A stretch of 64,000 nucleotides of DNA, taken from assembly GCA_016839745.1 (NCBI GenBank), contig JAEOTS010000044.1, positions 1 through 64,000 on the forward strand, written 5' to 3'. The translations under genes were made by a program, and so were the position numbers. Positions 1 to 64,000 of the stretch are shown here, in pieces. This DNA comes from Promethearchaeota archaeon. Its GTDB lineage: Archaea; Asgardarchaeota; Lokiarchaeia; Sigyniarchaeales; SOKP01. The notes under the pieces are model-generated. The model was not told where the DNA came from. It was given only the letters and a program-made list of their open reading frames with translations, and made no database searches. Every line of letters starts with the position of its first letter. Position 1 is the stretch's first letter.

Positions 1-1517
1 CCCCAAAAATTAAATTTTCCTCTACTTAATATCATTTTTGGATCCAAAACTTCCTTAATTGACTTCATAAAATTGTAAAACTCTTCCGAATATGCTCCAA
101 TATCTACCATCAATCTTGACATATAATCCCCCATCATATACCACTGGACTCCATGTTTAGTTACCCGTTCTAATAACGATTTCCATAGCTTAAAATTAGT
201 TTTTTCAATAATTTCATGAGTTTCACCATTATAATATTTCCAAAAGCTTGTAAAGCCACATGTGATTTCTACATTATTACCATCTATTAAAACCACGGGA
301 CCACTTCCGACTATTGGTCTAATCCGTGTAATTTTAAAAATTTTTTGGATCTCTTCATTATTTTCAATATCCCATTGATCAATATCGTTTAGCACAGCAG
401 GATAAGAATTAATCGGTGAAAAACACTCGGCACTTAATGCTTGCATTGAAGGAAATATTCCCCAGAGATTATGATAAAATTGCCAGTGTCCCTGTTCAAC
501 ATAGTGCCATTTAGCCATATTTCCGTCGGGTATTTCGGAGCCTAATTCTTCTGTTTTATTCTTTAGCATAATATCGTCTAGTTGTTTTACTTTTTCATCT
601 AATTCTACATCAGAATTTGCTTCAACTGTATAGAAAATAACGCCCCTTTTTTTTCTTAAAGCTTCCCAAAACGGAAACATGCCTTCTTCACAACCAAGCC
701 TAACAATGAGATCCATTAAATACATTACATCATAAACATCAATTCCTTTCTGACGAATTTCGGTCATTATTTTTGCTGAAATTTCTCTTTCTTTCCGAGG
801 TAATTGAAAAGTTTTATAAGCAGCAAAAGGGGGCTTAGGAAAGACTTGCAAAGACACTTTTGTTTTTACACCAAAAATCCCATTATCGCCACAAAACAGA
901 CCTGCCAAGTCCGGACCATTACCAAACCTATTAAAAGGATACTTAGAATATTTATTAGCTTGAGAACCCGTATTTATAATTTCGCCCGTTGGTAAAACAA
1001 CTTCTAAAGAGACTAATTGGTTTGTGCATGCACCGTATTTAGCACATCCTCCACCTCCTACAGAATGATGGGAAATCCCCCCGCCCACTGCTGCTGTCAT
1101 GCCAGAACCAGGGCCCATACAACCGGTATATAATCCAAAATGGCACAAGTATTCGTTTAATTTCCCCCACGAGATTCCTGCTTCAACTGTAACAATTAGC
1201 TTATCTTGGTCTAAATTGAGGACTCGATTCATTCTTTTAGTTTCCAATACGATCCCGCCATCCCCAATAGGTTTACTGCCACCAAATTCACAATCTCCAC
1301 CTCCACGTGGAATAACAGGTATATTTTCATCGTTTGCAATTTTAAGAATCTCTGAGACTTCTTGAGCATCTTTAGGCCTAATTACAATATCAGGAACGCC
1401 TTGTAAAACGAGATCGACATTTCTTGAATATGCATGTCGGACATAAAGACTATTGGAAATATACTGCTCTTTAACTATTTTTTCTAATTTTTGATATATT
1501 TCAGACAGTTTTATCAC
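1..1517 (-). CDS. FAD-linked oxidase, VAO/GlcD-like (3' end cut by window edge)
   Basis: A FAD-dependent oxidase of the vanillyl-alcohol oxidase/glycolate oxidase superfamily; substrate unknown, probably a hydroxy acid or a phenolic compound. The frame is open from a GTG at 1515-1517 to the left edge, where it reads RGKFNFW, so only about four residues are missing by comparison with the paralog at 1501-3024. Visible features are the PP-loop-type motif PRGGGDCEFGG, the glycine-rich block around GPGSGMTAAVGGGISHHS, and the C-terminal DPKMILSRGKFNF, which matches the usual end of the family. The GTG overlaps the last 17 bases of the upstream paralog, so the two are likely translationally coupled; a CTG at 1506-1508 is a weaker alternative start. 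The two proteins align along their whole length without gaps that I could see, which points to tandem duplication. Family assignment is secure; reaction is not. Confidence 0.85.
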   Translation of the reverse strand, partial: MIKLSEIYQKLEKIVKEQYISNSLYVRHAYSRNVDLVLQGVPDIVIRPKDAQEVSEILKIANDENIPVIPRGGGDCEFGGSKPIGDGGIVLETKRMNRVLNLDQDKLIVTVEAGISWGKLNEYLCHFGLYTGCMGPGSGMTAAVGGGISHHSVGGGGCAKYGACTNQLVSLEVVLPTGEIINTGSQANKYSKYPFNRFGNGPDLAGLFCGDNGIFGVKTKVSLQVFPKPPFAAYKTFQLPRKEREISAKIMTEIRQKGIDVYDVMYLMDLIVRLGCEEGMFPFWEALRKKRGVIFYTVEANSDVELDEKVKQLDDIMLKNKTEELGSEIPDGNMAKWHYVEQGHWQFYHNLWGIFPSMQALSAECFSPINSYPAVLNDIDQWDIENNEEIQKIFKITRIRPIVGSGPVVLIDGNNVEITCGFTSFWKYYNGETHEIIEKTNFKLWKSLLERVTKHGVQWYMMGDYMSRLMVDIGAYSEEFYNFMKSIKEVLDPKMILSRGKFNFW

Positions 1518-3024
1518 CCCAAAAATTAAACTTTCCTCTACTTAAAATATATCGCGGATCTAGCGTTTTTTTAATTGAGCTTAAGAATTGTAAGTACTCT
1601 GGTTGAAACGCTCCAATTTCGACCAATAACCTACTTAATATATCTCCTAACATGTACCACGTTACCCCGTGTTTGGTAATTCTTTCGAGCAGCGATTTCC
1701 ATAGTTTGATGTTTAATTCTTCGATAATTTCGTAATTTTTTCCATCAATATAGCTTTCGAAGCTTGTAACTCCGGTTGTTAACTCAACGTTGTGATCTCC
1801 AATTAATATAATCGGACCGGCTCCAGAAATTGGTCTCATTCCTGAAATTTCAAGAATCTTTTCCATATCATCAGACTGTTCTAAATCCCAAAGTTCAACA
1901 TCTTTTAAAATCCCGGGATAAGCGGATATCGGCGTGTGGCATTCTGCGTCTAAAGCTGTAAAACCCGGGATTAATCCCCATAAATTATGCGCAATTAACC
2001 AATGTCCCTGTTCTTCATAGTGCCATTTCCCTATATTCCCATCTGCAATTTCTGGGCCTAATTCTTCTGCTTTGTTTTGAAGAAAAATCTTATCTAACTG
2101 ATTAACTTTCTCTTCAAGTTCTTTTTCCGAGTTAGCTTCTACCGTGTAGAACATTGTACCCCTTTTTCTTTTCAAATTTTCCCATAATGGAAAAATTCCT
2201 TTTTCTGTGCCAACTCTGACTAACAAATCCATAAAATACATCGAATCGTATACATCAATCGCTTTAAGCCTCATTTCTGTAAAAATTTTTGCTGATATTT
2301 CTTCTGATTTGCGCGGCATGAGAAATGTTTTATAATTCGCAAACGGAGGTTTCGGAAAAACTTGTAATGAAACTTGGGTTTTCACTCCAAAAATTCCGTT
2401 GTCACCACAAAAAATACTTGCAAAGTCAGGACCGTTTCCGAATCTATTAAACGGAAATTTTGAATATTTATTTGCTTGCGAACCGGTTTCAATTATTTCA
2501 CCAGTAGGTAGGACCACTTCTAATGAAACCAATTGATTCGTACACGACCCATACTTAGCACATCCCCCACCTCCGACTGATTGATGAGAGATGCCACCTC
2601 CAACCGAAGCTGTCAGTCCGGATCCTGGACCTAAACATCCAGTATATAAACCGAAATTGCATAAATAATCGTTCAATTTTCCCCACGATATGCCTGCTTC
2701 GACGCTAACAATAAGATTTTCCTGGTCAAGATTTATTACATTGTTCATTCGCTTTAAATCCAAAACAATTCCACTATCATCAATGGGCTTGCTGCCCCCG
2801 AATTCACAATCTCCACCTCCACGAGGTATCACAGCTATATTCTCCTCGTTAGCAATCTTAAGAATTTCAGAAATTTCTTGAGCATCCCTAGGTCTTATAA
2901 CTATATCTGGGACGCCTTGTAATACTGGATCTACAACCCTCGAATAAGCGTGTCTTACATAAATACTATTTGAGATGTATTTTTTTGTAACTATTTCTTC
3001 AAGCTTTTGATATAATTCTGTCAA
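1501..3024 (-). CDS. FAD-linked oxidase, VAO/GlcD-like
   Basis: A 507-residue flavoprotein with the PCMH-type FAD-binding domain in the first half (PRGGGDCEFGG near residue 70, GGGISHQSVGGGG near 145, then a TNQLVSLEVVLPTGE strand) and the substrate domain in the second half, ending DPRYILSRGKFNFWG. It probably oxidises a 2-hydroxy acid or a phenolic alcohol and passes electrons to an unidentified acceptor. Translation starts with TTG at 3022-3024 (T-E-L-Y-Q-K follow), and the downstream paralog starts with S-E-I-Y-Q-K at the same point, which supports this start. It is first in a two-gene operon with that paralog. Members with an Fe-S partner are common, but no Fe-S gene lies beside this pair; the partner at 9214 sits with a third, more distant oxidase. 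Specific substrate cannot be read from sequence. Confidence 0.88.
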   Translation of the reverse strand: MTELYQKLEEIVTKKYISNSIYVRHAYSRVVDPVLQGVPDIVIRPRDAQEISEILKIANEENIAVIPRGGGDCEFGGSKPIDDSGIVLDLKRMNNVINLDQENLIVSVEAGISWGKLNDYLCNFGLYTGCLGPGSGLTASVGGGISHQSVGGGGCAKYGSCTNQLVSLEVVLPTGEIIETGSQANKYSKFPFNRFGNGPDFASIFCGDNGIFGVKTQVSLQVFPKPPFANYKTFLMPRKSEEISAKIFTEMRLKAIDVYDSMYFMDLLVRVGTEKGIFPLWENLKRKRGTMFYTVEANSEKELEEKVNQLDKIFLQNKAEELGPEIADGNIGKWHYEEQGHWLIAHNLWGLIPGFTALDAECHTPISAYPGILKDVELWDLEQSDDMEKILEISGMRPISGAGPIILIGDHNVELTTGVTSFESYIDGKNYEIIEELNIKLWKSLLERITKHGVTWYMLGDILSRLLVEIGAFQPEYLQFLSSIKKTLDPRYILSRGKFNFWGDKTV

Positions 3025-3119
3025 GTTTTAAATCCTTATTTTTATGGAATAAAATAATATATATTAGATAGCTTCAACTACTTAAATCTAATCTAATAAC
3101 GTTAGAAGTTTTAAAAGAT

Positions 3120-3704
3120 TTGAAGTTTAGAATTAAATACCTAAGCATCACGGTTGTTGTCATCCTTTTAATTATTCCGATTTTTTTTAATATTTACATT
3201 GATTTTCTAATCGTAAGTGAATTATCCATAGGTGTAGTGTTATTTTTGGTGGTTGGTTTTCTATTTTTATTAGGATTAGGAAAATTAATGGAATTTTTTG
3301 TATATAATGAGAAGAGTAAAGAATTAATGAAACAACACGATGTTGTTAACGCTCTTTTAAATAAAAACGGAATACCCAGATTGTTAGTTTTTTTCCCTTT
3401 AACCATGATAATGGAGGAATTAATTTTTCGTTATTATCTTATAGGATTTTTATTGAACGCCTTAATAGGAGGGGTTATTTTAGCAATTATTATCTCGAGC
3501 ATAATTTTTTCTATATATCATTTTCATATCTGGTTTAGATTTAAAGATAAAAATATTCTAATTTCTTACCTTATATCCTCATTTCTATTAGGGATTTATA
3601 ACGGATTCATTCTCTTAACGCTTGGAATATTTGCTTGTATCATTGTTCATGCCGTCTTAGTATTTATTTTATATTATAATCTTTACAAAAAACTTTCTAA
3701 GTAG
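3120..3704 (+). CDS. CPBP-family intramembrane protease
   Basis: A 194-residue, very hydrophobic protein with roughly six membrane segments. It carries the CPBP (CAAX protease and bacteriocin-processing) glutamyl-protease motifs: EELIFR (EExxxR) around residue 98, a YHFHIW segment around 137 and a HAVLVF segment near 179. The family cleaves substrates within the membrane; eukaryotic Rce1 removes the last residues of prenylated proteins, but the archaeal substrate is unknown. The start is a TTG at 3120 with a weak ribosome-binding site; no better start is present upstream. It stands alone between the oxidase operon (divergent) and an acetyltransferase. A second CPBP protein, with an N-terminal zinc ribbon, is encoded at 32713-33822. 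Confidence 0.8.
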   Translation: MKFRIKYLSITVVVILLIIPIFFNIYIDFLIVSELSIGVVLFLVVGFLFLLGLGKLMEFFVYNEKSKELMKQHDVVNALLNKNGIPRLLVFFPLTMIMEELIFRYYLIGFLLNALIGGVILAIIISSIIFSIYHFHIWFRFKDKNILISYLISSFLLGIYNGFILLTLGIFACIIVHAVLVFILYYNLYKKLSK

Positions 3705-3717
3705 TCTCTGATTATTA

Positions 3718-3727
3718 TTTTTATAAG
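3718..3727 (+). promoter_or_regulatory. TATA-box candidate for the acetyltransferase gene
   Basis: TTTTTATAAG ends 26 bases before the ATG at 3754. Archaeal TATA boxes lie about 25 bases ahead of the transcription start, so this spacing predicts a leaderless or nearly leaderless transcript, which fits the lack of a Shine-Dalgarno sequence in front of that ATG. This is inference from spacing only. Confidence 0.4.
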
Positions 3728-3753
3728 TAGGGTATTTAATTTATGTTGCAACC

Positions 3754-4647
3754 ATGAAATTATATTTCCGAGCATTAACAAAGGAGGATATTCCGGCAAT
3801 ATTGGACATCAGTAAAGATATATGGGAGGGTGACGATTACATTCCTGATGTTATTGAGAGATGGTTGAATGAAAAAGATCACCTGGCTTACGGTACTTTT
3901 CTTGAAGAAGAAATGAAGGAATTAATTGGATTTGGAAGAGTAAAAGTGTTTTCTAATGGAGTCGCGTGGTTAGAAGGCGGTCGAGTGAAGGTTTCTCATC
4001 AAAAAAAAGGAATTGGACGCGAACAATTGAAATATGCTATTGATTATGCAATTAAAGTTGGTGCTAGAACCGCTCAATACGATACATCTTCAAGAAATTT
4101 TGGTTCCCAATCCTTGGCGAAATTTCATGGATTCAAGGAAAAGAAGAGGACGGAAGTTTTAGTGAGTGACCTCAGCGAGCTAAATTTAAAGGAATATGAT
4201 TCCTCTGATATACGGAAAATATCTAACGAAGAAGCAAAAGAGATTTATAAAGTATTGGATATAGGTCCAGGGGATGAACTCAATATTGGTTGGTCGTATG
4301 TACCTTTAGCCAATTTAGAGGATAAAAACTCTCTATGGTTAACCAATTCGGATGCAATTTTACAGAAAATTGATATTAGAAGTATAGTTTTGCCTGAAAC
4401 ACCCCGAGAAAATGAGGTATGGATAGTAGTATACGGTGATCCTGAAGCTGCCTCTCAATTAATATCTTACACAGTTGACCACGAGCTTAATAAAGATGAG
4501 ATCAATATCATTGCAGTTTATTGCCAAACTGAAGCATTAGAATCGATAAAAAAAATGGGATTTAAAAATCCTTCTTGGGAAGATAAAAACGAACCAACAG
4601 CGGTTGTTCTTTTCGAGAAAGACCTTAGATCAAAAAAGAGAATATAA
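3754..4647 (+). CDS. GNAT-family N-acetyltransferase
   Basis: A 297-residue protein whose first 140 residues form a GNAT acetyltransferase domain: RALTKEDIPAI at the first strand and helix, and the acetyl-CoA pyrophosphate loop HQKKGIGREQL around residues 82-92. It should transfer an acetyl group from acetyl-CoA to an amine. The second half (about 150-297) keeps a GNAT-like rhythm, including a YTVDHEL...IAVYCQTEALESIKKMGF stretch, and may be a degenerate second GNAT fold, as in other two-domain members. Substrate is unknown. The ATG at 3754 has a TATA-like box ending 26 bases ahead and no Shine-Dalgarno, so the mRNA may be leaderless. The gene converges on the zinc-ribbon membrane protein at 4673-5206, 25 bases away. 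Confidence 0.8.
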   Translation: MKLYFRALTKEDIPAILDISKDIWEGDDYIPDVIERWLNEKDHLAYGTFLEEEMKELIGFGRVKVFSNGVAWLEGGRVKVSHQKKGIGREQLKYAIDYAIKVGARTAQYDTSSRNFGSQSLAKFHGFKEKKRTEVLVSDLSELNLKEYDSSDIRKISNEEAKEIYKVLDIGPGDELNIGWSYVPLANLEDKNSLWLTNSDAILQKIDIRSIVLPETPRENEVWIVVYGDPEAASQLISYTVDHELNKDEINIIAVYCQTEALESIKKMGFKNPSWEDKNEPTAVVLFEKDLRSKKRI

Positions 4648-4672
4648 AAATAAAAAAAGAAAAGAAAAAAAA

Positions 4673-5206
4673 TTAGTATTGTTCTACTTCAACTTCAGTA
4701 GATTTGAATCCTTTTCCACAATAAACGCAATATGCGATTCCATTTCCTTTTAATTGTTCCAGCATTCTTTCCGTGTATTGAGTTCCACATTCACTGCAAA
4801 ATACAGCGTCTGGCTGAATTATTTGAATCTCTTTTTGCGATGGCACGATGATCTCCTGTTCTTCATAAGATTGTTGGGGAGCTTCTGGCTGCTCGCAACA
4901 TTTTTTATCGGAAGGTTCCTTAATAGGCTTAGGTTTTCCCGATATTGTATAATAAAGCTCTTCAAAAAGCTTGTATATACCAAGGAAAATAGCTTTTAAG
5001 AGTAAGTAAGTCCCTTTTAGGATGTAGTAGATTAAATATGCGACGCCTTTTAGTACGTAGTATACAAGAATAACCGCCAAAACTATGGAAGCTACAGCTC
5101 CCACAATTAATAGAACTTGAGCATAAATAGGCATTCCTAAAAACCATGTAATGAATTCTTGCCAATATAGTAAAGCTTGTTCCGCAATTTGTTCCCAATT
5201 AACCAA
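4673..5206 (-). CDS. Membrane protein with C-terminal zinc ribbon
   Basis: A 177-residue protein of unknown function. Residues about 22-80 contain two or three closely spaced hydrophobic segments (LGMPIYAQVLLIVGAVASIV, then YYVLKGVAYLIYYILKGTYLL). A charged linker follows that includes CC and a proline/glutamine-rich stretch, and the C-terminus carries two CxxC knuckles (CSECG near 137 and CVYCG near 160) that should bind one zinc. The layout resembles the protein at 57810-58376, which also has an N-terminal membrane hairpin and a C-terminal zinc ribbon ending CVYCGHQL. Both genes have the same 11-base dyad element upstream (see 5283-5293). Function may be membrane-tethered protein or RNA binding, but that is a guess. 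Confidence 0.7.
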   Translation of the reverse strand: MVNWEQIAEQALLYWQEFITWFLGMPIYAQVLLIVGAVASIVLAVILVYYVLKGVAYLIYYILKGTYLLLKAIFLGIYKLFEELYYTISGKPKPIKEPSDKKCCEQPEAPQQSYEEQEIIVPSQKEIQIIQPDAVFCSECGTQYTERMLEQLKGNGIAYCVYCGKGFKSTEVEVEQY

Positions 5207-5282
5207 TCATAATCACTTTTTAAATTGTTATTTTACATGTTATTTTATTAATTAAAAGAAGATTAAGGTCGATTATAAAAAA

Positions 5283-5293
5283 TTTGGAGTCCA
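5283..5293 (-). promoter_or_regulatory. Dyad element TTTGGAGTCCA upstream of a zinc-ribbon membrane gene
   Basis: On the minus strand this reads TGGACTCCAAA, with the hyphenated dyad TGGA-C-TCCA. It lies 77 bases upstream of the ATG of the gene at 4673-5206 and is followed directly by an AT-rich TATA-like stretch (TTTTTTATAATC). The identical 11-mer occurs at 58463-58473, 87 bases upstream of a similar gene and again right before an AT-rich box. Position suggests an operator or activator site next to the BRE/TATA region. Confidence 0.4.
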
Positions 5294-5344
5294 GTTTTTA
5301 GGTTTGTTTTCAAGAAGAATAGAATTCAAAAATATTATTAAACA

Positions 5345-6757
5345 TTAATTCTCGGTATTTTTGTTCAGGTATTTATTTGATTTACTAAAGTCGTACATAA
5401 ATTTAAATGCCTTTATTGCGTGGCTTATCTGGGCCATTATTGGAATTTTATATTTATAAGAATGTTGTAAAAAGTATTCAGTAATCCAACGAGAACCAAA
5501 AACGCAAGTAATAACGGGTTTTTTCAGCTTAGTTGAAAGATTTCTCATATCTCTCAAGTGTGGCGTTATAGGTAAAGAAAAGTCTTTTATTGGTTGTTGA
5601 GGGACCGCGAAAATGTGTAATAACGCATCAACATTTTCATCGTTAAGTATTGCCTTTAAAGATTGACTAAATGTCATGAATAGTGAAGGTCCCAAGTCGA
5701 CAGGATTCTTTAAAGAAGTCCAATTGGGTGAGATAGATTTCATTTCTTTGATAGTAGAGTCGTTTAAAACTGCAAGTTCTAGACCCTGTTTTTCAATTTC
5801 GTCGCATGCTAATATACCTAAACTTCCTGAAGATGTAGTTATCGCAATGTTCTTTCCTTTAGGTAGTGGTTGAGTAGCAAATGCTTGAGCGATATTAAAC
5901 ATCTCGTAAAAATTATTTACGCGATAAATACCAGAATACTGTTTGAAAATCGCATCGTAAATTTTATCGTCTCCGGCAATAGAACCAGTGTGACTCTTTA
6001 CTGCATTAGATCCAATTTCGCTACGACCATTTTTTAGAATTAAGATAGGTTTTGTCGTTTTTCTCAATACTTCTACTAACTTTGGTCCTCGTTTTACGCC
6101 TTCTAAATAGACTGTTATTACACACGTATTCGCATCTTTCTCAAGATATTCTAACATATCAACCTCATCAACATCTACTTTATTTCCAAGTGTTATTGTT
6201 TTCGAAAAGCCAATTTTCTGACTTGTTGACCATTCAACGAATATATTTCCTAATACACCTGACTGTGCAATGACAGATATCACGCCTTCTTCTATGGATT
6301 GATTAAAATCTACTTCTGCGGTTGTAAATTTATTATCGAAGTTAGTGACTCCTACACAATTAGGACCAATTATTCTTATATTTGAATTTTTAGCAATTGT
6401 CTCTATTTCATCTTGAATTTTAACAAATTTTTCAATACCAGTTTCAGCAAAACCCGCAGATTCGATAATTATTCCTTTAACTCCTTTTTTGACAGAATCT
6501 TTCACAACTTCAAGTACATGTTCATTCTTTACAACTATGACCGCCAATTCGATATCATCTGGTATAATATTAATACTTTTGAACACTTTATTACCAAAAA
6601 TAGTATCTTTGTTTATATTTACGGGATATGTTTTAAAATTCGAATTTAACAAATATTTAGTCATAGTGTGACCAAATTTCAAAGACTCTGAAGCACCTAT
6701 AATAGCAATGGATTTAGGGTTAAAGAAAACATCCATATCAGTTATTTGATAGCTCAT
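5345..6757 (-). CDS. ADP-forming acyl-CoA synthetase, alpha subunit
   Basis: A 470-residue alpha subunit of an NDP-forming acyl-CoA synthetase, which makes ATP from acyl-CoA, ADP and phosphate, the usual energy-conserving last step of peptide and sugar fermentation in archaea. It has an N-terminal CoA-binding Rossmann domain (IIGASESLKFGHTM near 19-32; GPNCVG at 131-136), followed by the two succinyl-CoA-ligase-like domains with the active-site histidine in KSHTGSIAG (His256). The ATP-grasp beta subunit, fused in some organisms, is absent from the polypeptide and from this window, so it must be encoded elsewhere. The C-terminus (KSNKYLNKNTEN) is a short charged tail. The gene stands alone between two convergent or divergent neighbours. 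Acyl specificity cannot be told from sequence. Confidence 0.85.
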   Translation of the reverse strand: MSYQITDMDVFFNPKSIAIIGASESLKFGHTMTKYLLNSNFKTYPVNINKDTIFGNKVFKSINIIPDDIELAVIVVKNEHVLEVVKDSVKKGVKGIIIESAGFAETGIEKFVKIQDEIETIAKNSNIRIIGPNCVGVTNFDNKFTTAEVDFNQSIEEGVISVIAQSGVLGNIFVEWSTSQKIGFSKTITLGNKVDVDEVDMLEYLEKDANTCVITVYLEGVKRGPKLVEVLRKTTKPILILKNGRSEIGSNAVKSHTGSIAGDDKIYDAIFKQYSGIYRVNNFYEMFNIAQAFATQPLPKGKNIAITTSSGSLGILACDEIEKQGLELAVLNDSTIKEMKSISPNWTSLKNPVDLGPSLFMTFSQSLKAILNDENVDALLHIFAVPQQPIKDFSLPITPHLRDMRNLSTKLKKPVITCVFGSRWITEYFLQHSYKYKIPIMAQISHAIKAFKFMYDFSKSNKYLNKNTEN

Positions 6758-6922
6758 AATTTAAGTTGTCTCTTTGAATAGAATATATGAAGGATTATAA
6801 TTTATTGAACTTAAAATTTAGTTTTGACGCACGAAACTATATTTCTTTGAAATTAGGGGTATTTATATTCTAAGATGTAGACAAATTGTAAGACGAAAAA
6901 TACATTAGTTTTTGAAATTCTA

Positions 6923-7462
6923 ATGGAAGCAATTGCAATTAATAGGTATATAGAAGTTATTTGTCCCGTTTGTAAGTTCAAGAAAGTTATTCAAATTCCT
7001 AAATCTATAGTAAATAAAGCATCTCAACTAACTACGATTTCAGTTCCTCAAGGTAAAGTATGTCAACATCACTTTCAATTATTCATAGATAAAAATTTCT
7101 CAATTCGTGGTTATCAGAAGGTTGACTTTCAATTAAATCCAGGAGAAATAAAAAAGGATAAAAAACTTAAACCTAGCTATAAGGATCATTTTGTCAATAG
7201 CTTAGATCTTTATCAATCTAATAATTCAGACAATAATTCTTCACAAAAGATTTCAGAGAAACCTAATTATGAGAAGAGAACAAGCAATTTCGAAGAAAAT
7301 TTTAATAAAAAAAATAACATGACTTTGGAAGAGATTTACGAAGAATTTTGGGAATTTATTGATGATAAAAATGAAATTTTTCGGAAGTTTATTATTAACG
7401 ATAACAAAAGGAGAGCGCTTTTGAGAATAAAAGACTTATCTCCACTATCCAATAGTAGTTGA
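6923..7462 (+). CDS. Small Cys/His zinc-binding protein, possibly Asgard-specific
   Basis: A 179-residue protein. The first 75 residues form a compact domain with CPVC at 15-18 and a CQHHFQLFIDKNFSIRGYQK block at about 47-66, which together offer enough Cys and His ligands for one zinc. From memory I associate this CxxC...C-x-H-F-FIDKNF-RGYQ-VDF pattern with small proteins common in Asgard genomes, but I cannot run a search. The rest is low-complexity and charged, rich in Asn, Ser, Lys and Glu, and the last 50 residues are predicted helical and acidic (LEEIYEEFWEFIDD). No enzyme motif is seen. The ATG at 6923 has no Shine-Dalgarno. It is a single gene ahead of the oxidase/Fe-S operon. Confidence 0.6.
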   Translation: MEAIAINRYIEVICPVCKFKKVIQIPKSIVNKASQLTTISVPQGKVCQHHFQLFIDKNFSIRGYQKVDFQLNPGEIKKDKKLKPSYKDHFVNSLDLYQSNNSDNNSSQKISEKPNYEKRTSNFEENFNKKNNMTLEEIYEEFWEFIDDKNEIFRKFIINDNKRRALLRIKDLSPLSNSS

Positions 7463-7702
7463 TTGGAAAATATTCTGATAATTATTTTTTTTTTGGAATA
7501 GAGGTATTTTTTAAAGGTTTTCTTTCAATTTGGAAATATTTTAACTCCGTAGGATTCAATTTTATAATTATAAGTAAAAACACCTACTTCATAAAAACTC
7601 TTAATAACAAATTTAAAATTAGGCAATTAATTTTCGAATTTATAAAGAATATTTAATCTAAATTCAATAATAAGAAAAAAAAAGATAATAAGGTATTAAA
7701 GT

Positions 7703-9190
7703 ATGAGCTATAAATTAGCAGATGATAAAGATTTAGAAGCAATGATTGGTATTGTAGGCAAAGAATACGCCACCAATAACAAGGCAATTACAGCGTCATA
7801 TCTTTCCAAATCTGTAATGGGATTAGAATCACAAATTCCTGATATCGTCGTGCGTCCTAAATACGTAGAAGAAATTCGTAAAATACTACTTTACTGCTCT
7901 GCAGAAAAAATCGCAGTCTCACCGATTTCAGCCGGATTATCTGGCGGCTTTGCATGTCCAACTATTAAGCCTGCTGGAGTTATGCTTGATTTAGGTAGAA
8001 TGGATAGAATTATCGAAGTTGATACAGAGAATCGATATGTTGTAGTCGAACCGGGAGTCACAATTGGAGAGCTTTGGGCTTACATGCACAAAAATTATCC
8101 AGAGTGGGCGCCTCCCGTACCAGACGGTGCTCCACCAGCTTCTACTGTAATGGGAGATGCTATCGATCGAGGGTTTTCCCTTTATACTAGCTCCGTTGGT
8201 CCACAAGGTGATAACTTCATGTGCGGTGAGATAGTGTTTCCAAACGGGGATATTGTGCGAACTGGTTCGTGGGCTTTGCCTTTTGCGAAACCATTCTATA
8301 AATATGGACTTGGTCCAGATATCTGGTCCTTTTTAATGGGTTCACAAGGAGCTCTTGGTGTAATGACTAAAGTCGCAGTCAAAATATATCCACATCCAAA
8401 ATTTAAGACTGTAGTTGTGTGGGGTATGTCCAATCCTGAAGATATGCAGAACCTAACATTAGAAATTGGAAAACAAGAATTTGGAATTGCTCACAACACA
8501 GTTATGGTTCAAGGTGGGAATTATCCTTTAGTAATGGCGCGTTGGCCAAAAGATAAAGTTCCTCACGATTATGAATTCTATGAAGAGTTAGGAATTAGTA
8601 GGTGGTGGATGAATTGGGAGTGCTGGGCACAAACTCAAGAAGAGTTAGATTATGTGGTTAATAGAATCAATGAAATGGCTGAAGATTTCAAGAAAAATAG
8701 AGCTAAAGATCCTGATAGTGTAAAACCTCAGATACTACATCCCAAACAAATCGCAAGCAGGTTGAAGAAACCAAATAAGATAGCGGTTCCTTATGCGTTT
8801 TGGGAAGCTGGATTCTTATTCATTACTTTCTATACCCCATGGAATGAATGCGCCCATTTTGCTGAAATGTATACTGCTGCTATGAAGAAATACGGTTTTC
8901 CAGAAGTTATGTGGATTGCTAGTATTGAACGTTGTAGGCAAGCAATTTGCATGCCAATTATTTGTTTCGATAGCACAAAACCATCAGATTTAGAAAAAGT
9001 TCAAGAGATGAATAGAGAAACAACAGAATACGCACTTAAGCAAGGATGGTTGAATTATCGTCCTGATCCATACATCCACGCGCCTCTCACTTATTCTCAA
9101 GCAGGAATGTATTGGAAGTATTTGAGAACGATGAAGAAGATTTTTGATCCTAATATGATAATGCATCCTGGGAGGCTTGCTCTTCCATAA
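7703..9190 (+). CDS. FAD-linked oxidase subunit, GlcD-like
   Basis: A 495-residue FAD-binding oxidase, a third member of the VAO/GlcD superfamily in this window but clearly more distant from the tandem pair at 1-3024. The FAD domain shows PDIVVRPKYVEEIRKIL, SPISAGLSGGFACP and VVVEPGVTIGELW in the first 130 residues, then a TNG-type PNGDIVRTGS strand; the C-terminus reads IFDPNMIMHPGRLALP. It is followed after 23 bases by an Fe-S subunit gene with a strong ribosome-binding site, so the two form an operon like those of glycolate or D-lactate oxidases, in which the flavoprotein oxidises a 2-hydroxy acid and the Fe-S subunit carries electrons onward. The substrate could also be an aromatic alcohol, since the family includes 4-cresol dehydrogenase. 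A 240-base AT-rich gap separates it from the upstream gene. Confidence 0.85.
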   Translation: MSYKLADDKDLEAMIGIVGKEYATNNKAITASYLSKSVMGLESQIPDIVVRPKYVEEIRKILLYCSAEKIAVSPISAGLSGGFACPTIKPAGVMLDLGRMDRIIEVDTENRYVVVEPGVTIGELWAYMHKNYPEWAPPVPDGAPPASTVMGDAIDRGFSLYTSSVGPQGDNFMCGEIVFPNGDIVRTGSWALPFAKPFYKYGLGPDIWSFLMGSQGALGVMTKVAVKIYPHPKFKTVVVWGMSNPEDMQNLTLEIGKQEFGIAHNTVMVQGGNYPLVMARWPKDKVPHDYEFYEELGISRWWMNWECWAQTQEELDYVVNRINEMAEDFKKNRAKDPDSVKPQILHPKQIASRLKKPNKIAVPYAFWEAGFLFITFYTPWNECAHFAEMYTAAMKKYGFPEVMWIASIERCRQAICMPIICFDSTKPSDLEKVQEMNRETTEYALKQGWLNYRPDPYIHAPLTYSQAGMYWKYLRTMKKIFDPNMIMHPGRLALP

Positions 9191-9196
9191 CTGAGT

Positions 9197-9204
9197 AAGG
9201 AGGT
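9197..9204 (+). promoter_or_regulatory. Strong Shine-Dalgarno of the Fe-S subunit gene
   Basis: AAGGAGGT, a near-perfect match to the 16S rRNA 3' end, lies 9 bases before the ATG at 9214. It fixes that start and shows that internal genes of operons here use Shine-Dalgarno initiation, unlike several first genes that seem leaderless. Confidence 0.75.
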
Positions 9205-9213
9205 TAAAAAAAA

Positions 9214-10575
9214 ATGGCTAAAACTGGAATGGAAAGATTAAAAGAATTGGAGAAGGAAATATATAAGTGTATCCATTGTAAAGCGTGTAGGTTTGCTTAT
9301 TCGGGAGAGCCTAGTAGAGAGGGGATAGGAGAATTCGCGGGAAAACAAAGCACAGTTCTTTACGAAGGAATGCTTGACGCGTGCCCTGCGGGAATAGAAT
9401 ACGGTTGGGAAGCGTTTTGGAATGCAGGAAAAATGTGGATTGCTCGTTCAATCTTAAACGGAGATTTAGAGTTTAATGAAGAAGTTAGGGATGTTATTAT
9501 GCCGTGCATTACATGCGGACAATGTTCAGTCCAATGTGAGAGTAAAATACCCACAGTAGACATTATTGAGTCTTTACGAGCTGCGTGTGTTGAAGCAGGC
9601 GTCCCTATGATTGAAAAGCATCAATTGGTTGATCGATTAGTTAAGGAATTGAACAACCCTTACGGAGGAAAGGCAGCAGAACGAATGAAATGGGCAAAGG
9701 ATGCTGGTTTAGGGAAATATATAAACAACAAAAACGCAAAAATTGGATATTACGTTGGCTGTACTGCTAGTTATCGGCAAGTAGAAGTTGCTATTGCTAC
9801 TGCTAAAGTTTTTGAACAATTAGGCATAGATTTTACATTAATCGAGGATGAAGTGTGTTGTGGAAGCCCCTTCTTTAGAATCGGCGCCGTTGATACTGCT
9901 CAAGAGTTAATGAATAAGAATTTGGAAACTTTCAAGGATTTGGAAGAAGTTTATTTCTCTTGTGCTGGTTGCTACCGGACTTTTACTATTGATTACCCTA
10001 AATGGATGACAGAAGGAGAAGAACTTCCGTTTAAAACGATGCACGCATTTGAATTAGTCTCAAAATTAATCACGGATGGCAAGATTAAGTTTAAACCAAA
10101 CAAAGAACTCAAGGGAAAAGTCGTAACATATCATGATCCTTGCCACACTGGTAGGCATTTTGCGCACGATATAGAACAATCGATGATCAAGAAATCTAAG
10201 AATTTAATGATGGACATGCGTAAAATTGACAAACTGATCGATGAATGGTTCGAAATTCCTCGAGTTATTTTGCGTAAACTTGAAGAGGATGTTGGAATTA
10301 AATTTATTGAAATGTATCGAATAAAAAATAATTCGATGTGTTGTGGTGCTGGTGGCGGAGTTAGAGCAGGATATCCTGATTTCTCTTTAAGAACAGCGAG
10401 TCTGCGATGTGACGAAGCTAATGCCGTAGGAGCCGACATTCTGACAACTGAATGCCCATTTTGTTGGAGAAACCTTTCTGACGCTAATGATTTGTATAAT
10501 CATAATATGCAAGTAATGGGCGTTCTCGAAATGATATCAAAATACAACTTATTAGATATTTCTAATTTAAAATAA
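9214..10575 (+). CDS. Fe-S oxidoreductase, GlpC/HdrD-like
   Basis: A 453-residue electron-transfer subunit. The N-terminus carries two 4Fe-4S clusters: CIHCKAC (C19, C22, C25) with CPAG as the fourth ligand, and CITCGQCSVQC near residue 98. Two CCG (cysteine-rich) domains follow, the first spanning YYVGCTASYR to VCCGSPF and the second YHDPCHTGRH to MCCGAGGG. These are the cofactor-binding modules shared with heterodisulfide reductase HdrB/HdrD, GlpC and LldE. It should accept electrons from the flavoprotein encoded just upstream and pass them to a membrane quinone, ferredoxin or a disulfide. There is no membrane segment. The gene ends at a clear hairpin terminator (10578-10600). Confidence 0.88.
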   Translation: MAKTGMERLKELEKEIYKCIHCKACRFAYSGEPSREGIGEFAGKQSTVLYEGMLDACPAGIEYGWEAFWNAGKMWIARSILNGDLEFNEEVRDVIMPCITCGQCSVQCESKIPTVDIIESLRAACVEAGVPMIEKHQLVDRLVKELNNPYGGKAAERMKWAKDAGLGKYINNKNAKIGYYVGCTASYRQVEVAIATAKVFEQLGIDFTLIEDEVCCGSPFFRIGAVDTAQELMNKNLETFKDLEEVYFSCAGCYRTFTIDYPKWMTEGEELPFKTMHAFELVSKLITDGKIKFKPNKELKGKVVTYHDPCHTGRHFAHDIEQSMIKKSKNLMMDMRKIDKLIDEWFEIPRVILRKLEEDVGIKFIEMYRIKNNSMCCGAGGGVRAGYPDFSLRTASLRCDEANAVGADILTTECPFCWRNLSDANDLYNHNMQVMGVLEMISKYNLLDISNLK

Positions 10576-10577
10576 GC

Positions 10578-10600
10578 AAGGAGTTGTACTCCTTTTTTTT
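10578..10600 (+). terminator. Hairpin terminator of the oxidase/Fe-S operon
   Basis: AAGGAG-TTGTA-CTCCTT forms a perfect 6-bp stem with a 5-base loop and is followed by a run of at least six T, then a further T-rich stretch. It sits three bases after the Fe-S gene stop codon and lies between convergent genes, so it ends the plus-strand operon. Confidence 0.7.
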
Positions 10601-10653
10601 ATCTTTTTTTGATTCAAAATAATTTATATATATAATGTTTAAATCTTTTAATA

Positions 10654-11859
10654 TCAATATTTAGACAGCATTTCTAAAAAAGCTTCCATACGCGTCATGA
10701 TTTGTCCTGGTGCGTAGTTTCTTTCATCTACGCAATCTACATCTAAATGTATGGTTGGAATCCCTATTTTTTGAAGAGCATCTTTAAATAAGACCCTTGC
10801 ACCGGCAGATTGTCGGCATCCCCAGTGAGCGGGATTAACTGCGCCGTCTATTTTATAATCTTGTGCTAATTGCGTAATTACATCGAGTCGTCTATCAGCC
10901 GGACCAACTATAGGGTGAGTTATTATTCTTGTAGCGAGGCTTCTTAAAGGGTCATCTTCATCCATAGGTTCCCACCATATGTGATTAAGTTCATCAATTA
11001 CTATTTTTGCGCCATAATTTTCTTCCAGGATTCTCAAAAGATCAGTTTTAAATTGGATTCGATTCTGGATCCACATTAATCGGTATTTTTCTTCTTGTAA
11101 ACCACCTAAGTTATTATCAACTCTAAATTTAAATTCGTCTCGGTATAATTTTGCGACTTCAACGCTCTCTTTTGTTCCTTGAAGCAATACAATCATGATG
11201 AAGTTTTTTAAGTCGTTTGAATTTGCAGGACTTGGGACATTCATACATAATTTGTTTAATTCTATCAGGTATTCCCTTGCTTCATTATTGTATTTAATTG
11301 AATTTTTAAGCTTATCATAATCTAACTTACGACCAGTTTCGCTTTCGATGTACTCTATCATTTGCTCGAATTGTTCCGTTAAATAATCGACCGATTTTGG
11401 AGTTACTTCAATTGGAATGTTCAAAATAAAGACTTCCTTGTTAAAGATTTCTCCGATGCGTTTTAACGCTTTAACCCCGCCATTACAAGGGATACTTGCC
11501 CCAATGAGCACATCTGGTTCTGGTAGGAGTCCATCCATGGCGGCACCGATTATAGTTCTATGGTAAGAACAGCTATCAGTGGAATAACCTTTACTTTCTG
11601 AAAGATCAAGATATTTTCTTGACATACCAGTTCCAGCAAGCATCGCTCCAAAAAACTCAACAAACATGCCAGAAACGTTCATTGAACTGAGAAGTTCGTA
11701 TGGGACGAATACCGTAGTCCAACCAATTGACCAGTTGTCATCGAAGATTCGAGTTCCAATTCTTGCTATTTCGTAAACAAATTTTCTACGAGCGGTGGTT
11801 TTTGATTCTAGTTTGTTTTTTAGGCTTGTTTCCAATTGAGTAAAATATTTCTTTAACAT
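10654..11859 (-). CDS. 2-hydroxyacyl-CoA dehydratase family subunit (HgdB/FldC-like)
   Basis: A 401-residue member of the 2-hydroxyacyl-CoA dehydratase/benzoyl-CoA reductase family. Conserved cysteines at C97 (DSCSYHR), C125 (SIPCNGG) and C348 (HWGCRQ) are placed to bind the 4Fe-4S cluster of the D-component. In the family, a reductive single-electron mechanism removes water from a 2-hydroxyacyl-CoA or reduces an aromatic ring. Its partner subunit lies just upstream (11893-12918), 33 bases away in the same operon. The ATP-dependent activator (HgdC/BadF type), needed to inject the electron, is not in this window. The N-terminus (first 40 residues) is helical and charged. Whether the substrate is 2-hydroxyglutaryl-, lactoyl- or phenyllactyl-CoA cannot be decided. 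Confidence 0.82.
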   Translation of the reverse strand: MLKKYFTQLETSLKNKLESKTTARRKFVYEIARIGTRIFDDNWSIGWTTVFVPYELLSSMNVSGMFVEFFGAMLAGTGMSRKYLDLSESKGYSTDSCSYHRTIIGAAMDGLLPEPDVLIGASIPCNGGVKALKRIGEIFNKEVFILNIPIEVTPKSVDYLTEQFEQMIEYIESETGRKLDYDKLKNSIKYNNEAREYLIELNKLCMNVPSPANSNDLKNFIMIVLLQGTKESVEVAKLYRDEFKFRVDNNLGGLQEEKYRLMWIQNRIQFKTDLLRILEENYGAKIVIDELNHIWWEPMDEDDPLRSLATRIITHPIVGPADRRLDVITQLAQDYKIDGAVNPAHWGCRQSAGARVLFKDALQKIGIPTIHLDVDCVDERNYAPGQIMTRMEAFLEMLSKY

Positions 11860-11892
11860 ACCTTGAGCTGCTATTTTTTTTCACCTTTTTTT

Positions 11893-12918
11893 TTAACTTT
11901 TTATAATTTCTGAAAATGCCTCAATTCTAGTTCTAATTTGATTAACATCTCCTAAGCTACCATCACTTTCAATGAATAACACACTTAACCCCTTCTCAGT
12001 TAATATCGTTTTTAAAGCGGGGACATCGTATAAATATGTATCGCAAAATTTTAACGAGTGGTGAATCACTCCATCAACCCTGAATTTTTCTGCTGTTTTA
12101 TAAATCTGATCTGCTCTCTCCTTAATTTGCATCATTCGAGCGCATGGGGTTTTATTTAGATAAGCCTCACTTAAGGAAGCTAATAAATCGTGAGATTCAT
12201 TTATTACGAGATCAAAGAATTTGCTGCCTGTACAAAGATCTTCGTAAACCACATTCATTCCGATCTCTTCTATAAACGAGATAAATTCGATTTCGTGTAG
12301 AGGACTTCCTGATAAAAGTATTCTAGGGTTATTTTTTATAGCTACTTTTGGAGTTTGCATTCTTATATTTTCTAAAATGCCCTGGGTTTTATCATTCCAT
12401 ATTTTTGGTTCTGATTTAAAGAAATCCGAAGTAAGTTTCATTAAATCCGTTGCTGTTATTGAGGGTGGATTTTCTATTCTTAAAGAATTTAATTGGTTGT
12501 ACATTAAACGGGATTCTTTAAAAACATTAATTGCGTTCTTTATATCAAAATCACTAATAGTGATTACCGCGTGTTCTTCTAACGCATTTTTAAGCTTAAT
12601 AAACTCCTCCTTGAGATATTTTGCTCCTAACGATAAAGTTCCCATAGGAATATCTAAAATATGTATAAATTTCGAAGGAACATACCTTTTCCAAACGTCG
12701 TGAAGGCGTCGCATTGCATCGCAAGAATTAACGAAGACTACTCCGTCAAGAAAGTCGTACCCCCCATCAATTGCTACATCAATTGTAGATTTTACGAATT
12801 GACAGAAGTTAGGATGAATATAAGAATCTGCGTTTTGAGGAGGTTCAGAATGACCTATAATACGATAAGGAAGGAATCCCGCCGAATAAATTAGTTCTAA
12901 AGGGGTATAACTACACAT
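11893..12918 (-). CDS. 2-hydroxyacyl-CoA dehydratase family subunit (HgdA/FldB-like)
   Basis: The second D-component subunit, at least 341 residues. Conserved cysteines are seen in MCSYTP (C2), NFCQF (C39), NSCDAMRRLHD (C66) and, near the C-terminus, KFCDTYLYDVP. The coordinates given use the first ATG, but the frame stays open upstream and reads ITTDKKQIGW ahead of MCSYTPLELIYSAG. Homologs normally start with a short lead such as KKIGWFCSYTP, so the true start is probably an ATT at 12949-12951 or ATA at 12946-12948, with an AAGGAG Shine-Dalgarno at 12961-12966 spaced 9 bases from the ATT. It forms a dimer with the downstream gene product; together they should hold two 4Fe-4S clusters. The 215-base gap upstream separates it from the divergent peptidase gene. 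Confidence 0.8.
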   Translation of the reverse strand: MCSYTPLELIYSAGFLPYRIIGHSEPPQNADSYIHPNFCQFVKSTIDVAIDGGYDFLDGVVFVNSCDAMRRLHDVWKRYVPSKFIHILDIPMGTLSLGAKYLKEEFIKLKNALEEHAVITISDFDIKNAINVFKESRLMYNQLNSLRIENPPSITATDLMKLTSDFFKSEPKIWNDKTQGILENIRMQTPKVAIKNNPRILLSGSPLHEIEFISFIEEIGMNVVYEDLCTGSKFFDLVINESHDLLASLSEAYLNKTPCARMMQIKERADQIYKTAEKFRVDGVIHHSLKFCDTYLYDVPALKTILTEKGLSVLFIESDGSLGDVNQIRTRIEAFSEIIKS

Positions 12919-12960
12919 CCATCCAATTTGCTTCTTATCAGTTGTTATAATAACCTCAAA

Positions 12961-12966
12961 CTCCTT
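12961..12966 (-). promoter_or_regulatory. Shine-Dalgarno pointing to a non-ATG start of the dehydratase subunit
   Basis: AAGGAG on the minus strand lies 42 bases upstream of the first ATG (12918), too far to serve it, but 9 bases from an in-frame ATT at 12949-12951. No ATG, GTG or TTG lies between. The peptide encoded in between (ITTDKKQIGW) matches the start of family members. Confidence 0.45.
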
Positions 12967-13133
12967 GAAACCTATTTTGAGAATTGAACCAAATTATTAT
13001 CTTAAATGTATCTGAAATTTTAAATCTTCATTTCTACCAAGTAAAGATTTATATTAGTATTTCGTCTATTTTTCCTTTAGAGAAAATAGGTAAGTTTAAC
13101 TTATCTTAATAAAAACTATTTATAAAATAATGT

Positions 13134-14621
13134 GTGAAATCAATGAAATGGAAAATAATAATTCCCATCATAGCTATCTTGCTTGTGGGAGTTATCATAA
13201 TTGCCCTTATTTTTAGTACTATTCCACATGTACCAATCACTCTACCACCAGGTGAAAGAAAAGCGATAATTCTTGGTAGTGCAAACGATTTTTATCCCTA
13301 CGAAGCAGAAGATAATTACGGTGGCGGAAATGATGCTACATTTGTGAACGATGTTGGTAATTGGACTTTTTCAGATACAAACAGTCTTGGATTTCATACA
13401 ATAATAAACAGCAATGTAACTCCAGGGTCACTATTTATTCAACCAATCGGCCCTGAATCTGTAGATGGTGTATTTAACCTAAATTATTCACAATTTTACG
13501 GCCTAGAAGAATATGCAATGTATAATCTCACAGCAAATATCTACATCCAGAGCATTGGTCCTATTCAAGGTAATGGTGTGCGAATAGGGTTAGAATGGTT
13601 AGATTCAGTAAACCAAGTTGTTAGGATAGATTGGTCGCGATACGAAAATTCTTCATTAAATCTATGGTTTCCTCTTAATATAATTGGTGTTTGCAATAAT
13701 GAGACAGGAAATGAGATTACGGCCCTAAACTTACTACTATCAGTAGAAGGGAGTTTCGATGTTTGGACAACGGAGGGAGTATACTACGATGATCTCATGT
13801 TAGATAAATGGATATCAGTTAACAATACTAACCCTGTTGATCCGAATCCTCCACCAAGCAGCATAGATTCAGACGGATTTCCGGCTCAAGCACTTCATGT
13901 ATACTGGATTTTAAAATCTCATGGATATACAGATGATAATATTTTTCTAATGTTATATCACACTAATGATCCAGTTATAGACATAAAAGCAGGAGACGGA
14001 ATTCTAAATGATTTAGTTGGAGCAGTTATCGATGTAGAAAATGACCAAGTAAATGCAAGTAGGTTTAAACAAGAATTAAATGCATCGGATTATCGCTCGT
14101 TTGCCACCAAGATCAATCCTAAGGACCAATTAATTGTATTTATGACTGACCATGGATCAAATGGCGTTCTTGGGGATGGCAACGCTACATTTCATTTTGA
14201 AGCAGATAACAGTTTTATTACTGAATTTGAGTTTTATGATTTAGTGAAGAATATTGATTGTGAACGTATGATGATAAATGTAGATTCTTGCTTTAGCGGT
14301 AACTTTCTTAATCAAAATAAAAATATAGGTCAGAGTTGGTACGACTTACCGAATTGCTTATTTGTGAGCGCATCTTCAAATGTGTTTTCTTGGTATTGGA
14401 TTAGTAATAACAACGGTGATGGTTTTGCTGGTTCATGGTTCTTTCATCAATTCTGGGATCAATTAGATCAAAATCAAACAGTTGCTAATGCGTTTACTTT
14501 TGCTATTAATTTTATACCATGGAAACAATGGGCGCCTTTAATCGTTACTCAATCTCCCTTAATGCAAGATAATCTAGGCATTAATACTACTTGGAGTTTT
14601 AATAGCGATCCCTCATTATAA
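13134..14621 (+). CDS. Membrane-anchored caspase-like (C13-type) cysteine peptidase
   Basis: A 495-residue protein with an N-terminal membrane segment (residues 7-29), probably anchoring an extracytoplasmic domain; Asn-x-Ser/Thr sites abound. The caspase/legumain fold starts at KAIILGSANDF (43-53), is interrupted by about 165 residues that look like a beta-rich jelly roll (EAEDNYGGG... to YYDDLMLDKW), and resumes at DGFPAQALHVYWILKSHGYTDDNI. The catalytic dyad is His340 in FMTDHGSNG and Cys386 in NVDSCFSGNF, both in the expected clan CD contexts. Legumain-type enzymes cut after Asn or Asp; the archaeal targets are unknown. An ATG at 13143 (residue 4) is an alternative start and lies better relative to the TATTTATAAAA box at 13117-13127. 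It is a single gene upstream of the giant coiled-coil gene. Confidence 0.82.
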   Translation: MKSMKWKIIIPIIAILLVGVIIIALIFSTIPHVPITLPPGERKAIILGSANDFYPYEAEDNYGGGNDATFVNDVGNWTFSDTNSLGFHTIINSNVTPGSLFIQPIGPESVDGVFNLNYSQFYGLEEYAMYNLTANIYIQSIGPIQGNGVRIGLEWLDSVNQVVRIDWSRYENSSLNLWFPLNIIGVCNNETGNEITALNLLLSVEGSFDVWTTEGVYYDDLMLDKWISVNNTNPVDPNPPPSSIDSDGFPAQALHVYWILKSHGYTDDNIFLMLYHTNDPVIDIKAGDGILNDLVGAVIDVENDQVNASRFKQELNASDYRSFATKINPKDQLIVFMTDHGSNGVLGDGNATFHFEADNSFITEFEFYDLVKNIDCERMMINVDSCFSGNFLNQNKNIGQSWYDLPNCLFVSASSNVFSWYWISNNNGDGFAGSWFFHQFWDQLDQNQTVANAFTFAINFIPWKQWAPLIVTQSPLMQDNLGINTTWSFNSDPSL

Positions 14622-14785
14622 TCTATTTTCTTTTTTTTTTTTAATATTTTTATCAAATAATAGCAACTATTAATACACCACGAAATCTTTTTTCGGTATT
14701 AAGAGCAAAAAATGAACCAAAATAGTAAAAAAATAAATTCTAAAATTTTTATTATTATAAAAAAGAAGTTTGGGGTTTTATTTAG

Positions 14786-17700
14786 TTGACAAATGTGGAA
14801 AACAAGACGGCATACCCATACATAACGGAATTCAAGAAGGAACCATTTAAATCTTTTTTATCAACGAATAGAAAGGATATTGGAAATTTTTATTTAAGCA
14901 ATTACGAAAAAATTTTGGAGTTATATCAACTCTATAATGAGAGCTTACTAAATGAAACTTCTTTAAAATTAGAAAATATTTATTGGTTTCTTTTGCTTAG
15001 AAAGTATCTCAAGCAAAAAGTGGATGTTTTCCGTGAGGAATATTTAAACATCATTAAAAATTGCGAAGTTGCGATTATCGAAAAAGATCAATTAGGTTTT
15101 AAATCATCTCCTCATTCTTCAAAAAAATCCGATATCTGGTCGTTATACTACACATTAGCTAGTCTAGAGCTATTAGGAATTTTAAACGAGTATCTTTCCT
15201 CTAAGGGAGATGGTGTTATAGTTCGACAAATAAAAAATTTCATTTATGCGCATAAGAAAAATAATGGATTTTTACACTGCTTTGATAAAAGTTGCGAGGA
15301 ATGTAATAACGGTCCTGTAGCAAAAACTTTTTATTATGTAATAGAAAGTCTTCTACTTCTTGGTATAGATGTAAGAGTATTCAAGGAGCAGTTTCGTTCG
15401 TATTTAAAAGAGAGGAAAAAAGATTCTACGATATTGTATAAGCTTTTAAGCCTTAAATTCTTCGATTTAGATTTAGAAGTAAGGGATAAAGAGATACAAT
15501 TTCTTTATCAATTTCAAAAAGAGAATGGTGGTTTTAGTTTTATTTACCAAGATGAAGATATTGATACAACCTTTTGGATAGTCAATATTCTCCACATTTA
15601 TTCTTGGTTAATTGATTACAACCCTGCTAGGATTTATTCCTTTATCACAGAAAAACTGGATCATATTTTTAGAGAAACAACAAGCTGGAATCTAAGAATT
15701 CTAAGAGAAGTAACTCAATTAGTCATACTATTATCTATAATTTGGAACCGCTTTATCGAAGAAATTGAAAGAGTCGTTTTTAAGCATTTAGAAACTCATA
15801 ATTTCATCGACTTAAACCAAATCAAAAACACATTTGGATTAAGCCATGGTTTAGATGAAATTGTTTTATATATCAATTTAAATTACACTTTTACTTTAAA
15901 AAAAGTTGATACTACTTTAGAATTCAATCAATATATTCAAAATCTAAGTCAAAGTAAAAGAGTTATTATTCGGGAAATTTATGAACAACTAAGTGATAAT
16001 AGTGTAATATCACTCTCCGATATTTATAAGAAGTATAGAGGTTCCTATAACGAAGAGCCATTAAGATTAAAGGAAGATATTTTTCCAATACTTCATGATT
16101 TAATAAGTAATCATTTTTTTGAAGGGGAAATCAAAGCTAAAAAAACCTATTTATTTAAAACTAAATACTACTTTTGTTTGGATTACTTATTCAAAAATAT
16201 CCTTATTGTTGATAATGAAATTAGTACTGAAAGGTTATACGAAGAAAAGTCAAAATTGAAGGAAATTAAGAACGATATTTACAATATGACATTAAAACTG
16301 AAAAATACGATTCCACAAATTAGGGAAGAGATTGAATCGTATCTTTTAATAGACGAAGTTGATTTTGCCAAAGAAAGATTGAAGTTTGTCTTGCGGAATT
16401 CATTAATGGAAGCTGATTTCTTAAACGAGAACATCGAATCCTCGTTTAATCAAGAATTAATCTATATTAACCTACAAGCAACTCTTGGCGTTGAAATATC
16501 TCAGTGGAACAAATCCTATTCTTTATTACAAAATGGTTTGAATGAATTAAATAGTTATCTCCAAGAAAGAATACAAGAAAAGGAAAGTTTAAAAAAATAT
16601 AGTGTTATTTTAGATGAACTGGATAGTAAAATTTACGACATTCAAGATCAGATAAATCGTGAAGTAGATTCTTTTAAGAATTACATAGTCGAAGTTTTGG
16701 ATAAGGGGTATAACAAGGAAAAATTTGATCTCATTATTCAAGCATTTAATAGGATATCTCAAATTGTAAGTAAATACGATGCGGTTATTTACAAAGTCTC
16801 GCACCAAGTTACAACAAAAGAGAAAAAAATAGCAAAAAACCACAAGAAAATAATCTATAAATGGGTGGATTTCAAAGAGAATTTTGATTCGATATTCGCA
16901 GATTATACTAATGGCTTTCAATTTTTTAACGAACTAAATAACAACATCAGAAATGTTAAAGATAATATACAGAATGGAATATTAAAAATAAAGGACAATG
17001 CGAAGAACCAAGTAGCTAATAATCAGTATCAAGACGCTTTTAAGACCATCAAAACAGAATCTGACATTTTACTAAAAAACAAAACTGAGGAAATTCATAA
17101 GTTAAAACAATTAGTAAAGAAAAATACTAGTTTTAAACAAAAACTCTTTCCACTTTATAAGTATCTAGACGAAAAGCTGGATAGCTTAGAAGAGAACATC
17201 ATTGGACTTATAGCTGACCAAGTTCAAATTCTAAAAGAAAAAGTCATTGAAGAGAGAAAACGAGCCAAAGTTGAAGATTTTGACGATTATGTTTCAAACA
17301 CGATTCAGATTTTTAAAGATAAATTAGAAAAATACAAATTTAGTATAGATCAAAATAGAGTAAACAAAATTCCGGATGTAATCAGGGGTTTTGATACAAT
17401 TATTATAGAATTTAATGATTATAACAAGAATTTCTCAAAGAAACTGCTCAATTTAACTGAGATTGTTGATAACCCTGACGAGAATTCGATTAAAATAATT
17501 CAATGGGAGAATTTTAGTGATTTTTTAAGTAACGAGGTAAGTAAATTAAAGGATGAATATGTAAACAAGATAATTTCTAACGAAATTTATCTCATGAGTG
17601 AAAAAGAAAATACAGATAAAATTGACATTAAGAAACTTGCTGATAAATTAAAACTCAAGTGTAAAACAATAATTCCAAGAATAAAAGATTTGATTGAAGT

Positions 17701-19198
17701 CTCTAAATTGCAGGGAGATTTACTCGAAGACAAAAAAGAACTTATTGTACATACTGAAGCATACCATAAGAATAGGGAATTAAAAAATTTCGCGGAAAAT
17801 AGAATTTTAAAACAAACACAGGAGACTATTGGACAGTTATTGGCGCTCTACGATTCATGTATAAAAAATAAGACTTTAAGAGTTAATTTTTTAGAAATTC
17901 AAAATAGGATTAACGATTTAAGTGATTTTAAGGAATTAATAAATGACCAATATACTATTAAGCTTAAAGAGTTAAATGTAGATGAAAATAGAATAGAAAA
18001 CATGGAACTGAGTAATAATATTAACGGTATCATTAGCAACGACGAATTAGCAATAGAAAAAATTAAAGAGAATTTACGATTATTTAAGGAACTAGAGTCT
18101 TTCATGGTTAACGAGTATAATGCTTTAAAAATAGATTTAGAAAACCTTTTTTCTAAAACTGCTGAAGATATTGAGAAGGTCGAGCTTCAGGGGAAAATGA
18201 AAGAAATTCTCGAAGGTAGAAAAGAGAAAGTTGAAATAAAGTTAAAGCAAGTAGATGATAAAATCGAAGAGAAGTTGAAAAATGTAATAAATAAAACTTA
18301 TGAATCTAAAAAATTTGAAACGGAAGCAAGAGAATTTTATTTCGAGAAGAAAAATGAAATCAAAAAATTAGTGAGAGAAAGAGTTAATGCTATTGAGGAG
18401 ACTATTAATACATTAAAACTTGAAACAGACAGGGGAAAATTATTAGCTATAATAAACAAAAATAATATTCATCTAAGTCAATTATTAGGCACACTTCAAG
18501 CACGAGTTGAGGACTATATTGATACAGAGCAATTTAAAAGAGCTTATCTACGAGTAAATAAAAAACATAAGTACATTGAGCAGGAAATTAGAAATTCAAA
18601 CAGAAGAATTAAAGACATCTACAAGGCATTTAATAGAAATTCTAACGATTTTGAAACCAAACATAAGCATATAATCAACGATTTTGACCGTTTCATAAAA
18701 GAGTTTAACGAGATATTAAGGGAAAAAGTTAAAACCTTAGAAGAATTAATTGTTAAATCGTACATAGAAATGGCAATAAAAGCTGTAGCAAATGAATTCC
18801 TCACTCTAAGTTTTCTACAAAATGAATTGAAAATGAAAAAACAACTGATTCAGAAGCATCTTATCTCTCTTATTAGTGCTGGTAAGTTAAGTGGTAAATA
18901 TGATCCTCAAATTGGGTTATATTACGAAAATCCTGATGTAATAAAAACATTGAACGAGAACGAATTAGAAGTAATTAAAAAAATGAATTTTCGAATGTAC
19001 ATGTTTATGAGACGCTTAAAAAACTTAACAAACCAATACGGGTCAATTATCGCTTTCTTTGCCTCACTAATTACAATTTCCTATTATATTTTCAGAATTA
19101 GCGGAGAGAACCCGTTAACAATTATAATCCCAATCATTCTTACATTAGTGGTACTTGCCTATCTCCTTTTCAAGAAAAAAAAAGACGAAAAAATTTGA
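14786..19198 (+). CDS. Giant toroid/coiled-coil protein with C-terminal membrane anchor
   Basis: A 1470-residue protein. Residues about 110-330 look like the alpha/alpha-toroid of prenyltransferase/squalene-cyclase proteins: repeated helices with KNNGFLHCF (159-166) and ENGGFSFIYQDEDIDTTFW (246-264) turns. A winged-helix-like segment follows at about 395-455 (ISLSDIYKKYRGS...FFEGEIKAKKTYLFK). About 470-1330 is nearly continuous charged helix with heptad-like spacing, rich in Lys, Glu, Asn and Ile. At about 1335-1395 another winged helix appears (FLTLSFLQNELKMKKQLIQKHL...GKLSGKYD), similar in style to the end of PCI domains. Two membrane segments (about 1417-1433 and 1443-1463) end in a lysine-rich tail. 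The start is TTG at 14786. I know no family with this whole architecture; a tethering or scaffold role at the membrane is inference. It converges on the helicase gene with 20 bases between. Confidence 0.72.
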   Translation: MTNVENKTAYPYITEFKKEPFKSFLSTNRKDIGNFYLSNYEKILELYQLYNESLLNETSLKLENIYWFLLLRKYLKQKVDVFREEYLNIIKNCEVAIIEKDQLGFKSSPHSSKKSDIWSLYYTLASLELLGILNEYLSSKGDGVIVRQIKNFIYAHKKNNGFLHCFDKSCEECNNGPVAKTFYYVIESLLLLGIDVRVFKEQFRSYLKERKKDSTILYKLLSLKFFDLDLEVRDKEIQFLYQFQKENGGFSFIYQDEDIDTTFWIVNILHIYSWLIDYNPARIYSFITEKLDHIFRETTSWNLRILREVTQLVILLSIIWNRFIEEIERVVFKHLETHNFIDLNQIKNTFGLSHGLDEIVLYINLNYTFTLKKVDTTLEFNQYIQNLSQSKRVIIREIYEQLSDNSVISLSDIYKKYRGSYNEEPLRLKEDIFPILHDLISNHFFEGEIKAKKTYLFKTKYYFCLDYLFKNILIVDNEISTERLYEEKSKLKEIKNDIYNMTLKLKNTIPQIREEIESYLLIDEVDFAKERLKFVLRNSLMEADFLNENIESSFNQELIYINLQATLGVEISQWNKSYSLLQNGLNELNSYLQERIQEKESLKKYSVILDELDSKIYDIQDQINREVDSFKNYIVEVLDKGYNKEKFDLIIQAFNRISQIVSKYDAVIYKVSHQVTTKEKKIAKNHKKIIYKWVDFKENFDSIFADYTNGFQFFNELNNNIRNVKDNIQNGILKIKDNAKNQVANNQYQDAFKTIKTESDILLKNKTEEIHKLKQLVKKNTSFKQKLFPLYKYLDEKLDSLEENIIGLIADQVQILKEKVIEERKRAKVEDFDDYVSNTIQIFKDKLEKYKFSIDQNRVNKIPDVIRGFDTIIIEFNDYNKNFSKKLLNLTEIVDNPDENSIKIIQWENFSDFLSNEVSKLKDEYVNKIISNEIYLMSEKENTDKIDIKKLADKLKLKCKTIIPRIKDLIEVSKLQGDLLEDKKELIVHTEAYHKNRELKNFAENRILKQTQETIGQLLALYDSCIKNKTLRVNFLEIQNRINDLSDFKELINDQYTIKLKELNVDENRIENMELSNNINGIISNDELAIEKIKENLRLFKELESFMVNEYNALKIDLENLFSKTAEDIEKVELQGKMKEILEGRKEKVEIKLKQVDDKIEEKLKNVINKTYESKKFETEAREFYFEKKNEIKKLVRERVNAIEETINTLKLETDRGKLLAIINKNNIHLSQLLGTLQARVEDYIDTEQFKRAYLRVNKKHKYIEQEIRNSNRRIKDIYKAFNRNSNDFETKHKHIINDFDRFIKEFNEILREKVKTLEELIVKSYIEMAIKAVANEFLTLSFLQNELKMKKQLIQKHLISLISAGKLSGKYDPQIGLYYENPDVIKTLNENELEVIKKMNFRMYMFMRRLKNLTNQYGSIIAFFASLITISYYIFRISGENPLTIIIPIILTLVVLAYLLFKKKKDEKI

Positions 19199-19218
19199 TT
19201 ATACCTTAATATTTGAAT

Positions 19219-21381
19219 TCAGTCGTAACCCATAACAAAGTGTACCTCATCTGCAACTCTCTTGAGATAACCTAAACGGCAGGCTTGGTTAAAATGGGTA
19301 TAATATTTTTTTTCAATTATCTCTTCTTCTTGTGCCAATTCTTTAAATTCCGAAAGAGACATTTTTCCGTCTTCGTTATAAGTTTCAGCAATTTTAATTA
19401 GCGTTTTTACGTTTTTATTTAAATACATTTTTCTTTCTGTCATTTTCTTATTTTTCTCTTTTTGATTACCTTTTAATTTTAATATAGACCTTTTTAGATT
19501 CGCTTCGTCCAATCTTAAAACATCAGAATAAAATGTTACTCCTGAATCTTTGAACAATTGGAACTCTTTACTCTGGACAAAACTATCCAGCTCAGAAATT
19601 ATTTCCTCAATTGAACGATCTGCAAGTAATTCTTTTTCTTTCTCACGCCTTTCACGGTAATTTTTAATTAAATCCAATTCCGAAACTAATGTTTGTTCTT
19701 TTTTAAAACAAATCTCTTCTCGATCTGCAATTTTACAGAGATCTAATTCCTTAATATGAGACAAAACCCAATGCATTGCAGATTCTTTTCTATCGGCAGC
19801 TTTATAAAATGGAACATCAATTGTTTCTCGAGCTACTAGTAAATAACATCTACCTGGGCTGTGTCTTCCCGTTCTTCCGCGTCTTTGAATTAATCTTATC
19901 TCAGAAGGTACAGGTTCGTAGAAAATTATTGCGTCAACATTGGGAATGTCAAGCCCTTCTTCTGCTACACTTGTAGCAATTAGAACATCTATTGCGCCTT
20001 CTTTAAATTGTTTTATTATTTCTATTTGGTGATCTTGTGAAAATCCTAAATCGTTAATTTTGCTAGCTTGACCTATGAATTTTTCTACATTTAATTGAGT
20101 TCCAAAGCGATTTTTAAATTTCTCCTTTAATAGTTCTGCCATTTCTCGGTATTGAGTAAAAATAATAATTTTAGTGCTTAAATGGTTTTCTAATTCTTCT
20201 GATACAATAGAAAATAACTTTTCTATTTTAGGATGAGCATAATCATCAATTTTATTCTGAAGGATATTATTCTTGATAAATTTGTAGTGCTCTGAGTTAA
20301 CAATTCTTTTAGCAGAAAGAATTTCTTGGTCAGATTTATACTCTAATTTTTCTAAAAATGTTAAAAACAAGGTTATATTCTGAGATTCTAATAAATCTTT
20401 ACCGTGAAGCAGAGAGATAAAACTAGAACAAAATGAGTATATCGATTGGATATTTAACGAGCCTTCATTTACGACATCAATAATCCGAGGTGATTGAAAA
20501 TAAAGAGCGCTCTGATACTCTTCTTCAGATAACTCTGGTATATAACCATTTTCATATTTAAGAGAGAGAGTTAGATCTCGCGAAATACCCAAGAAATCCG
20601 ACTTAGAATAATATCGCTTGCTCGGAGGAATTAATTTTTTCTCAATAAAATATTGAAGAAGTTTCTCAAATAAATTATACCAAATGGCACTTAACTCGAT
20701 TACTTCAATGGGTAAATCAACAAATTCTAAATAAGTATCAATATCGAATATATATTGTTGTACGTCTTTATCTTCGTAGGTTTTGAACAAAACATTCTCG
20801 ATGAATAAATTATTACATAATTGCTGGATGCGAAGATAACTTTTTCCAGGCGAAGCGGTTAATCCTAAAATGAGAGGATCTTGGCAAGTATTAATATATT
20901 CTGAAGATATAAAACAATACGCATAATTTCCTCTTGTTCTGTGAGCTTCGTCGAATATTATTAGGGAAACATGCTTTAAATCGTATCTACCTCTTTCAAT
21001 ATCGTTTTTAATAACTTGAGGTGTAGAGACGATTATCTTAGAGTTTTTAAAATGAAATATTCTTTTCTCAGGAGATATCTTACCCGTAAAGGATGTAATT
21101 GAATCGCAGTTGATATCTAAAAATTCCTCACAGGACGCTTTATGTTGAGAAACTAAAGGGCGGGTAGGGGCAAGAATAATAATCTTGGATTCTGGATATT
21201 TTTCCAAAGTTTTACCTATGAGTAAAACCCCTATAATTGTTTTTCCTAAGCCAGTTGGTAAAACTATTAAAGAATTTCTTCCTTTACATTTGTTAATAAT
21301 ATTTTTTTGGTATTTTCGATAAAATACCCTGTCCTTTTTCAAAAAAGGTTCGTTAAAATATCCAGAAACTTCACTAACCAT
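19219..21381 (-). CDS. Hef/FANCM-like SF2 helicase lacking the nuclease domain
   Basis: A 720-residue superfamily 2 helicase. It shows Walker A PTGLGKT (42-48), DEAH box (144-147) in IIFDEAHRTRGNYAY, motif III TASP (175-178), a helical insert between the two RecA lobes as in Hef/FANCM/MDA5 relatives, and motif VI QRRGRTGRHSPG. In euryarchaeal Hef this is followed by an ERCC4-type nuclease and HhH domains; here the last 150 residues hold no ERKxxxD signature, only charged helices and a small helical domain ending VADEVHFVMGYD. It should remodel stalled replication forks or branched DNA. A nuclease partner may be encoded elsewhere, as in Mph1/FANCM systems. The ATG at 21379-21381 is the first start; the next gene is divergent, 339 bases away. 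Confidence 0.82.
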   Translation of the reverse strand: MVSEVSGYFNEPFLKKDRVFYRKYQKNIINKCKGRNSLIVLPTGLGKTIIGVLLIGKTLEKYPESKIIILAPTRPLVSQHKASCEEFLDINCDSITSFTGKISPEKRIFHFKNSKIIVSTPQVIKNDIERGRYDLKHVSLIIFDEAHRTRGNYAYCFISSEYINTCQDPLILGLTASPGKSYLRIQQLCNNLFIENVLFKTYEDKDVQQYIFDIDTYLEFVDLPIEVIELSAIWYNLFEKLLQYFIEKKLIPPSKRYYSKSDFLGISRDLTLSLKYENGYIPELSEEEYQSALYFQSPRIIDVVNEGSLNIQSIYSFCSSFISLLHGKDLLESQNITLFLTFLEKLEYKSDQEILSAKRIVNSEHYKFIKNNILQNKIDDYAHPKIEKLFSIVSEELENHLSTKIIIFTQYREMAELLKEKFKNRFGTQLNVEKFIGQASKINDLGFSQDHQIEIIKQFKEGAIDVLIATSVAEEGLDIPNVDAIIFYEPVPSEIRLIQRRGRTGRHSPGRCYLLVARETIDVPFYKAADRKESAMHWVLSHIKELDLCKIADREEICFKKEQTLVSELDLIKNYRERREKEKELLADRSIEEIISELDSFVQSKEFQLFKDSGVTFYSDVLRLDEANLKRSILKLKGNQKEKNKKMTERKMYLNKNVKTLIKIAETYNEDGKMSLSEFKELAQEEEIIEKKYYTHFNQACRLGYLKRVADEVHFVMGYD

Positions 21382-21720
21382 GTTACAAAATAATTGAAGT
21401 GGTTTGTTTTTAATTCAGAGGGGGTTAAGATTTTTTAATCGAGAACCAACTATAGCATCTAAAAACACAAGTTTAATTTTTATAATAAATTGGTTTTTAT
21501 TGTTATTTAATCTTTAATAAATAATTTACTGGGAGTTTATTGCTATATTGATCAAACAAATACTATGTAGAGTCAACAAGTTTAAATATGATTATAACTT
21601 AAAATCATTAACTAACTGAATTTAAGCTTAACCTCTTCTACCAAGTTAGTTTGTATCAAGTATGGTTCACTTTAAATACGGTTAAGCTTAGCTATTGTGA
21701 AAAAAAATGTGTGATTAACT
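21382..21720. other. Divergent intergenic region with inverted repeats
   Basis: No gene is seen. The region must hold the promoters for the helicase (minus) and the radical SAM enzyme (plus). On the radical SAM side it has two nested inverted repeats described separately (21610-21690). The helicase side is simple AT-rich sequence with a TTTTTATAATAAA stretch near 21478-21490. Confidence 0.6.
21610..21690 (+). repeat. Nested inverted repeats in the leader of the radical SAM gene
   Basis: TAAGCTTAACC at 21623-21633 is repeated as its exact reverse complement GGTTAAGCTTA at 21680-21690; each arm contains the palindrome TAAGCTTA. An 8-bp pair AACTAACT (21610-21617) and AGTTAGTT (21644-21651) encloses the first arm. 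The last arm ends 30 bases before the ATG. The two layouts exclude each other in an RNA, so they could be alternative leader folds, or the palindromes could be two operator sites for a dimeric repressor. Confidence 0.45.
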
Positions 21721-23310
21721 ATGAAGATATTATATGTAAATCCAGCGCGCTTGCAATCCGGAATGGATGCTATCATTACGGGTGCTCCTCTCTCCTTAAT
21801 TTCGATAGCTGCCATGGTCCCCAATCACGAAGCAAATTTGTTTGATTTCAAAGTTGATAAATATCACGAAAAAAGATTTCGTAGCGAATTGAATCGATAC
21901 GATGCAGTTGCTATTACAAGCATGACACCTCAGATTTATTCTGCTTTAGAAGTTGCAAAGATGGCTAAGGAGCAAGGATGTACCACTATTTTAGGAGGCT
22001 ACCATCCCACTCTGGTACCAGAATTTGTAGCTAAGCACGACTATGTAGATTTTACAGTTCGTGGTGAAGGAGAACATACATTTAAAGAGATTATTGATTA
22101 TATTGATAGCAATAAAAACAATATTTCTATCAAAGACATTGATGGAATCTCCTACAGAGATAACGATGGTAAGGTTATTCATAATAATGAGAGGCAACTA
22201 GAACACAACTTAGATAACTTTCCAATGCCTAGGAGAGATTTGTTAAAAGGAAAACTTTATACTTATTTAGGCACAACTACGCGTCAAGTAGAGACTTCTC
22301 GAGGGTGTCCACACAATTGTAAGTTTTGTTGCATTATTAAGATGTGGAGAAATTCAAACCAGCCAATTACTTACAGAACAAAATCAATTCCACGAATTAT
22401 GCGCGAAGTTTATGATGTAAATAAACGAGAAAAACCAGATTTTATTTTTTTCTGTGAGGACAATTTCACTATCAATGTAAAGCGGACCAATAAAATATTA
22501 GACACTATTATAAGGTCGAGGATTAATAGTAAAATGCACTTTTCCTGCCAATCGCGCGTTGATACTCTTTACAGAAATCCAGATTTAATTGAAAAACTCT
22601 ATAAAGCAAATTTTAGACAAGTTTTTCTAGGGATTGAATCAGTACATCAACAAAGTTTAGACGCAATGAATAAAAGAAATACCACACCTGCTATGGTTAA
22701 ACAAGTAGTTAAAAGTTTACGAGATAAAGGCATATCAATCTTTGGAGGTGTTATAATTGGATTCCCAGGTGAAACAAAACGCATGGTTAGACAAAATATC
22801 CAGAATACAATCGATCTCGACTTAGATTGCGTTCAGTTTACGCCGATTACGGCCTTTCCAGGAACAGATTTTTATGATGAAATGAAAGAAAAAGGAAGGA
22901 TAACGACAAATAATTATAAATTTTACGACTTGTTCCATCCAATGATGGGAACCCCAGAATTGACTTCAAAAGAGATGTATCGCCTTGTAGCCGAAGCTTA
23001 TGCGGCATTTTATCTAAAAGGATGGCTATTAAGAAGAGCAAAAGAATATTTGAATCCCTTTGGTAAATTTAATTGGATGCTTTCGTGTTTGGGAAGGCTA
23101 GTAAAGCAAGGTGTCTTAGGTGGACTTTCAATGTTTTACAGTCAGGGAATTACTACTAAAGTTATTTCTGACGAGTTAAAAAATAAAGAAGATTTGATGA
23201 AAGATATAAATGTATCCGTTCAAGAAACAGCTGCTAAAAAATCGCATCATGGTCTTGAAGATAACATTCTAAAGTCTAAAACTGTTAAAGAAATAAGTGA
23301 ACAAATCTAA
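21721..23310 (+). CDS. B12-binding radical SAM enzyme
   Basis: A 529-residue class B radical SAM protein. The N-terminal 130 residues form a cobalamin-binding Rossmann domain (MKILYVNPAR; ILGGYHPTL; VRGEGEHTF), without the DxHxxG axial histidine, as is usual in this class. The radical SAM core follows with the cluster cysteines C196, C200 and C203 in SRGCPHNCKFC, then a VDTL strand and FLGIESVHQQSLDAMNKR. Relatives include methyltransferases and ring-forming enzymes such as BchE and HpnR types; the chemistry is typically methylation of an unactivated carbon, but the substrate is unknown. The last 90 residues are a family-variable extension. The leader contains inverted repeats (21610-21690). 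The gene is monocistronic or followed at 150 bases by a GH4 glycosidase gene. Confidence 0.85.
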   Translation: MKILYVNPARLQSGMDAIITGAPLSLISIAAMVPNHEANLFDFKVDKYHEKRFRSELNRYDAVAITSMTPQIYSALEVAKMAKEQGCTTILGGYHPTLVPEFVAKHDYVDFTVRGEGEHTFKEIIDYIDSNKNNISIKDIDGISYRDNDGKVIHNNERQLEHNLDNFPMPRRDLLKGKLYTYLGTTTRQVETSRGCPHNCKFCCIIKMWRNSNQPITYRTKSIPRIMREVYDVNKREKPDFIFFCEDNFTINVKRTNKILDTIIRSRINSKMHFSCQSRVDTLYRNPDLIEKLYKANFRQVFLGIESVHQQSLDAMNKRNTTPAMVKQVVKSLRDKGISIFGGVIIGFPGETKRMVRQNIQNTIDLDLDCVQFTPITAFPGTDFYDEMKEKGRITTNNYKFYDLFHPMMGTPELTSKEMYRLVAEAYAAFYLKGWLLRRAKEYLNPFGKFNWMLSCLGRLVKQGVLGGLSMFYSQGITTKVISDELKNKEDLMKDINVSVQETAAKKSHHGLEDNILKSKTVKEISEQI

Positions 23311-23459
23311 ATCTTAAAGTCCATTAAATTAACCTACTTTCAATATAAAATGCTGTTTTCTTAGTTTTTTACATGAAAGTAAGTGTTTTAAAGGATATTG
23401 AATAAGTTAACATTTTAACCAGTGTATTATTTTCAATCTCAAAAAAATTAAAAATATTA

Positions 23460-24854
23460 GTGATCAATCTGAAAATTGCTTTTATTGGAGCTGGTTCAAT
23501 AATATTTGGTGAGAAAATTTTTACTGATATATTAACATTCCCTTCAATACAAAAAGATACGACTATTTGTCTTGAAGATATTGACGAGCATCGATTAAAT
23601 TTGATGTATAACCTAATGAACAGGTATAAAGAGACGAATCCTAAGGAACTGGAAGGAGTTTCATTTGAAAAAACGACAGATATGAGAAAAGCAATATCTG
23701 ACGCAAAGTATATTATTAGTGCGATTCATGTTGGTGGTTTAGATGCATTTCAAGCAGATGTAGAGATTCCGTTTAAGTATGGGGTCTCGCAATGCATAGG
23801 AGATACATTAGGACCGGGAGGTGTATTTCGGTTTTTGCGGAATGCGCCTGTGTTAAAACAAATAGTTGAATTAATAAAGGAAGTAGGTTTCAACTCTGAA
23901 AATCAGGAAGGAAAACCTCTTTTTCTTAACTACACAAATCCTATGGCAATGAATGTATGGTATAGCAATTCAATTAACCCAGATTCAACTGTTGGGCTCT
24001 GTCACGGAGTTCAAGGAACGAGTATGGTGTTAAGGGATTGGATTGGTGTTAGACCGGAGAATTATAGCTTTCTTTGCGCAGGAATTAACCACATGGCATG
24101 GTTCCTTGAATTGTGGTATCGAGAATCTAGCTCTTCAGATTCTCCTTGGAAAAATGCTTATCCTCGCTTATATAAAAGACATGAAGATAATTCAAATCTC
24201 ATTAGGGGAGAACTTCTTCGATGGGACATGATGGAAGCAACTGGACATTTTATGACAGAGACTTCGGGACACCTTAGTGAGTATCTTCCTTATTATCGCA
24301 AAAGAAATGAATTAATAGAAAAATATAGGGGATCAAAAACGGAACATTCGAGCTTATTGCAAGCAGAAGATTATCGTATGCAGGTAAAGAACGCAGGAAA
24401 AATGGAACGACGATTTGAGCGAAGATTATCAAGGAAAAAGCTTAATCTAAAACAAGCTCCATCCTATGAATATGGTTCTCATATAATTAATGCTATTGAA
24501 ACTGATATCCCGTTTAGATTTAATGGTAATGTAATGAATAAAAATGGATCGTTAATAACAAACCTACCGAAAGATTGTTGTGTGGAAGTTCCTGTGTTCG
24601 CAGATTACCATGGTCTGCATCCACAAGGAGGAATTACGCTACCTACTATATGTCAAGGTTTATGCGCTTCGAACGTAATGGTCCAAAAAGCTGCAGTTGA
24701 GGGGCAGCTGATGCTAGATAAAGAGAAAATTTATCACGCAGTTTTATTAGATCCCAATACAGCTAGCGTCTGCTCTCCTAAGGAAGTTCGAGATATGGTA
24801 GATGAAATGTTCGAAGCGGAGAAACAGTGGCTGCCTCAGTTTGAGAGGTTATAA
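23460..24854 (+). CDS. GH4-family NAD- and metal-dependent glycosidase
   Basis: A 464-residue glycoside hydrolase family 4 protein. GH4 enzymes cleave alpha- or beta-glucosides, galactosides or glucuronides by a redox-elimination mechanism that needs NAD and Mn2+. The N-terminus is a Rossmann nucleotide site (FIGAGSIIFGEKIFTDIL). The metal ligands are visible as C181-H182 in GLCHGVQ and N210-H211 in GINHMAWF, with NYTNPM (157-162) also typical. It lies in the alpha-galactosidase/glucosidase/galacturonidase (MelA/AglA) group rather than 6-phospho-glucosidases, because residues after GINHM are of the MelA kind; this is a judgement from memory. Start is GTG at 23460, with no strong Shine-Dalgarno. 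No transporter gene is adjacent, so the substrate probably comes from inside the cell or via a separately encoded importer. Confidence 0.85.
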   Translation: MINLKIAFIGAGSIIFGEKIFTDILTFPSIQKDTTICLEDIDEHRLNLMYNLMNRYKETNPKELEGVSFEKTTDMRKAISDAKYIISAIHVGGLDAFQADVEIPFKYGVSQCIGDTLGPGGVFRFLRNAPVLKQIVELIKEVGFNSENQEGKPLFLNYTNPMAMNVWYSNSINPDSTVGLCHGVQGTSMVLRDWIGVRPENYSFLCAGINHMAWFLELWYRESSSSDSPWKNAYPRLYKRHEDNSNLIRGELLRWDMMEATGHFMTETSGHLSEYLPYYRKRNELIEKYRGSKTEHSSLLQAEDYRMQVKNAGKMERRFERRLSRKKLNLKQAPSYEYGSHIINAIETDIPFRFNGNVMNKNGSLITNLPKDCCVEVPVFADYHGLHPQGGITLPTICQGLCASNVMVQKAAVEGQLMLDKEKIYHAVLLDPNTASVCSPKEVRDMVDEMFEAEKQWLPQFERL

Positions 24855-24972
24855 TTATTCCTTTAGAATGGTATAAAAAGAATTATTTCCTTCAACCAAT
24901 AAATTATAATCAAAATCAGAGTTTAATTTAAATTTAGTAAAACAAATTTTTATATTTCTACAAGCTCATATC

Positions 24973-25008
24973 ATATATGGGTTGTTTTAACACCATATAT
25001 CTTTTTTT
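24973..25008 (+). terminator. Hairpin plus T-run downstream of the GH4 gene
   Basis: ATATATGGGTT-GTTTT-AAC(A)CCATATAT folds into an 11-bp stem with one bulged A, followed at once by CTTTTTTT. It lies 119 bases after the GH4 stop codon. It fits an intrinsic terminator, either of the GH4 mRNA with a long 3' tail or of a short separate RNA. Confidence 0.45.
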
Positions 25009-25014
25009 CTGTGG

Positions 25015-25038
25015 TAAATCTTTTTCTTAAAAGATTTA
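25015..25038. repeat. Perfect 10-bp inverted repeat
   Basis: TAAATCTTTT, a TCTT loop, then AAAAGATTTA. It starts 7 bases after the T-run of the preceding hairpin. Being symmetric it could act on either strand, for example as the terminator of the converging histone transcript, since the minus-strand copy follows the histone stop codon by about 120 bases. Confidence 0.4.
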
Positions 25039-25156
25039 TCGCAGTTTCTCCTTAAATCTAACGAGATAATTGCATCTTTACTTTTAAAACTTAGAAAGCA
25101 AAAAAAAAAGAAAAAGAAGATTTATATTTTTTTAGTTAGAAATAATTTGCTATTGC

Positions 25157-25366
25157 TTAGAAGTACTTAATAGCAAGTAGGATGTCGTCCCGAGTGACTT
25201 TCTTTCTTTTACCATGTTTGGTTAAAGTCAATGCAGATTTTGTAATTTTTACTGCGGAAGCGCTCATCCAATCAACTAATTCGTCCACTGCGTCTCGAGC
25301 AACGATAATTGCACCGTTGTGTTTCATGAGTCGCCTAATTGGGGACCAGGAAATATATTCAGCCAT
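25157..25366 (-). CDS. Archaeal histone
   Basis: A 69-residue protein that is a single histone fold: short helix, the long central helix containing AVDELVDWMSASAVKITKSA, and the C-terminal HGKRKKVTRDDILLAIKYF, which matches the KRKTVxxxDVxLA end of HMf-type histones. It has no tail. It should form dimers and longer stacks that wrap DNA. Length matches the family (65-70). The start is fixed by GGAGG at 25375-25379, 8 bases before the ATG. The N-terminus (SWSPIRRLMKHNGA) corresponds to the PxAPVxRIxRxxGA start of the family. It is a single gene with 432 bases of non-coding sequence upstream. Confidence 0.93.
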   Translation of the reverse strand: MAEYISWSPIRRLMKHNGAIIVARDAVDELVDWMSASAVKITKSALTLTKHGKRKKVTRDDILLAIKYF

Positions 25367-25798
25367 TTTTTATTCCTCCACTTATGGTTAATTTACTTAT
25401 ATTTTTATTGAAATTTATTATATTTTAAGAGTTAGTTATATATGATATCATCTTCTACTTATTTAAAGATTTTGATTCAAGCTTAATTTTCGAAAGAATA
25501 AAAAGAAAAAAATTTAACGACAAAAATCAAATCGTACTAATCGATTCATTTCGTGCAACATAAATTTCTTTTACCAAATTTTTAATTCCATCAAAATTTG
25601 AAGATTAAAACTTAATATACTTATAAAATCTAACGACAATAAGTGATCAGTAAAAATTTAAGAAGAAATTAAACAATTATTCAAATTGTGAAGCGCTAAT
25701 ATGTGAAGTTTTTGGTCATATGAAACTTAAAAAAGATAGAATTATTTTGAATAGAAACGGTTGAAAAGAAGAATTGAACGTAAATTTAGCTAAATAAA
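25367..25798. other. Histone upstream region, no gene seen
   Basis: 432 bases with no open frame of interest and no tRNA-like fold. The histone Shine-Dalgarno (GGAGG) is at 25375-25379, and AT-rich TATA-like stretches on the minus strand are present at about 25395-25406 and 25420-25430. The rest is AT-rich sequence without repeats that I could detect. Confidence 0.5.
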
Positions 25799-26812
25799 CT
25801 AATTCCATATGATCTGTTCATAATTACACTTATTACATTCGATAGATTTACCTCTTCCCGGAAAGTAAGGTAATGTATTACCACAATATTTGCATTCCAA
25901 GGGGTAAATTTGATCCTCTGAAGAAATTTGACCAAGTTGTATCATTTCGCGTTTAAAAATGTTAACAAAATTTGTTAAGACAGATATAAGAAGGTGAGGA
26001 TTTGACGAGGCTGCTAACCACTCTATTTTACCAGCCAGAATCTGCCCAATTACTAAGATATCATTTCCTGACACAATATCTGTGCCATAAAACCAGCTAA
26101 TTTTATTATTTTGATTTTTAAGAATTAATTGAAAATTAGTATCATGGATAGTTTTAATGATCTGTTCAAAGAAGTAATTCTCGTCAAATATCCCGTCAAA
26201 GTCAATCCCGATACTTTTATTTGCTTTTTTTATCCATGGTTTTTCTAAAAATCTTTTAATATCTGATTGTGGTATTATTTTTCTTTCAATACTAAACGGG
26301 TTTAATTCAATATTAATAGAATCAGTATCGATTGCTCTAATAAAATCTGCGTTGTTAACAAAAGTGATAAAAGATTTAATCTTACCTTTCCTTTCTAATA
26401 ATAACGGACAGAGATACAAATTAATTTGCTTCTGGGAATTACCGTTCAAAAGTTCAAATTCCATTTTAACTTGTTTCTCTTCGATTCCTTCATTCTTACT
26501 TTCATCTCCAGATTTAAGAGATTCTATCGTTAATGTTGGTGGAGTGCTTCTACAAAGCCTGAAAAATTCTGGAATAATGATTCTAATTTTAACTTCTGTT
26601 ATAGGATCAGAGCTTTGATTCTTTATTAGCAGAGAATAAAGATAATTTCCTCCAAAAGGGATTAATTTATAGACCATATTTATTTTATCTTCTTGATCGA
26701 TATATTGTAGAGGTTCAGATTCGAATTCATTAGAGTCTTTGGAGGATTGTTCTCTAAATAATATTAATTCGTGCACATCCTCTGGGTTTTGATCGATCTT
26801 TTTCTTAGCCAT
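25799..26812 (-). CDS. Unknown protein: beta-sandwich-like domain plus C-terminal zinc ribbon
   Basis: A 337-residue protein of no recognised family. After a charged N-terminus, residues about 45-165 read as alternating strands (NYLYSLLIKNQSSDPITEVKI, then LNGNSQKQINLYLCPLL) like an Ig-type beta-sandwich. About 185-300 is mixed alpha/beta (IKRFLEKPWIKK...ILVIGQILAGKIEWLAASSN...LLISVLTNFVNIFKRE). The C-terminus is a zinc ribbon with CKYCG and CNKCN knuckles. The order sandwich plus alpha/beta platform recalls the appendage domains of eukaryotic adaptor and COPI coats, but I see no diagnostic residue, so this is only a fold hypothesis. The gene is divergent from the winged-helix/JAMM pair, 131 bases away. 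Confidence 0.55.
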   Translation of the reverse strand: MAKKKIDQNPEDVHELILFREQSSKDSNEFESEPLQYIDQEDKINMVYKLIPFGGNYLYSLLIKNQSSDPITEVKIRIIIPEFFRLCRSTPPTLTIESLKSGDESKNEGIEEKQVKMEFELLNGNSQKQINLYLCPLLLERKGKIKSFITFVNNADFIRAIDTDSINIELNPFSIERKIIPQSDIKRFLEKPWIKKANKSIGIDFDGIFDENYFFEQIIKTIHDTNFQLILKNQNNKISWFYGTDIVSGNDILVIGQILAGKIEWLAASSNPHLLISVLTNFVNIFKREMIQLGQISSEDQIYPLECKYCGNTLPYFPGRGKSIECNKCNYEQIIWN

Positions 26813-26943
26813 GAAAATATACGCCGACTTTTCGATAAATTGATTATTATCGATTATATAGAAGGAATATTACTATTTTAATTTATAATTTTTTTTGAAC
26901 TAATGTTTTTTTTATAGATGGTTTCCTAAGATCTATCAACACT

Positions 26944-27636
26944 ATGAAAGAACTGAGCGAATTAGAACCATTATTTGAAAGTCGTACTATTAAACCTACC
27001 TTCGAATATGTTCATGTCTTATTATCACTATTTATATTTGGAGAAAATTCAGAAGGTATTGGAAGATATCGCCTTAAGGAAGAGTTACAGATTGGTTCGG
27101 GGACGGCTAAATCTTTATTTAAAAAATTGAAAGATGTTAGTAAATTTATCATGGTTCCAAGTGAGGGAAAAGGAAGTAATAGTGAAATACAGAGAAAGGG
27201 ACATATATTAACGGAAAAAGGTTATAATTTTTTAACAAAAATTAAAAAAAAGATTCCTATTTTAGAGAAAGCAAATTTGAAGTTTTTGAAAGAGATTATT
27301 ATTGAACCTGAAAATGTCAATCCTTATTTCTGTTTAGTTAAGAACGCTGCTAAAAATATTAATGATGGAATAGAGCAAAGAGATGCTGCAATAAAGATTG
27401 ATGGTTCTGGAGCCACATGTCTTATCTATAACGGGAAAGATATGTATTTTCCAACAAAAGCAAGTAACATAAATGAGAGAGAGAAAATAAATCAAAACAC
27501 ATTGAATTATTTTAAAACTGAGATTGAAGACGCAAATGTGAAATTCGAAATTAACGATGTAATTATTATTGGTTCCGGAGATAATCCACAAAAGTCACGA
27601 TTAGCTACCCTAAACGCGGCTTTAACTTTATTTTGA
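26944..27636 (+). CDS. Winged-helix protein, DUF4443-like
   Basis: A 230-residue protein. The first 95 residues are a winged helix: PTFEYVHVLLSLFIF, then GIGRYRLKEELQIGSGTAKSLFKKL as the recognition helix, and a wing ending in LTEKGYNFLTKIKKK. This pattern fits the archaeal DUF4443 family, which I recall as a helix-turn-helix protein with a unique C-terminal half. Residues 100-230 form an alpha/beta domain (ATCLIYNGKDMYFPTK, VIIIGSGDNPQKSRLATLNAAL) that may bind a small ligand. It lies 20 bases upstream of a JAMM peptidase gene and is presumably co-transcribed with it, so it could control or accompany that activity. No Shine-Dalgarno is obvious at the ATG. Confidence 0.65.
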   Translation: MKELSELEPLFESRTIKPTFEYVHVLLSLFIFGENSEGIGRYRLKEELQIGSGTAKSLFKKLKDVSKFIMVPSEGKGSNSEIQRKGHILTEKGYNFLTKIKKKIPILEKANLKFLKEIIIEPENVNPYFCLVKNAAKNINDGIEQRDAAIKIDGSGATCLIYNGKDMYFPTKASNINEREKINQNTLNYFKTEIEDANVKFEINDVIIIGSGDNPQKSRLATLNAALTLF

Positions 27637-27656
27637 TTCTAAGTATTTGACATAAA

Positions 27657-28136
27657 ATGAGATTTGAAAACGATATAGTTTTTGTGATAGACAGGAATTT
27701 AATTAGTGACATTAATAAATGTATTGAGAAAGCCCACCCAAACGAAGCATGTGGTTTTATTTTTGGTGATATTCAAGAATTTAATAATAATGGTGATTTT
27801 AAATATAAATATTCCAGTGAAATTTTTCAGTGCATTGAATCTAGCATATCAAGTCCCGCGTCATTTTTAATAGATAATGATAAAAAAATATTGGAGCTAT
27901 CAAACACTACATTAAAAAAGAAAGGCTTAAAACTATTAGCTATTTTTCACTCTCATCCTGCGGGAGCAAATCCTAGTAGTATTGATAAAAAATGTATGAA
28001 ATATTATCATAATTGTGGTATAAAAAAGTTTACTCATTTAGTTTGGATAATAGTAGATTCCAGAAATAAAGATAGTAATGGATTTATTTATTTGGACAAT
28101 AAGCTTACTAAGATAAAAATAGAAGTAAGTGAATAA
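27657..28136 (+). CDS. JAMM/MPN+ metallopeptidase
   Basis: A 159-residue single-domain JAMM peptidase. Zinc ligands and the catalytic acid are visible: E30 in PNEACGFIFGD, H98 and H100 in HSHP, and D110 after PSSID. Archaeal relatives (HvJAMM1-type) remove ubiquitin-like SAMP modifiers; eukaryotic relatives are Rpn11 and CSN5. One oddity is that only five residues separate HSHP from the serine, whereas the usual HxHPx6SxxD has six; the nucleotide sequence confirms this. It is the second gene of an operon with a winged-helix protein, and faces the proteasome beta gene 70 bases away, a link that supports a role in protein tagging or turnover. No ubiquitin-like, E1 or E2 gene lies in the window. 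It could instead trim cofactor-type peptides. Confidence 0.82.
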   Translation: MRFENDIVFVIDRNLISDINKCIEKAHPNEACGFIFGDIQEFNNNGDFKYKYSSEIFQCIESSISSPASFLIDNDKKILELSNTTLKKKGLKLLAIFHSHPAGANPSSIDKKCMKYYHNCGIKKFTHLVWIIVDSRNKDSNGFIYLDNKLTKIKIEVSE

Positions 28137-28206
28137 TAATATTACAAAATAATTTTATGTTTCAATTCTAAAACGAAAATAATAAAAGATTAAGAGATAA
28201 TACGAT

Positions 28207-28860
28207 TTATTGAACTTGATTATAACCCGTTTTGTCAATGGTGCAAATTTGAATATCAAATCCCGAAGCAGCGTCTCTTTCTCGAGAGCTTGATATTGCT
28301 GTTTTTATTAAGTTGATTCCAGTAGCTTTAGTCATATTTGGTTTCCAATCTGCTTCTAAAACACCAATAGAAAATGGAGAACCTGAGCCAAAAGAAATAA
28401 AATTCTCTTCTTCGTATAGGGTTCCTAGCAAATCAACACCATAAAGGAGTCCACTTTTCTTTTTTAGGGAATATCCCCCAACAATCATCATACATAGAAA
28501 ATACGATCTTCCGCTAAATAGAATATTTCTAGTCATACTGGCGATGTATTGTGGATCTGGCACTTTTTCCCCTTCTACTTGCTTCAATCTCGAGAGAGCT
28601 TTAAGTTGATTAACAACATATTGACAATCTGCCACTCCTCCAGAAATAGTAGCACATGTATAATCATTAATCTTAAATAGCTTCTGAGCGGTCTTAGTAG
28701 CTACAGTATATCCCGCTGTAGCTTGGGACTCAGTTCCAACTACTACACCATCTTTGACAATAATTCCTACCGTTGTCGTACTTGATCTAACTATTTTATT
28801 TAGTGTATCCTTGTCAATGTTAAGCTTATTGGGCTTATTTTCCATCATTCTCTTCAACAA
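28207..28860 (-). CDS. psmB: Proteasome subunit beta
   Basis: The catalytic beta subunit of the archaeal 20S proteasome, an N-terminal threonine protease. It has a propeptide of about 27 residues that is removed to expose Thr28 (TTTVGI). Numbered from that threonine, Glu17 (TESQATAG), Lys33 (TAQKLF) and the RERDAASG segment with Asp166 and Ser169 equivalents are kept, so it should be active. The residue before the cleavage point is Ser instead of the usual Gly. The start given is TTG; an ATG at 28846-28848 (residue 5) or 28843-28845 is as likely. An alpha subunit and the PAN/Cdc48 ATPase are not in the window. It is convergent with the JAMM peptidase gene and divergent from rps8e. Confidence 0.93.
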   Translation of the reverse strand: MLKRMMENKPNKLNIDKDTLNKIVRSSTTTVGIIVKDGVVVGTESQATAGYTVATKTAQKLFKINDYTCATISGGVADCQYVVNQLKALSRLKQVEGEKVPDPQYIASMTRNILFSGRSYFLCMMIVGGYSLKKKSGLLYGVDLLGTLYEEENFISFGSGSPFSIGVLEADWKPNMTKATGINLIKTAISSSRERDAASGFDIQICTIDKTGYNQVQ

Positions 28861-29037
28861 ACAATAATTATTCAGTAGTATATATTCGATAATTTAATAA
28901 TTATACTTAATAAAATAATCTTTACTATTTCTATTTTTCTTTTAGAAATTATAAACTTCGATTCTAAACACAAAAATTTTAAAGAAATAGTATATTATCG
29001 TTTATATCATAGTCAACCCGACAAGTGTCAATATATC

Positions 29038-29421
29038 ATGGCAAGAAGTCAAGCAAGGAGTAAAAGAAAATATACAGGGAAAAAGTACAAATATTTCCAT
29101 AAAAAAAGGAAAAGAGAATTAAATCGCCCCTCAATAGAAACTCAAATAGGACAGGAAAAGAAAAAGAAACAGCGTACTTTAGGAGGTAATTCTAAACTTA
29201 AGTTATTCTCGTCGACTTTCATAAATGTAACAGATCTTACTACAAATAAGACTTCTAAGGTCAAGATATTAAAATTCGAAAGCAATGCTGCTTCTAAGGA
29301 TTTAAATAGGCGTCATATTCTTACTAAGGGTGCTATTGTTGAAACCGAATTGGGAAAAGCAAGAATCTCAAGTCGTCCAGGGCAACACGGAATTCTAAAT
29401 GGAATTCTAATAAGTGAATAA
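29038..29421 (+). CDS. rps8e: Ribosomal protein S8e
   Basis: A 127-residue small-subunit ribosomal protein found in archaea and eukaryotes. The first 55 residues are very basic, as expected for rRNA binding, and contain the family start ARSQARSKRKYTGKKY and the segment QRTLGGNSKLKLF. The C-terminal half is the small beta-barrel with NAASKDLNRRHILTKGAIVETELGKARISSRPGQHG, matching the family signature. Length is normal for archaea. A TTTATATCA box lies about 35 bases upstream; no strong Shine-Dalgarno is seen, so the transcript may have a short leader. It converges on hypA, 7 bases away. Confidence 0.95.
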   Translation: MARSQARSKRKYTGKKYKYFHKKRKRELNRPSIETQIGQEKKKKQRTLGGNSKLKLFSSTFINVTDLTTNKTSKVKILKFESNAASKDLNRRHILTKGAIVETELGKARISSRPGQHGILNGILISE

Positions 29422-29428
29422 TTTTTAC

Positions 29429-29800
29429 TCATTCTTGTATTTTAATGTTTTTTATGTTCGCTTTCTTCCCTTCTATAATTTCAGTATTTTTGCTTTGGCA
29501 ATGTTTGCATTGAAACAATTGCAATCCTGTTAGATGTGCTTCATCGCTTAAAGTTACGGTCGAAGTTTTATTACATTCCCTACATTTTATTTTTCCCGGA
29601 GTAAGTTCTATTACTAATTCCGCACCCTCTGCTATTGAACCACTGGTAGCCATTTCGAAAGACTTTTTAAGAAGTTCTGGGACGATCAGAGTTAATTCGC
29701 CAATTTCGAGATAAACTTCTGAAATCTTTTTAGCATTGTATTTTATGGCTGTTGCCTCGGCGACTTTAAAAATATTGTAAGCAAAAGAAAATTCGTGCAT
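29429..29800 (-). CDS. hypA: Hydrogenase maturation nickel chaperone HypA
   Basis: A 123-residue nickel metallochaperone that, with HypB, delivers nickel to [NiFe] hydrogenase. The N-terminus is MHEFS, which supplies the nickel-binding His2, and the zinc site is formed by CRECNK and CKHCQS. Length and order match the family. It lies 9 bases downstream of the SRP19 gene on the same strand, so the two share an operon. Its presence implies a [NiFe] hydrogenase elsewhere in the genome, though none is in the window. The gene ends 7 bases from the convergent rps8e. Confidence 0.93.
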   Translation of the reverse strand: MHEFSFAYNIFKVAEATAIKYNAKKISEVYLEIGELTLIVPELLKKSFEMATSGSIAEGAELVIELTPGKIKCRECNKTSTVTLSDEAHLTGLQLFQCKHCQSKNTEIIEGKKANIKNIKIQE

Positions 29801-29809
29801 GATATTTGG

Positions 29810-30106
29810 TTAGTTCTTTGATTGCGCCTTTTTAATTTCTTTAGCAACTTCTATTAAGACTCTACTTTTTTTCTTACCTCTCGTATCAATTGATACTCTG
29901 CCGGGATCGTCCCACCATGTTCTAGGATATTTGTAACCTTTTTCGTGATGAGCAGTATAACCCAGTCTCTTAGCTGCATTTAAAATATCGTTTGTATTGA
30001 TTTTATCTATAGCAAATTTCTTTGGGATGCGCCTTCCATTTGATCTACTCCTTTTTGCATCAAAATATTGAGGCCAAAAAATAATAAATGGTTTTCTGGA
30101 GCGCAT
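29810..30106 (-). CDS. srp19: Signal recognition particle subunit SRP19
   Basis: A 98-residue SRP19. It binds the tips of helices 6 and 8 of SRP RNA and lets SRP54 bind. Family features are seen in order: IIFWPQYFDAKRSRSNGRRIPK, AIDKINTNDILNAAKRLGY and PRTWWDDPGRVSID, with a basic tail. Length is that of archaeal members. The SRP RNA gene was not found in the window. It is the first gene of a two-gene operon with hypA, and starts 187 bases before the tRNA-Pro gene, which is on the other strand. Confidence 0.94.
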   Translation of the reverse strand: MRSRKPFIIFWPQYFDAKRSRSNGRRIPKKFAIDKINTNDILNAAKRLGYTAHHEKGYKYPRTWWDDPGRVSIDTRGKKKSRVLIEVAKEIKKAQSKN

Positions 30107-30293
30107 GTTTAAATCTAGGGTTGAGTTAATTTAAGAAAATAATAAGAATAAAAAACCTCTAAAGAATTTAAAAATTATTGGTTTTAAATATAAGATAATT
30201 AAAAATAAATAGAATTTATGATTTTAATTTATAAAAATCTAAGTTGGACTGATTTTTCTGTGTAGAGTATAAGAATTACATCCTTTTTTAGAA

Positions 30294-30397
30294 GGGAGGG
30301 TGGTCTAGCTTGGTATGATACAGTAAAACGATAAGTTTTACAGCTTAAGACTTGGCTGGGGGCCAAGTGGCCGGGGGTTCGAATCCCTCCCCTCCCA
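30294..30397 (+). tRNA. tRNA-Pro(GGG) with a 30-base insertion between D and anticodon stems
   Basis: The acceptor stem is GGGAGGG (30294-30300) with CCCTCCC (30390-30396) and discriminator A. The D-arm TGGTCTAGCTTGGTATGAT matches archaeal and eukaryotic tRNA-Pro. The anticodon stem CTTGG/CCAAG holds loop CTGGGGG with anticodon GGG at 30358-30360. The T-arm is GGGGG-TTCGAAT-CCCTC. Between the D-stem end (30319) and the anticodon stem (30351) lie 31 bases where a mature tRNA has one (position 26), so about 30 bases must be removed. The insertion contains a 7-bp hairpin GTAAAAC-GATAA-GTTTTAC (30323-30341). CCA is not encoded. Identity is certain; that the insertion is an intron is inference. 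Confidence 0.9.
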
Positions 30398-30547
30398 TCT
30401 TAAATTCTTGAAAATTATGATTTTTAATTATTAACCGCATTTTTTGATACTAAAAATATTAATAGTTTACTGTAAATAGGCTATAAATTTTTAAGGAGAA
30501 ATAATCTATTTGTTATTTAAAAATCAATTAAAAATAAGTGAATTAAA

Positions 30548-30844
30548 ATGAGTAAACTTCAAGAGTCAGATTTGTTAATGCGAATTATGGCAATTGCTAG
30601 TGGAATTGTAGCGTTAATTGAGGCAGTCTTAAAAATTATAGGCGTTGAAATTTTGTTTTGGTGGGGTTGGATAGGAGGTGCAGTTGCGTTTGTTTTAGCA
30701 ATCCTTGTGATTTTACTAGGGATCAGACCAATTCATTACACTCCCGTGTTTCTGGGCATTTTAGGCGTTGGAATCATATTTTTTGGAGTTTTAATTGGTG
30801 GGATAATAGTCCTTATAGCTACTATTCTTGGAGCAATTACCTAA
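30548..30844 (+). CDS. Small three-helix membrane protein
   Basis: A 98-residue protein with three hydrophobic segments (about 13-31, 34-56 and 63-96), few charged residues and no known motif. Glycine-rich stretches such as LGILGVGIIFFGVLIGGI are typical of packed membrane helices. It may be a small subunit or a stand-alone membrane protein; function is unknown. The ATG at 30548 follows an AAAAATAAGTGAATTAAA leader without a good Shine-Dalgarno. A short AT-rich tail separates it from the aldo/keto reductase gene. Confidence 0.6.
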   Translation: MSKLQESDLLMRIMAIASGIVALIEAVLKIIGVEILFWWGWIGGAVAFVLAILVILLGIRPIHYTPVFLGILGVGIIFFGVLIGGIIVLIATILGAIT

Positions 30845-30957
30845 TTTTTTTTTCTTTTTACATTTTTTGCGAATCACGTAAGAGTAAAAAATTTTTTATA
30901 ATGAAAATTCTTAAATTTTCAATATACGATTACATGCATAATTTTAGGTATTGAAAT

Positions 30958-31785
30958 GTGACATATTTAAACATTAATTCGAGCGTTAAACTGAATAATG
31001 GAGTATATATGCCTATTTTTGGACTAGGGACATGGCCTCTTAAAGGTAAAGCGGTATATCAGGCAGTTTTATGGGCTCTGGAAATTGGATATAGACTTAT
31101 TGATAGTGCGTCTTTCTATGGAAATGAAAAACAGGTAGGAGAAGCTTTAGAGAAAACAAAAATTCTACGAGATGATATATTTATCACTACTAAAGTATGG
31201 AATAGCGATCAAGGTTATGAAAATACACTAGCTGCTTTTGATAGGAGCCTTAAACTATTAAATCTCGACTATATAGATTTGTATCTTATGCACTGGCCCG
31301 TAAAGGGATTAAGAAACGAAACATGGAAAGCTCTTGAAAAAATATATGACAATGGAAGAGTTAGGGCGATTGGGGTCAGTAATTTTACAATTCGGCATTT
31401 AGATGAATTAAAAACTACTTTAAAGTTAATGCCTACTGTAAATCAAGTAGAATTTTCCCCATTTTTATATCAGAAAGAGTTATTGGAGTATTGTAAATCA
31501 AATAAAATCGTCATAGAAGCTTATAGTCCTTTAACAAAAGCTAAGAAATTAAATGATTCAACTCTAATGACTATCGGGCAAAAGTATAGCAAATCTCCGG
31601 CTCAAGTATTAATTAGGTGGGATTTACAACATGATATAGTTACTATTCCAAAATCGGGTGATAAGCAACATCTAATTGATAACGCTAATGTGTTTGATTT
31701 TAGTTTAGATGAATCTGATATGCGACAACTTGATGATTTGAACGAAGATTTTCGATTAATTGATGATCCAAACCTAATTGATTAG
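30958..31785 (+). CDS. Aldo/keto reductase
   Basis: A 275-residue NADPH-dependent reductase of aldehydes or ketones, with a TIM-barrel fold. The catalytic tetrad is D49 (LIDSAS), Y54 (FYGNE), K79 (TTKVW) and H112 (LMHWP). The start FGLGTWPLKG and the NADPH-binding IPKSG near the C-terminus match the 2,5-diketo-gluconate reductase-like branch. Substrate is not known. It starts with GTG at 30958. It is a single gene, converging on mtxX. Confidence 0.9.
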   Translation: MTYLNINSSVKLNNGVYMPIFGLGTWPLKGKAVYQAVLWALEIGYRLIDSASFYGNEKQVGEALEKTKILRDDIFITTKVWNSDQGYENTLAAFDRSLKLLNLDYIDLYLMHWPVKGLRNETWKALEKIYDNGRVRAIGVSNFTIRHLDELKTTLKLMPTVNQVEFSPFLYQKELLEYCKSNKIVIEAYSPLTKAKKLNDSTLMTIGQKYSKSPAQVLIRWDLQHDIVTIPKSGDKQHLIDNANVFDFSLDESDMRQLDDLNEDFRLIDDPNLID

Positions 31786-31827
31786 AATTTTAATAAATTT
31801 ACTCTTTAATTCTTAAAATTTTTGCCA

Positions 31828-32694
31828 TCAGTATGATTTTGCAAGAGCGAGAATAATTCCCCCAAAAATTTCTGAATAATCACCCACGCGAGAAGTATCT
31901 ATTATATTATAACCAATATCCATGTATATTGCCCCATATGCTTTACCTCCGCCTAAATGAACTAATGTGCGATAAATTAGATTTCCGGCTATCCCGTTAG
32001 GAGCTAAAATTAAGTTGGATTTATCCTTAATTGCATTTTCAATCAAAATCTCCACATGCTCTATTTCTAAATCTGGTTTTTCTAACTTAAAAAAATCTAT
32101 TAATTCTTTAGCTTCTTTTATGCTTTTATCTATATTAACATTTCTCCCAATATCTCCGAGCCTACCGCCACTTAAAACACTAATCCTCGGTTCAATATTT
32201 AAAGTATTTAATTCTATAAGTGCCTTCTTTATGAACACCTTTTTGCTGTTTAGATTATTACACTCGTCAATACCAACTGGACCAAAAAAGAATTGATGAC
32301 CTGAATTTGTCTCTAATAAAGCTAAACGGTTTATTTCTGATATATTTAAAACTACATCAAGAGTTTTCAAGAATTTATTTGAACTTAAACTTCCTCTGAC
32401 AGCACAAGATATGAGTTTATCATTTAAATAATTCAATAACTCAGATGTTGGATCACTTGAATCGATTAAAACTATAGTGTTTTCTTTTTCGTTTTCTTTG
32501 TACAAGGGAAATTTAGCGATTTCTTCAATTTGATTTTCAGTTCCAAAGAAAAAAAAGGAGGACTTATTAAATTTTAATATTTCCAAAGTAGCTTTTAGTA
32601 TTTTGATGTTATGAGTAGCCGAATCGCCTAATCCAATCCCAATTTTTGATATTATATCTTCAGCTTTCTTCCTAAAAGCGTCTAAAATTGTCAT
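31828..32694 (-). CDS. mtxX: MtxX-like protein (phosphotransacetylase-fold, methanogen marker 4)
   Basis: A 288-residue protein resembling MtxX/methanogenesis marker 4, a member of the phosphate acetyl/butyryltransferase fold family linked to methyltransferases in methanogens. Matching features are IGIGLGDSATHN at the start, VRGSLSSNKFLK, the FFGPVGIDECNN segment, ISVLSGGRLGDIGRN and APNGIAGNLIYRTLVHLGGGKAYGA near the end. The assignment is from memory of the family and is fairly firm. No methanogenesis gene was seen in the window, so the protein may serve another methyl- or acyl-transfer system. It lies 18 bases downstream of a CPBP protease gene on the same strand and may be co-transcribed. 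Confidence 0.72.
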   Translation of the reverse strand: MTILDAFRKKAEDIISKIGIGLGDSATHNIKILKATLEILKFNKSSFFFFGTENQIEEIAKFPLYKENEKENTIVLIDSSDPTSELLNYLNDKLISCAVRGSLSSNKFLKTLDVVLNISEINRLALLETNSGHQFFFGPVGIDECNNLNSKKVFIKKALIELNTLNIEPRISVLSGGRLGDIGRNVNIDKSIKEAKELIDFFKLEKPDLEIEHVEILIENAIKDKSNLILAPNGIAGNLIYRTLVHLGGGKAYGAIYMDIGYNIIDTSRVGDYSEIFGGIILALAKSY

Positions 32695-32712
32695 TCAAAT
32701 TCTCAATTGATT

Positions 32713-33822
32713 TTAAAAAATATTAAAAACTAAAAACGCGAGGATAATTGTTATGGCGTTATAAACGCCATGAGTGATCATAACTGCTATTAAATTTTCT
32801 TTCCTCCAATAATATAGCAAGCCAAGCAAAAGAGAAATCGCGAAAAAGGGAAAAAAGTTGAGAAGTAAGGAGATTACAAATGTTGTCACTGATTCTGGGT
32901 ATAAGAATATTGCTATTAAGTGAACAGAAGAAAATATTAATGCCGTAACTAAAAGACCCCAGGTTTTACCTAAGCTTCGGACTAGTCCTTTTTGTAAAAA
33001 ACCTCGAAATAAAACTTCCTCGGATGTACCTATAATCACTATCATTATAATAACTAACAAGATAATGCTAATAATATCTGAAGATGCTATGAGTATATCT
33101 ACTTCACCAGGAGTTCCAATTATGCCTGATATAATTTCATAACCGAAAATTACTGTTAATAACATTTCCATAGCAAATGACACGAAAAGAACTAATAGAA
33201 CGCCTATAACAGCAAATCCTAATCCAATTAAAATTTCTTTAATAAGTTGGGTTTTATTAAAATCTTTTGTAGTAAATCCTAACAGTATTAATCGATTATT
33301 AATATTTGGTCTTTGTAAATATTTGCCAACATATAGAAACGGAACAATAAATAAGATTAATTCTATAAAGGAACTAAATATTATAAAATACGGATTAGCG
33401 ATTATATTATTTAATTCATCTAAACTGAGTGAAAAAAACATAAAAATAAATAATCCCAAAAAAGCGATTAAGTTCATTAGAAAAAAAGCTGCTGCTGTCA
33501 TTCCTACAGACTGCGGAATGCTCCATAATTTTTTATCTATCAGATTGGAGAGATCTTCCTCAGTGAGTTTTTCTCTTAACGGCTTATATAATCCATACTT
33601 ATAAGATTGATATGAACTAGGTGTTGGAGTGACGAGAGAAATAGTATCTTTGCGAGGGGGCATCCTCATATGGGTGTTAATATATTGAAGATCAACACCA
33701 CACTTAATACAGTATTGAATATGTTCAACTTGAGGTATCTTTGTCCCACATATTGGACAATAAGCCCATTTCAGCCTACTACGACTCAGCTCGTCTAAAT
33801 TCTTTTTCTCATTCATTCTCAT
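32713..33822 (-). CDS. Zinc ribbon plus CPBP-family intramembrane protease
   Basis: A 369-residue membrane protein. The N-terminal 45 residues hold a zinc ribbon (CPICG...CIKCG, near 22 and 38). After a linker, about eight membrane segments follow, and the CPBP protease motifs are EEVLFRGFLQ (near residue 268), a SVHLI segment, and THGVYNAI near the C-terminus. The fusion puts a probable nucleic-acid- or protein-binding ribbon on the cytoplasmic side of an intramembrane protease. Substrate unknown. It is followed after 18 bases by mtxX. A smaller CPBP protein without ribbon is at 3120-3704. Confidence 0.8.
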   Translation of the reverse strand: MRMNEKKNLDELSRSRLKWAYCPICGTKIPQVEHIQYCIKCGVDLQYINTHMRMPPRKDTISLVTPTPSSYQSYKYGLYKPLREKLTEEDLSNLIDKKLWSIPQSVGMTAAAFFLMNLIAFLGLFIFMFFSLSLDELNNIIANPYFIIFSSFIELILFIVPFLYVGKYLQRPNINNRLILLGFTTKDFNKTQLIKEILIGLGFAVIGVLLVLFVSFAMEMLLTVIFGYEIISGIIGTPGEVDILIASSDIISIILLVIIMIVIIGTSEEVLFRGFLQKGLVRSLGKTWGLLVTALIFSSVHLIAIFLYPESVTTFVISLLLNFFPFFAISLLLGLLYYWRKENLIAVMITHGVYNAITIILAFLVFNIF

Positions 33823-33911
33823 TTTAAATTAAGATTGATTGTGATATTTACTTTAGTTTTATTATTGTTTCTGATTTAAAAGTATAACGCGTATAAAATT
33901 GTTATGTCTAA

Positions 33912-35672
33912 CTAATGAGTAAAATAGCATATTAATACGTTATCTTCCCACTTTATTGGATTTACAAATCCAAATCGTTCGAATTGAATAGTTTTGTTTA
34001 AAGAGATATTAGTTAGGTTTATCTCTCCATTGCCTTTAGATATTGTTCCATCAGGTTTTAATATTGAAACTTGCACATTTTCTTCTTTGGAAACCCATTG
34101 AAAGATTGAAAATTCCCTATTTAATTCAAGACTATGAAAGCGGGATTTTATTAAATTCTTATTCAAGTCAACAGCTGTTATTTGAATGTTTAATAAGTCT
34201 TTTAATCGAATTATTTGTCCGCTTTTTAACTTGATTGCATCTATATGTGCCAATAGGACTGTCAATTTATCGTTTTTTGCTGTAACCTTAATTTTTCTCT
34301 TTCCCATTTTTGGGTTTGAAGGTAATAGTAATGGTTCCGCAGTGTATTCTGACAATGGCACATTTTCAATCTCAAGTTTGATCGGTTCTTCTACATAGAA
34401 GTATCTACTTGAAAGTCCGTCTATAATATCTTTGTTTTTCGAATATAACCATGATTCGTCAAAAATTATGCCCGTAGTCGACATTCCCAGCTCTAAAAGA
34501 GTTTTTTTTAGTGCTTCAGCCCTAATACCTCTCTTTTCTAACGATTGCAAGCTCCAAGTCCTAGGATCATCCCATCCTTCAAAAATTCCTTCGTTAATAT
34601 TGTTTCTGGATAGAGTTTTGCTTAACTTCATATTTGGAAACTTTATTCTACCGTAATGCAAAAATTCGCTCTTTTTCCAGTTAAAATGGTCCCATATGAA
34701 TTCTTCAATTACATCTTCTTTTACCAAGTCTATGCCCCTTAGAATATGTGTTGCACCTATTAAATGATCGTCAATTGCCCATGAAAATTCTAACATTGGC
34801 CAAGCGAAAAATTTGTTTTTAACTCGCGGATGTTCCGCTTCAGAAATTCTCATTATAATTTGATCCCGTAAGGCTGGATCTTTTTGATCCATACCTGTCT
34901 TTAGACGAACTACAGCTTCTGTTTCATGATATTTACCTGTCTTCATTTTATTCCATTCTTCAAGATTTGTAGGAATTGATTGATTTCTATGAGGGCAGTT
35001 TTTTTTTGGTTTCTTGTATTTATCCCTAAACTCAGTAGCACTACAGAAACAAACATATGCTATATCATCTTGAATAAGTTTCTTACAATATTCGTAATAT
35101 ATTTCTAGCCTATCGCTTTTGTAATATACTTTGGAATATTCAACTTCCAACCATTTTAAACCGTCTTCTATTAATTCATAAGCTTCAGGGAGTACATACT
35201 TTGCTTTAGGGCTATTTCTCATAGATTTCGGGCTCCCGATTGTATCATCAAAGAATAGAATTAACTCCCCGTTATATTGGTTTGCATATTCATTATTTAA
35301 TATTACCATTCTCGCGTTTCCAATGTGTAAAGCTCCACTAGGATATGGTGCTAAGCGCATTATAATTTTATCGTAACTCTGAGTGTTAGGCAACTCTGGT
35401 AATTCTTTTTGTTCTTTGGTGGTAGCTTTTTTCTCGAAAGCTGTAGGATCTAATGCTAGTAATTTTTCTCGTTGTTCTTGTTCTGTCAGTTTAGAAATCT
35501 CTACGATCATCTCATCTACTAAGGGTTTGATATCATTTATCTGGGTTCTGAGTCCCGGTTTTTGACTCATTAATTTTCCCATAATAGCCTTCAAATTCGG
35601 TTTCCCTCCAAATTTCACTGCATTTGTTAGACCAAAAATCCAAATTAGCCTTTTAATTTCAACAATATCCAT
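33912..35672 (-). CDS. gltX: Glutamyl-tRNA synthetase (archaeal type)
   Basis: A class I synthetase that charges tRNA-Glu, and often tRNA-Gln in archaea that lack GlnRS. From the ATG at 35670-35672 it is about 586 residues. The HIGH motif is HIGN (about 116-119) in APYPSGALHIGNARMV, and the KMSKS loop is MKLSKTLSRNN. The C-terminal half is the beta-barrel anticodon domain of archaeal/eukaryotic GluRS-GlnRS, not the bacterial helical type. A longer frame begins at 35753, but its first 27 residues do not look like the family, whereas MDIVEIKRL...NAVKFGGKPN is the usual start. Because the non-discriminating route needs a GatDE or GatCAB amidotransferase, that should be elsewhere; the amidase at 38895 is a GatA relative but has no GatB partner nearby. 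Confidence 0.9.
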   Translation of the reverse strand: MDIVEIKRLIWIFGLTNAVKFGGKPNLKAIMGKLMSQKPGLRTQINDIKPLVDEMIVEISKLTEQEQREKLLALDPTAFEKKATTKEQKELPELPNTQSYDKIIMRLAPYPSGALHIGNARMVILNNEYANQYNGELILFFDDTIGSPKSMRNSPKAKYVLPEAYELIEDGLKWLEVEYSKVYYKSDRLEIYYEYCKKLIQDDIAYVCFCSATEFRDKYKKPKKNCPHRNQSIPTNLEEWNKMKTGKYHETEAVVRLKTGMDQKDPALRDQIIMRISEAEHPRVKNKFFAWPMLEFSWAIDDHLIGATHILRGIDLVKEDVIEEFIWDHFNWKKSEFLHYGRIKFPNMKLSKTLSRNNINEGIFEGWDDPRTWSLQSLEKRGIRAEALKKTLLELGMSTTGIIFDESWLYSKNKDIIDGLSSRYFYVEEPIKLEIENVPLSEYTAEPLLLPSNPKMGKRKIKVTAKNDKLTVLLAHIDAIKLKSGQIIRLKDLLNIQITAVDLNKNLIKSRFHSLELNREFSIFQWVSKEENVQVSILKPDGTISKGNGEINLTNISLNKTIQFERFGFVNPIKWEDNVLICYFTH

Positions 35673-35859
35673 TTCTAAAATCTCACTTACAAGTTGGTTA
35701 TTTTTAATTCTAAATTTGAAAGCTATTTGAGTATTAATAATAAACCTTTTCAAAAAAAATAAATCATTATTAAGATGATTAAAGGCTAATTAATATATTA
35801 GAGTAAGTATTGAAAAAAAGAATTTTAGGTGTGAAGGTATTTTTTATCGCGGATATATA

Positions 35860-36123
35860 TTGATCCGGCTAAAAGTTATTGGAACTGAGTGGGAAGTTGT
35901 TAGTAGGTTAACTGGCTTAAAATCAAATAGCTCCGATGAAAATTGGAAAGTAACTTATATTACTCCTGTTTATGGGGGGTGGGATTTGGTTGCGGAATGC
36001 ACCTTTACTAAACTGCAAGAATTAGATAAAATCGTGACCTTTATTCGTGTAGATAAAGATTTATCTAGCTGGATTGAAGAAACTACTACTCTGGTGTCTA
36101 GTAAACCGGATTATCCTAGATAG
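35860..36123 (+). CDS. Stand-alone Lrp/AsnC ligand-binding (RAM) domain
   Basis: An 87-residue protein that resembles only the C-terminal ligand-binding half of Lrp/AsnC regulators: VYGGWDLVAECTFTKLQELDKIV followed by the conserved WIEETTTLV end. There is no helix-turn-helix, so it cannot bind DNA by itself. Single RAM-domain proteins are known in archaea and form amino-acid-binding oligomers or pair with full-length Lrp proteins. The start is TTG at 35860. It lies between gltX (divergent) and a tRNA-Arg gene. The assignment is from pattern and memory; ligand unknown. Confidence 0.6.
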   Translation: MIRLKVIGTEWEVVSRLTGLKSNSSDENWKVTYITPVYGGWDLVAECTFTKLQELDKIVTFIRVDKDLSSWIEETTTLVSSKPDYPR

Positions 36124-36224
36124 CCTGATATGCTTCAGAGTTAGTGCTTTTTAAACATTAAAATTCTTAACAGAGAAATAAAGTATTTTAACTATAATTC
36201 ACGATTATTTATTAATAAATAAAT

Positions 36225-36327
36225 AGCCCAGTGGTCTAGTGGATAGGATACTTGCTTGCGGAGCAAGGGATCGGGGGTTCAAACCTCTTGAAATATCTTC
36301 AAGTGAGAACAAGTCCCCCCTGGGCTA
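36225..36327 (+). tRNA. tRNA-Arg(GCG) with a 30-base intron in the T-loop
   Basis: Acceptor AGCCCAG (36225-36231) pairs with CTGGGCT (36320-36326), discriminator A at 36327. The D-arm is GTCTAGTGGATAGGAT. The anticodon stem CTTGC/GCAAG holds loop TTGCGGA, anticodon GCG at 36258-36260. The T-stem GGGGG (36273-36277) pairs with CCCCC (36315-36319). The T-loop is split: TTCAA, then 30 bases (36283-36312), then GT. A bulge-helix-bulge motif is visible: GTTC (36277-36280) pairs with GAAC (36307-36310), flanked by 3-base bulges AAA and AAG; cutting both after the second base gives the standard loop TTCAAGT. The intron has an inner stem CTTGAA-ATATC-TTCAAG. CCA is not encoded. Confidence 0.92.
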
Positions 36328-36333
36328 TATTTT

Positions 36334-37113
36334 TTAACTGATGTAATTTAATACTTCGTTTATAGATTTAATTTCTATTATATTAGGTATGGTGATTTCC
36401 CGTTCGTAAGGAAATTCATAATCTCTTTTTTTTAAAACAATTTGCATACCGACTCTATTAGCACCAACAGCGTCAGCAGCTTCATCCCCTACCATAATAC
36501 AATCTTTAGCTTCATGCTTTTCTAAACCCATCTTCTTTAATGTATATAAGAAAATATCGGGATTTGGCTTTCTTTTACCAAATTTAGCAGAAGTCACAAT
36601 TACATTAAAAAATTGATCTAAATTATTGCTTTCGAGCATGTTTTTTATAGTTTTATGGTTTGGGTGATTGGAAATGAGACCTATTTTTAAGCTAGATATA
36701 TTAGAAAGTGCTTCTAAAGTAGCTTTGGTTTCGTCAAAAGGTTTCCACTCGCTCTCTTCGCACGAATGATATAATTCTGCCATTTCTTCTAAAAATTCAT
36801 CCTCAATAATATCGTAATTAATATTATATCCTTTTTCTTTCAAAATAGTTAACACCGTTCTAAACAATAAGGTAGTGGGGAACTCGTCTTTAGTTTTCAT
36901 TGCTAATCTAAATGAATTTGCTCTTTTTTTGTTGAAAATATTTATGAAATCTTTAACCAATTCGTCATCTTCTTCTAATATGTCTTTATCTTTTAGAATA
37001 TCAATAGATTTTAATAATCCCCTTTTAAAACAGTCGAAATATTTTTCAACTGATGGGTTCTCAAATGAAAACAGTGTAAAGCCAAAATCGAATATTATTC
37101 CCTTTACATTCAT
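36334..37113 (-). CDS. HAD-superfamily hydrolase
   Basis: A 259-residue HAD phosphatase-like protein. Motif I is GIIFDFGFTLF, where the nucleophile Asp8 is present but the usual second Asp, two residues later, is Gly. Motif II is LISNHPNH, motif III GKRKPNPDIF and motif IV MVGDEAADAVGANRVGM. A helical cap lies between I and II. Without the second Asp the enzyme may be a slow phosphatase or a non-phosphatase HAD. Substrate is unknown. It is convergent with the tRNA-Arg gene, 7 bases away, and divergent from the small charged protein at 37245. Confidence 0.82.
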   Translation of the reverse strand: MNVKGIIFDFGFTLFSFENPSVEKYFDCFKRGLLKSIDILKDKDILEEDDELVKDFINIFNKKRANSFRLAMKTKDEFPTTLLFRTVLTILKEKGYNINYDIIEDEFLEEMAELYHSCEESEWKPFDETKATLEALSNISSLKIGLISNHPNHKTIKNMLESNNLDQFFNVIVTSAKFGKRKPNPDIFLYTLKKMGLEKHEAKDCIMVGDEAADAVGANRVGMQIVLKKRDYEFPYEREITIPNIIEIKSINEVLNYIS

Positions 37114-37244
37114 TCTAAATATATTAATTACATAAGTTAATATTAAGCTATCTCTCTATGAATTTAAAACACAATTTAATCCTGTATATTAATAATTTAA
37201 TAGATATATAAAATTGCGAATTAACTTAATATTTTAATTATAGC

Positions 37245-37775
37245 ATGTCAATTGATAAATGGCTCGATGACGACGACACAGTGGAACAAAAAAAGAAGAG
37301 AGAGGAAATTTATAAATCGCTATCAAAAGAAGAAAAGGAAGATCTTAAACAGCAAAAAATTCGTGATTTGACAAAAAAGAGTAAACAAAAGCATATTCTA
37401 AGCGTTGAAAAGAAAAATCTTTTAGAAAAAGCTTTAGAATTTAAAGACTGGCTTAATAATCGTACATACATAAAAGGAGATATAGAAAGAATTGAAACTT
37501 GGGTTGAAAATTTATATCTTATTCTTCGCGAGAGTATAAAAAACTATAATGGTCAATACAGTGAAGAAGACAAGAAAAATTTGATAAAGAATTATAATTC
37601 TATACCAGTTAATTTCTTAGATGAAAAAACACGAATTGCTATTAACAAAAAACTCAAAGGTATAAAGAAAACAAATTCTGATGACTATTATCTTAGAAAA
37701 TTAAAAATTAAAGTAAGAGAAAAAATAAAAGAAGCGGAATATTATCAAATTTTAAGAGACATATTAGAGAGTTGA
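37245..37775 (+). CDS. Highly charged helical protein of unknown function
   Basis: A 176-residue protein rich in Lys, Glu and Asp, with no Cys and no known motif. It begins with an acidic patch (DKWLDDDDTVEQKKKRE) and continues as a predicted series of amphipathic helices. Its stop overlaps by 4 bases the TTG start of the sugar nucleotidyltransferase gene, so the two are translationally coupled, but the charged helical protein shows no hint of an enzymatic role. It may be a small RNA- or ribosome-associated factor; this is guesswork. The ATG at 37245 is preceded by an AT-rich region. Confidence 0.6.
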   Translation: MSIDKWLDDDDTVEQKKKREEIYKSLSKEEKEDLKQQKIRDLTKKSKQKHILSVEKKNLLEKALEFKDWLNNRTYIKGDIERIETWVENLYLILRESIKNYNGQYSEEDKKNLIKNYNSIPVNFLDEKTRIAINKKLKGIKKTNSDDYYLRKLKIKVREKIKEAEYYQILRDILES

Positions 37776-38872
37776 ATTTGAGTTTGAAATTAATTTGTCC
37801 AATTGCAGGCGTAGGACATCGACTTCAGCCATTTACCTATTCAAAACCCAAAGCATTTCTTAAATTAGCTGGAAAAAGATTAATTGACCATATCCTTGTA
37901 AAGTTAAAAAGAACTTTCCCTAAAGGAACGGAGATAGTCTTTATTGTAGGATATAAAAAAAGACAGATTACAGAATATATTAATAACCACTATTCTGATT
38001 ACTTCAACCTTGAATTTATAGAGCAGAAACCGCTTGGTTTTTTGGCCGACACACCTTTTTTCAGCGGTCTTGGCGATGCAATATTATTAGCGAAAGATTT
38101 TGTTAAGAATGATGATTGTTTTATTTTCCTAAGTGACAGACTCCCCATGGAAGATTATTCTTCTGTATTACTAACGTATCACCAAGGGAATTGCGATGCG
38201 GTTATTAATATTAAAAAGGTTGATAATCCTCAATTTTATGGTGTTACAGTCGTAGATGAAGAAATCAATTTAACAGGAATTGTTGAAAAACCACAAGAGT
38301 TTATTTCTGATTATGCTGTTTCTGGTGCTTATCTTTTTGGAAAGCGTTCCGTTTCTCGGTTATTCGAGCTTTTAGAAGAACAGAGTAAAGTAAAAATAAC
38401 CAACGGAAATGAGCATCAATTAACACCAATAATAGAAAGTTTAATAAAAGAGGGTGTTCCATTTAAAGGGAATGTGATGCGAAGTGAAGTATTAGATTTT
38501 GGAAGACCTGAATCATTACTTGATGGCAATCGCTATTTATTATCTGAAACGAAACTAAAGGACCCCTTATTTGAAAGTTTGTTTCAAACGGGAAATATAA
38601 TAGACTCAAAATTGATTCCTCCAGTTTTTATTGGAGAAAATGTTAAAATCAAAAATTCCATAATTGGTCCTAATGTTTCAATTGGTGATGATTTAGTGTT
38701 AGAAAAATGCATTCTTTCTGAATCTGTGATAGGAGATGGAGTATTTTTGAGAAAAATTATTTCTTCCAACAGTATTATTGGTGACTATTCCATTTTAGAG
38801 GACCTAATTAAGAAAAATATCACTATCGGTGATTCTTCTTACATTACAACTTCTAAGATGAAATCTTTTTAA
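37772..38872 (+). CDS. Sugar-phosphate nucleotidyltransferase with left-handed beta-helix
   Basis: A 366-residue NDP-sugar pyrophosphorylase. The N-terminal Rossmann-like domain has PIAGVGHRLQPFTYSKPKAFLKLAGK, where the loop is GVGHRLQP in place of the usual GxGTRLxP, and VEKPQ near 170. The last 100 residues are hexapeptide repeats (left-handed beta-helix; IIGPNVSIGDDLVLEKCILS, IIGDYS). It activates a sugar 1-phosphate with an NTP, probably for cell-surface glycans or N-glycosylation; the beta-helix favours a bifunctional or oligomeric form. Start is TTG, overlapping the previous gene by 4 bases. The sugar cannot be named. Confidence 0.85.
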   Translation: MNLSLKLICPIAGVGHRLQPFTYSKPKAFLKLAGKRLIDHILVKLKRTFPKGTEIVFIVGYKKRQITEYINNHYSDYFNLEFIEQKPLGFLADTPFFSGLGDAILLAKDFVKNDDCFIFLSDRLPMEDYSSVLLTYHQGNCDAVINIKKVDNPQFYGVTVVDEEINLTGIVEKPQEFISDYAVSGAYLFGKRSVSRLFELLEEQSKVKITNGNEHQLTPIIESLIKEGVPFKGNVMRSEVLDFGRPESLLDGNRYLLSETKLKDPLFESLFQTGNIIDSKLIPPVFIGENVKIKNSIIGPNVSIGDDLVLEKCILSESVIGDGVFLRKIISSNSIIGDYSILEDLIKKNITIGDSSYITTSKMKSF

Positions 38873-38894
38873 TAAATTAATAATAAGAAAAAAA

Positions 38895-40313
38895 TTATTC
38901 AAATTTTGGTCTTCGATCTTGCCAAGGAGCAATTTCTTCAAAAGCTTTTGAAACTTGGAGTACCGTTAAATCATCAAATCTCTTTCCAACAATCTGCAAT
39001 CCAATTGGTAATCCCTCACTAGACCATCCACAAGGGACCGTAGCTGCAGGAAGTCCTGTTAAATTAAAAGCTGCTGAAAAAGGCATCCATGCCGTTGGTG
39101 AAACCATTTTTCCATCAATTTTTGTTGGAAAAGAAATTCCTAATTCAAATGCAGGCAATGCTGTTGTTGGTGTCAGCAATAGATCGTAGTTTTTAAAGTA
39201 CTGATGAAACTTTTCAAATATAATTTTTCGACGAGCTATTGATCTTGCAAAATCGGCCCCAGTAGCTTCTACTCCCGCTTCAACTGCCTTTACCAGATCG
39301 GGATGCATATTATCCCTCCATTCCTTTAATTTAGATCCCAAATCATATCCATATAAGACTGTGTGATATGTTAAAAGCATTCGTTCTGGATTTTTGATCT
39401 TAAATTTAGCGGGTTCAACACTCCATCCAAATTCCTCAAATTTTTGAACAGAATTCAAGAATTTTTCTTGAACATCTGAATCAATAACTTTAGCAAATCC
39501 TAAATCTTGAGAATACCCGATTTTCAATTGCTTTGGTTTTTCTTCAAGTTCTTCTGAATAATTAATATTTTGATCTGGCAAAGAATACATATCGCCATAA
39601 TGTGGTCCTTTTATAGCATCCAACATCAAAGCGGCATCCTTCACATATCTTACAATTGGACCATAATGAATTAATGATTCAAGATGTACCCCTGATACAG
39701 GATATACTGGAACTCTTCCAAAACTTGGTTTAATACCATAAACCCCACAAAAACAGGAAGGTGTTCTAATTGAACCTCCACCATCAGCACCTAAAGCTAG
39801 ATATCCTATACCAGAAGCTATAGAGGCTGCTGCGCCACCACTAGAACCCCCCGAAGTTCTTTCCAAATTCCAAGGATTTCGAGTTTCTCCAAAAATTAGA
39901 TTGTTAGTTACAGCTATAAATCCGAATGGGCTCATATTCGTTTTACCTAGGATGACAGCACCAGCATTTTTTAATCTTTCTACACAGGCATCATCTTCAT
40001 CTGGTATATTATGTTCATATAATTTTGATCCGAAAGTTGTTCTTATACCTTTAATTGGCATTTCATCTTTAATTGAAGTGGGGATTCCATGTAAAGTTCC
40101 TAATTTTTCACCATTTTTAACTGCTTTATCGGCATTTTTAGCTCGTTCTCTAGCCCACTCAAATGTAGGTGTACAATACGCATTTATTATCGGATTGATC
40201 TTTTCAAATCTTTCAATAACAATCTCCGTAATTTCCTGGGATGATAATTCTTGAGTTTTGATTTTTTCTCGCATCTCATATGCTGACATAAAACAGATAT
40301 CTTCTTTATTCAT
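38895..40313 (-). CDS. Amidase (amidase-signature family)
   Basis: A 472-residue amidohydrolase that cleaves a C-N amide bond. The Ser-cisSer-Lys triad is K82 (TSIKDEMP), S157 (SGGSSGG) and S181 (GGGSIRTPSCFCG). The whole glycine/serine-rich signature of the amidase family is present. It resembles GatA, but the FCGVYGIKPSFGRVPVYPVSG stretch is also seen in general amidases, and no GatB or GatC gene is beside it, so a free-standing amidase is more likely. It is a single gene with a 204-base divergent promoter region upstream. Confidence 0.88.
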   Translation of the reverse strand: MNKEDICFMSAYEMREKIKTQELSSQEITEIVIERFEKINPIINAYCTPTFEWARERAKNADKAVKNGEKLGTLHGIPTSIKDEMPIKGIRTTFGSKLYEHNIPDEDDACVERLKNAGAVILGKTNMSPFGFIAVTNNLIFGETRNPWNLERTSGGSSGGAAASIASGIGYLALGADGGGSIRTPSCFCGVYGIKPSFGRVPVYPVSGVHLESLIHYGPIVRYVKDAALMLDAIKGPHYGDMYSLPDQNINYSEELEEKPKQLKIGYSQDLGFAKVIDSDVQEKFLNSVQKFEEFGWSVEPAKFKIKNPERMLLTYHTVLYGYDLGSKLKEWRDNMHPDLVKAVEAGVEATGADFARSIARRKIIFEKFHQYFKNYDLLLTPTTALPAFELGISFPTKIDGKMVSPTAWMPFSAAFNLTGLPAATVPCGWSSEGLPIGLQIVGKRFDDLTVLQVSKAFEEIAPWQDRRPKFE

Positions 40314-40517
40314 AGTTTTTACCTCAATAGAATTAATATAGATATATTATTGATTATTTGAAGGATCTAATATAAATTAATATCTTTGTTTAGTAAAACA
40401 AATGTAAAAATCCAAAATTAAATTTTTAAGTTTAGAAAAACTATTAATTTACAATTTATTATTAATGTTATTCTGTGGTAGTTCACATAGAATCTAAAAG
40501 CAACTTTTGATGTAAAA

Positions 40518-41213
40518 GTGAGAAAAAAACATAAGATCTTCTGTATAATCGGTCTATTCTATTTTTGTATATTCATTTCGTGCTTTAACTTAAATACTAA
40601 AGCACAGGATGAGGAGGATGACATCTATTCGGTAGGCTTTACTGAAGGAACTGAACTAATTTGGGAGGTAGCAGAATTAAATTTAATGAGTTTCAGAGAA
40701 ATTTTTGGATTTGAACCAAATTTTGAAATAGGAGATCAAAATAGAATGATCATAAGAGCAATTACTAGTTCCACAATTTATTGGTTAATAGAAATAGAAT
40801 TTTGGGACTATAAAGATGATTGGGGTTTAAGTGGAAGAACACTGACTCTAAGGATGGGAAAAAGGCCCATTTATTACCAAGATTATGTATTTAGCCTTTT
40901 TCCAGTTGAACAATATTTAGAAGAAACTATAGCATTATTACCTTCTGATTATTATAGAATGGGATTTTCCATATTCAAGCAAGGAAAAAGTGATACTGGC
41001 TTTGATTATTTGTGGAAAAAGGAATATGATTCTAGGGGAATTCTAATAACTGAGACTTTTTATGATGAATTTGATGAAGTTATTGTGAGATTGGAAGGGA
41101 CTTTTCGATTTATACCTTTTGGAACAACATTTATCGGGTTTACATTGTTAGCAACTACAGCTATAATAATTGTTATGATGAAAAAGAAAAACTTTAGAAT
41201 TAAAATGGTGTAA
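40518..41213 (+). CDS. Secreted or surface protein with C-terminal membrane anchor
   Basis: A 231-residue protein. Residues 6-25 are a signal-peptide-like hydrophobic run ending CFNLNTKAQ, followed by an acidic mature start. The main part, about 30-200, is a mostly beta domain without known motif, and residues about 205-222 form a membrane segment followed by a basic tail (MMKKKNFRIKMV). This is the layout of archaeal surface proteins that stay anchored by the C-terminus, but no PGF-type sorting motif is visible. Start is GTG at 40518. Function is unknown. It converges on the minus-strand operon of SCP2-like and ALDH genes. Confidence 0.6.
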   Translation: MRKKHKIFCIIGLFYFCIFISCFNLNTKAQDEEDDIYSVGFTEGTELIWEVAELNLMSFREIFGFEPNFEIGDQNRMIIRAITSSTIYWLIEIEFWDYKDDWGLSGRTLTLRMGKRPIYYQDYVFSLFPVEQYLEETIALLPSDYYRMGFSIFKQGKSDTGFDYLWKKEYDSRGILITETFYDEFDEVIVRLEGTFRFIPFGTTFIGFTLLATTAIIIVMMKKKNFRIKMV

Positions 41214-41252
41214 TCTTCATCATATTGATTAGAAAATTTGATTGGTAATAAA

Positions 41253-41660
41253 TTAAAATTTATAATCTTTTTGCCATTGTTTATACCCAATTTGCCAAAG
41301 TTTTAGTCTAGGTTTATTTACTTTACTATCCACTTCAATTCCGGATTGAGGATTGGCCATAACTTTATGATAACGCTCAAAATATTCCTCAGCACTTGAA
41401 GTCTCTTCAATCATACTTAAAATAGCTTTTTCTGTAAAAAAAAGGATTAAATCTGGTTTAATTTCAGGCTTATTTTTTGTCATCTCTAGCGAATTTTCAT
41501 TCTTTTTGAATAAATAGAAGTTTAATTTGATATGGGTGTCATCAGTGGAATGTTCAGTAATACGGTACTCCCAACAGGCATTTATGTGTAGATGCCTCAT
41601 TAAATCCAATTGTTTAGAAAAAAACCCTTTTAATTTTGTGTACAATTCTTTAGTTTCCAT
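41253..41660 (-). CDS. SCP2-like small protein
   Basis: A 135-residue protein. The middle shows a PDLILFFTEKAILSMIEETSSAEEYFERYHKVM stretch, whose strand-turn-helix order is like the lipid-binding part of SCP2 (sterol carrier protein 2) domains. The match is weak and the call tentative. It lies 12 bases downstream of an aldehyde dehydrogenase gene and the operon starts with another SCP2-like gene, so the three may handle hydrophobic substrates such as fatty aldehydes. Confidence 0.5.
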   Translation of the reverse strand: METKELYTKLKGFFSKQLDLMRHLHINACWEYRITEHSTDDTHIKLNFYLFKKNENSLEMTKNKPEIKPDLILFFTEKAILSMIEETSSAEEYFERYHKVMANPQSGIEVDSKVNKPRLKLWQIGYKQWQKDYKF

Positions 41661-41672
41661 CGTATGTAAAAT

Positions 41673-43166
41673 TCATTTTATCTTCTCTAAATTCAGTGGA
41701 GTACCGTCATAAATGTATTTTCCATAAACTAACTCTTGAGGATAATATTTGCAACCTGCAGGATAAGCAGAATCTTTAATTCCTCCTAAAGAGACCGTAA
41801 TATCAACAAGCATTGGTCTTGCGTTAATATAAATGTTTGCAGCTTCTAATTCATTCTTAAAAACTTCAATATTGTTCAAGTTTGAAGTGTAAACTACTGC
41901 TCTCATACCATAATTACTTGCATTTGCTAACCTTATTGCTTCCTTCATGTCCTTAGCTTTAGTAATAGAACGAACAGGCCCAAAAGCTTCTTCTCTCCAC
42001 AAAAATGGAGCCTTGGATAAATCTTCACACAATTCGGGATTAATTTCAACCAGAGTCGGCGTATAAAATAATCCATAGTCTTCTCCGGTATCAATTTTTT
42101 CACCGCCAGTATATATTTGGGCGTTATATTTCTTCGCATCTTCGACCATTACATCCATCATCATCAGGATTTTTCTACTTCCTAAAGGACCAATATCGAC
42201 ATCTGGATCGGTGGGATCCCCATATTTTAATTCCTCAATTTCTTTTATTAAACATTCGGTATATTCATCATATATATCTTGGTGGACTATTATTCGCTTC
42301 ATAGAGAAACATTGTTGACCGGAATTAGTATAACTAGCCATTGCATTCCATTTTGCTACTTGTTCTATATTAACATCATTCATAACTAAACCTGCGTCGT
42401 TTCCAGCACACTCAAAAAAGAAGTTCTTAAATGGTTGAGTATACATTGAGACACCCATTGATTTATCGACGGTTTTTTTTAAAAATTTACCATATCTTAC
42501 TAAAATATCTTTTGCTGTATGAGATGATGTAATCGTCATTATTGTTTTTACTAATGGAGATTTGATAAATTCATCAACTGCCCATTCTCCAGGAGCTATG
42601 ACCAAATCTAAGGCTTCAAGAGCAGGAAAGTCCATTTCTTCCATCATAGAATAAGCTTCTAGCATCGTTAAAGGGCATGCGGTAGATGGTTTTACTATAG
42701 CAGGGTTTCCAACTAAGTAATTTGCACCTAGTTGATAGAGTGGAAGACTTATAGGTGTATTGCGAGGAGAGAGACAGGCAGCCAAACCGTGTGGAATTTG
42801 TCTTATTCTAACGAGTTGTTCTCCTTCTATACTAGTTAGAGGTTTTTCTTCTAAAAATTGATAATACCAATCACAAAATTTGAAACCATTAGTTACTACA
42901 TTTAATTCCCATTCAGAATACTTGATTGGTAATCCTCCTTCAGCTACAATCAAATCCTTCAATTTATTTTTATTAAATCGCAATTTGCTAGCAAACTTTG
43001 AGAGAAGTTGAGCTCGTTCAAAAAAATCCATTTCCTTTAATAAATCCTGATTTCTGTGAACTTTTTTAATTTTTTCGTTAACGGTTTTTATTGTATCGGC
43101 AGTTACAGTTCTTATAACTTCCCCTGTGAACTTATCTTTAATCTTTAAGTCTTGAGATTTTGACAT
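41673..43166 (-). CDS. Aldehyde dehydrogenase (NAD(P)-dependent)
   Basis: A 497-residue ALDH-superfamily enzyme that oxidises an aldehyde to a carboxylic acid or to an acyl-CoA. The catalytic cysteine is C286 in NSGQQCFSMKR and the general base Glu252 in FFECAGNDAGLV, which replaces the usual ELGGK. NAD-binding is by the NPAIVKPSTACPLT segment. The KVHRNQDLLKEMDFFERAQLL start matches benzaldehyde/succinate-semialdehyde-type family members. It is the middle gene of a three-gene operon between two SCP2-like proteins (48 and 12 bases apart), which suggests a hydrophobic aldehyde substrate. Because the last Cys side loop is that of NAD enzymes, an acyl-CoA-forming role is less likely but not excluded. 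Confidence 0.88.
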   Translation of the reverse strand: MSKSQDLKIKDKFTGEVIRTVTADTIKTVNEKIKKVHRNQDLLKEMDFFERAQLLSKFASKLRFNKNKLKDLIVAEGGLPIKYSEWELNVVTNGFKFCDWYYQFLEEKPLTSIEGEQLVRIRQIPHGLAACLSPRNTPISLPLYQLGANYLVGNPAIVKPSTACPLTMLEAYSMMEEMDFPALEALDLVIAPGEWAVDEFIKSPLVKTIMTITSSHTAKDILVRYGKFLKKTVDKSMGVSMYTQPFKNFFFECAGNDAGLVMNDVNIEQVAKWNAMASYTNSGQQCFSMKRIIVHQDIYDEYTECLIKEIEELKYGDPTDPDVDIGPLGSRKILMMMDVMVEDAKKYNAQIYTGGEKIDTGEDYGLFYTPTLVEINPELCEDLSKAPFLWREEAFGPVRSITKAKDMKEAIRLANASNYGMRAVVYTSNLNNIEVFKNELEAANIYINARPMLVDITVSLGGIKDSAYPAGCKYYPQELVYGKYIYDGTPLNLEKIK

Positions 43167-43214
43167 AATTCTGATTTAAGTCTATTTTTTAATTTTCTAA
43201 TTTAAAAGAAATTT

Positions 43215-43694
43215 TTAAAGGTTTATTATACTACCATCATCTTCGAGGATTCCTGCAGTTTGAGCGAATTTTCCATATCCCATTTCAATTATTTTCTGAG
43301 TTCTTTCAAATAACATAAAATCTATCCATCCATTTTGCTCATTGGGTTCATTATAAAAGGAACCAAGAAGTTGCGCATATTCTACATTATCGTTTGTTTT
43401 TATTAACTTCTCTACCGCTTGTACTGAGAGAGCTAGTTCCAAATCAGGATTGTTTGCTTTCCCTGATTTTATTTCAATTCCTTCACCATTCCGGTACACA
43501 TTAAATACATCTATAGGAGTTCTCGCATCATATGATTCAATTGTGTCATATATAGCAAAATCAAAATGGGAACCAGAAATCAAATCAGCAAATATCTCAG
43601 GATATTGTGCTAGAAATGTGGTGTATTTTTTTGCTAATTCTGTTTTGCACGCTTCTATATCGATAATTTGACTTGTTAATTCATCTTTTAACAT
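43215..43694 (-). CDS. SCP2-like lipid-binding-domain protein
   Basis: A 159-residue protein with an alpha/beta pattern and the segment DLELALSVQAVEKLIKTNDNVEYAQLLGSFYNEP, which fits the SCP2 motif of strand, helix and glycine. SCP2 domains bind acyl chains or sterols in a hydrophobic tunnel. It is the first gene of the three-gene operon with the aldehyde dehydrogenase (48 bases downstream). Preceded by an epimerase gene on the same strand (18 bases away), so the operon may begin further upstream. Assignment from pattern only. Confidence 0.6.
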   Translation of the reverse strand: MLKDELTSQIIDIEACKTELAKKYTTFLAQYPEIFADLISGSHFDFAIYDTIESYDARTPIDVFNVYRNGEGIEIKSGKANNPDLELALSVQAVEKLIKTNDNVEYAQLLGSFYNEPNEQNGWIDFMLFERTQKIIEMGYGKFAQTAGILEDDGSIINL

Positions 43695-43712
43695 ACTTTT
43701 TGTAATCTTATA

Positions 43713-44711
43713 TTATTTTTTTCCTTCTTCATTATATTCTTTATACCACTTAATTGTTTCTTCTAAACCTTCTCTTAACGGAGTAATCTTATAACCAAAT
43801 TTATTAATGGCTTTTTTTGAAGAATAAGATCTATGATATTTAATTGCTCTAAGTGTAGGTCGTGTTAGAAAGGGGGTTTTCTTATTGAACCATGCTTTGA
43901 CTTCCAATAACCATGCATATGTCATCGCAATCGGAAACGGAAACTTTCTTGCTTTTTTATTTCTACTAATTTTGGCAATTAAATCAAGATATTCTTTAAA
44001 TCTAACATTTTCGCCCCCAAGAATAAAATCCTCTCCAAAAAGATCTTCTCTGTTTAATACATCTGTTAAAGCGTTTGATATGTCGTAAACATATGTTAAA
44101 CAAGTCATAGAGTCTCCCTTTCCAGGGCAAGCACCCAATGGAAAAAGTTTTCCCCTCATGATATCAAAGAGCATTCTGCCAAATACATTAAAGTCTTCTG
44201 GACCGTATACAATTCCAGGATAGAAAATCATAACTTTCAATCCTTTTGGTATTAATTCTTTAACATTTTTCTTCGCTTGACATTTAGACTTCTCATATTC
44301 CATACAAAAAGTCTCATTTTCGTGAGTTTCATCAACTGGTTCTGGAGGAGTAGGCCCTAGTGCTGTAAAGGAACTAACATAAAATAACTTCAAATTGTTT
44401 TGAAGAGCGATATTAGCGACATTTTCTGTCCCCTTTACATTAACATCATGGTAAATTGAATTGTCTTTAGCCCATATCCCTGTGTAAGCTGCAAGATGGT
44501 AAATGGCACTAACGTTATTCACAGCCTTTTCCAAACTGCTAAAATCTAGGAGATCGCCAATAATATATTCAACATTTTTAAGATCTTTAAAGTAATTAGT
44601 ATTACTACTCTCTCTTACCAGTAGTTTTAAACTATGTCCTGAATCGTGCAATTTTTTAACCAAAGCTTTCCCGATAAATCCAGTACCGCCAGTTACGAGT
44701 ATATTCGTCAT
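43713..44711 (-). CDS. NAD-dependent epimerase/reductase (extended SDR)
   Basis: An extended short-chain dehydrogenase of about 332 residues from the ATG at 44709-44711. Its N-terminus is TNILVTGGTGFIGKALVKKL, the TGxxGxxG nucleotide site; the active-site YxxxK is YEKSK, and VYGP appears at the expected place. It is closest to dihydroflavonol-4-reductase/NAD-dependent epimerase-like members (LLVRESSNTNY, SSFTALGP). A longer frame starts at 44759, but its first 16 residues (hydrophobic, no family match) look spurious. It likely reduces a hydroxyketone or an aldehyde; substrate is unknown. It shares a strand with the SCP2/ALDH genes, 18 bases upstream of them. Confidence 0.85.
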   Translation of the reverse strand: MTNILVTGGTGFIGKALVKKLHDSGHSLKLLVRESSNTNYFKDLKNVEYIIGDLLDFSSLEKAVNNVSAIYHLAAYTGIWAKDNSIYHDVNVKGTENVANIALQNNLKLFYVSSFTALGPTPPEPVDETHENETFCMEYEKSKCQAKKNVKELIPKGLKVMIFYPGIVYGPEDFNVFGRMLFDIMRGKLFPLGACPGKGDSMTCLTYVYDISNALTDVLNREDLFGEDFILGGENVRFKEYLDLIAKISRNKKARKFPFPIAMTYAWLLEVKAWFNKKTPFLTRPTLRAIKYHRSYSSKKAINKFGYKITPLREGLEETIKWYKEYNEEGKK

Positions 44712-44856
44712 TATTAGAAATATCCTAGTGCATATCAGTCTTAAATAAAAGAGAATCATTAAATCTTGTTTTTAAAACTTTTAAAACAATTAATAGTATT
44801 AAAATAAGAGAAGTCTAGGAAGTTAGACAAACAAGTAGTAAATTCAAAAAGAAATT

Positions 44857-45720
44857 TTATTGCCCAATCCATGAGATAATATATTTTAGTTCCTTAGGTC
44901 GAGTAATATTTGGTTCTTTAAACTCCCATTCTCCTTTCATTCCGAGTTCTTTAGCACTTAAATCAAAATGACACACAGCTATCCCAATATCCAAACGAAC
45001 AAATTGATTATAGGGTTTCGATTTTTTATCCTCTGAAAATTTTACATAGAAATGAAATATGTTCTGTTTATTTTCTTTTAGTATTCTCCAAGGTTGTTTA
45101 TTTCCCGCTGATGGACCAATTCTAACCATTTCGAGTATTGTTTTATAATTACCAATTTCATCTTGTTCAATCTGAGAATTAAAATCTCCGCTAAAAAATA
45201 TTAGCTCCCAAGGTTTTCTTATTTTAGCTTTAGCTATCGATCGAATAAATTTTTCTTTCAATCTTCTAGTAGCGGGATATCCTACAGGGCTTACAGCGGG
45301 AATTCTTTCGTCACTTTTAAGCTGGATAAATTCTGAAAATTGAGACCGGTTAAATGTTCCCCCTAACCAACATGTTCCCAAATTCAAGTCAGTAGCTGCC
45401 AATATTATAGCTTCAAAAATATAACCATAATTTTCGAGATTGTATTCCGCTATGTCAGTAGCTCCAGCGATGAATTCTTGAGCACCTTTAATAAATCCGT
45501 ATGTGCCAATTTTAACATTTTCTTCAGGATTAAAATCTGGAATACTTATTAATTGGAATCGAGGATTTCCACCTTGACTTTTAAAAGGACTATCAATTTC
45601 ATTTAATCCTAAAATCTGCTCTAGATCATTTCTTAGGTTGTTAACCATTGCTTTATTCAAAAATGTTCTCCTGGAAGTGCGTTCTTTTATTACTTCAATA
45701 ACTGATTTTGAAAATTGCAT
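44857..45720 (-). CDS. Nitroreductase-like flavoprotein (TM1586 type)
   Basis: About 287 residues from the ATG at 45718-45720 (MQFSKSVIEVIKERTSRRTF). It has two copies of the nitroreductase half-fold on one chain: the first with RTSRRTF and the second with RIGPSAGNKQPWR, the two FMN-binding regions. This arrangement fits the TM nitroreductase (TM1586_NiRdase) family. It should use FMN and NAD(P)H to reduce a small molecule. An upstream ATG at 45756 would add 12 residues that look like leader. A 5'-truncated frame lies further upstream (45798-46130). Confidence 0.8.
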   Translation of the reverse strand: MQFSKSVIEVIKERTSRRTFLNKAMVNNLRNDLEQILGLNEIDSPFKSQGGNPRFQLISIPDFNPEENVKIGTYGFIKGAQEFIAGATDIAEYNLENYGYIFEAIILAATDLNLGTCWLGGTFNRSQFSEFIQLKSDERIPAVSPVGYPATRRLKEKFIRSIAKAKIRKPWELIFFSGDFNSQIEQDEIGNYKTILEMVRIGPSAGNKQPWRILKENKQNIFHFYVKFSEDKKSKPYNQFVRLDIGIAVCHFDLSAKELGMKGEWEFKEPNITRPKELKYIISWIGQ

Positions 45721-45797
45721 TATCTTATATCTTAATTTAATTACTATTGTTTTCACTAAGGTTTGTAGTTTAATAACCTTAATTTTTATAATTTAAA

Positions 45798-46130
45798 CTA
45801 ATCTGGAAAACATTTATTTACTTTAATTAGTGCATGTCTCAGATATTGCTTCATAAAATGCCTTTCACTATTACAATACTCCAATTTTTGGGTATTTGTT
45901 AATTCGTTATAATTTTCTAAAAGCGAATGAACATCGTGAATCATAACCAAATATTCATTTTTTGCAGCGTCACACTTCTGAATTAATAAATCATCGTTTA
46001 TTAGGGGAGTAACTATAGGATTTCCATTTTGAAATTCTCCATTATTGATTAAGGGAGTAGTCTCAACAAGTTCTCTTTCAGATAATTTATTTACTTCTGA
46101 ATTATTAATAAAGCCTTTTGAAATGAATAT
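45798..46130 (-). pseudogene. Open frame lacking a start codon, possible decayed gene
   Basis: The minus strand is open for 110 codons between a TGA at 46131-46133 and a TAG at 45798-45800, with composition like the neighbouring genes (for example KLEYCNSERHFMKQYLRHALIKVNKCF near its end), but ATG, GTG and TTG are absent from the first half; the first usable start is a TTG about 50 codons from the stop, giving a 50-residue product. This is either a 5'-truncated gene, a gene with an ATT start, or a fortuitous frame. No family was recognised. It lies in a 620-base stretch that also holds a remnant of an M24 peptidase gene, which favours decay. Confidence 0.4.
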
Positions 46131-46235
46131 TCATCTCGGAGAATTTTCAAATTAATGAAAATAAACCAAAATGCCTATTTAAAAAAAAAGCCTCTTTAAG
46201 TTTAGTAAAATTAAGATAAGATTAATTATTCAAGA

Positions 46236-46376
46236 TGGATTTTAGATCTTGAAGTATGGTTAAATGTAAGAGGCCATGGTTTAGTTGGTGTTGAAGATTG
46301 TTATCGAGTGACGGAATCTGGTACAGAAAGACTTTTCAAACTTGATAGGGAAATTGTAATTAAGAAAGGCGATTAA
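46236..46376 (+). pseudogene. C-terminal remnant of an M24 peptidase gene
   Basis: The plus strand encodes about 46 residues ending at TAA 46374-46376 that begin WILDLEVW and continue GLVGVEDCYRVTESGTERL. They align with the last 44 residues of the M24 peptidase at 51243-52367 (MVLDIEIW...GLIGVEDCYRITKSGCERL), including the two metal-binding Glu of that family. Nothing upstream resembles the rest of the gene, so only the 3' end of a second copy survives. It stops 3 bases before the SDR gene at 46380. Confidence 0.8.
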
Positions 46377-46379
46377 TAA

Positions 46380-47159
46380 ATGCGATTAAAAGATAAAATT
46401 GTTGTATTGACTGGAGCAGCATCGGGAATTGGCAGAGCTACAGCAAGATTATTTGCTAAAGAAGGTGCGATCCAGGTTCTTTCGGATAATGATGAAGAGA
46501 ATCTAAATGAAACTTATAAGCTTATTAATAACGATGCAAAAGAAAGAACGAAGATAACCGTTGTTGATGTAAGGAAACAAAATGAAGTAAAATCGATGAT
46601 TAACCTAGCTATTGAAAAATATGGAAGAATTGATGTTTTAATTGTAAATGCGGGAGTTGTTAGAGTGGGTGATGTCGAAACTTTTCCCGACTCGGATTAT
46701 GATTTACTCATTGATGTAAATATCAAAGGAACTCATTACACATGTAAATACGCGGTTCCCTATTTTAAAAAGCAAGGATATGGATCAATTATTACGCTAG
46801 CTTCAGTTGCTGCCCATATAGGTCAAACTGCCCATGCGAATTATTGTTCAACAAAAGCTGCAGTATTAGGCTACACTAGAGCGTTGGCTTTAGATTTAGC
46901 ACCATATAATGTTCGAGTGAATAGTGTAAGCCCAGGAGCAACTGACACACCAATGCTTCAGAGTGATGTCGCAAAACAGGCTAAAGATAGAGGATTAATG
47001 TATGAAGAAGTTAAAAGGGAATTTGAAGAAGAAGGTGTTATGGGAAGATGGGCAACTCCAGAAGAAATTGCCACGGGAATTCTATTTTTAGCTACTGAAG
47101 AATCTAGTTATATGACTGGAGCAGATTTGAGATTAGATGGTGGCTGGACTACCAGATAA
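46380..47159 (+). CDS. Short-chain dehydrogenase/reductase
   Basis: A 259-residue classical SDR. The cofactor motif is TGAASGIG (11-18), followed by NAGV and a catalytic Ser142-Tyr155-Lys159 set (ASVAAHIG, ANYCSTKAAV). The C-terminal LDGGWT is the family's usual end. It catalyses NAD(P)-linked alcohol/ketone oxidation or reduction. A second SDR is on the opposite strand 37 bases after it. It lies right behind a peptidase gene remnant, so the original promoter may have been replaced; no promoter is clear. Confidence 0.9.
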   Translation: MRLKDKIVVLTGAASGIGRATARLFAKEGAIQVLSDNDEENLNETYKLINNDAKERTKITVVDVRKQNEVKSMINLAIEKYGRIDVLIVNAGVVRVGDVETFPDSDYDLLIDVNIKGTHYTCKYAVPYFKKQGYGSIITLASVAAHIGQTAHANYCSTKAAVLGYTRALALDLAPYNVRVNSVSPGATDTPMLQSDVAKQAKDRGLMYEEVKREFEEEGVMGRWATPEEIATGILFLATEESSYMTGADLRLDGGWTTR

Positions 47160-47196
47160 AACTTTTTTATATTTTTATTTTTCATGCCGAATGTAA

Positions 47197-47943
47197 TCAC
47201 ATTGTCATTCCACCGTCAATGGATAGACTAATACCCGTTGAAAATTCATTTAAGGCTAGAAATAATACCCCTTCCGCGATTTCCTCAGGGGTACCAAGTC
47301 TTTTCAATTTTTGTCTAGCTATAAATTGGTTTCTAGCTTCTTCAGGATCTTCATATTTGGATAACCTATTTGCTAGAGAAGGTGTATCTGTTGTTCCAGG
47401 ACAAATGGCATTAACACGTATGTTGTCTTCAAGATAGTCAGCTGCCATAGCGCGTGTTAATGATAACACAGCTCCTTTAGAGGCAGTATATGCTGCTCTA
47501 TTGGCAACCCCCTTGAAGGCTACTGAAGAAGAATTATTTATTATTGTCCCTTTCGATTTTTTTAAATGAGGAACAGCATATTTTGAGACGAGATAAATTC
47601 CCCGTACGTTAACCGCCATTGTTCGATCCCAATCTTCAGTTGAAATGGCATCAACACTTCCAGGAAGAACGATACCGGCATTATTGAATAAAATATCTAT
47701 ATCTCCATAAATTTCTATAGTTTTTTCAATTAATCGTCTTGCTTCCTCTTCTATGGAAATGTCAGCTTGAACAAATATTGCTTCTCCTCCAGATAATTTA
47801 ATTTCTGCTACAACATGCTTAGCGGACGGGGATAATGAATTACAACACACTTTTGCGCCCTCCTTCGCAAAAAGGAGAGCGGTTGCCTCACCAATACCGG
47901 CTCCAGCTCCCGTAATTACGGCAATTTTCCCTTTTAATTTCAT
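47197..47943 (-). CDS. Short-chain dehydrogenase/reductase
   Basis: A 248-residue classical SDR. The motif TGAGAGIG (11-18), FNNAGIV, the serine of NNSSSVAF and the Y152-x3-K156 pair (AYTASKGAVL) are all present, and the end SIDGGMTM fits. It is convergent with the other SDR (46380-47159); the two are related but not close duplicates. It is divergent from the GH5_12-like gene (137 bases between start codons), so a shared control region is possible. Substrate may be a sugar or a steroid-like alcohol, since it neighbours a glucosidase, but this is inference. Confidence 0.9.
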   Translation of the reverse strand: MKLKGKIAVITGAGAGIGEATALLFAKEGAKVCCNSLSPSAKHVVAEIKLSGGEAIFVQADISIEEEARRLIEKTIEIYGDIDILFNNAGIVLPGSVDAISTEDWDRTMAVNVRGIYLVSKYAVPHLKKSKGTIINNSSSVAFKGVANRAAYTASKGAVLSLTRAMAADYLEDNIRVNAICPGTTDTPSLANRLSKYEDPEEARNQFIARQKLKRLGTPEEIAEGVLFLALNEFSTGISLSIDGGMTM

Positions 47944-48079
47944 TTTTTTTTACTTTAAGTTTTGAATAAGTAGAGATTAATTTTTTTAAAATCAATTAAA
48001 ATTTGATTTTTATTTCATAAAACTTTAATGAAAAGAGAGTAATTTATTGATAAGAACTCATAATGCTAATTTGATTTAG

Positions 48080-50005
48080 ATGACATTAAGAATTAAGAAT
48101 AAGCAATTTGTTGATGATATAGGCCGAACAGTGCTACTGAGGGGTGTGAATTTAGGGGGAAGCTCAAAAGTTCCCGTAACTCCTAATGGCGCAACACATA
48201 TTAAAACGAATTTTACAGATCATAGAGATGTTTCTTTTGTTGGTCGACCATTCCCTTTAAAAGAAGCAGATGAACATTTTTCACGATTAAAGCATTGGGG
48301 TTTTAATTGTCTTAGGTTTTTGGTAACCTGGGAGGCTATAGAGCATAGTGGCCCAAGAGAATACGATAAAGAATACTTAGATTATCTTGAAGAAATTCTA
48401 AAGATTGCTGAAGAAAATGAGTTTTACATATTTATAGATCCCCATCAGGATGTTTGGAGTAGAATAACTGGCGGAGATGGTGCACCAGGATGGACATTTG
48501 AAAAAGTAGGGTTAGATTATACGAAATTTGAATCCTCTGAGGCAACTTTTGTAATGCAATACAGATATAACCCTAATGACCTAGCTAAATATTCTTCAAT
48601 GCATTGGATGGGGAATACCTATAGATTTGCTAATGGAACGATGTGGACATTATTCTTTGGAGGAAAAGATTTTGCACCTTCAAGTACTATTGATGGAAAA
48701 AACGCTCAAGATTATTTGCAGAATCATTTCTTTGATGCTATGAAGCAACTAGCATTAAGGGTAAGAGATAATTCGCGTGTATTAGGATTTGATATATTAA
48801 ATGAACCTCCTGAAGGATGGATTAGTAAATATGTTGATGGAAGTGAATGGGAGGGGAAGTCTGATGTATTAGGGCATGTTTTTACTCCTATCGATGCAAT
48901 GCTTACTGGGGCAGGGCATACTAGAACAATTGGATATCAAGAAATGAAAAGGTTTGGTATAAAAGAAACTCGAAAAGATGAGTTAAATCAAGGTAAAATT
49001 TCATGTTGGTTAGAAGGTTTTGAAGATATCTGGAAAAAAGAAGGTGTTTGGGGATTAGATGAGTTTGGAAATCCAAAAATTGAAAAAAATGAATATTTTG
49101 TTTATAAAAATAGAGAAAAAGTCGATTTTTACCGAGATTATTTTACCCCTTTCCTTAAAGGCTATACTAAAGCTATCCGAGATAAATTTCCAGACGCTAG
49201 TATATTTCTTACAGGACCAATGGAGGGAGTGTTGAAAGGAGAGAGATTTGAATTAGAAATTCCACCTAATAGTGTACATGCTGCCCACTGGTACGATGTG
49301 GCAACAACTGGTACAAAAAAAGCAATGCTTAAAGCTAATTATAATTTAATTACAGGAAAACCAGTTATTGGCAAAGAAAACGTGCGACAAATGTTCATCT
49401 CGCAATTAGCAAAAATTAAAGCATACTCTAATTCTTTTTTTAATGGTATTCCGACCTTAATTGAGGAATTTGGATTGCCATTTGATCTTAATAATAAAGA
49501 AGCTTATCAGAAATTAAAAACTGATCCGAAAGTAGCATGGGATACACATATAAAATTGCTAAATAACTATTATAACGCATTAGATGCTAATTTATTACAT
49601 GCATTACAATGGAATTATACCCCAGATAATACTAACGAATGGGGGGATTTATGGAATTTAGAAGATTTATCAATTTATAGCATCGATCAAAGGGTTAATC
49701 CAGAGGATATTAATAGTGGTGGGAGAGCAATTAAGGGATTTTGTCGCCCACATTTTGTTCGTTGTACTGGCATTCCAAAAAAAATGGATTTTCAGATGGA
49801 GGAAGGTATCTTTTATTTTGAGTTTGAAGGTGACATTTCTATAAAAGGCTCAACAATTCTTTTTATTCCAAGAATTCATTTTCCAAACGGTTATAATATT
49901 AAAGTGTCTGAGGGTGAAATTCAAAAAGATGAAAAAAATCAAGTAGTATCCATTTTCATTAAAGAAAATGGGATTCATACAATTAATGTTATAAAAATCC
50001 AATAA
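48080..50005 (+). CDS. GH5_12-like beta-glycosidase (glucocerebrosidase/steryl glucosidase type)
   Basis: A 641-residue glycoside hydrolase family 5 enzyme. The acid/base is E242 in GFDILNEPPEGW and the nucleophile E463 in TLIEEFGLPFD. Further matches to GH5_12 are DPHQDVWSRITGGDGAPGWTFE (about 120-141), HAAHWYDV and WNYTPDNTNEWGDLWNLEDLSIYS, a segment I recall as diagnostic of fungal EGCrP2-type enzymes that hydrolyse glucosylceramide and steryl glucosides. The last 100 residues are a beta-rich module. There is no signal peptide, so it acts in the cytosol. The SCP2-like proteins nearby also point to lipid-linked substrates. This identification is from memory; GH5 itself is certain. Confidence 0.8.
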   Translation: MTLRIKNKQFVDDIGRTVLLRGVNLGGSSKVPVTPNGATHIKTNFTDHRDVSFVGRPFPLKEADEHFSRLKHWGFNCLRFLVTWEAIEHSGPREYDKEYLDYLEEILKIAEENEFYIFIDPHQDVWSRITGGDGAPGWTFEKVGLDYTKFESSEATFVMQYRYNPNDLAKYSSMHWMGNTYRFANGTMWTLFFGGKDFAPSSTIDGKNAQDYLQNHFFDAMKQLALRVRDNSRVLGFDILNEPPEGWISKYVDGSEWEGKSDVLGHVFTPIDAMLTGAGHTRTIGYQEMKRFGIKETRKDELNQGKISCWLEGFEDIWKKEGVWGLDEFGNPKIEKNEYFVYKNREKVDFYRDYFTPFLKGYTKAIRDKFPDASIFLTGPMEGVLKGERFELEIPPNSVHAAHWYDVATTGTKKAMLKANYNLITGKPVIGKENVRQMFISQLAKIKAYSNSFFNGIPTLIEEFGLPFDLNNKEAYQKLKTDPKVAWDTHIKLLNNYYNALDANLLHALQWNYTPDNTNEWGDLWNLEDLSIYSIDQRVNPEDINSGGRAIKGFCRPHFVRCTGIPKKMDFQMEEGIFYFEFEGDISIKGSTILFIPRIHFPNGYNIKVSEGEIQKDEKNQVVSIFIKENGIHTINVIKIQ

Positions 50006-50080
50006 CGAATTTTATCCTTCCCTTTATCATTAGAGTTAATTAAATTTATATTAAATTATTACAAAATAATCGTTGTAATT

Positions 50081-51214
50081 TTATTTCCATTGCATTTTTC
50101 CGTAATTCTTTTGAGTCACGCTTTCTAAACCCTTTAAAACATTCTTCGTTCCCGTAGTTTTATAAATTTTCATTAATTCATCCATCGTTGTAATTCTCCC
50201 GTTTTTAGCAGAAAGGTAGGAAAGAAGTACTACAGCGACTCCCTGTTTTGCTTGTTCTGGTGTAAATTCCGGTTCTTTATCTTCTAATATACATTCGGCG
50301 AAATACGCATCTTCATATCCCATGGAGATTTTATAATATTGTGGAAATGGTCCGTGTTCAATTGAGGGACTATAAAATTCACCTTTAACTTCAGCATCTG
50401 GATGTGAAGTGAGAACTCGAATGGGATTTTCCCATGAATGATCTTCAAGAATTGTTCCTCTGGTTCCATGTAACTCTGTCCTATTAGTTGGTAAATGAAT
50501 AGTAACTGAGGAAATATCAACTGTTATCATTGCTCCATTCTTATATCTTAGTAGAATAATTGCGTTGTCTTCTCCTTTATTAGGGGGAGAATTCGTAGCC
50601 TTTCCTAACCAGCATTGTGCAGAATCAACTTCTCCCAAAAGCCAATTCAACAAGGTAAATTTATGAACACCTTGATCGGCAACAACCCCACCACCTCCCT
50701 TATCGTAAGTAAAATTCCACGAATTAGGATCAAGAAATTGATCTGGACTAACATATGCTCCTTCATAAGTTCGGCCAAGAAAAACTTCTCCAATATAATC
50801 ACTTTCTATAATATCCTTCATGAACTGGTGAGCAGGAAGAAAACGGTGATTTTCGGCAATCATGAATTTAACACCAGCTTTTTTTGTTGCTGCTATCATA
50901 TCATCACACTCTTCAAGTGTAGTAGCCATTGGTTTTTCACATATTATATGTTTTCCCGATTCTGCTACCTCAACAACTATATCTCTATGAAGATAATGTG
51001 GTACCATGATAAGAACTGCATCTATATCACTCTTAAGAAAATCTTCTAAAGTTGAATAAGTTTCTAGTTTAGAATACTTAGCAACTCTTTTTAATTTTCT
51101 CTCATCGATATCGTATGCTGATATAAACTTAATCTTTGGATTTTTTTTAGAACCAAGCTTGTGGAAGCCCCACACAGCACCAGTGCCAATTATACCAAAT
51201 TTCACATAATCCAT
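50081..51214 (-). CDS. Gfo/Idh/MocA-family oxidoreductase
   Basis: A 377-residue NAD(P)-dependent sugar or inositol oxidoreductase. The Rossmann motif is GIIGTGAVWGFH and the family signature is EKPMATTLEEC (93-103), in which the Lys is catalytic. It probably oxidises or reduces a sugar or cyclitol. It is the last gene of a long minus-strand run (KDG kinase to here, 57.7-50.1 kb) with an M24 peptidase 28 bases upstream. Its downstream partner, across a short gap, is the GH5_12-like glucosidase on the other strand, again pointing to sugars. Exact substrate is unknown. Confidence 0.88.
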   Translation of the reverse strand: MDYVKFGIIGTGAVWGFHKLGSKKNPKIKFISAYDIDERKLKRVAKYSKLETYSTLEDFLKSDIDAVLIMVPHYLHRDIVVEVAESGKHIICEKPMATTLEECDDMIAATKKAGVKFMIAENHRFLPAHQFMKDIIESDYIGEVFLGRTYEGAYVSPDQFLDPNSWNFTYDKGGGGVVADQGVHKFTLLNWLLGEVDSAQCWLGKATNSPPNKGEDNAIILLRYKNGAMITVDISSVTIHLPTNRTELHGTRGTILEDHSWENPIRVLTSHPDAEVKGEFYSPSIEHGPFPQYYKISMGYEDAYFAECILEDKEPEFTPEQAKQGVAVVLLSYLSAKNGRITTMDELMKIYKTTGTKNVLKGLESVTQKNYGKMQWK

Positions 51215-51242
51215 AAAATAATTCCTCTATCAATCTACAATT

Positions 51243-52367
51243 TTATTTTACAAAAATATTTTTATCCAAACTTGAAAGCCGTTCGCAGCCAGATTTGGTA
51301 ATCCTATAGCAATCTTCTACACCAATCAAACCTTGATTTTTAAAATTTTGCCATATTTCAATATCTAAAACCATATTTGCTTCAAATGGAATGTCTAGGG
51401 TTTTCATTGGACTAAATAAATGAATTTCCTCACATTCTAATCCAATACTATGCCCTATAATGAAACACCTTCCTCGCTTTGCTAGAGATTTATAAAAATT
51501 TTTAGCATTATTATACAACTCTTTAATATTTAAATCAGGCTTAATATTATTTAAACAGAATTCTTGTACTTTTATCAATCTATCCATAATTTCTTCAGCA
51601 CCATCAGGTACTTGACCTATCACGAGCTCCCTGCTGACATCTGAGACGTAACCTTTCCAAATAGTGCCAATATCAAACCTATTAAGATCTCCAGATTTTA
51701 AAGTATTTCCAACTCCAGGCGCTTCAGGATCAGAAGGTCCCAAGTTCATTGTAAGATGATCCCATCCTTCTGCACCTTCATCAACGACAGTTCTTCTAGC
51801 AATTTGTAATAACTCTATGTCGCTAATTCCTTCATGAGCAGCATCAATCATCGCTTTTATTGCTTTTTCAGAAATTTCTGTAGATTTTCGTATGCGTCTT
51901 ACTTCCTCTTCTGATTTAACTAAACGCATGTCTAAAAATGCTTCATCTCCATTAATAAAATTCGCTCTTGGAAATTTATTCCTCAAATATTCAGACTGAT
52001 AAGAAGGCATTAGAGATTCGTATCCAATATTTTTTTCTGCCAATCCCCATTTTTCAATTCTATCTGACACCTCTTTCATTGCTGCTGTAGGAGAAGCAAT
52101 TCCACTTACATCGGTGACCCAAGAAAATTTATCTACACTACGATAAGTGATCCAGGTAATAAGACTTTCCTCGCCATCCCTCCGTAATAAAGATAGACTT
52201 GGATATTGATTGTATAGCACATATAAAATCGGATTTGGTGCTACATGTAATATCGGCAAGCCCGTTGTATAAAATATGTTTACTGGAGTAGATGCAACTA
52301 ACACATCAATATCATATTTTTCTAAAACAGTGCACGCCTTTTCTTTATTAAAACCAATAGGGTCCAT
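51243..52367 (-). CDS. M24-family metallopeptidase (Xaa-Pro dipeptidase-like)
   Basis: A 374-residue pita-bread-fold peptidase. All five metal ligands are kept: D232 and D243 (FDIGTIWKGYVSDVSRE), H306 (IGHSIG), E337 (VLDIEIW) and E351 (GVEDCY). The N-terminal domain (1-150) is the creatinase-type extension. It should cleave Xaa-Pro or act as a creatinase-like hydrolase. It lies in the minus-strand run, 28 bases upstream of the Gfo/Idh gene and 69 bases downstream of an SCP2 gene. A remnant of a second copy (last 46 residues) survives at 46236-46376. Confidence 0.88.
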   Translation of the reverse strand: MDPIGFNKEKACTVLEKYDIDVLVASTPVNIFYTTGLPILHVAPNPILYVLYNQYPSLSLLRRDGEESLITWITYRSVDKFSWVTDVSGIASPTAAMKEVSDRIEKWGLAEKNIGYESLMPSYQSEYLRNKFPRANFINGDEAFLDMRLVKSEEEVRRIRKSTEISEKAIKAMIDAAHEGISDIELLQIARRTVVDEGAEGWDHLTMNLGPSDPEAPGVGNTLKSGDLNRFDIGTIWKGYVSDVSRELVIGQVPDGAEEIMDRLIKVQEFCLNNIKPDLNIKELYNNAKNFYKSLAKRGRCFIIGHSIGLECEEIHLFSPMKTLDIPFEANMVLDIEIWQNFKNQGLIGVEDCYRITKSGCERLSSLDKNIFVK

Positions 52368-52436
52368 ATTATATCAAATTTTTAATTATTAATTTTCTTT
52401 AATTTGAAAGATAATGTTGATGTCAAATTACACTTA

Positions 52437-52787
52437 TTAATCTATATCCATAAAAACTTCTAATCTCTGTAATGCCCCCATATCTCCTTTTGTTTTAAGT
52501 TCTCCATCCATAAAAGCTTCCATCGGATCTACTTCTCCAGTGGCAATACCTACAAATAGATCTGAATTAACTTCTAAACCCATTTCTGCATCTTCATTAT
52601 ATCCATCCTCTAATCTCGCTGTTTTATTCTCAAAAATCATTTTTAGTTTGTAATCTATGTCTGGAAATACAAACTGCATAGTTTTGTTAAAATCTTCAAA
52701 CTCGTCTGCAATTTCTGGTTCATCTAACATATTAACCCAAACATTAAGAGCATCTTTAACTTCTTCGGCAGTAGCCAATAATTCCAC
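52437..52787 (-). CDS. SCP2 sterol-binding-domain protein
   Basis: A 116-residue single SCP2 domain. The C-terminal half is diagnostic: AEMGLEVNSDLFVGIATGEVDPMEAFMDGELKTKGDMGALQRLEVF. Such small SCP2 proteins bind lipids or acyl-CoA in a tunnel. It is encoded between a PIG-L deacetylase gene (151 bases) and the M24 peptidase gene (69 bases). With the SCP2-like genes at 41253 and 43215, three such proteins lie within 12 kb. The sequence shows an acidic surface and no signal peptide. Confidence 0.85.
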   Translation of the reverse strand: MELLATAEEVKDALNVWVNMLDEPEIADEFEDFNKTMQFVFPDIDYKLKMIFENKTARLEDGYNEDAEMGLEVNSDLFVGIATGEVDPMEAFMDGELKTKGDMGALQRLEVFMDID

Positions 52788-52938
52788 CTCTTATTTTATG
52801 TTAATTATACTATTTCTATTTAAACACATGTTATGAATTATGAGATATTTAGTTAATCTTATTTAAATACTTTGTAACACACATGTCGTTTGTAACTTGT
52901 ATCTTTTGAAGGAAGTATTCATAATTCTATAATAATTA

Positions 52939-53733
52939 TTAAATTTTTCCTTGTTTTTTAAGCATTTCTAACACATCTTGTGGGTATTTAGCTCTAAAGA
53001 AAGGCATGCTTGAATACCAATGGCTTAATATCTTAACTATCAATGATGCTTTGTTCTTTTTTTTATTTTTTTTGCAAAAATATACTCTTCGGTATTTTTC
53101 AGCATATTTCCAACCGCTTACCCTCCTTCCGGCTAATCTTGTTTTTGGTTTATATGTCCATGTAGCATAATTTATTAACCAAAATTGTGTTTTATGACAA
53201 GCAAGAAGTTGATCGATTAGCGAAAAAGCCTCCTTTTTAAAACCGAAGAAAAAATTTGGGCTTAATGTCGAATAAAAATAAAGAGTTGGAGCGAAGTCGA
53301 TTAACTTGTTATGAATGCAGTAATATATTGCTTTACCTGTATTTACATGATCCATGTGATAATAAGCCGTATAAATTGCTTCTGGTGCGAAAATTATATC
53401 AGGTTTCTCTTCTTTTAAATATTCAGCAATTTTATTTACGAATTCTTTTGTAAATTCTACTAAACCATCAACATAACCAAAAAAGTGTATATTTTCTGGA
53501 GGTATCCCATGAATTCTTTGAGCATTGTATAATTCTTGAGTTCTAACTTTTGCCAGAAAATCACCTTTAAACTTATCATATTGAGCACCAGGAAGTCCAT
53601 ACTCACCTTTCGTGGTTGAGGCGATCTTAATTATATGCTTCTGTTTACTTTTTGTTGTAAGATAATGAATGAGGTGTCCGCAATTTAGCTCTAAATCGTC
53701 CGGATGAGGTTGAATGAATAAAATTTTTGCCAA
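52939..53733 (-). CDS. PIG-L/LmbE-family deacetylase
   Basis: A 264-residue zinc-dependent N-deacetylase. The zinc site is H10-P-D-D13 in QPHPDDLELN, with H129 in YYHMDHVNTGKA as third ligand. The family removes acetyl groups from GlcNAc-type sugars or small molecules (MshB, PIG-L, chitobiose deacetylase). The C-terminus is basic (KKNKKKNKAS) and unique. The gene lies 10 bases downstream of a transporter-like gene, in the sugar-catabolic run, so deacetylation of an amino sugar is plausible. Substrate not known. Confidence 0.88.
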   Translation of the reverse strand: MAKILFIQPHPDDLELNCGHLIHYLTTKSKQKHIIKIASTTKGEYGLPGAQYDKFKGDFLAKVRTQELYNAQRIHGIPPENIHFFGYVDGLVEFTKEFVNKIAEYLKEEKPDIIFAPEAIYTAYYHMDHVNTGKAIYYCIHNKLIDFAPTLYFYSTLSPNFFFGFKKEAFSLIDQLLACHKTQFWLINYATWTYKPKTRLAGRRVSGWKYAEKYRRVYFCKKNKKKNKASLIVKILSHWYSSMPFFRAKYPQDVLEMLKKQGKI

Positions 53734-53743
53734 TTTTCTAACC

Positions 53744-54634
53744 TTACTTTATAGCTTCCAATTGTGCTTGTCTTTTCGCTAACAAAAACGAGCTTAACAA
53801 GATCAAAGAGACTCCAACAATTACATATATGATAGGAAAAATTGTAGAAGGCATTAGTGCAAAAACAAAGAAATATGCTATAATAGGTGTAATTTGTATA
53901 GGTACTTGCTGAATAGGAATCATTCGACTAGCGTTAGCTACTTGGAATGATTGTTGGATTTTCATAATCCCTAAGATACTAGCTGCAATTAAAATTACGG
54001 CACATGCTATAAACAAGAATATCTCGCCTAAAGACGCGTTTCCTCCAAAAACATGAGCGATAACAGCCATTAAAGGTGCAATCCAAAAATTAGTTAATGA
54101 AAATTGGAATCCTGAGGATATTGCTAATAATATTCCCTTTAATTTTTCAATTTTTCTTTGTAAAATCTCACATATCAATGAACCTAGAAATAAAGCAATA
54201 GTAAAAATAGTCATATTAAGTACAAGATCAAAAGCTAAAATGTCTATACCAGCAATATCTATACTTAATTCAGAAAGACCTAATAGAAAAATCGCTAAAA
54301 TCATCACCACAATTCCTATAATTTCTTCCTTTTTTAAAGTCTCACCAACAATTTTAACAGATCCAATAGCAAGGAAAATTAAACCAAATGCCATCAAGCC
54401 GGGTATTATCGCGGGGCCTATATAAATTTGCGCGATCATGAAAAAAACTGAGCCTATTATAAGTTCCATTAACATCCCTGTTATCCAAAGAGGTTTTTTC
54501 ACTAAACTTCTAAAGAATTTTGCTTCAGGGGGTACTTCATTAACTACCTTCTTTTGTAAGACTAAACCTATGTTATTTATACTTCCTGACAATATAGCTA
54601 AAAAAACACCTATAAAGTATGAAACACCATTCAT
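53744..54634 (-). CDS. Drug/metabolite-transporter-like membrane protein (NIPA or EamA type)
   Basis: A 296-residue protein with about nine membrane segments in the typical DMT order. The first, VFLAILSGSINNIGLVLQKKVV, resembles the first helix of NIPA-type magnesium transporters and EamA carriers. It could export or import a small solute. It lies 10 bases upstream of the PIG-L deacetylase and 80 bases downstream of the UroD-like gene. Without a motif for substrate, a sugar, amino acid or Mg2+ role remains open. Confidence 0.7.
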   Translation of the reverse strand: MNGVSYFIGVFLAILSGSINNIGLVLQKKVVNEVPPEAKFFRSLVKKPLWITGMLMELIIGSVFFMIAQIYIGPAIIPGLMAFGLIFLAIGSVKIVGETLKKEEIIGIVVMILAIFLLGLSELSIDIAGIDILAFDLVLNMTIFTIALFLGSLICEILQRKIEKLKGILLAISSGFQFSLTNFWIAPLMAVIAHVFGGNASLGEIFLFIACAVILIAASILGIMKIQQSFQVANASRMIPIQQVPIQITPIIAYFFVFALMPSTIFPIIYVIVGVSLILLSSFLLAKRQAQLEAIK

Positions 54635-54714
54635 TTTTCGATTACATCCCTTTTTCTTAGAATGAATACATATTTGTTTTTTGTCTATATAAAACTTATC
54701 TAAATGAATTTGAT

Positions 54715-55845
54715 TTAAACATTAAAATTCTTGACAATTTCTGATATTTTTTCTATTTTTCGAATATCTCCATTCGGGGAGAGTTCATCCGATACTCCAA
54801 GGATCAAATGCGGTGAAAATAATTTTAAAACCTTCTGAGTATATTCCTTGAGATAATTATCACTATATTCTGGTAAAAATAATATAGAAGGTATTCCATC
54901 TAAAAGTATCTTATTTCCAATTGCATCTTTGATATCCTCCAAGCTGACATCACCTTGTGGTTTTGCAGTTAAAGCTTCAAATCCGTCAAAAGGTAAATAT
55001 TCGAAATAAGGAAGAAAATCTCTAAGAGACCCATCAATATGAATATGACAGTACTTTCCCTTTTGATGAAGTTGATTTACTCGTTTTTCATAATAGGGTA
55101 TAAGGTATTTCTCAAAATAATGTGGAGGGCTTAAATTTGAATCAAGATTCTCACCAAAATTAACTAATTGAATTGGAGAATTTGATATCTGGTCATACAT
55201 CTGATCATCCCAATCCTCTAAAAACATCATGAAATTCTCTAATTGGGATGGATAACGTTTTAAAAATAAGATAGTCCCTGTAAAACCCATATACTCAGTA
55301 ACTAATTTTTGATATGGAGATTTTAATAAATATGTACTGGTGACACAAGTTTCTCCAAAATGCTTTTCTGCTAATTCAAAATTCTTTTTTGAAAACAAAA
55401 CATTTGTATTTTCTAAAATATATTGCATTGATTTAATATCAGCTAAAGTCTTTATTGGATATTCAGTTTTATGGCCTCCAAGTCCGCCACCAATTGATTC
55501 TACTTGTTTAAGCTTTCCAAGAGGAGTTTTGTGAATGGTGATAGTTTCTCCTTTCTTTGATCCATGTTCTCTTTGAACTTTAATATGGGACAGAGGATCA
55601 ATTATTTCATAGTATAATGGTAGATATAATGTTTCTTCTGAGTAACGTGGACTAACACCTAGTTCTTTGTAAATATCTAACTGAGTTTTACCATAATAAT
55701 GAGTAGGGATTGCTTTTGAGTATTTTTTTTTTTGTTTTGAATAAATCTTATTTCCAAAGTACCAGTAATAAAGCCTTGGACTAAAGACAATTTTATGCGT
55801 CTTTTCTCTCGAAAAAGTTTTGAGAACTTCTTGCCGTAAAGTCAT
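54715..55845 (-). CDS. Uroporphyrinogen decarboxylase-like protein
   Basis: A 376-residue protein of the URO-D superfamily, which includes both the decarboxylase and methyltransferases such as MtaA and CmuA. Features are the TIM-barrel end HIHIDGSLRDFLPYFEYLPFDGFEAL, then SLEDIKDAIGNKILLDGIPSILFLPEY and LILGVSDELSPNGDIRKIEKISEIVK. Genuine HemE signatures such as the N-terminal RQAGR are absent, so it is more likely a methyl-transfer or unknown-function member. It sits 24 bases downstream of a BKACE-like gene, in the run of sugar-catabolic genes. No haem-biosynthesis genes lie nearby. Confidence 0.72.
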   Translation of the reverse strand: MTLRQEVLKTFSREKTHKIVFSPRLYYWYFGNKIYSKQKKKYSKAIPTHYYGKTQLDIYKELGVSPRYSEETLYLPLYYEIIDPLSHIKVQREHGSKKGETITIHKTPLGKLKQVESIGGGLGGHKTEYPIKTLADIKSMQYILENTNVLFSKKNFELAEKHFGETCVTSTYLLKSPYQKLVTEYMGFTGTILFLKRYPSQLENFMMFLEDWDDQMYDQISNSPIQLVNFGENLDSNLSPPHYFEKYLIPYYEKRVNQLHQKGKYCHIHIDGSLRDFLPYFEYLPFDGFEALTAKPQGDVSLEDIKDAIGNKILLDGIPSILFLPEYSDNYLKEYTQKVLKLFSPHLILGVSDELSPNGDIRKIEKISEIVKNFNV

Positions 55846-55869
55846 TTTTTCTATGAAAACAAGTATATT

Positions 55870-56649
55870 TTATATCCCTAAGATTTTTCTAGCCTCAGAA
55901 GGATCTGCAGTTTCTCGTCCTAATTCCTTACTTAATCTTACCATCCGAGCTACAATCTCAGCATTATCTTTTGCTGGAACATTTTCTTTGATAAATGGAT
56001 AATCTTCTGTACCAACACGCACATTTCCTCCATGCTGAATTGCTAACACTGCGATTTTGGTTTGATCTTTTCCCATAACACTAATTGTATGCACACTATC
56101 TTTAGGCATATATTTGATTCTATGCAAATATTCATCTGCAGAAGGCGGAGACCAAGTTCCTCCGGGCCAATTAAAGAAAAGAGTTAAGATATAGGGGGGA
56201 TCTAAAACTCCTTTATTGATTAAATGATTCAAATTCCAATAAGAACCAGTATGCCATATTTCCCATTCTATTCCGATTCTAAATTTTTTACATGAGATGC
56301 AATATTGTTCTAGTTCATCAAGATCATGGATGACATTTACACTCCCTTCTGGAAAGTGTTCTGCATGATGATTTGCAATGACAGATAGCAAATCTGGCTT
56401 TGCATGAAAATCAGGACCCCGTTCTTCTATAGGATAACTAGACATACCTGCTTGGATTATGATATCACATCTTTCTCGAATTCTTTTGACAGATTCAATT
56501 TCTTCTCCTCTCGGAAGATGGATATGGGCAACTGCAGCTCCCGCTTCATAACATTTTACGACATCATCTATTAAGTCATCAGTATTTTCAGCCCAATTTT
56601 TTAAATCAGGATAAATCCAAGAATTTGCTGTAGTGGCAGTAATTATCAT
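55870..56649 (-). CDS. BKACE-like beta-keto acid cleavage enzyme (DUF849)
   Basis: A TIM-barrel protein of about 259 residues from the ATG at 56647-56649. It fits the 3-keto-5-aminohexanoate cleavage enzyme (BKACE) family, which condenses a beta-keto acid with acetyl-CoA and splits it. The zinc ligands H42 and H44 are in AHIHLPRGEE, and the C-terminal GGNVRVGTEDY matches the family's GMIRVGLED motif. A start at 56688 would overlap the kinase gene, so the internal ATG is preferred; the intervening residues do not resemble the family. It follows the KDG kinase gene by 11 bases. Its substrate is unknown. Confidence 0.78.
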   Translation of the reverse strand: MIITATTANSWIYPDLKNWAENTDDLIDDVVKCYEAGAAVAHIHLPRGEEIESVKRIRERCDIIIQAGMSSYPIEERGPDFHAKPDLLSVIANHHAEHFPEGSVNVIHDLDELEQYCISCKKFRIGIEWEIWHTGSYWNLNHLINKGVLDPPYILTLFFNWPGGTWSPPSADEYLHRIKYMPKDSVHTISVMGKDQTKIAVLAIQHGGNVRVGTEDYPFIKENVPAKDNAEIVARMVRLSKELGRETADPSEARKILGI

Positions 56650-56659
56650 TTTTTCAAAT

Positions 56660-57697
56660 TTATCTTGAAACACGACCAGATACATCACCTTTCATTATTT
56701 TTCTTACTTCCTCAACTGTAACTAAATTAAAATCGCCAAAAATTGTGTGTTTTAGACACGAGGCGGCTACTGCAAAATTCAATACTTCTTGTAAATCGTT
56801 TTTAAAATTCAGAAGCCCATAGATTAAACCGGCAACAAACGAATCTCCTCCGCCAACTCTATCAACAATATGAGTTATTTCGTAATGAGGGCTGATAAAC
56901 ATATCGTTTCCATTATATATCAAACCTGCCCATGTATTATGACTAGCGGAAATTGACCCCCTAAGTGTAATTGCTACATTTTTCAAATTTGGATATTGTT
57001 GTGTTATAGTCTCCACAACATATTTATATTTTTCTGGATCTAACTTCCCCGAGGTAACATTCGTATCAGGAGCACTAATTCCGAGAACTTTTTCTGCATC
57101 CTCCTCATTTCCAATAGCGATTTCGCAATATTTCACTAATTCTGGCATGACATCTAGAGGTGATTTTCCATACTTCCACAACTTACTTCGATAGTTTAAA
57201 TCACAGGAAATTGTAATTCCCCTTCTTTTTGCTTCTTTAACTGCGCTAAGGCAAATTTCTGCTAAGTTTGGAGATATCGCGGGAGAAATACCTGTCCAGT
57301 GAAACCAATGCACATCCTTAAAAATAGCATCCCAGTCAAACATGCTCACATTAGCAGTTGCGATTGCAGAATTTGCACGATCATAAATCACTTTACTAGG
57401 CCGAGCAGACGCTCCAATTTCTAGAAAGTAGATCCCAATTCTATCTCCACCTCTTACGATTTTATCGGTATTAACTCCATATTGTCGCAAATATTGAATA
57501 CATGCATCTCCAAGATTGTTTTTAGGTAATCTTGTAACATACTCAACGGGAATACCGAAATTTGCCAAAGAAACGGCAACATTAGCTTCCCCACCACCAA
57601 AGATAGCATCAAAGGATCTAGTTTGTGTAAATCTTCTGAAATATGGAGGGGATAACCTTAGCATAATTTCTCCTAGTGTGAGGACTTTTTGACTCAT
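56660..57697 (-). CDS. kdgK: PfkB-family sugar kinase, 2-keto-3-deoxygluconate kinase-like
   Basis: A ribokinase-fold kinase of about 345 residues from the ATG at 57695-57697. KDG-kinase hallmarks are LTLGEIMLRLSPPYFRRF with GGGEANVAVSLA (near 45), YFLEIGASARPSKVIYDRANSA, and the second signature VDRVGGGDSFVAGLIYGL, which has the catalytic Asp. It phosphorylates 2-keto-3-deoxygluconate or a related keto acid, a step in uronic-acid breakdown or the Entner-Doudoroff route; the aldolase is not in the window. An upstream ATG at 57736 is less likely. It starts the long minus-strand run whose later products (BKACE-like lyase, Gfo/Idh) fit sugar-acid degradation. Confidence 0.85.
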   Translation of the reverse strand: MSQKVLTLGEIMLRLSPPYFRRFTQTRSFDAIFGGGEANVAVSLANFGIPVEYVTRLPKNNLGDACIQYLRQYGVNTDKIVRGGDRIGIYFLEIGASARPSKVIYDRANSAIATANVSMFDWDAIFKDVHWFHWTGISPAISPNLAEICLSAVKEAKRRGITISCDLNYRSKLWKYGKSPLDVMPELVKYCEIAIGNEEDAEKVLGISAPDTNVTSGKLDPEKYKYVVETITQQYPNLKNVAITLRGSISASHNTWAGLIYNGNDMFISPHYEITHIVDRVGGGDSFVAGLIYGLLNFKNDLQEVLNFAVAASCLKHTIFGDFNLVTVEEVRKIMKGDVSGRVSR

Positions 57698-57809
57698 AAT
57701 AATCATCTCAGCTTTAACATGATGATTAAAATTCACATACTTTTTAAACTTTCAATTTTAATATCGCAATTAAAACGATTAAAAAAAAAGGAGAAAATTT
57801 TATTTAGTT

Positions 57810-58376
57810 TTATATTTTTGAACCACAATTTTCGCAGAAATTACCTTCTTTAGGTAATTGATGACCACAATAAACGCAATACGCCTTTCCTTTAGTTTCC
57901 AAAGGTTCCGCAAGTTTTTTAGGAGGAACAACATAATCTTCAGACTTCACATATGCAACTTTTTCGCCGAGAATAATTTCGCCCGTTTCTGAATTAAAAC
58001 GATACCTAATAATTCCTTTATTGCGTAGATCAATAAGAACTTGAAGTACGTCTTTAGGTTTAATTCCAACTTCAAGAGCAATATCCTCTAATTTATGGGT
58101 TCCTTGGTTACCACGGTCAAGTATCGCAACTTTAATAGCTTTTTGGAATTTCATGTTGGTATAATATTGCGAAAAACCTCCTAGCATTATAAAGAAAGCA
58201 GGAATGAATAACCAATAACCCCAAGATCTAAGACCAATAAATTCGACATTAAATGCTAGGAAAAATAGAGATAGTATAGCAACGAATAAAAATACTAAAC
58301 CTACAGCAAAAGTTTCGATTGCAGCTTCATATTTTTTCTTAGAATAGTAGCGATTCTTATATCTATCATAAGACAT
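57810..58376 (-). CDS. Membrane protein with winged-helix-like and zinc-ribbon regions
   Basis: A 188-residue protein. Two membrane segments lie near the N-terminus (about 22-45 and 51-69), a winged-helix-like segment at about 90-140 (DIALEVGIKPKDVLQVLIDLRNKGIIRYRF) follows, and the C-terminus is a zinc ribbon (CVYCGHQL...CENCGSKI). The order resembles the protein at 4673-5206. A PCI- or HTH-like domain tethered to the membrane could bind nucleic acid or protein. The 11-base dyad TTTGGAGTCCA is 87 bases upstream, as in the other gene. Confidence 0.65.
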   Translation of the reverse strand: MSYDRYKNRYYSKKKYEAAIETFAVGLVFLFVAILSLFFLAFNVEFIGLRSWGYWLFIPAFFIMLGGFSQYYTNMKFQKAIKVAILDRGNQGTHKLEDIALEVGIKPKDVLQVLIDLRNKGIIRYRFNSETGEIILGEKVAYVKSEDYVVPPKKLAEPLETKGKAYCVYCGHQLPKEGNFCENCGSKI

Positions 58377-58462
58377 AATTTCTTATCACTTCTTTGATTA
58401 ACACATTTTTTGTTTTTAGAATCAATTTGTAAGTATTGAGATGATTCATTAATTTAAAAACA

Positions 58463-58473
58463 TTTGGAGTCCA
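58463..58473 (-). promoter_or_regulatory. Dyad element TTTGGAGTCCA upstream of a zinc-ribbon membrane gene
   Basis: Identical 11-mer to 5283-5293, read on the minus strand as TGGACTCCAAA. It ends 87 bases before the ATG of the gene at 57810-58376. It is followed by an AT-rich stretch (ATGTTTTTAAATTA) suited to a TATA box. Since both genes encode membrane proteins with zinc ribbons, a shared regulator is plausible. Confidence 0.4.
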
Positions 58474-58543
58474 ATATCTAGGAGGTACGTTAAAAATGTC
58501 AAAGAGTCTTTAAATGAAAGAAAATAAACAAATGAAAACTGGA

Positions 58544-60175
58544 TTAGAATATATCAAATGCCTTTCCCATCCAGTATACGACCAAGTAACTATTAGGTAT
58601 TACTTGTCTTAATCCAAGATTATAAGTTTCATTATCACCACCAGGTCCAAAGAATTTACTACCTTCCCATAGGAAATGATGAACACCCATTTCTGAGACT
58701 GTTAAAGGGAGTTTATAATGAATATCCCTTTCATCATCGCTCCAAATTTCAATTGTTTCTCCAACCCAGGAAAAAAGCGTTCCGTATATATTGTTTTCAA
58801 AGAAATTAATCCATTTTACTCTACTCGGATCAACTTCCATACTAGAGATTTCTGGATTTAAACTGGTAGCTCTTGTAGAATTAGGTCTTACCGTTAAATT
58901 GTAATCTCTTACCCCATTTCCCCATCCTGAAGTGTTAAATCTCCACAATTGATCTAAAATATCCCATCGTATAGTTTCATCGTTATATCTGGGATCCTCA
59001 AATAAAGAGGAGTCTTGTATTAGAGTCATAAAAGTAAGGTGAATGACATTAAAGAAGGCGTTTCGATGATATCTCAAGAAACTGTAAAAACCCTCTTCAA
59101 ACCTCTTGATATAATGATGCTGTAAAAGTGGATTATCTTCTAGCATTATTAAGGCAAATTCCACATCCATACTAAAGGCAAGGGCATAAGTATCGTACGC
59201 TGTGTTGCTTACTGAGCCCATGTGGCCATTATGCATTGACATTATTTTTGTTGCTGCGTAATTATAAAGAGAATCGTAAACATCTGGATACGCTGTAGCG
59301 CCAATTCGAAGTAGAGCTAGCTGCCACATACTTTCTCCTATTATTGGATTTAAATCAGATCCTACCGGTTCTCCGTTCCCACCTAATACTAACCAGTTAG
59401 TTTTACGAAATCCCTCGATCATTTGAGCCGTTAATAATTTAATTCTTTCAACAGACCACCGACTATCCTCGTTAGCTTCAGGATCAATAAATCTTAAAAC
59501 GCTTGCGAATCCCAAATAATACCCTGCTAACTCGTCACGGGATGTATGCAGCCTAACTCTCCAATTGCTATAAGGACCTGTTCCATTAAAATGACGATAG
59601 TAAGGATCGAATAACCATTGGTGATATTTTCGATTTTCTGGAGCAGAAACAAATCTTGCCGGCATCCCAGGATATTCTGGTCCTATACCTCCGTTAGGAG
59701 CAGCAAGCATGTTAGTAAAACCAGAAACACATTTTTTCACCATTCTTGTTGCATTTTCAAGCTCATTAGTATCACTGTTATCTAATGCATATTTATAGCG
59801 CAAACATTGAGAGGCAAGTGTATATCCTAAATGTAGGGCACCGTTATCCGTTTGATGCCAAGTTCCAACTTCACTGTAAGAATCATTGGTAAATGTAACA
59901 TCAATACTAATGTTAGTAGGAATGTGCCATTTCTCTAATTGGTAATCGTATTTATCTGCCATTTGGTCTAAATATGTTTGATTTCCGATGATTTGGTTTA
60001 AAGGAGTGAAGTAGTTAGTATTTGGAGGGTCAAGACTTAATGTTAGTGAAGCCAAATCGTCAAGAATATATAGGCCAAAGCCTACATAGCCGAAAAAACT
60101 AATGACTGGAATAGAAAATAAAATTGTAATAACGATATTTTTCTTTAAAAGGTTTTTTCTCGTTCTTATTCGCAA
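58544..60175 (-). CDS. Extracellular, membrane-anchored protein, possible alpha/alpha-barrel
   Basis: A 543-residue protein. The N-terminus has a basic patch then a hydrophobic segment (about 13-38), so it is anchored or secreted. The rest carries many N-x-S/T sites and aromatic-rich helices, with segments such as TWHQTDNGALHLGYTLASQCLRYKYAL, LHTSRDELAGYYLGFASVLRF and GESMWQLALLRIGA that look like a six-helix-hairpin toroid of the kind found in glycosidases and lyases. No catalytic residue was identified. Function is unknown; a carbohydrate-active role is inference. It is 78 bases downstream of a sugar nucleotidyltransferase gene on the same strand. Confidence 0.6.
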   Translation of the reverse strand: MRIRTRKNLLKKNIVITILFSIPVISFFGYVGFGLYILDDLASLTLSLDPPNTNYFTPLNQIIGNQTYLDQMADKYDYQLEKWHIPTNISIDVTFTNDSYSEVGTWHQTDNGALHLGYTLASQCLRYKYALDNSDTNELENATRMVKKCVSGFTNMLAAPNGGIGPEYPGMPARFVSAPENRKYHQWLFDPYYRHFNGTGPYSNWRVRLHTSRDELAGYYLGFASVLRFIDPEANEDSRWSVERIKLLTAQMIEGFRKTNWLVLGGNGEPVGSDLNPIIGESMWQLALLRIGATAYPDVYDSLYNYAATKIMSMHNGHMGSVSNTAYDTYALAFSMDVEFALIMLEDNPLLQHHYIKRFEEGFYSFLRYHRNAFFNVIHLTFMTLIQDSSLFEDPRYNDETIRWDILDQLWRFNTSGWGNGVRDYNLTVRPNSTRATSLNPEISSMEVDPSRVKWINFFENNIYGTLFSWVGETIEIWSDDERDIHYKLPLTVSEMGVHHFLWEGSKFFGPGGDNETYNLGLRQVIPNSYLVVYWMGKAFDIF

Positions 60176-60253
60176 TTAAATCACACTTAGTATGTTATTA
60201 AATTAAAACATCTCATTTCTATTGCTTTGTATTTAATTTTACTTTTTATCTAT

Positions 60254-60997
60254 TTAAATTTTTAATAGTTGGAGCCATGATGAATTGTCTTTTAATTGCT
60301 CATATTTTTCTTTTGCTCCAATATCTCCTTTAAATTGACTTTTTTCCATCTTAATTACTCTTACTTTCCAATTTCGTTCTTTTATCCCATTTAGTAGAGC
60401 GCTAGGTAACTCTATTTCGCCCCTTTCAGAAGGAGTAAGAGTATTTAGAACATAAAAAATTTCCTTAGATAAAATGAAAACTCCACAATTGTTTAAATTT
60501 GTTTTTGAAGTCCCTCGTGGGGGTTTTTCAATTATATCTTTCAAAATAAGATCATCACAATAAATTGCGGCTCCCAAATAAGGGTCTTCTGTGTAATTTG
60601 CCACTAAAATGAAATCACGATTCTCATTTAGGTAAGTATCACACACATTTTTATAAATATCGTAAGGAACTAGTGTATCTCCCCAGGTTAGAAAAAAGTG
60701 ATCATCAGTAATGGATTTTTCACAAAGCAATAAAGCCCCGCCTGTCCCATTTAATACTGTTTGCTCTATATATTCAATTTCTACATTCCATTTTTTACCA
60801 GTTTTAAAGTAATCTATAATTTGCTCCTTACGATATCCTACAACTAAAATTATATCTCGAAAACCCGTATACCTTATACCATTTATAATGTATTCTAAAA
60901 AGGGTTTCCCATGAACTTGTAGCATGGTTTTTTGTATCTTATCAGTATAAGGTTTTAACCTTTTTCCAAGACCAGCGCACAAAATTATAGCTTTCAA
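60254..60997 (-). CDS. Sugar-phosphate nucleotidyltransferase
   Basis: A 247-residue nucleotidyltransferase with the motif ILCAGLGKRLKPYTDKIQKTMLQVHGKPFLEYI (GxGxRLxP and KxM), and VEIEYIEQT later in the fold. It resembles HddC/RfbA/mannose-1-phosphate guanylyltransferase family members and transfers a nucleotide onto a sugar 1-phosphate. Its start (ATG) overlaps the last 4 bases of the GHMP kinase gene upstream, so the kinase and transferase likely act in sequence on one sugar. No beta-helix domain is present, unlike the protein at 37772. The product may feed glycan or S-layer synthesis. Confidence 0.85.
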   Translation of the reverse strand: MKAIILCAGLGKRLKPYTDKIQKTMLQVHGKPFLEYIINGIRYTGFRDIILVVGYRKEQIIDYFKTGKKWNVEIEYIEQTVLNGTGGALLLCEKSITDDHFFLTWGDTLVPYDIYKNVCDTYLNENRDFILVANYTEDPYLGAAIYCDDLILKDIIEKPPRGTSKTNLNNCGVFILSKEIFYVLNTLTPSERGEIELPSALLNGIKERNWKVRVIKMEKSQFKGDIGAKEKYEQLKDNSSWLQLLKI

Positions 60998-62097
60998 TAT
61001 TGTTCAACTCCAGTACTAGTTTTTAAGATATGAGCTTCTCCACCCGATTCTTCAATTGCGTTCTTAATTAAATATTCCTTATTGGGTAAAAGAGCAAACA
61101 TCGTTCCACCAAATCCTGAGCCATTAATTTTCCCTCCAAAAGCTCCTGTTTTTAGACAATTTCTGAGCATCATATTAATTTTCTCAGTAGATATCTGAAT
61201 GTTTTCATTTAATTGTTGTTGGTGAAGATTTAAAAGATTCCCGAGTTCTTGATAGAAATCAATATCGACATTCAATATCTTTTTATTAGTTAATAAGGAA
61301 TATTGCTTATCGATTAATTCTTTTGCTTTAAAAGTAATATCTCTATTAATAATATTTCCTATAATCTTTTGTTTAAACTCCTTTTTTAGATTGACCAAGT
61401 AAGGCTCAATATCTTCTAATTTTGTGTTAAATTGATTGAAATCTGGCATAATGTTTTTTATTATTTTAAACGCCTTTAATGTCGCATTTTTCGTTTTTAG
61501 TAAATCATCCACAGTTGCTTTTTTTTCCTTAGAGTTACCTAATACAAAACCTCCTAATGTTAAGTAATATACAAATAAATAAGGTTTTGGGATTTCAGGT
61601 TTTAAAAAGATTAGGTTACCGAATACAGAGTTGAAATGATCCATCATGCCTCCTCCTTCTTTAAATTCCTTTACTTCTGTATTATAACCCTCTAATGCCA
61701 TTTGAAAAGAATCTAATTCTTTACCACTTACTAAATTTAAAAAATACAACCATGCAATAACTAAAGCAGAAGAACTTGCAACACCAGCGTTTATTGGTAT
61801 ATCGCCAGTAATTTTGATTTTATACCCTTTTTCAAACTTGCAGTTTCTCCGAATAAATTGATTATAACCACTTACTAAATAGTCTCGATTTGATGTATAT
61901 TCCAATTCTCCGCTATTCAGTTGAAGTTCTATAGAAACATCTATATCTGGTTGATTAATTAAAAATTTTGGTTCTGGAATTCTTTCTGCTTGCAAATAAA
62001 TATATTTAGATATCGCCATAGAGATAATTGGATAATTTAAATAGTCTTGATGCTCGCCAAAAAGGCATATTCTTCCTGGAGACTTTATATTTATCAT
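60994..62097 (-). CDS. GHMP-family sugar kinase
   Basis: A 367-residue kinase of the GHMP superfamily, resembling galactokinase/heptose-7-phosphate kinase. The N-terminus SPGRICLFGEHQDYLNYPIISMAI, the phosphate loop INAGVASSSALVIA and GSGFGGTMFALL near the C-terminus are all as expected. It phosphorylates a sugar or sugar phosphate, and its stop overlaps the start of the nucleotidyltransferase by 4 bases (ATGA-type overlap). A second, shorter-start GHMP kinase is at the right edge (63061). Sugar identity is unknown; a heptose-like or fucose-like sugar is possible. Confidence 0.85.
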   Translation of the reverse strand: MINIKSPGRICLFGEHQDYLNYPIISMAISKYIYLQAERIPEPKFLINQPDIDVSIELQLNSGELEYTSNRDYLVSGYNQFIRRNCKFEKGYKIKITGDIPINAGVASSSALVIAWLYFLNLVSGKELDSFQMALEGYNTEVKEFKEGGGMMDHFNSVFGNLIFLKPEIPKPYLFVYYLTLGGFVLGNSKEKKATVDDLLKTKNATLKAFKIIKNIMPDFNQFNTKLEDIEPYLVNLKKEFKQKIIGNIINRDITFKAKELIDKQYSLLTNKKILNVDIDFYQELGNLLNLHQQQLNENIQISTEKINMMLRNCLKTGAFGGKINGSGFGGTMFALLPNKEYLIKNAIEESGGEAHILKTSTGVEQY

Positions 62098-62276
62098 TTT
62101 TTCTTATTTATCAAAGTCGAAATATTCGCATTTAATTTCTAATCAATTTTTTTAAGAATCTTTCTAATAAAAAGAATTCAGAGTATGATTAAGATAATAC
62201 AAGGATATTACTTTTTTTTTTCTTTTTTAGTAGTTAGATTTTATTGACGCATTAATTAGTGATTTTTCTTGGTATT

Positions 62277-62286
62277 TTTATAAATA
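62277..62286 (+). promoter_or_regulatory. TATA-box candidate for the longin-like gene
   Basis: TTTATAAATA, ending 28 bases before the ATG at 62315, with the AAAAAGG purine run at 62291-62297 between. The distance suggests a leader of few or no bases. Confidence 0.4.
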
Positions 62287-62314
62287 TCTAAAAAAGGTAT
62301 GATGAGTTTAATTA

Positions 62315-63064
62315 ATGATACATGATTTTCTAATAATCAAAGACGGCTTACCATTATTATTTAAGAATTTTTCTATAACTAAAAATATTTTTTCAGAAGC
62401 AGATTCATTAATACTGGTTTCTGGTTTTTTTTCTGCTTTAAACTCATTTTCTGACTCATTTGAAGATTTAGGAACGATTAGTGAATTGAAATTATCTAAC
62501 AATGAACTGAAGTTATCATTCTTAAAGGATTCAAGCATACCTAATCTAATATACATTGCCACATATGATGAAAAATCTAAACCAGTCAATGTTCTAAGGA
62601 TTTTGAGAAAACTTTCTCGTACTTTTTTACAGAAATTTAGTATCGATGATATCGTAAATTGGAAAGGTAACATTAATGAGTTTAAATCTTTTGACGATAT
62701 ATTAACGGCTTTTGTAGAAGAAGAATTAAGGGAGAGCGATACAGGATTTAAGGAACGAGTCGTGGCATTGTTTAAGTGTGTAGAAGAAAAAATCAATGAA
62801 GAAACAAATTTATTAACGCTAAAAAGTAAGTTAGATCCTCCACCTAACTTACCTAATTATTGTAATCAAATTCCTCGCTTTACTTCTCTTAAGAAAGTTA
62901 ATCCAAAATATTTTCTAACAGGGGAAACTTCGCACAAAGTATTTTATCAAATTGACGGAAAGAAATCCATCAGGCAAATTACGGAAAGTTTGGATTTGAA
63001 CCATGAACAAGTATATAATATATGCAAGAACCTCGTAAAATTTGGTTTTGTGAACTTAGCTTAA
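62315..63064 (+). CDS. Longin-like domain plus C-terminal winged helix
   Basis: A 249-residue protein. Residues 1-115 have the strand-strand-helix order of a longin domain: HDFLIIKDGLPLLFKNFS, then SLILVSGFFSALNSFSDSFE, then two strands and a long helix. The VSGFxSAxxxFxxxF pattern is one I associate with longin proteins of Asgard archaea, which relate to eukaryotic trafficking and GTPase-regulator proteins. Residues about 203-249 form a winged helix (YQIDGKKSIRQITESLDLNHEQVYNICKNLVKFGFV). A helical linker joins them. No GTPase gene is adjacent. Both domain calls are by pattern, the longin one from memory, so a role in small-GTPase control is inference. A TATA box is at 62277-62286. It lies between two GHMP kinase genes on the other strand. 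Confidence 0.68.
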   Translation: MIHDFLIIKDGLPLLFKNFSITKNIFSEADSLILVSGFFSALNSFSDSFEDLGTISELKLSNNELKLSFLKDSSIPNLIYIATYDEKSKPVNVLRILRKLSRTFLQKFSIDDIVNWKGNINEFKSFDDILTAFVEEELRESDTGFKERVVALFKCVEEKINEETNLLTLKSKLDPPPNLPNYCNQIPRFTSLKKVNPKYFLTGETSHKVFYQIDGKKSIRQITESLDLNHEQVYNICKNLVKFGFVNLA

Positions 63065-64000
63065 GAATTATAACTAAAAATGTCAAAAATCCAAGCTCGC
63101 CCCCCTGCATCTTCAATAGCTCGAGCAACTTCTTTTTCTTTTCCAGGAGCAATCGCGAGCATGCAACCTCCGCCCCCTGCTCCCATTTGTTTTGCCCCAA
63201 GAGCACCAGCACTTCTAGAAGCTAAGCAAAGTTTTAGGATTTTATCGGTTGCGGCATCTAGTATTATTTCCTGCTTCTGTTGCATATTCATAAGTTCTCC
63301 AAGTTTTTTGAAATCTTTAGTCAAGAGAGCTACTTTTCCTTGATAAACACATTCTTCAATCACTTTAAATGCTTCTAAAGTTTTAACATCTTTCTCTTTA
63401 ATTTTCTTTTTGATCCGATTTAATACTGATGCTGCTTTTCTATCCTCCATTGAATCTCCTACAACAATAGGAAGATAATTAACTTCTAGTTGCTCAACTT
63501 TCGGATTTTCGTCAGTATGAATAAATGTTATCCCCCCGTGAGCAATGCTATATTGATCCATTCTCCCGCATTGTATTCCTAAATCGTTATTTTCTCCTAA
63601 ATACGCAAGTTCAGCAATTTCAATATTAGAAAGATTTAAAGAAAAAGCTTCGCTCATAATTTTTAGAAAACCTACTGATAATGCTGCTGAAGTAGATAAC
63701 CCCACACCAATAGGAATGTCAGATTCAACTTCAAGATAAAATCCGTGGGTAATTTTATTTTTTAACCTTTCATACAAAACGCTCCAATAAGCTAGATCAA
63801 TATCTCTTGGAGGCGAATCTTGTAAATTGAACTTAATTCTTTCATTGGTATCACGGCTATAGAATTCAATTGCATCATCGGAACGTGATTTGTAATAAAA
63901 CTTCATCATTAGGTTAATAGCCATAGCTATAACTGGTTTTCCTAATAAATCTACTTTATCTCCGATAATACAGATACGTCCTGGAATTTTAAGAAATAAT
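63061..64000 (-). CDS. GHMP-family sugar kinase (5' end beyond the window)
   Basis: A GHMP kinase read on the minus strand, open from 63061 to the right edge. Reading on from the first in-window ATG (63924), the sequence upstream is IPGRICIIGDKVDLLGKPVIAMAI, matching the N-terminus of the kinase at 60994-62097, so the true start lies outside the window. Phosphate loop IPIGVGLSTSAALSVG and GAGGGGCMLAIAP near the C-terminus are present. It is of the heptose-7-phosphate kinase/mevalonate kinase-like group. It shares its region with the other GHMP kinase and the nucleotidyltransferase, forming a probable sugar-activation set. The stop is 3 bases before the end of the longin-like gene on the other strand. 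Confidence 0.85.
   Translation of the reverse strand, partial: LFLKIPGRICIIGDKVDLLGKPVIAMAINLMMKFYYKSRSDDAIEFYSRDTNERIKFNLQDSPPRDIDLAYWSVLYERLKNKITHGFYLEVESDIPIGVGLSTSAALSVGFLKIMSEAFSLNLSNIEIAELAYLGENNDLGIQCGRMDQYSIAHGGITFIHTDENPKVEQLEVNYLPIVVGDSMEDRKAASVLNRIKKKIKEKDVKTLEAFKVIEECVYQGKVALLTKDFKKLGELMNMQQKQEIILDAATDKILKLCLASRSAGALGAKQMGAGGGGCMLAIAPGKEKEVARAIEDAGGRAWIFDIFSYNS

Follow-up and report, generated by a model that had tools for sequence, protein, structure and literature searches.

What does a 1470-residue protein of Lokiarchaeia do that carries, on one chain, a prenyltransferase-like toroid, winged helices, long helices and a membrane tail, and does this order of parts belong to any described family? 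The window, by which we mean the whole 64,000-nucleotide stretch of DNA analyzed, holds the gene as a complete open reading frame at 14786..19198 on the forward strand, on which all features of the protein given below also lie. It opens with a TTG start directly preceded by an in-frame TAG, and TTG was likewise the first start codon, as assigned mechanically, in 30 of 45 relatives. Comparison with the L002 ortholog (86% identical) revealed dN of 0.068 and dS of 0.57, with codon differences of 0.081, 0.059 and 0.244 at positions 1, 2 and 3, such that the frame is to be taken as a real, constrained gene. Of the genomes of 58 relatives, 47 also hold a match to the protein, in most cases with E near 0, which together with the codon-position differences argues against a chance frame and bears out the 1470-residue protein proposed by the earlier note.

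The gene is strongly constrained, class-wide in Lokiarchaeia and mostly single-copy. Searching the family alignment against 228 genomes of the phylum, we counted from the search table family-level matches in 74 of the 83 genomes of the class, with one copy in most matching genomes; outside the class there were only weak, partial matches. Within its own family the protein was matched in 63 of 65 genomes (in one of these by a contig-end fragment alone), and the two genomes lacking a match are 84% and 58% complete. Other families of the same order had matches in 6/8 (second), 1/1 (third) and 0/5 (fourth) genomes, and three further families of the class in 4/4. A tree of the N-terminal two thirds grouped the order-level families as vertical descent predicts. 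A scan with the single protein matched exclusively Lokiarchaeota, the named relatives being Candidatus Lokiarchaeota/Lokiarchaeia MAGs, except for one marginal match in a cyanobacterial bin (E 1e-3).

AlphaFold2 (AF2) models of residues 1-800 (mean pLDDT 88.4) and 720-1470 (mean pLDDT 85.0), built from 44 sequences each, returned both the toroid and the winged helices and placed the parts in the order toroid, two winged helices, long helices, winged helix, long helices, winged helix and membrane part, the helices over the last of these being poorly resolved at the chain end. The protein had been thought to possess two winged-helix-like segments; these folds are indeed present, but four of them are predicted. 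Similarly, the claim of over 800 residues of charged helix stands as about 800 helical residues, but these are interrupted by the third winged helix and so form two rod regions (residues 481-944, 16226..17617; residues 991-1337, 17756..18796). We found no entry in Pfam, NCBIfam or the PDB that spans the whole architecture. Pfam matches it piecemeal only, the window protein had no NCBIfam match and no PDB match by single-sequence search, and no description of it was found in the open-licence literature on Asgard/Lokiarchaeal PCI or prenyltransferase-toroid proteins. The view that no described family has this order thus holds, and the family is a new one built of known modules.

The C-terminal winged helix (winged helix 2; Pfam PF01399 at residues 1310-1374, AF2 at 1338-1380; 18713..18925) was recovered by Pfam, AF2, PDB profiles and Foldseek. 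In the window protein Pfam PCI reached 22.1 bits, just over the curated cut-off of 22; the domain was matched in 22 of 26 full-length homologs (E<=0.1) and 27 of 34 C-terminal slices (E<=0.01), and the PDB profile matches were Rpn6, eIF3e and Rpn7. The Rpn6 profile alignment spans the winged helix into the C-terminal helix, and together with AF2 it reveals the arrangement expected of PCI proteins, in which an array of helices runs on into a winged helix and then a C-terminal helix. Apart from a ciliary protein, the one clear outlier, the best 50 Foldseek matches to the C-terminal part were chains of eIF3/initiation, proteasome and COP9 complexes. Winged helix 1 (residues 945-988; 17618..17749), located by AF2, Pfam and PDB profile, was closest among solved structures to the DDRGK1-UFL1 chimera 8b9x (E 2e-5), and its homolog slices matched Pfam PCI in 10/35 and DDRGK (PF09756) in 2/35 cases (best DDRGK E 4.9e-5), while the window protein itself had no DDRGK (PF09756) Pfam match. 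From Pfam, PDB profiles and Foldseek we therefore assign both C-terminal winged helices to the PCI/DDRGK type, claiming type rather than descent because the winged helices of PCI, DDRGK and UFL1 proteins resemble one another. Foldseek matches of the C-terminal half had E values no better than 2e-3, and their TM-scores were low, as the rods are flexible; DNA-binding proteins also contain winged helices, and both observations speak against a scaffold.

Profile comparison further indicated that the rod and its winged helix occur twice. Repeat unit R1 (residues 700-1010, helices plus a PCI-type winged helix; 16883..17815) aligned to R2 (residues 1090-1412; 18053..19021) with an hhalign score of 117 (E 6.5e-16), whereas 30 column shuffles reached 17.6 at most and the reversed profile reached 33.4, and the winged-helix parts alone scored 60.4 versus 17.7 at most in controls. 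R1 and R2 are thus homologous, a robust duplication of a rod+PCI unit inside the protein, which is built of a toroid head followed by a pair of winged helices and two rod+PCI modules. Helices that run into a PCI winged helix are shared with the PCI proteins of the proteasome lid (Rpn6/Rpn7), COP9 signalosome and eIF3, whereas two PCI units per chain, long rods, a toroid head and a transmembrane tail set the present protein apart; the matched lid, CSN and eIF3 subunits are soluble, unlike this one. Previous work states an oligomerization role for PCI and notes a PCI-like winged helix in ESCRT-associated archaeal kinases (PMC10936438).

We also weighed whether the protein might be a UFM1-ligase platform like UFL1-DDRGK1, in which winged helices would bind an E2 or ubiquitin-like protein and the tail would sit by the translocon or ribosome. 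The predicted N-terminal winged-helix pair (A, residues 303-375, 15692..15910, from AF2 secondary structure; B, residues 389-475, 15950..16210, from AF2) also matched 8b9x by profile, weakly (E 0.005), and the UFL1-DDRGK1 (UREL) complex similarly combines winged-helix arrays, coiled coil and membrane anchoring. Both UFL1 and DDRGK1 are reported to trace to Asgard archaea, predating UFM1, yet UFM1 itself is reported from eukaryotes only (PMC10183829). A JAB-domain gene (27657-28136) is located 8.5 kb from the gene studied here, but it is not a conserved neighbor across relatives' loci. The protein has a different order of parts from the UREL complex and no E3_UFM1_ligase (PF09743) match at E<=1, and it is a different protein of ~800 aa in relatives' genomes that matches the UFL1 and DDRGK models. 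UFL1 family membership is ruled out on these last two grounds, and we consider the broader platform role improbable.

At the other end of the protein, the toroid (residues 40-300; 14903..15685) is where Pfam, PDB profile, Foldseek and AF2 agree, in keeping with the prenyltransferase-like fold read from the sequence by the earlier note. Pfam Prenyltrans (PF00432) matched the window protein at E 1.1e-8 and 22 of 26 homologs, and AF2 drew a series of helical hairpins across the region with pLDDT mostly above 85. Rab geranylgeranyltransferase (RabGGTase) beta subunits were both the best solved relatives by PDB profile (E 2.5e-9) and the Foldseek matches (3dss_B etc., E 1.7e-4, probability 1.00). 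Of the two GGF repeats claimed near 160 and 248, the second is found at 248-250, but the stretch near 160 reads NNGF-HC. The toroid carries a conserved loop, H164-C165-x4-C170-x2-C173 (15275..15304), in which H164 is kept in 44/44 homologs, C165 and C170 in 43/44 each and C173 in 33/44; D116 (15131..15133) is likewise invariant in 44/44. A motif scan of the other Asgard toroid loci sampled revealed no counterpart to this D116/HC-loop set, and a putative His/Cys metal site in the toroid is a reasonable inference from the alignment. Such (near-)invariance of D116, H164, C165 and C170 exceeds what a pure scaffold would need. A Ribophorin II match in one homolog was isolated and was taken as toroid-superfamily noise.

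Catalysis of the canonical kind is a different matter. The positions of the RabGGTase Zn ligands (Asp, Cys and His) correspond here to 61 (mostly N, also K), 63 (mostly E) and 119 (S), a register that rests on a weak profile-alignment segment; independently of register, D-x-C is absent from the inner-helix start across the 44 aligned homologs, and the D-x-C of some members sits in the HC loop. With the catalytic Zn ligands absent, the toroid shares the fold of prenyltransferase beta subunits and lacks their D-x-C plus His, so that we reject the reading as an active protein prenyltransferase. It differs from RabGGTase beta as well in having its own H-C-C(-C) loop and in sitting, as a head, at the N-terminus of a membrane protein of 1470 aa. 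One could still imagine an active or altered prenyltransferase or an isoprenoid-binding domain at the membrane, with D116, H164, C165 and C170 as a non-canonical metal site, given that RabGGTase beta is the closest fold and that the conserved residues are peculiar to this family among the Asgard toroids sampled. The missing canonical ligands at the inner-helix starts, and the report that small GTPases of MK-D1 have no C-terminal cysteines (PMC10933270), make this quite improbable.

How the protein meets the membrane is suggested by its tail. Hydropathy across the family defined two transmembrane segments (residues 1418-1436, 19037..19093; residues 1444-1462, 19115..19171), the second followed by a K/R-rich tail, and both, which had already been proposed, are kept in nearly all full-length relatives. 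Across the family, K/R residues averaged 3.4 ahead of the first segment and 4.7 behind the second, with 0.09 in the loop between them, and the same hydropathy analysis gave no hydrophobic signal segment at the N-terminus. By the positive-inside rule, the tail should form a hairpin with both ends, and hence the bulk of the protein, predicted to be cytosolic. The conserved hairpin and its charge pattern support the proposal that the protein is membrane-tethered.

A few genomes hold sister proteins (L083:883-4632, L081:5255-8962, L037:7770-11561, L039:2903-6856) that share the toroid with its HC motif, the helical rods and the C-terminal PCI-type winged helix, but that are about 1250 aa long, are patchily distributed and carry a ~130-aa longin-like domain in place of the transmembrane hairpin. 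This domain is found in 221 of 226 Asgard genomes, often with 10 or more matches each. Its one Pfam longin match was weak (Fuz_longin_1, E 0.007) and the PDB search returned nothing relevant, so we dropped a firm longin label and call it only longin-like. The exchange of anchor for longin-like domain points to a body that acts as a platform and is placed in the cell by whatever end it carries. Small GTPases, roadblock domains and longin domains of Asgard archaea have been described (PMC10933270). We regard as very unlikely a role as a membrane tether linked to GTPases and comparable to trafficking tethers, with the longin form as its soluble counterpart: the long rods, the membrane anchor, the longin-like sister domain and the Rab-like GTPases and longin domains reported by the dozen from Loki genomes (PMC10933270) are set against that weak longin assignment and the patchiness of the longin form.

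Genomic surroundings varied between loci. Among 42 loci compared, no conserved operon was found: the commonest neighbor was a convergent Hef-like helicase (29/42), whereas upstream neighbors ranged from a C13 peptidase (17) to a TM/Ig-like protein of ~200 aa (15) and an aminotransferase-like gene (9), and a gap of ~60-300 bp precedes the gene in nearly all loci. The varying upstream neighbors and the gene's own intergenic region rule out an operon-based function; they also point to no partner, an observation that runs counter to a scaffold.

Taking these lines together, we think the protein is probably a cytosolic, membrane-anchored scaffold that brings partners together through the toroid head and the winged helices of PCI type. 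The earlier note's reading as a scaffold or tether is thus plausible, although that note had recognized neither the PCI/DDRGK type of the C-terminal winged helices, nor the duplication of the rod+PCI unit, nor the likeness of the toroid to a RabGGTase beta that lacks its catalytic metal ligands. PCI/DDRGK-type winged helices were found by Pfam, PDB profiles and Foldseek alike, and winged helices of PCI proteins and of UFL1/DDRGK1 are protein-assembly modules in known complexes. The internal duplication and the conserved hairpin with its flanking K/R residues also favor a scaffold, as does inheritance that is near-universal, mostly single-copy and vertical, with a sister group that swaps the tail; the toroid's lack of the D-x-C/H triad favors a non-enzymatic one. 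While the anatomy, the duplication, the topology signal, the conservation and the lack of the prenyltransferase triad come directly from the computations, it is the scaffolding, the partners and the toroid's role that we infer. The C-terminal hairpin would hold the protein in the cell membrane, both of its ends facing the cytosol, and the two duplicated rod modules, each capped by a PCI/DDRGK-type winged helix, would extend from the membrane as protein-docking surfaces, perhaps for other winged-helix/PCI proteins or for an RNP- or ubiquitin-type machine. The N-terminal tandem winged helix would bear the RabGGTase-beta-like toroid, which, having lost the catalytic Zn ligands, may act as a head that binds a partner, a peptide or a prenyl chain; the separate, putative His/Cys metal site may stabilize it. 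A bolder form of this scaffold reading, in which the toroid is a sensor head with its own metal site and the whole protein represents, in a prokaryote, a related form of the principle by which PCI/MPN and UFL1-DDRGK1 machines are assembled, strikes us as unlikely.

The protein unites, on a membrane, two modules known in eukaryotes from Rab lipidation and from PCI complexes, respectively; it does so in most sampled genomes of its class under an architecture that no library names. If that bolder reading is true, this Lokiarchaeia-wide protein could reveal how PCI/MPN and UFL1-DDRGK1 machines first became tied to membranes. Its partners, if found, would tell in which of their membrane processes Lokiarchaeia employ assembly of the PCI type.

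Immediately upstream of the toroid gene, on the forward strand at 13134-14621, lies a gene for a Peptidase_C13 (legumain/GPI8-like) protein with a hydrophobic anchor at its N terminus, and neighbourhood comparison revealed a Peptidase_C13 gene near the toroid gene in 17 of 42 loci. Several relatives also carry, ~9-16 kb upstream of the toroid gene, a ~1050-residue protein joining a prenyltransferase-like toroid, apparently extracytoplasmic, to an ABC ATPase (L077:1559-4702, L076:2-3127 and L079:1715-4819). Downstream of this fusion come a degenerate ABC-like gene and then a transmembrane protein whose N terminus is roadblock/longin-like.

Elsewhere in the window, two adjacent 2-hydroxyglutaryl-CoA dehydratase D-component genes (10654-12918, reverse strand) adjoin a gene pair at 7703-10575 that looks like an FAD-linked oxidase with an Fe-S protein. 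An Rce1-like membrane protein of the CAAX-protease family (32713-33822, reverse) shows no linkage to the toroid gene, and this Lokiarchaeon also encodes a GH5 glycosidase carrying a Glyco_hydro_5_C domain (48080-50005, forward).

On the forward strand of the same window, 26944-28136 spans two genes, the first DUF4443/PH0730-like and the second Prok-JAB, and the window's genome holds a PCI match within an open frame of 3622 codons (G000:C144:32165-32350). Among Lokiarchaeal relatives, ~800-residue proteins combine N-terminal zinc motifs with tandem winged helices (L125-L134, L137-L140, L142, L143, L145 and L146), many matching both the E3_UFM1_ligase and DDRGK models; those with both matches present a UFL1/DDRGK-like array within a single chain.
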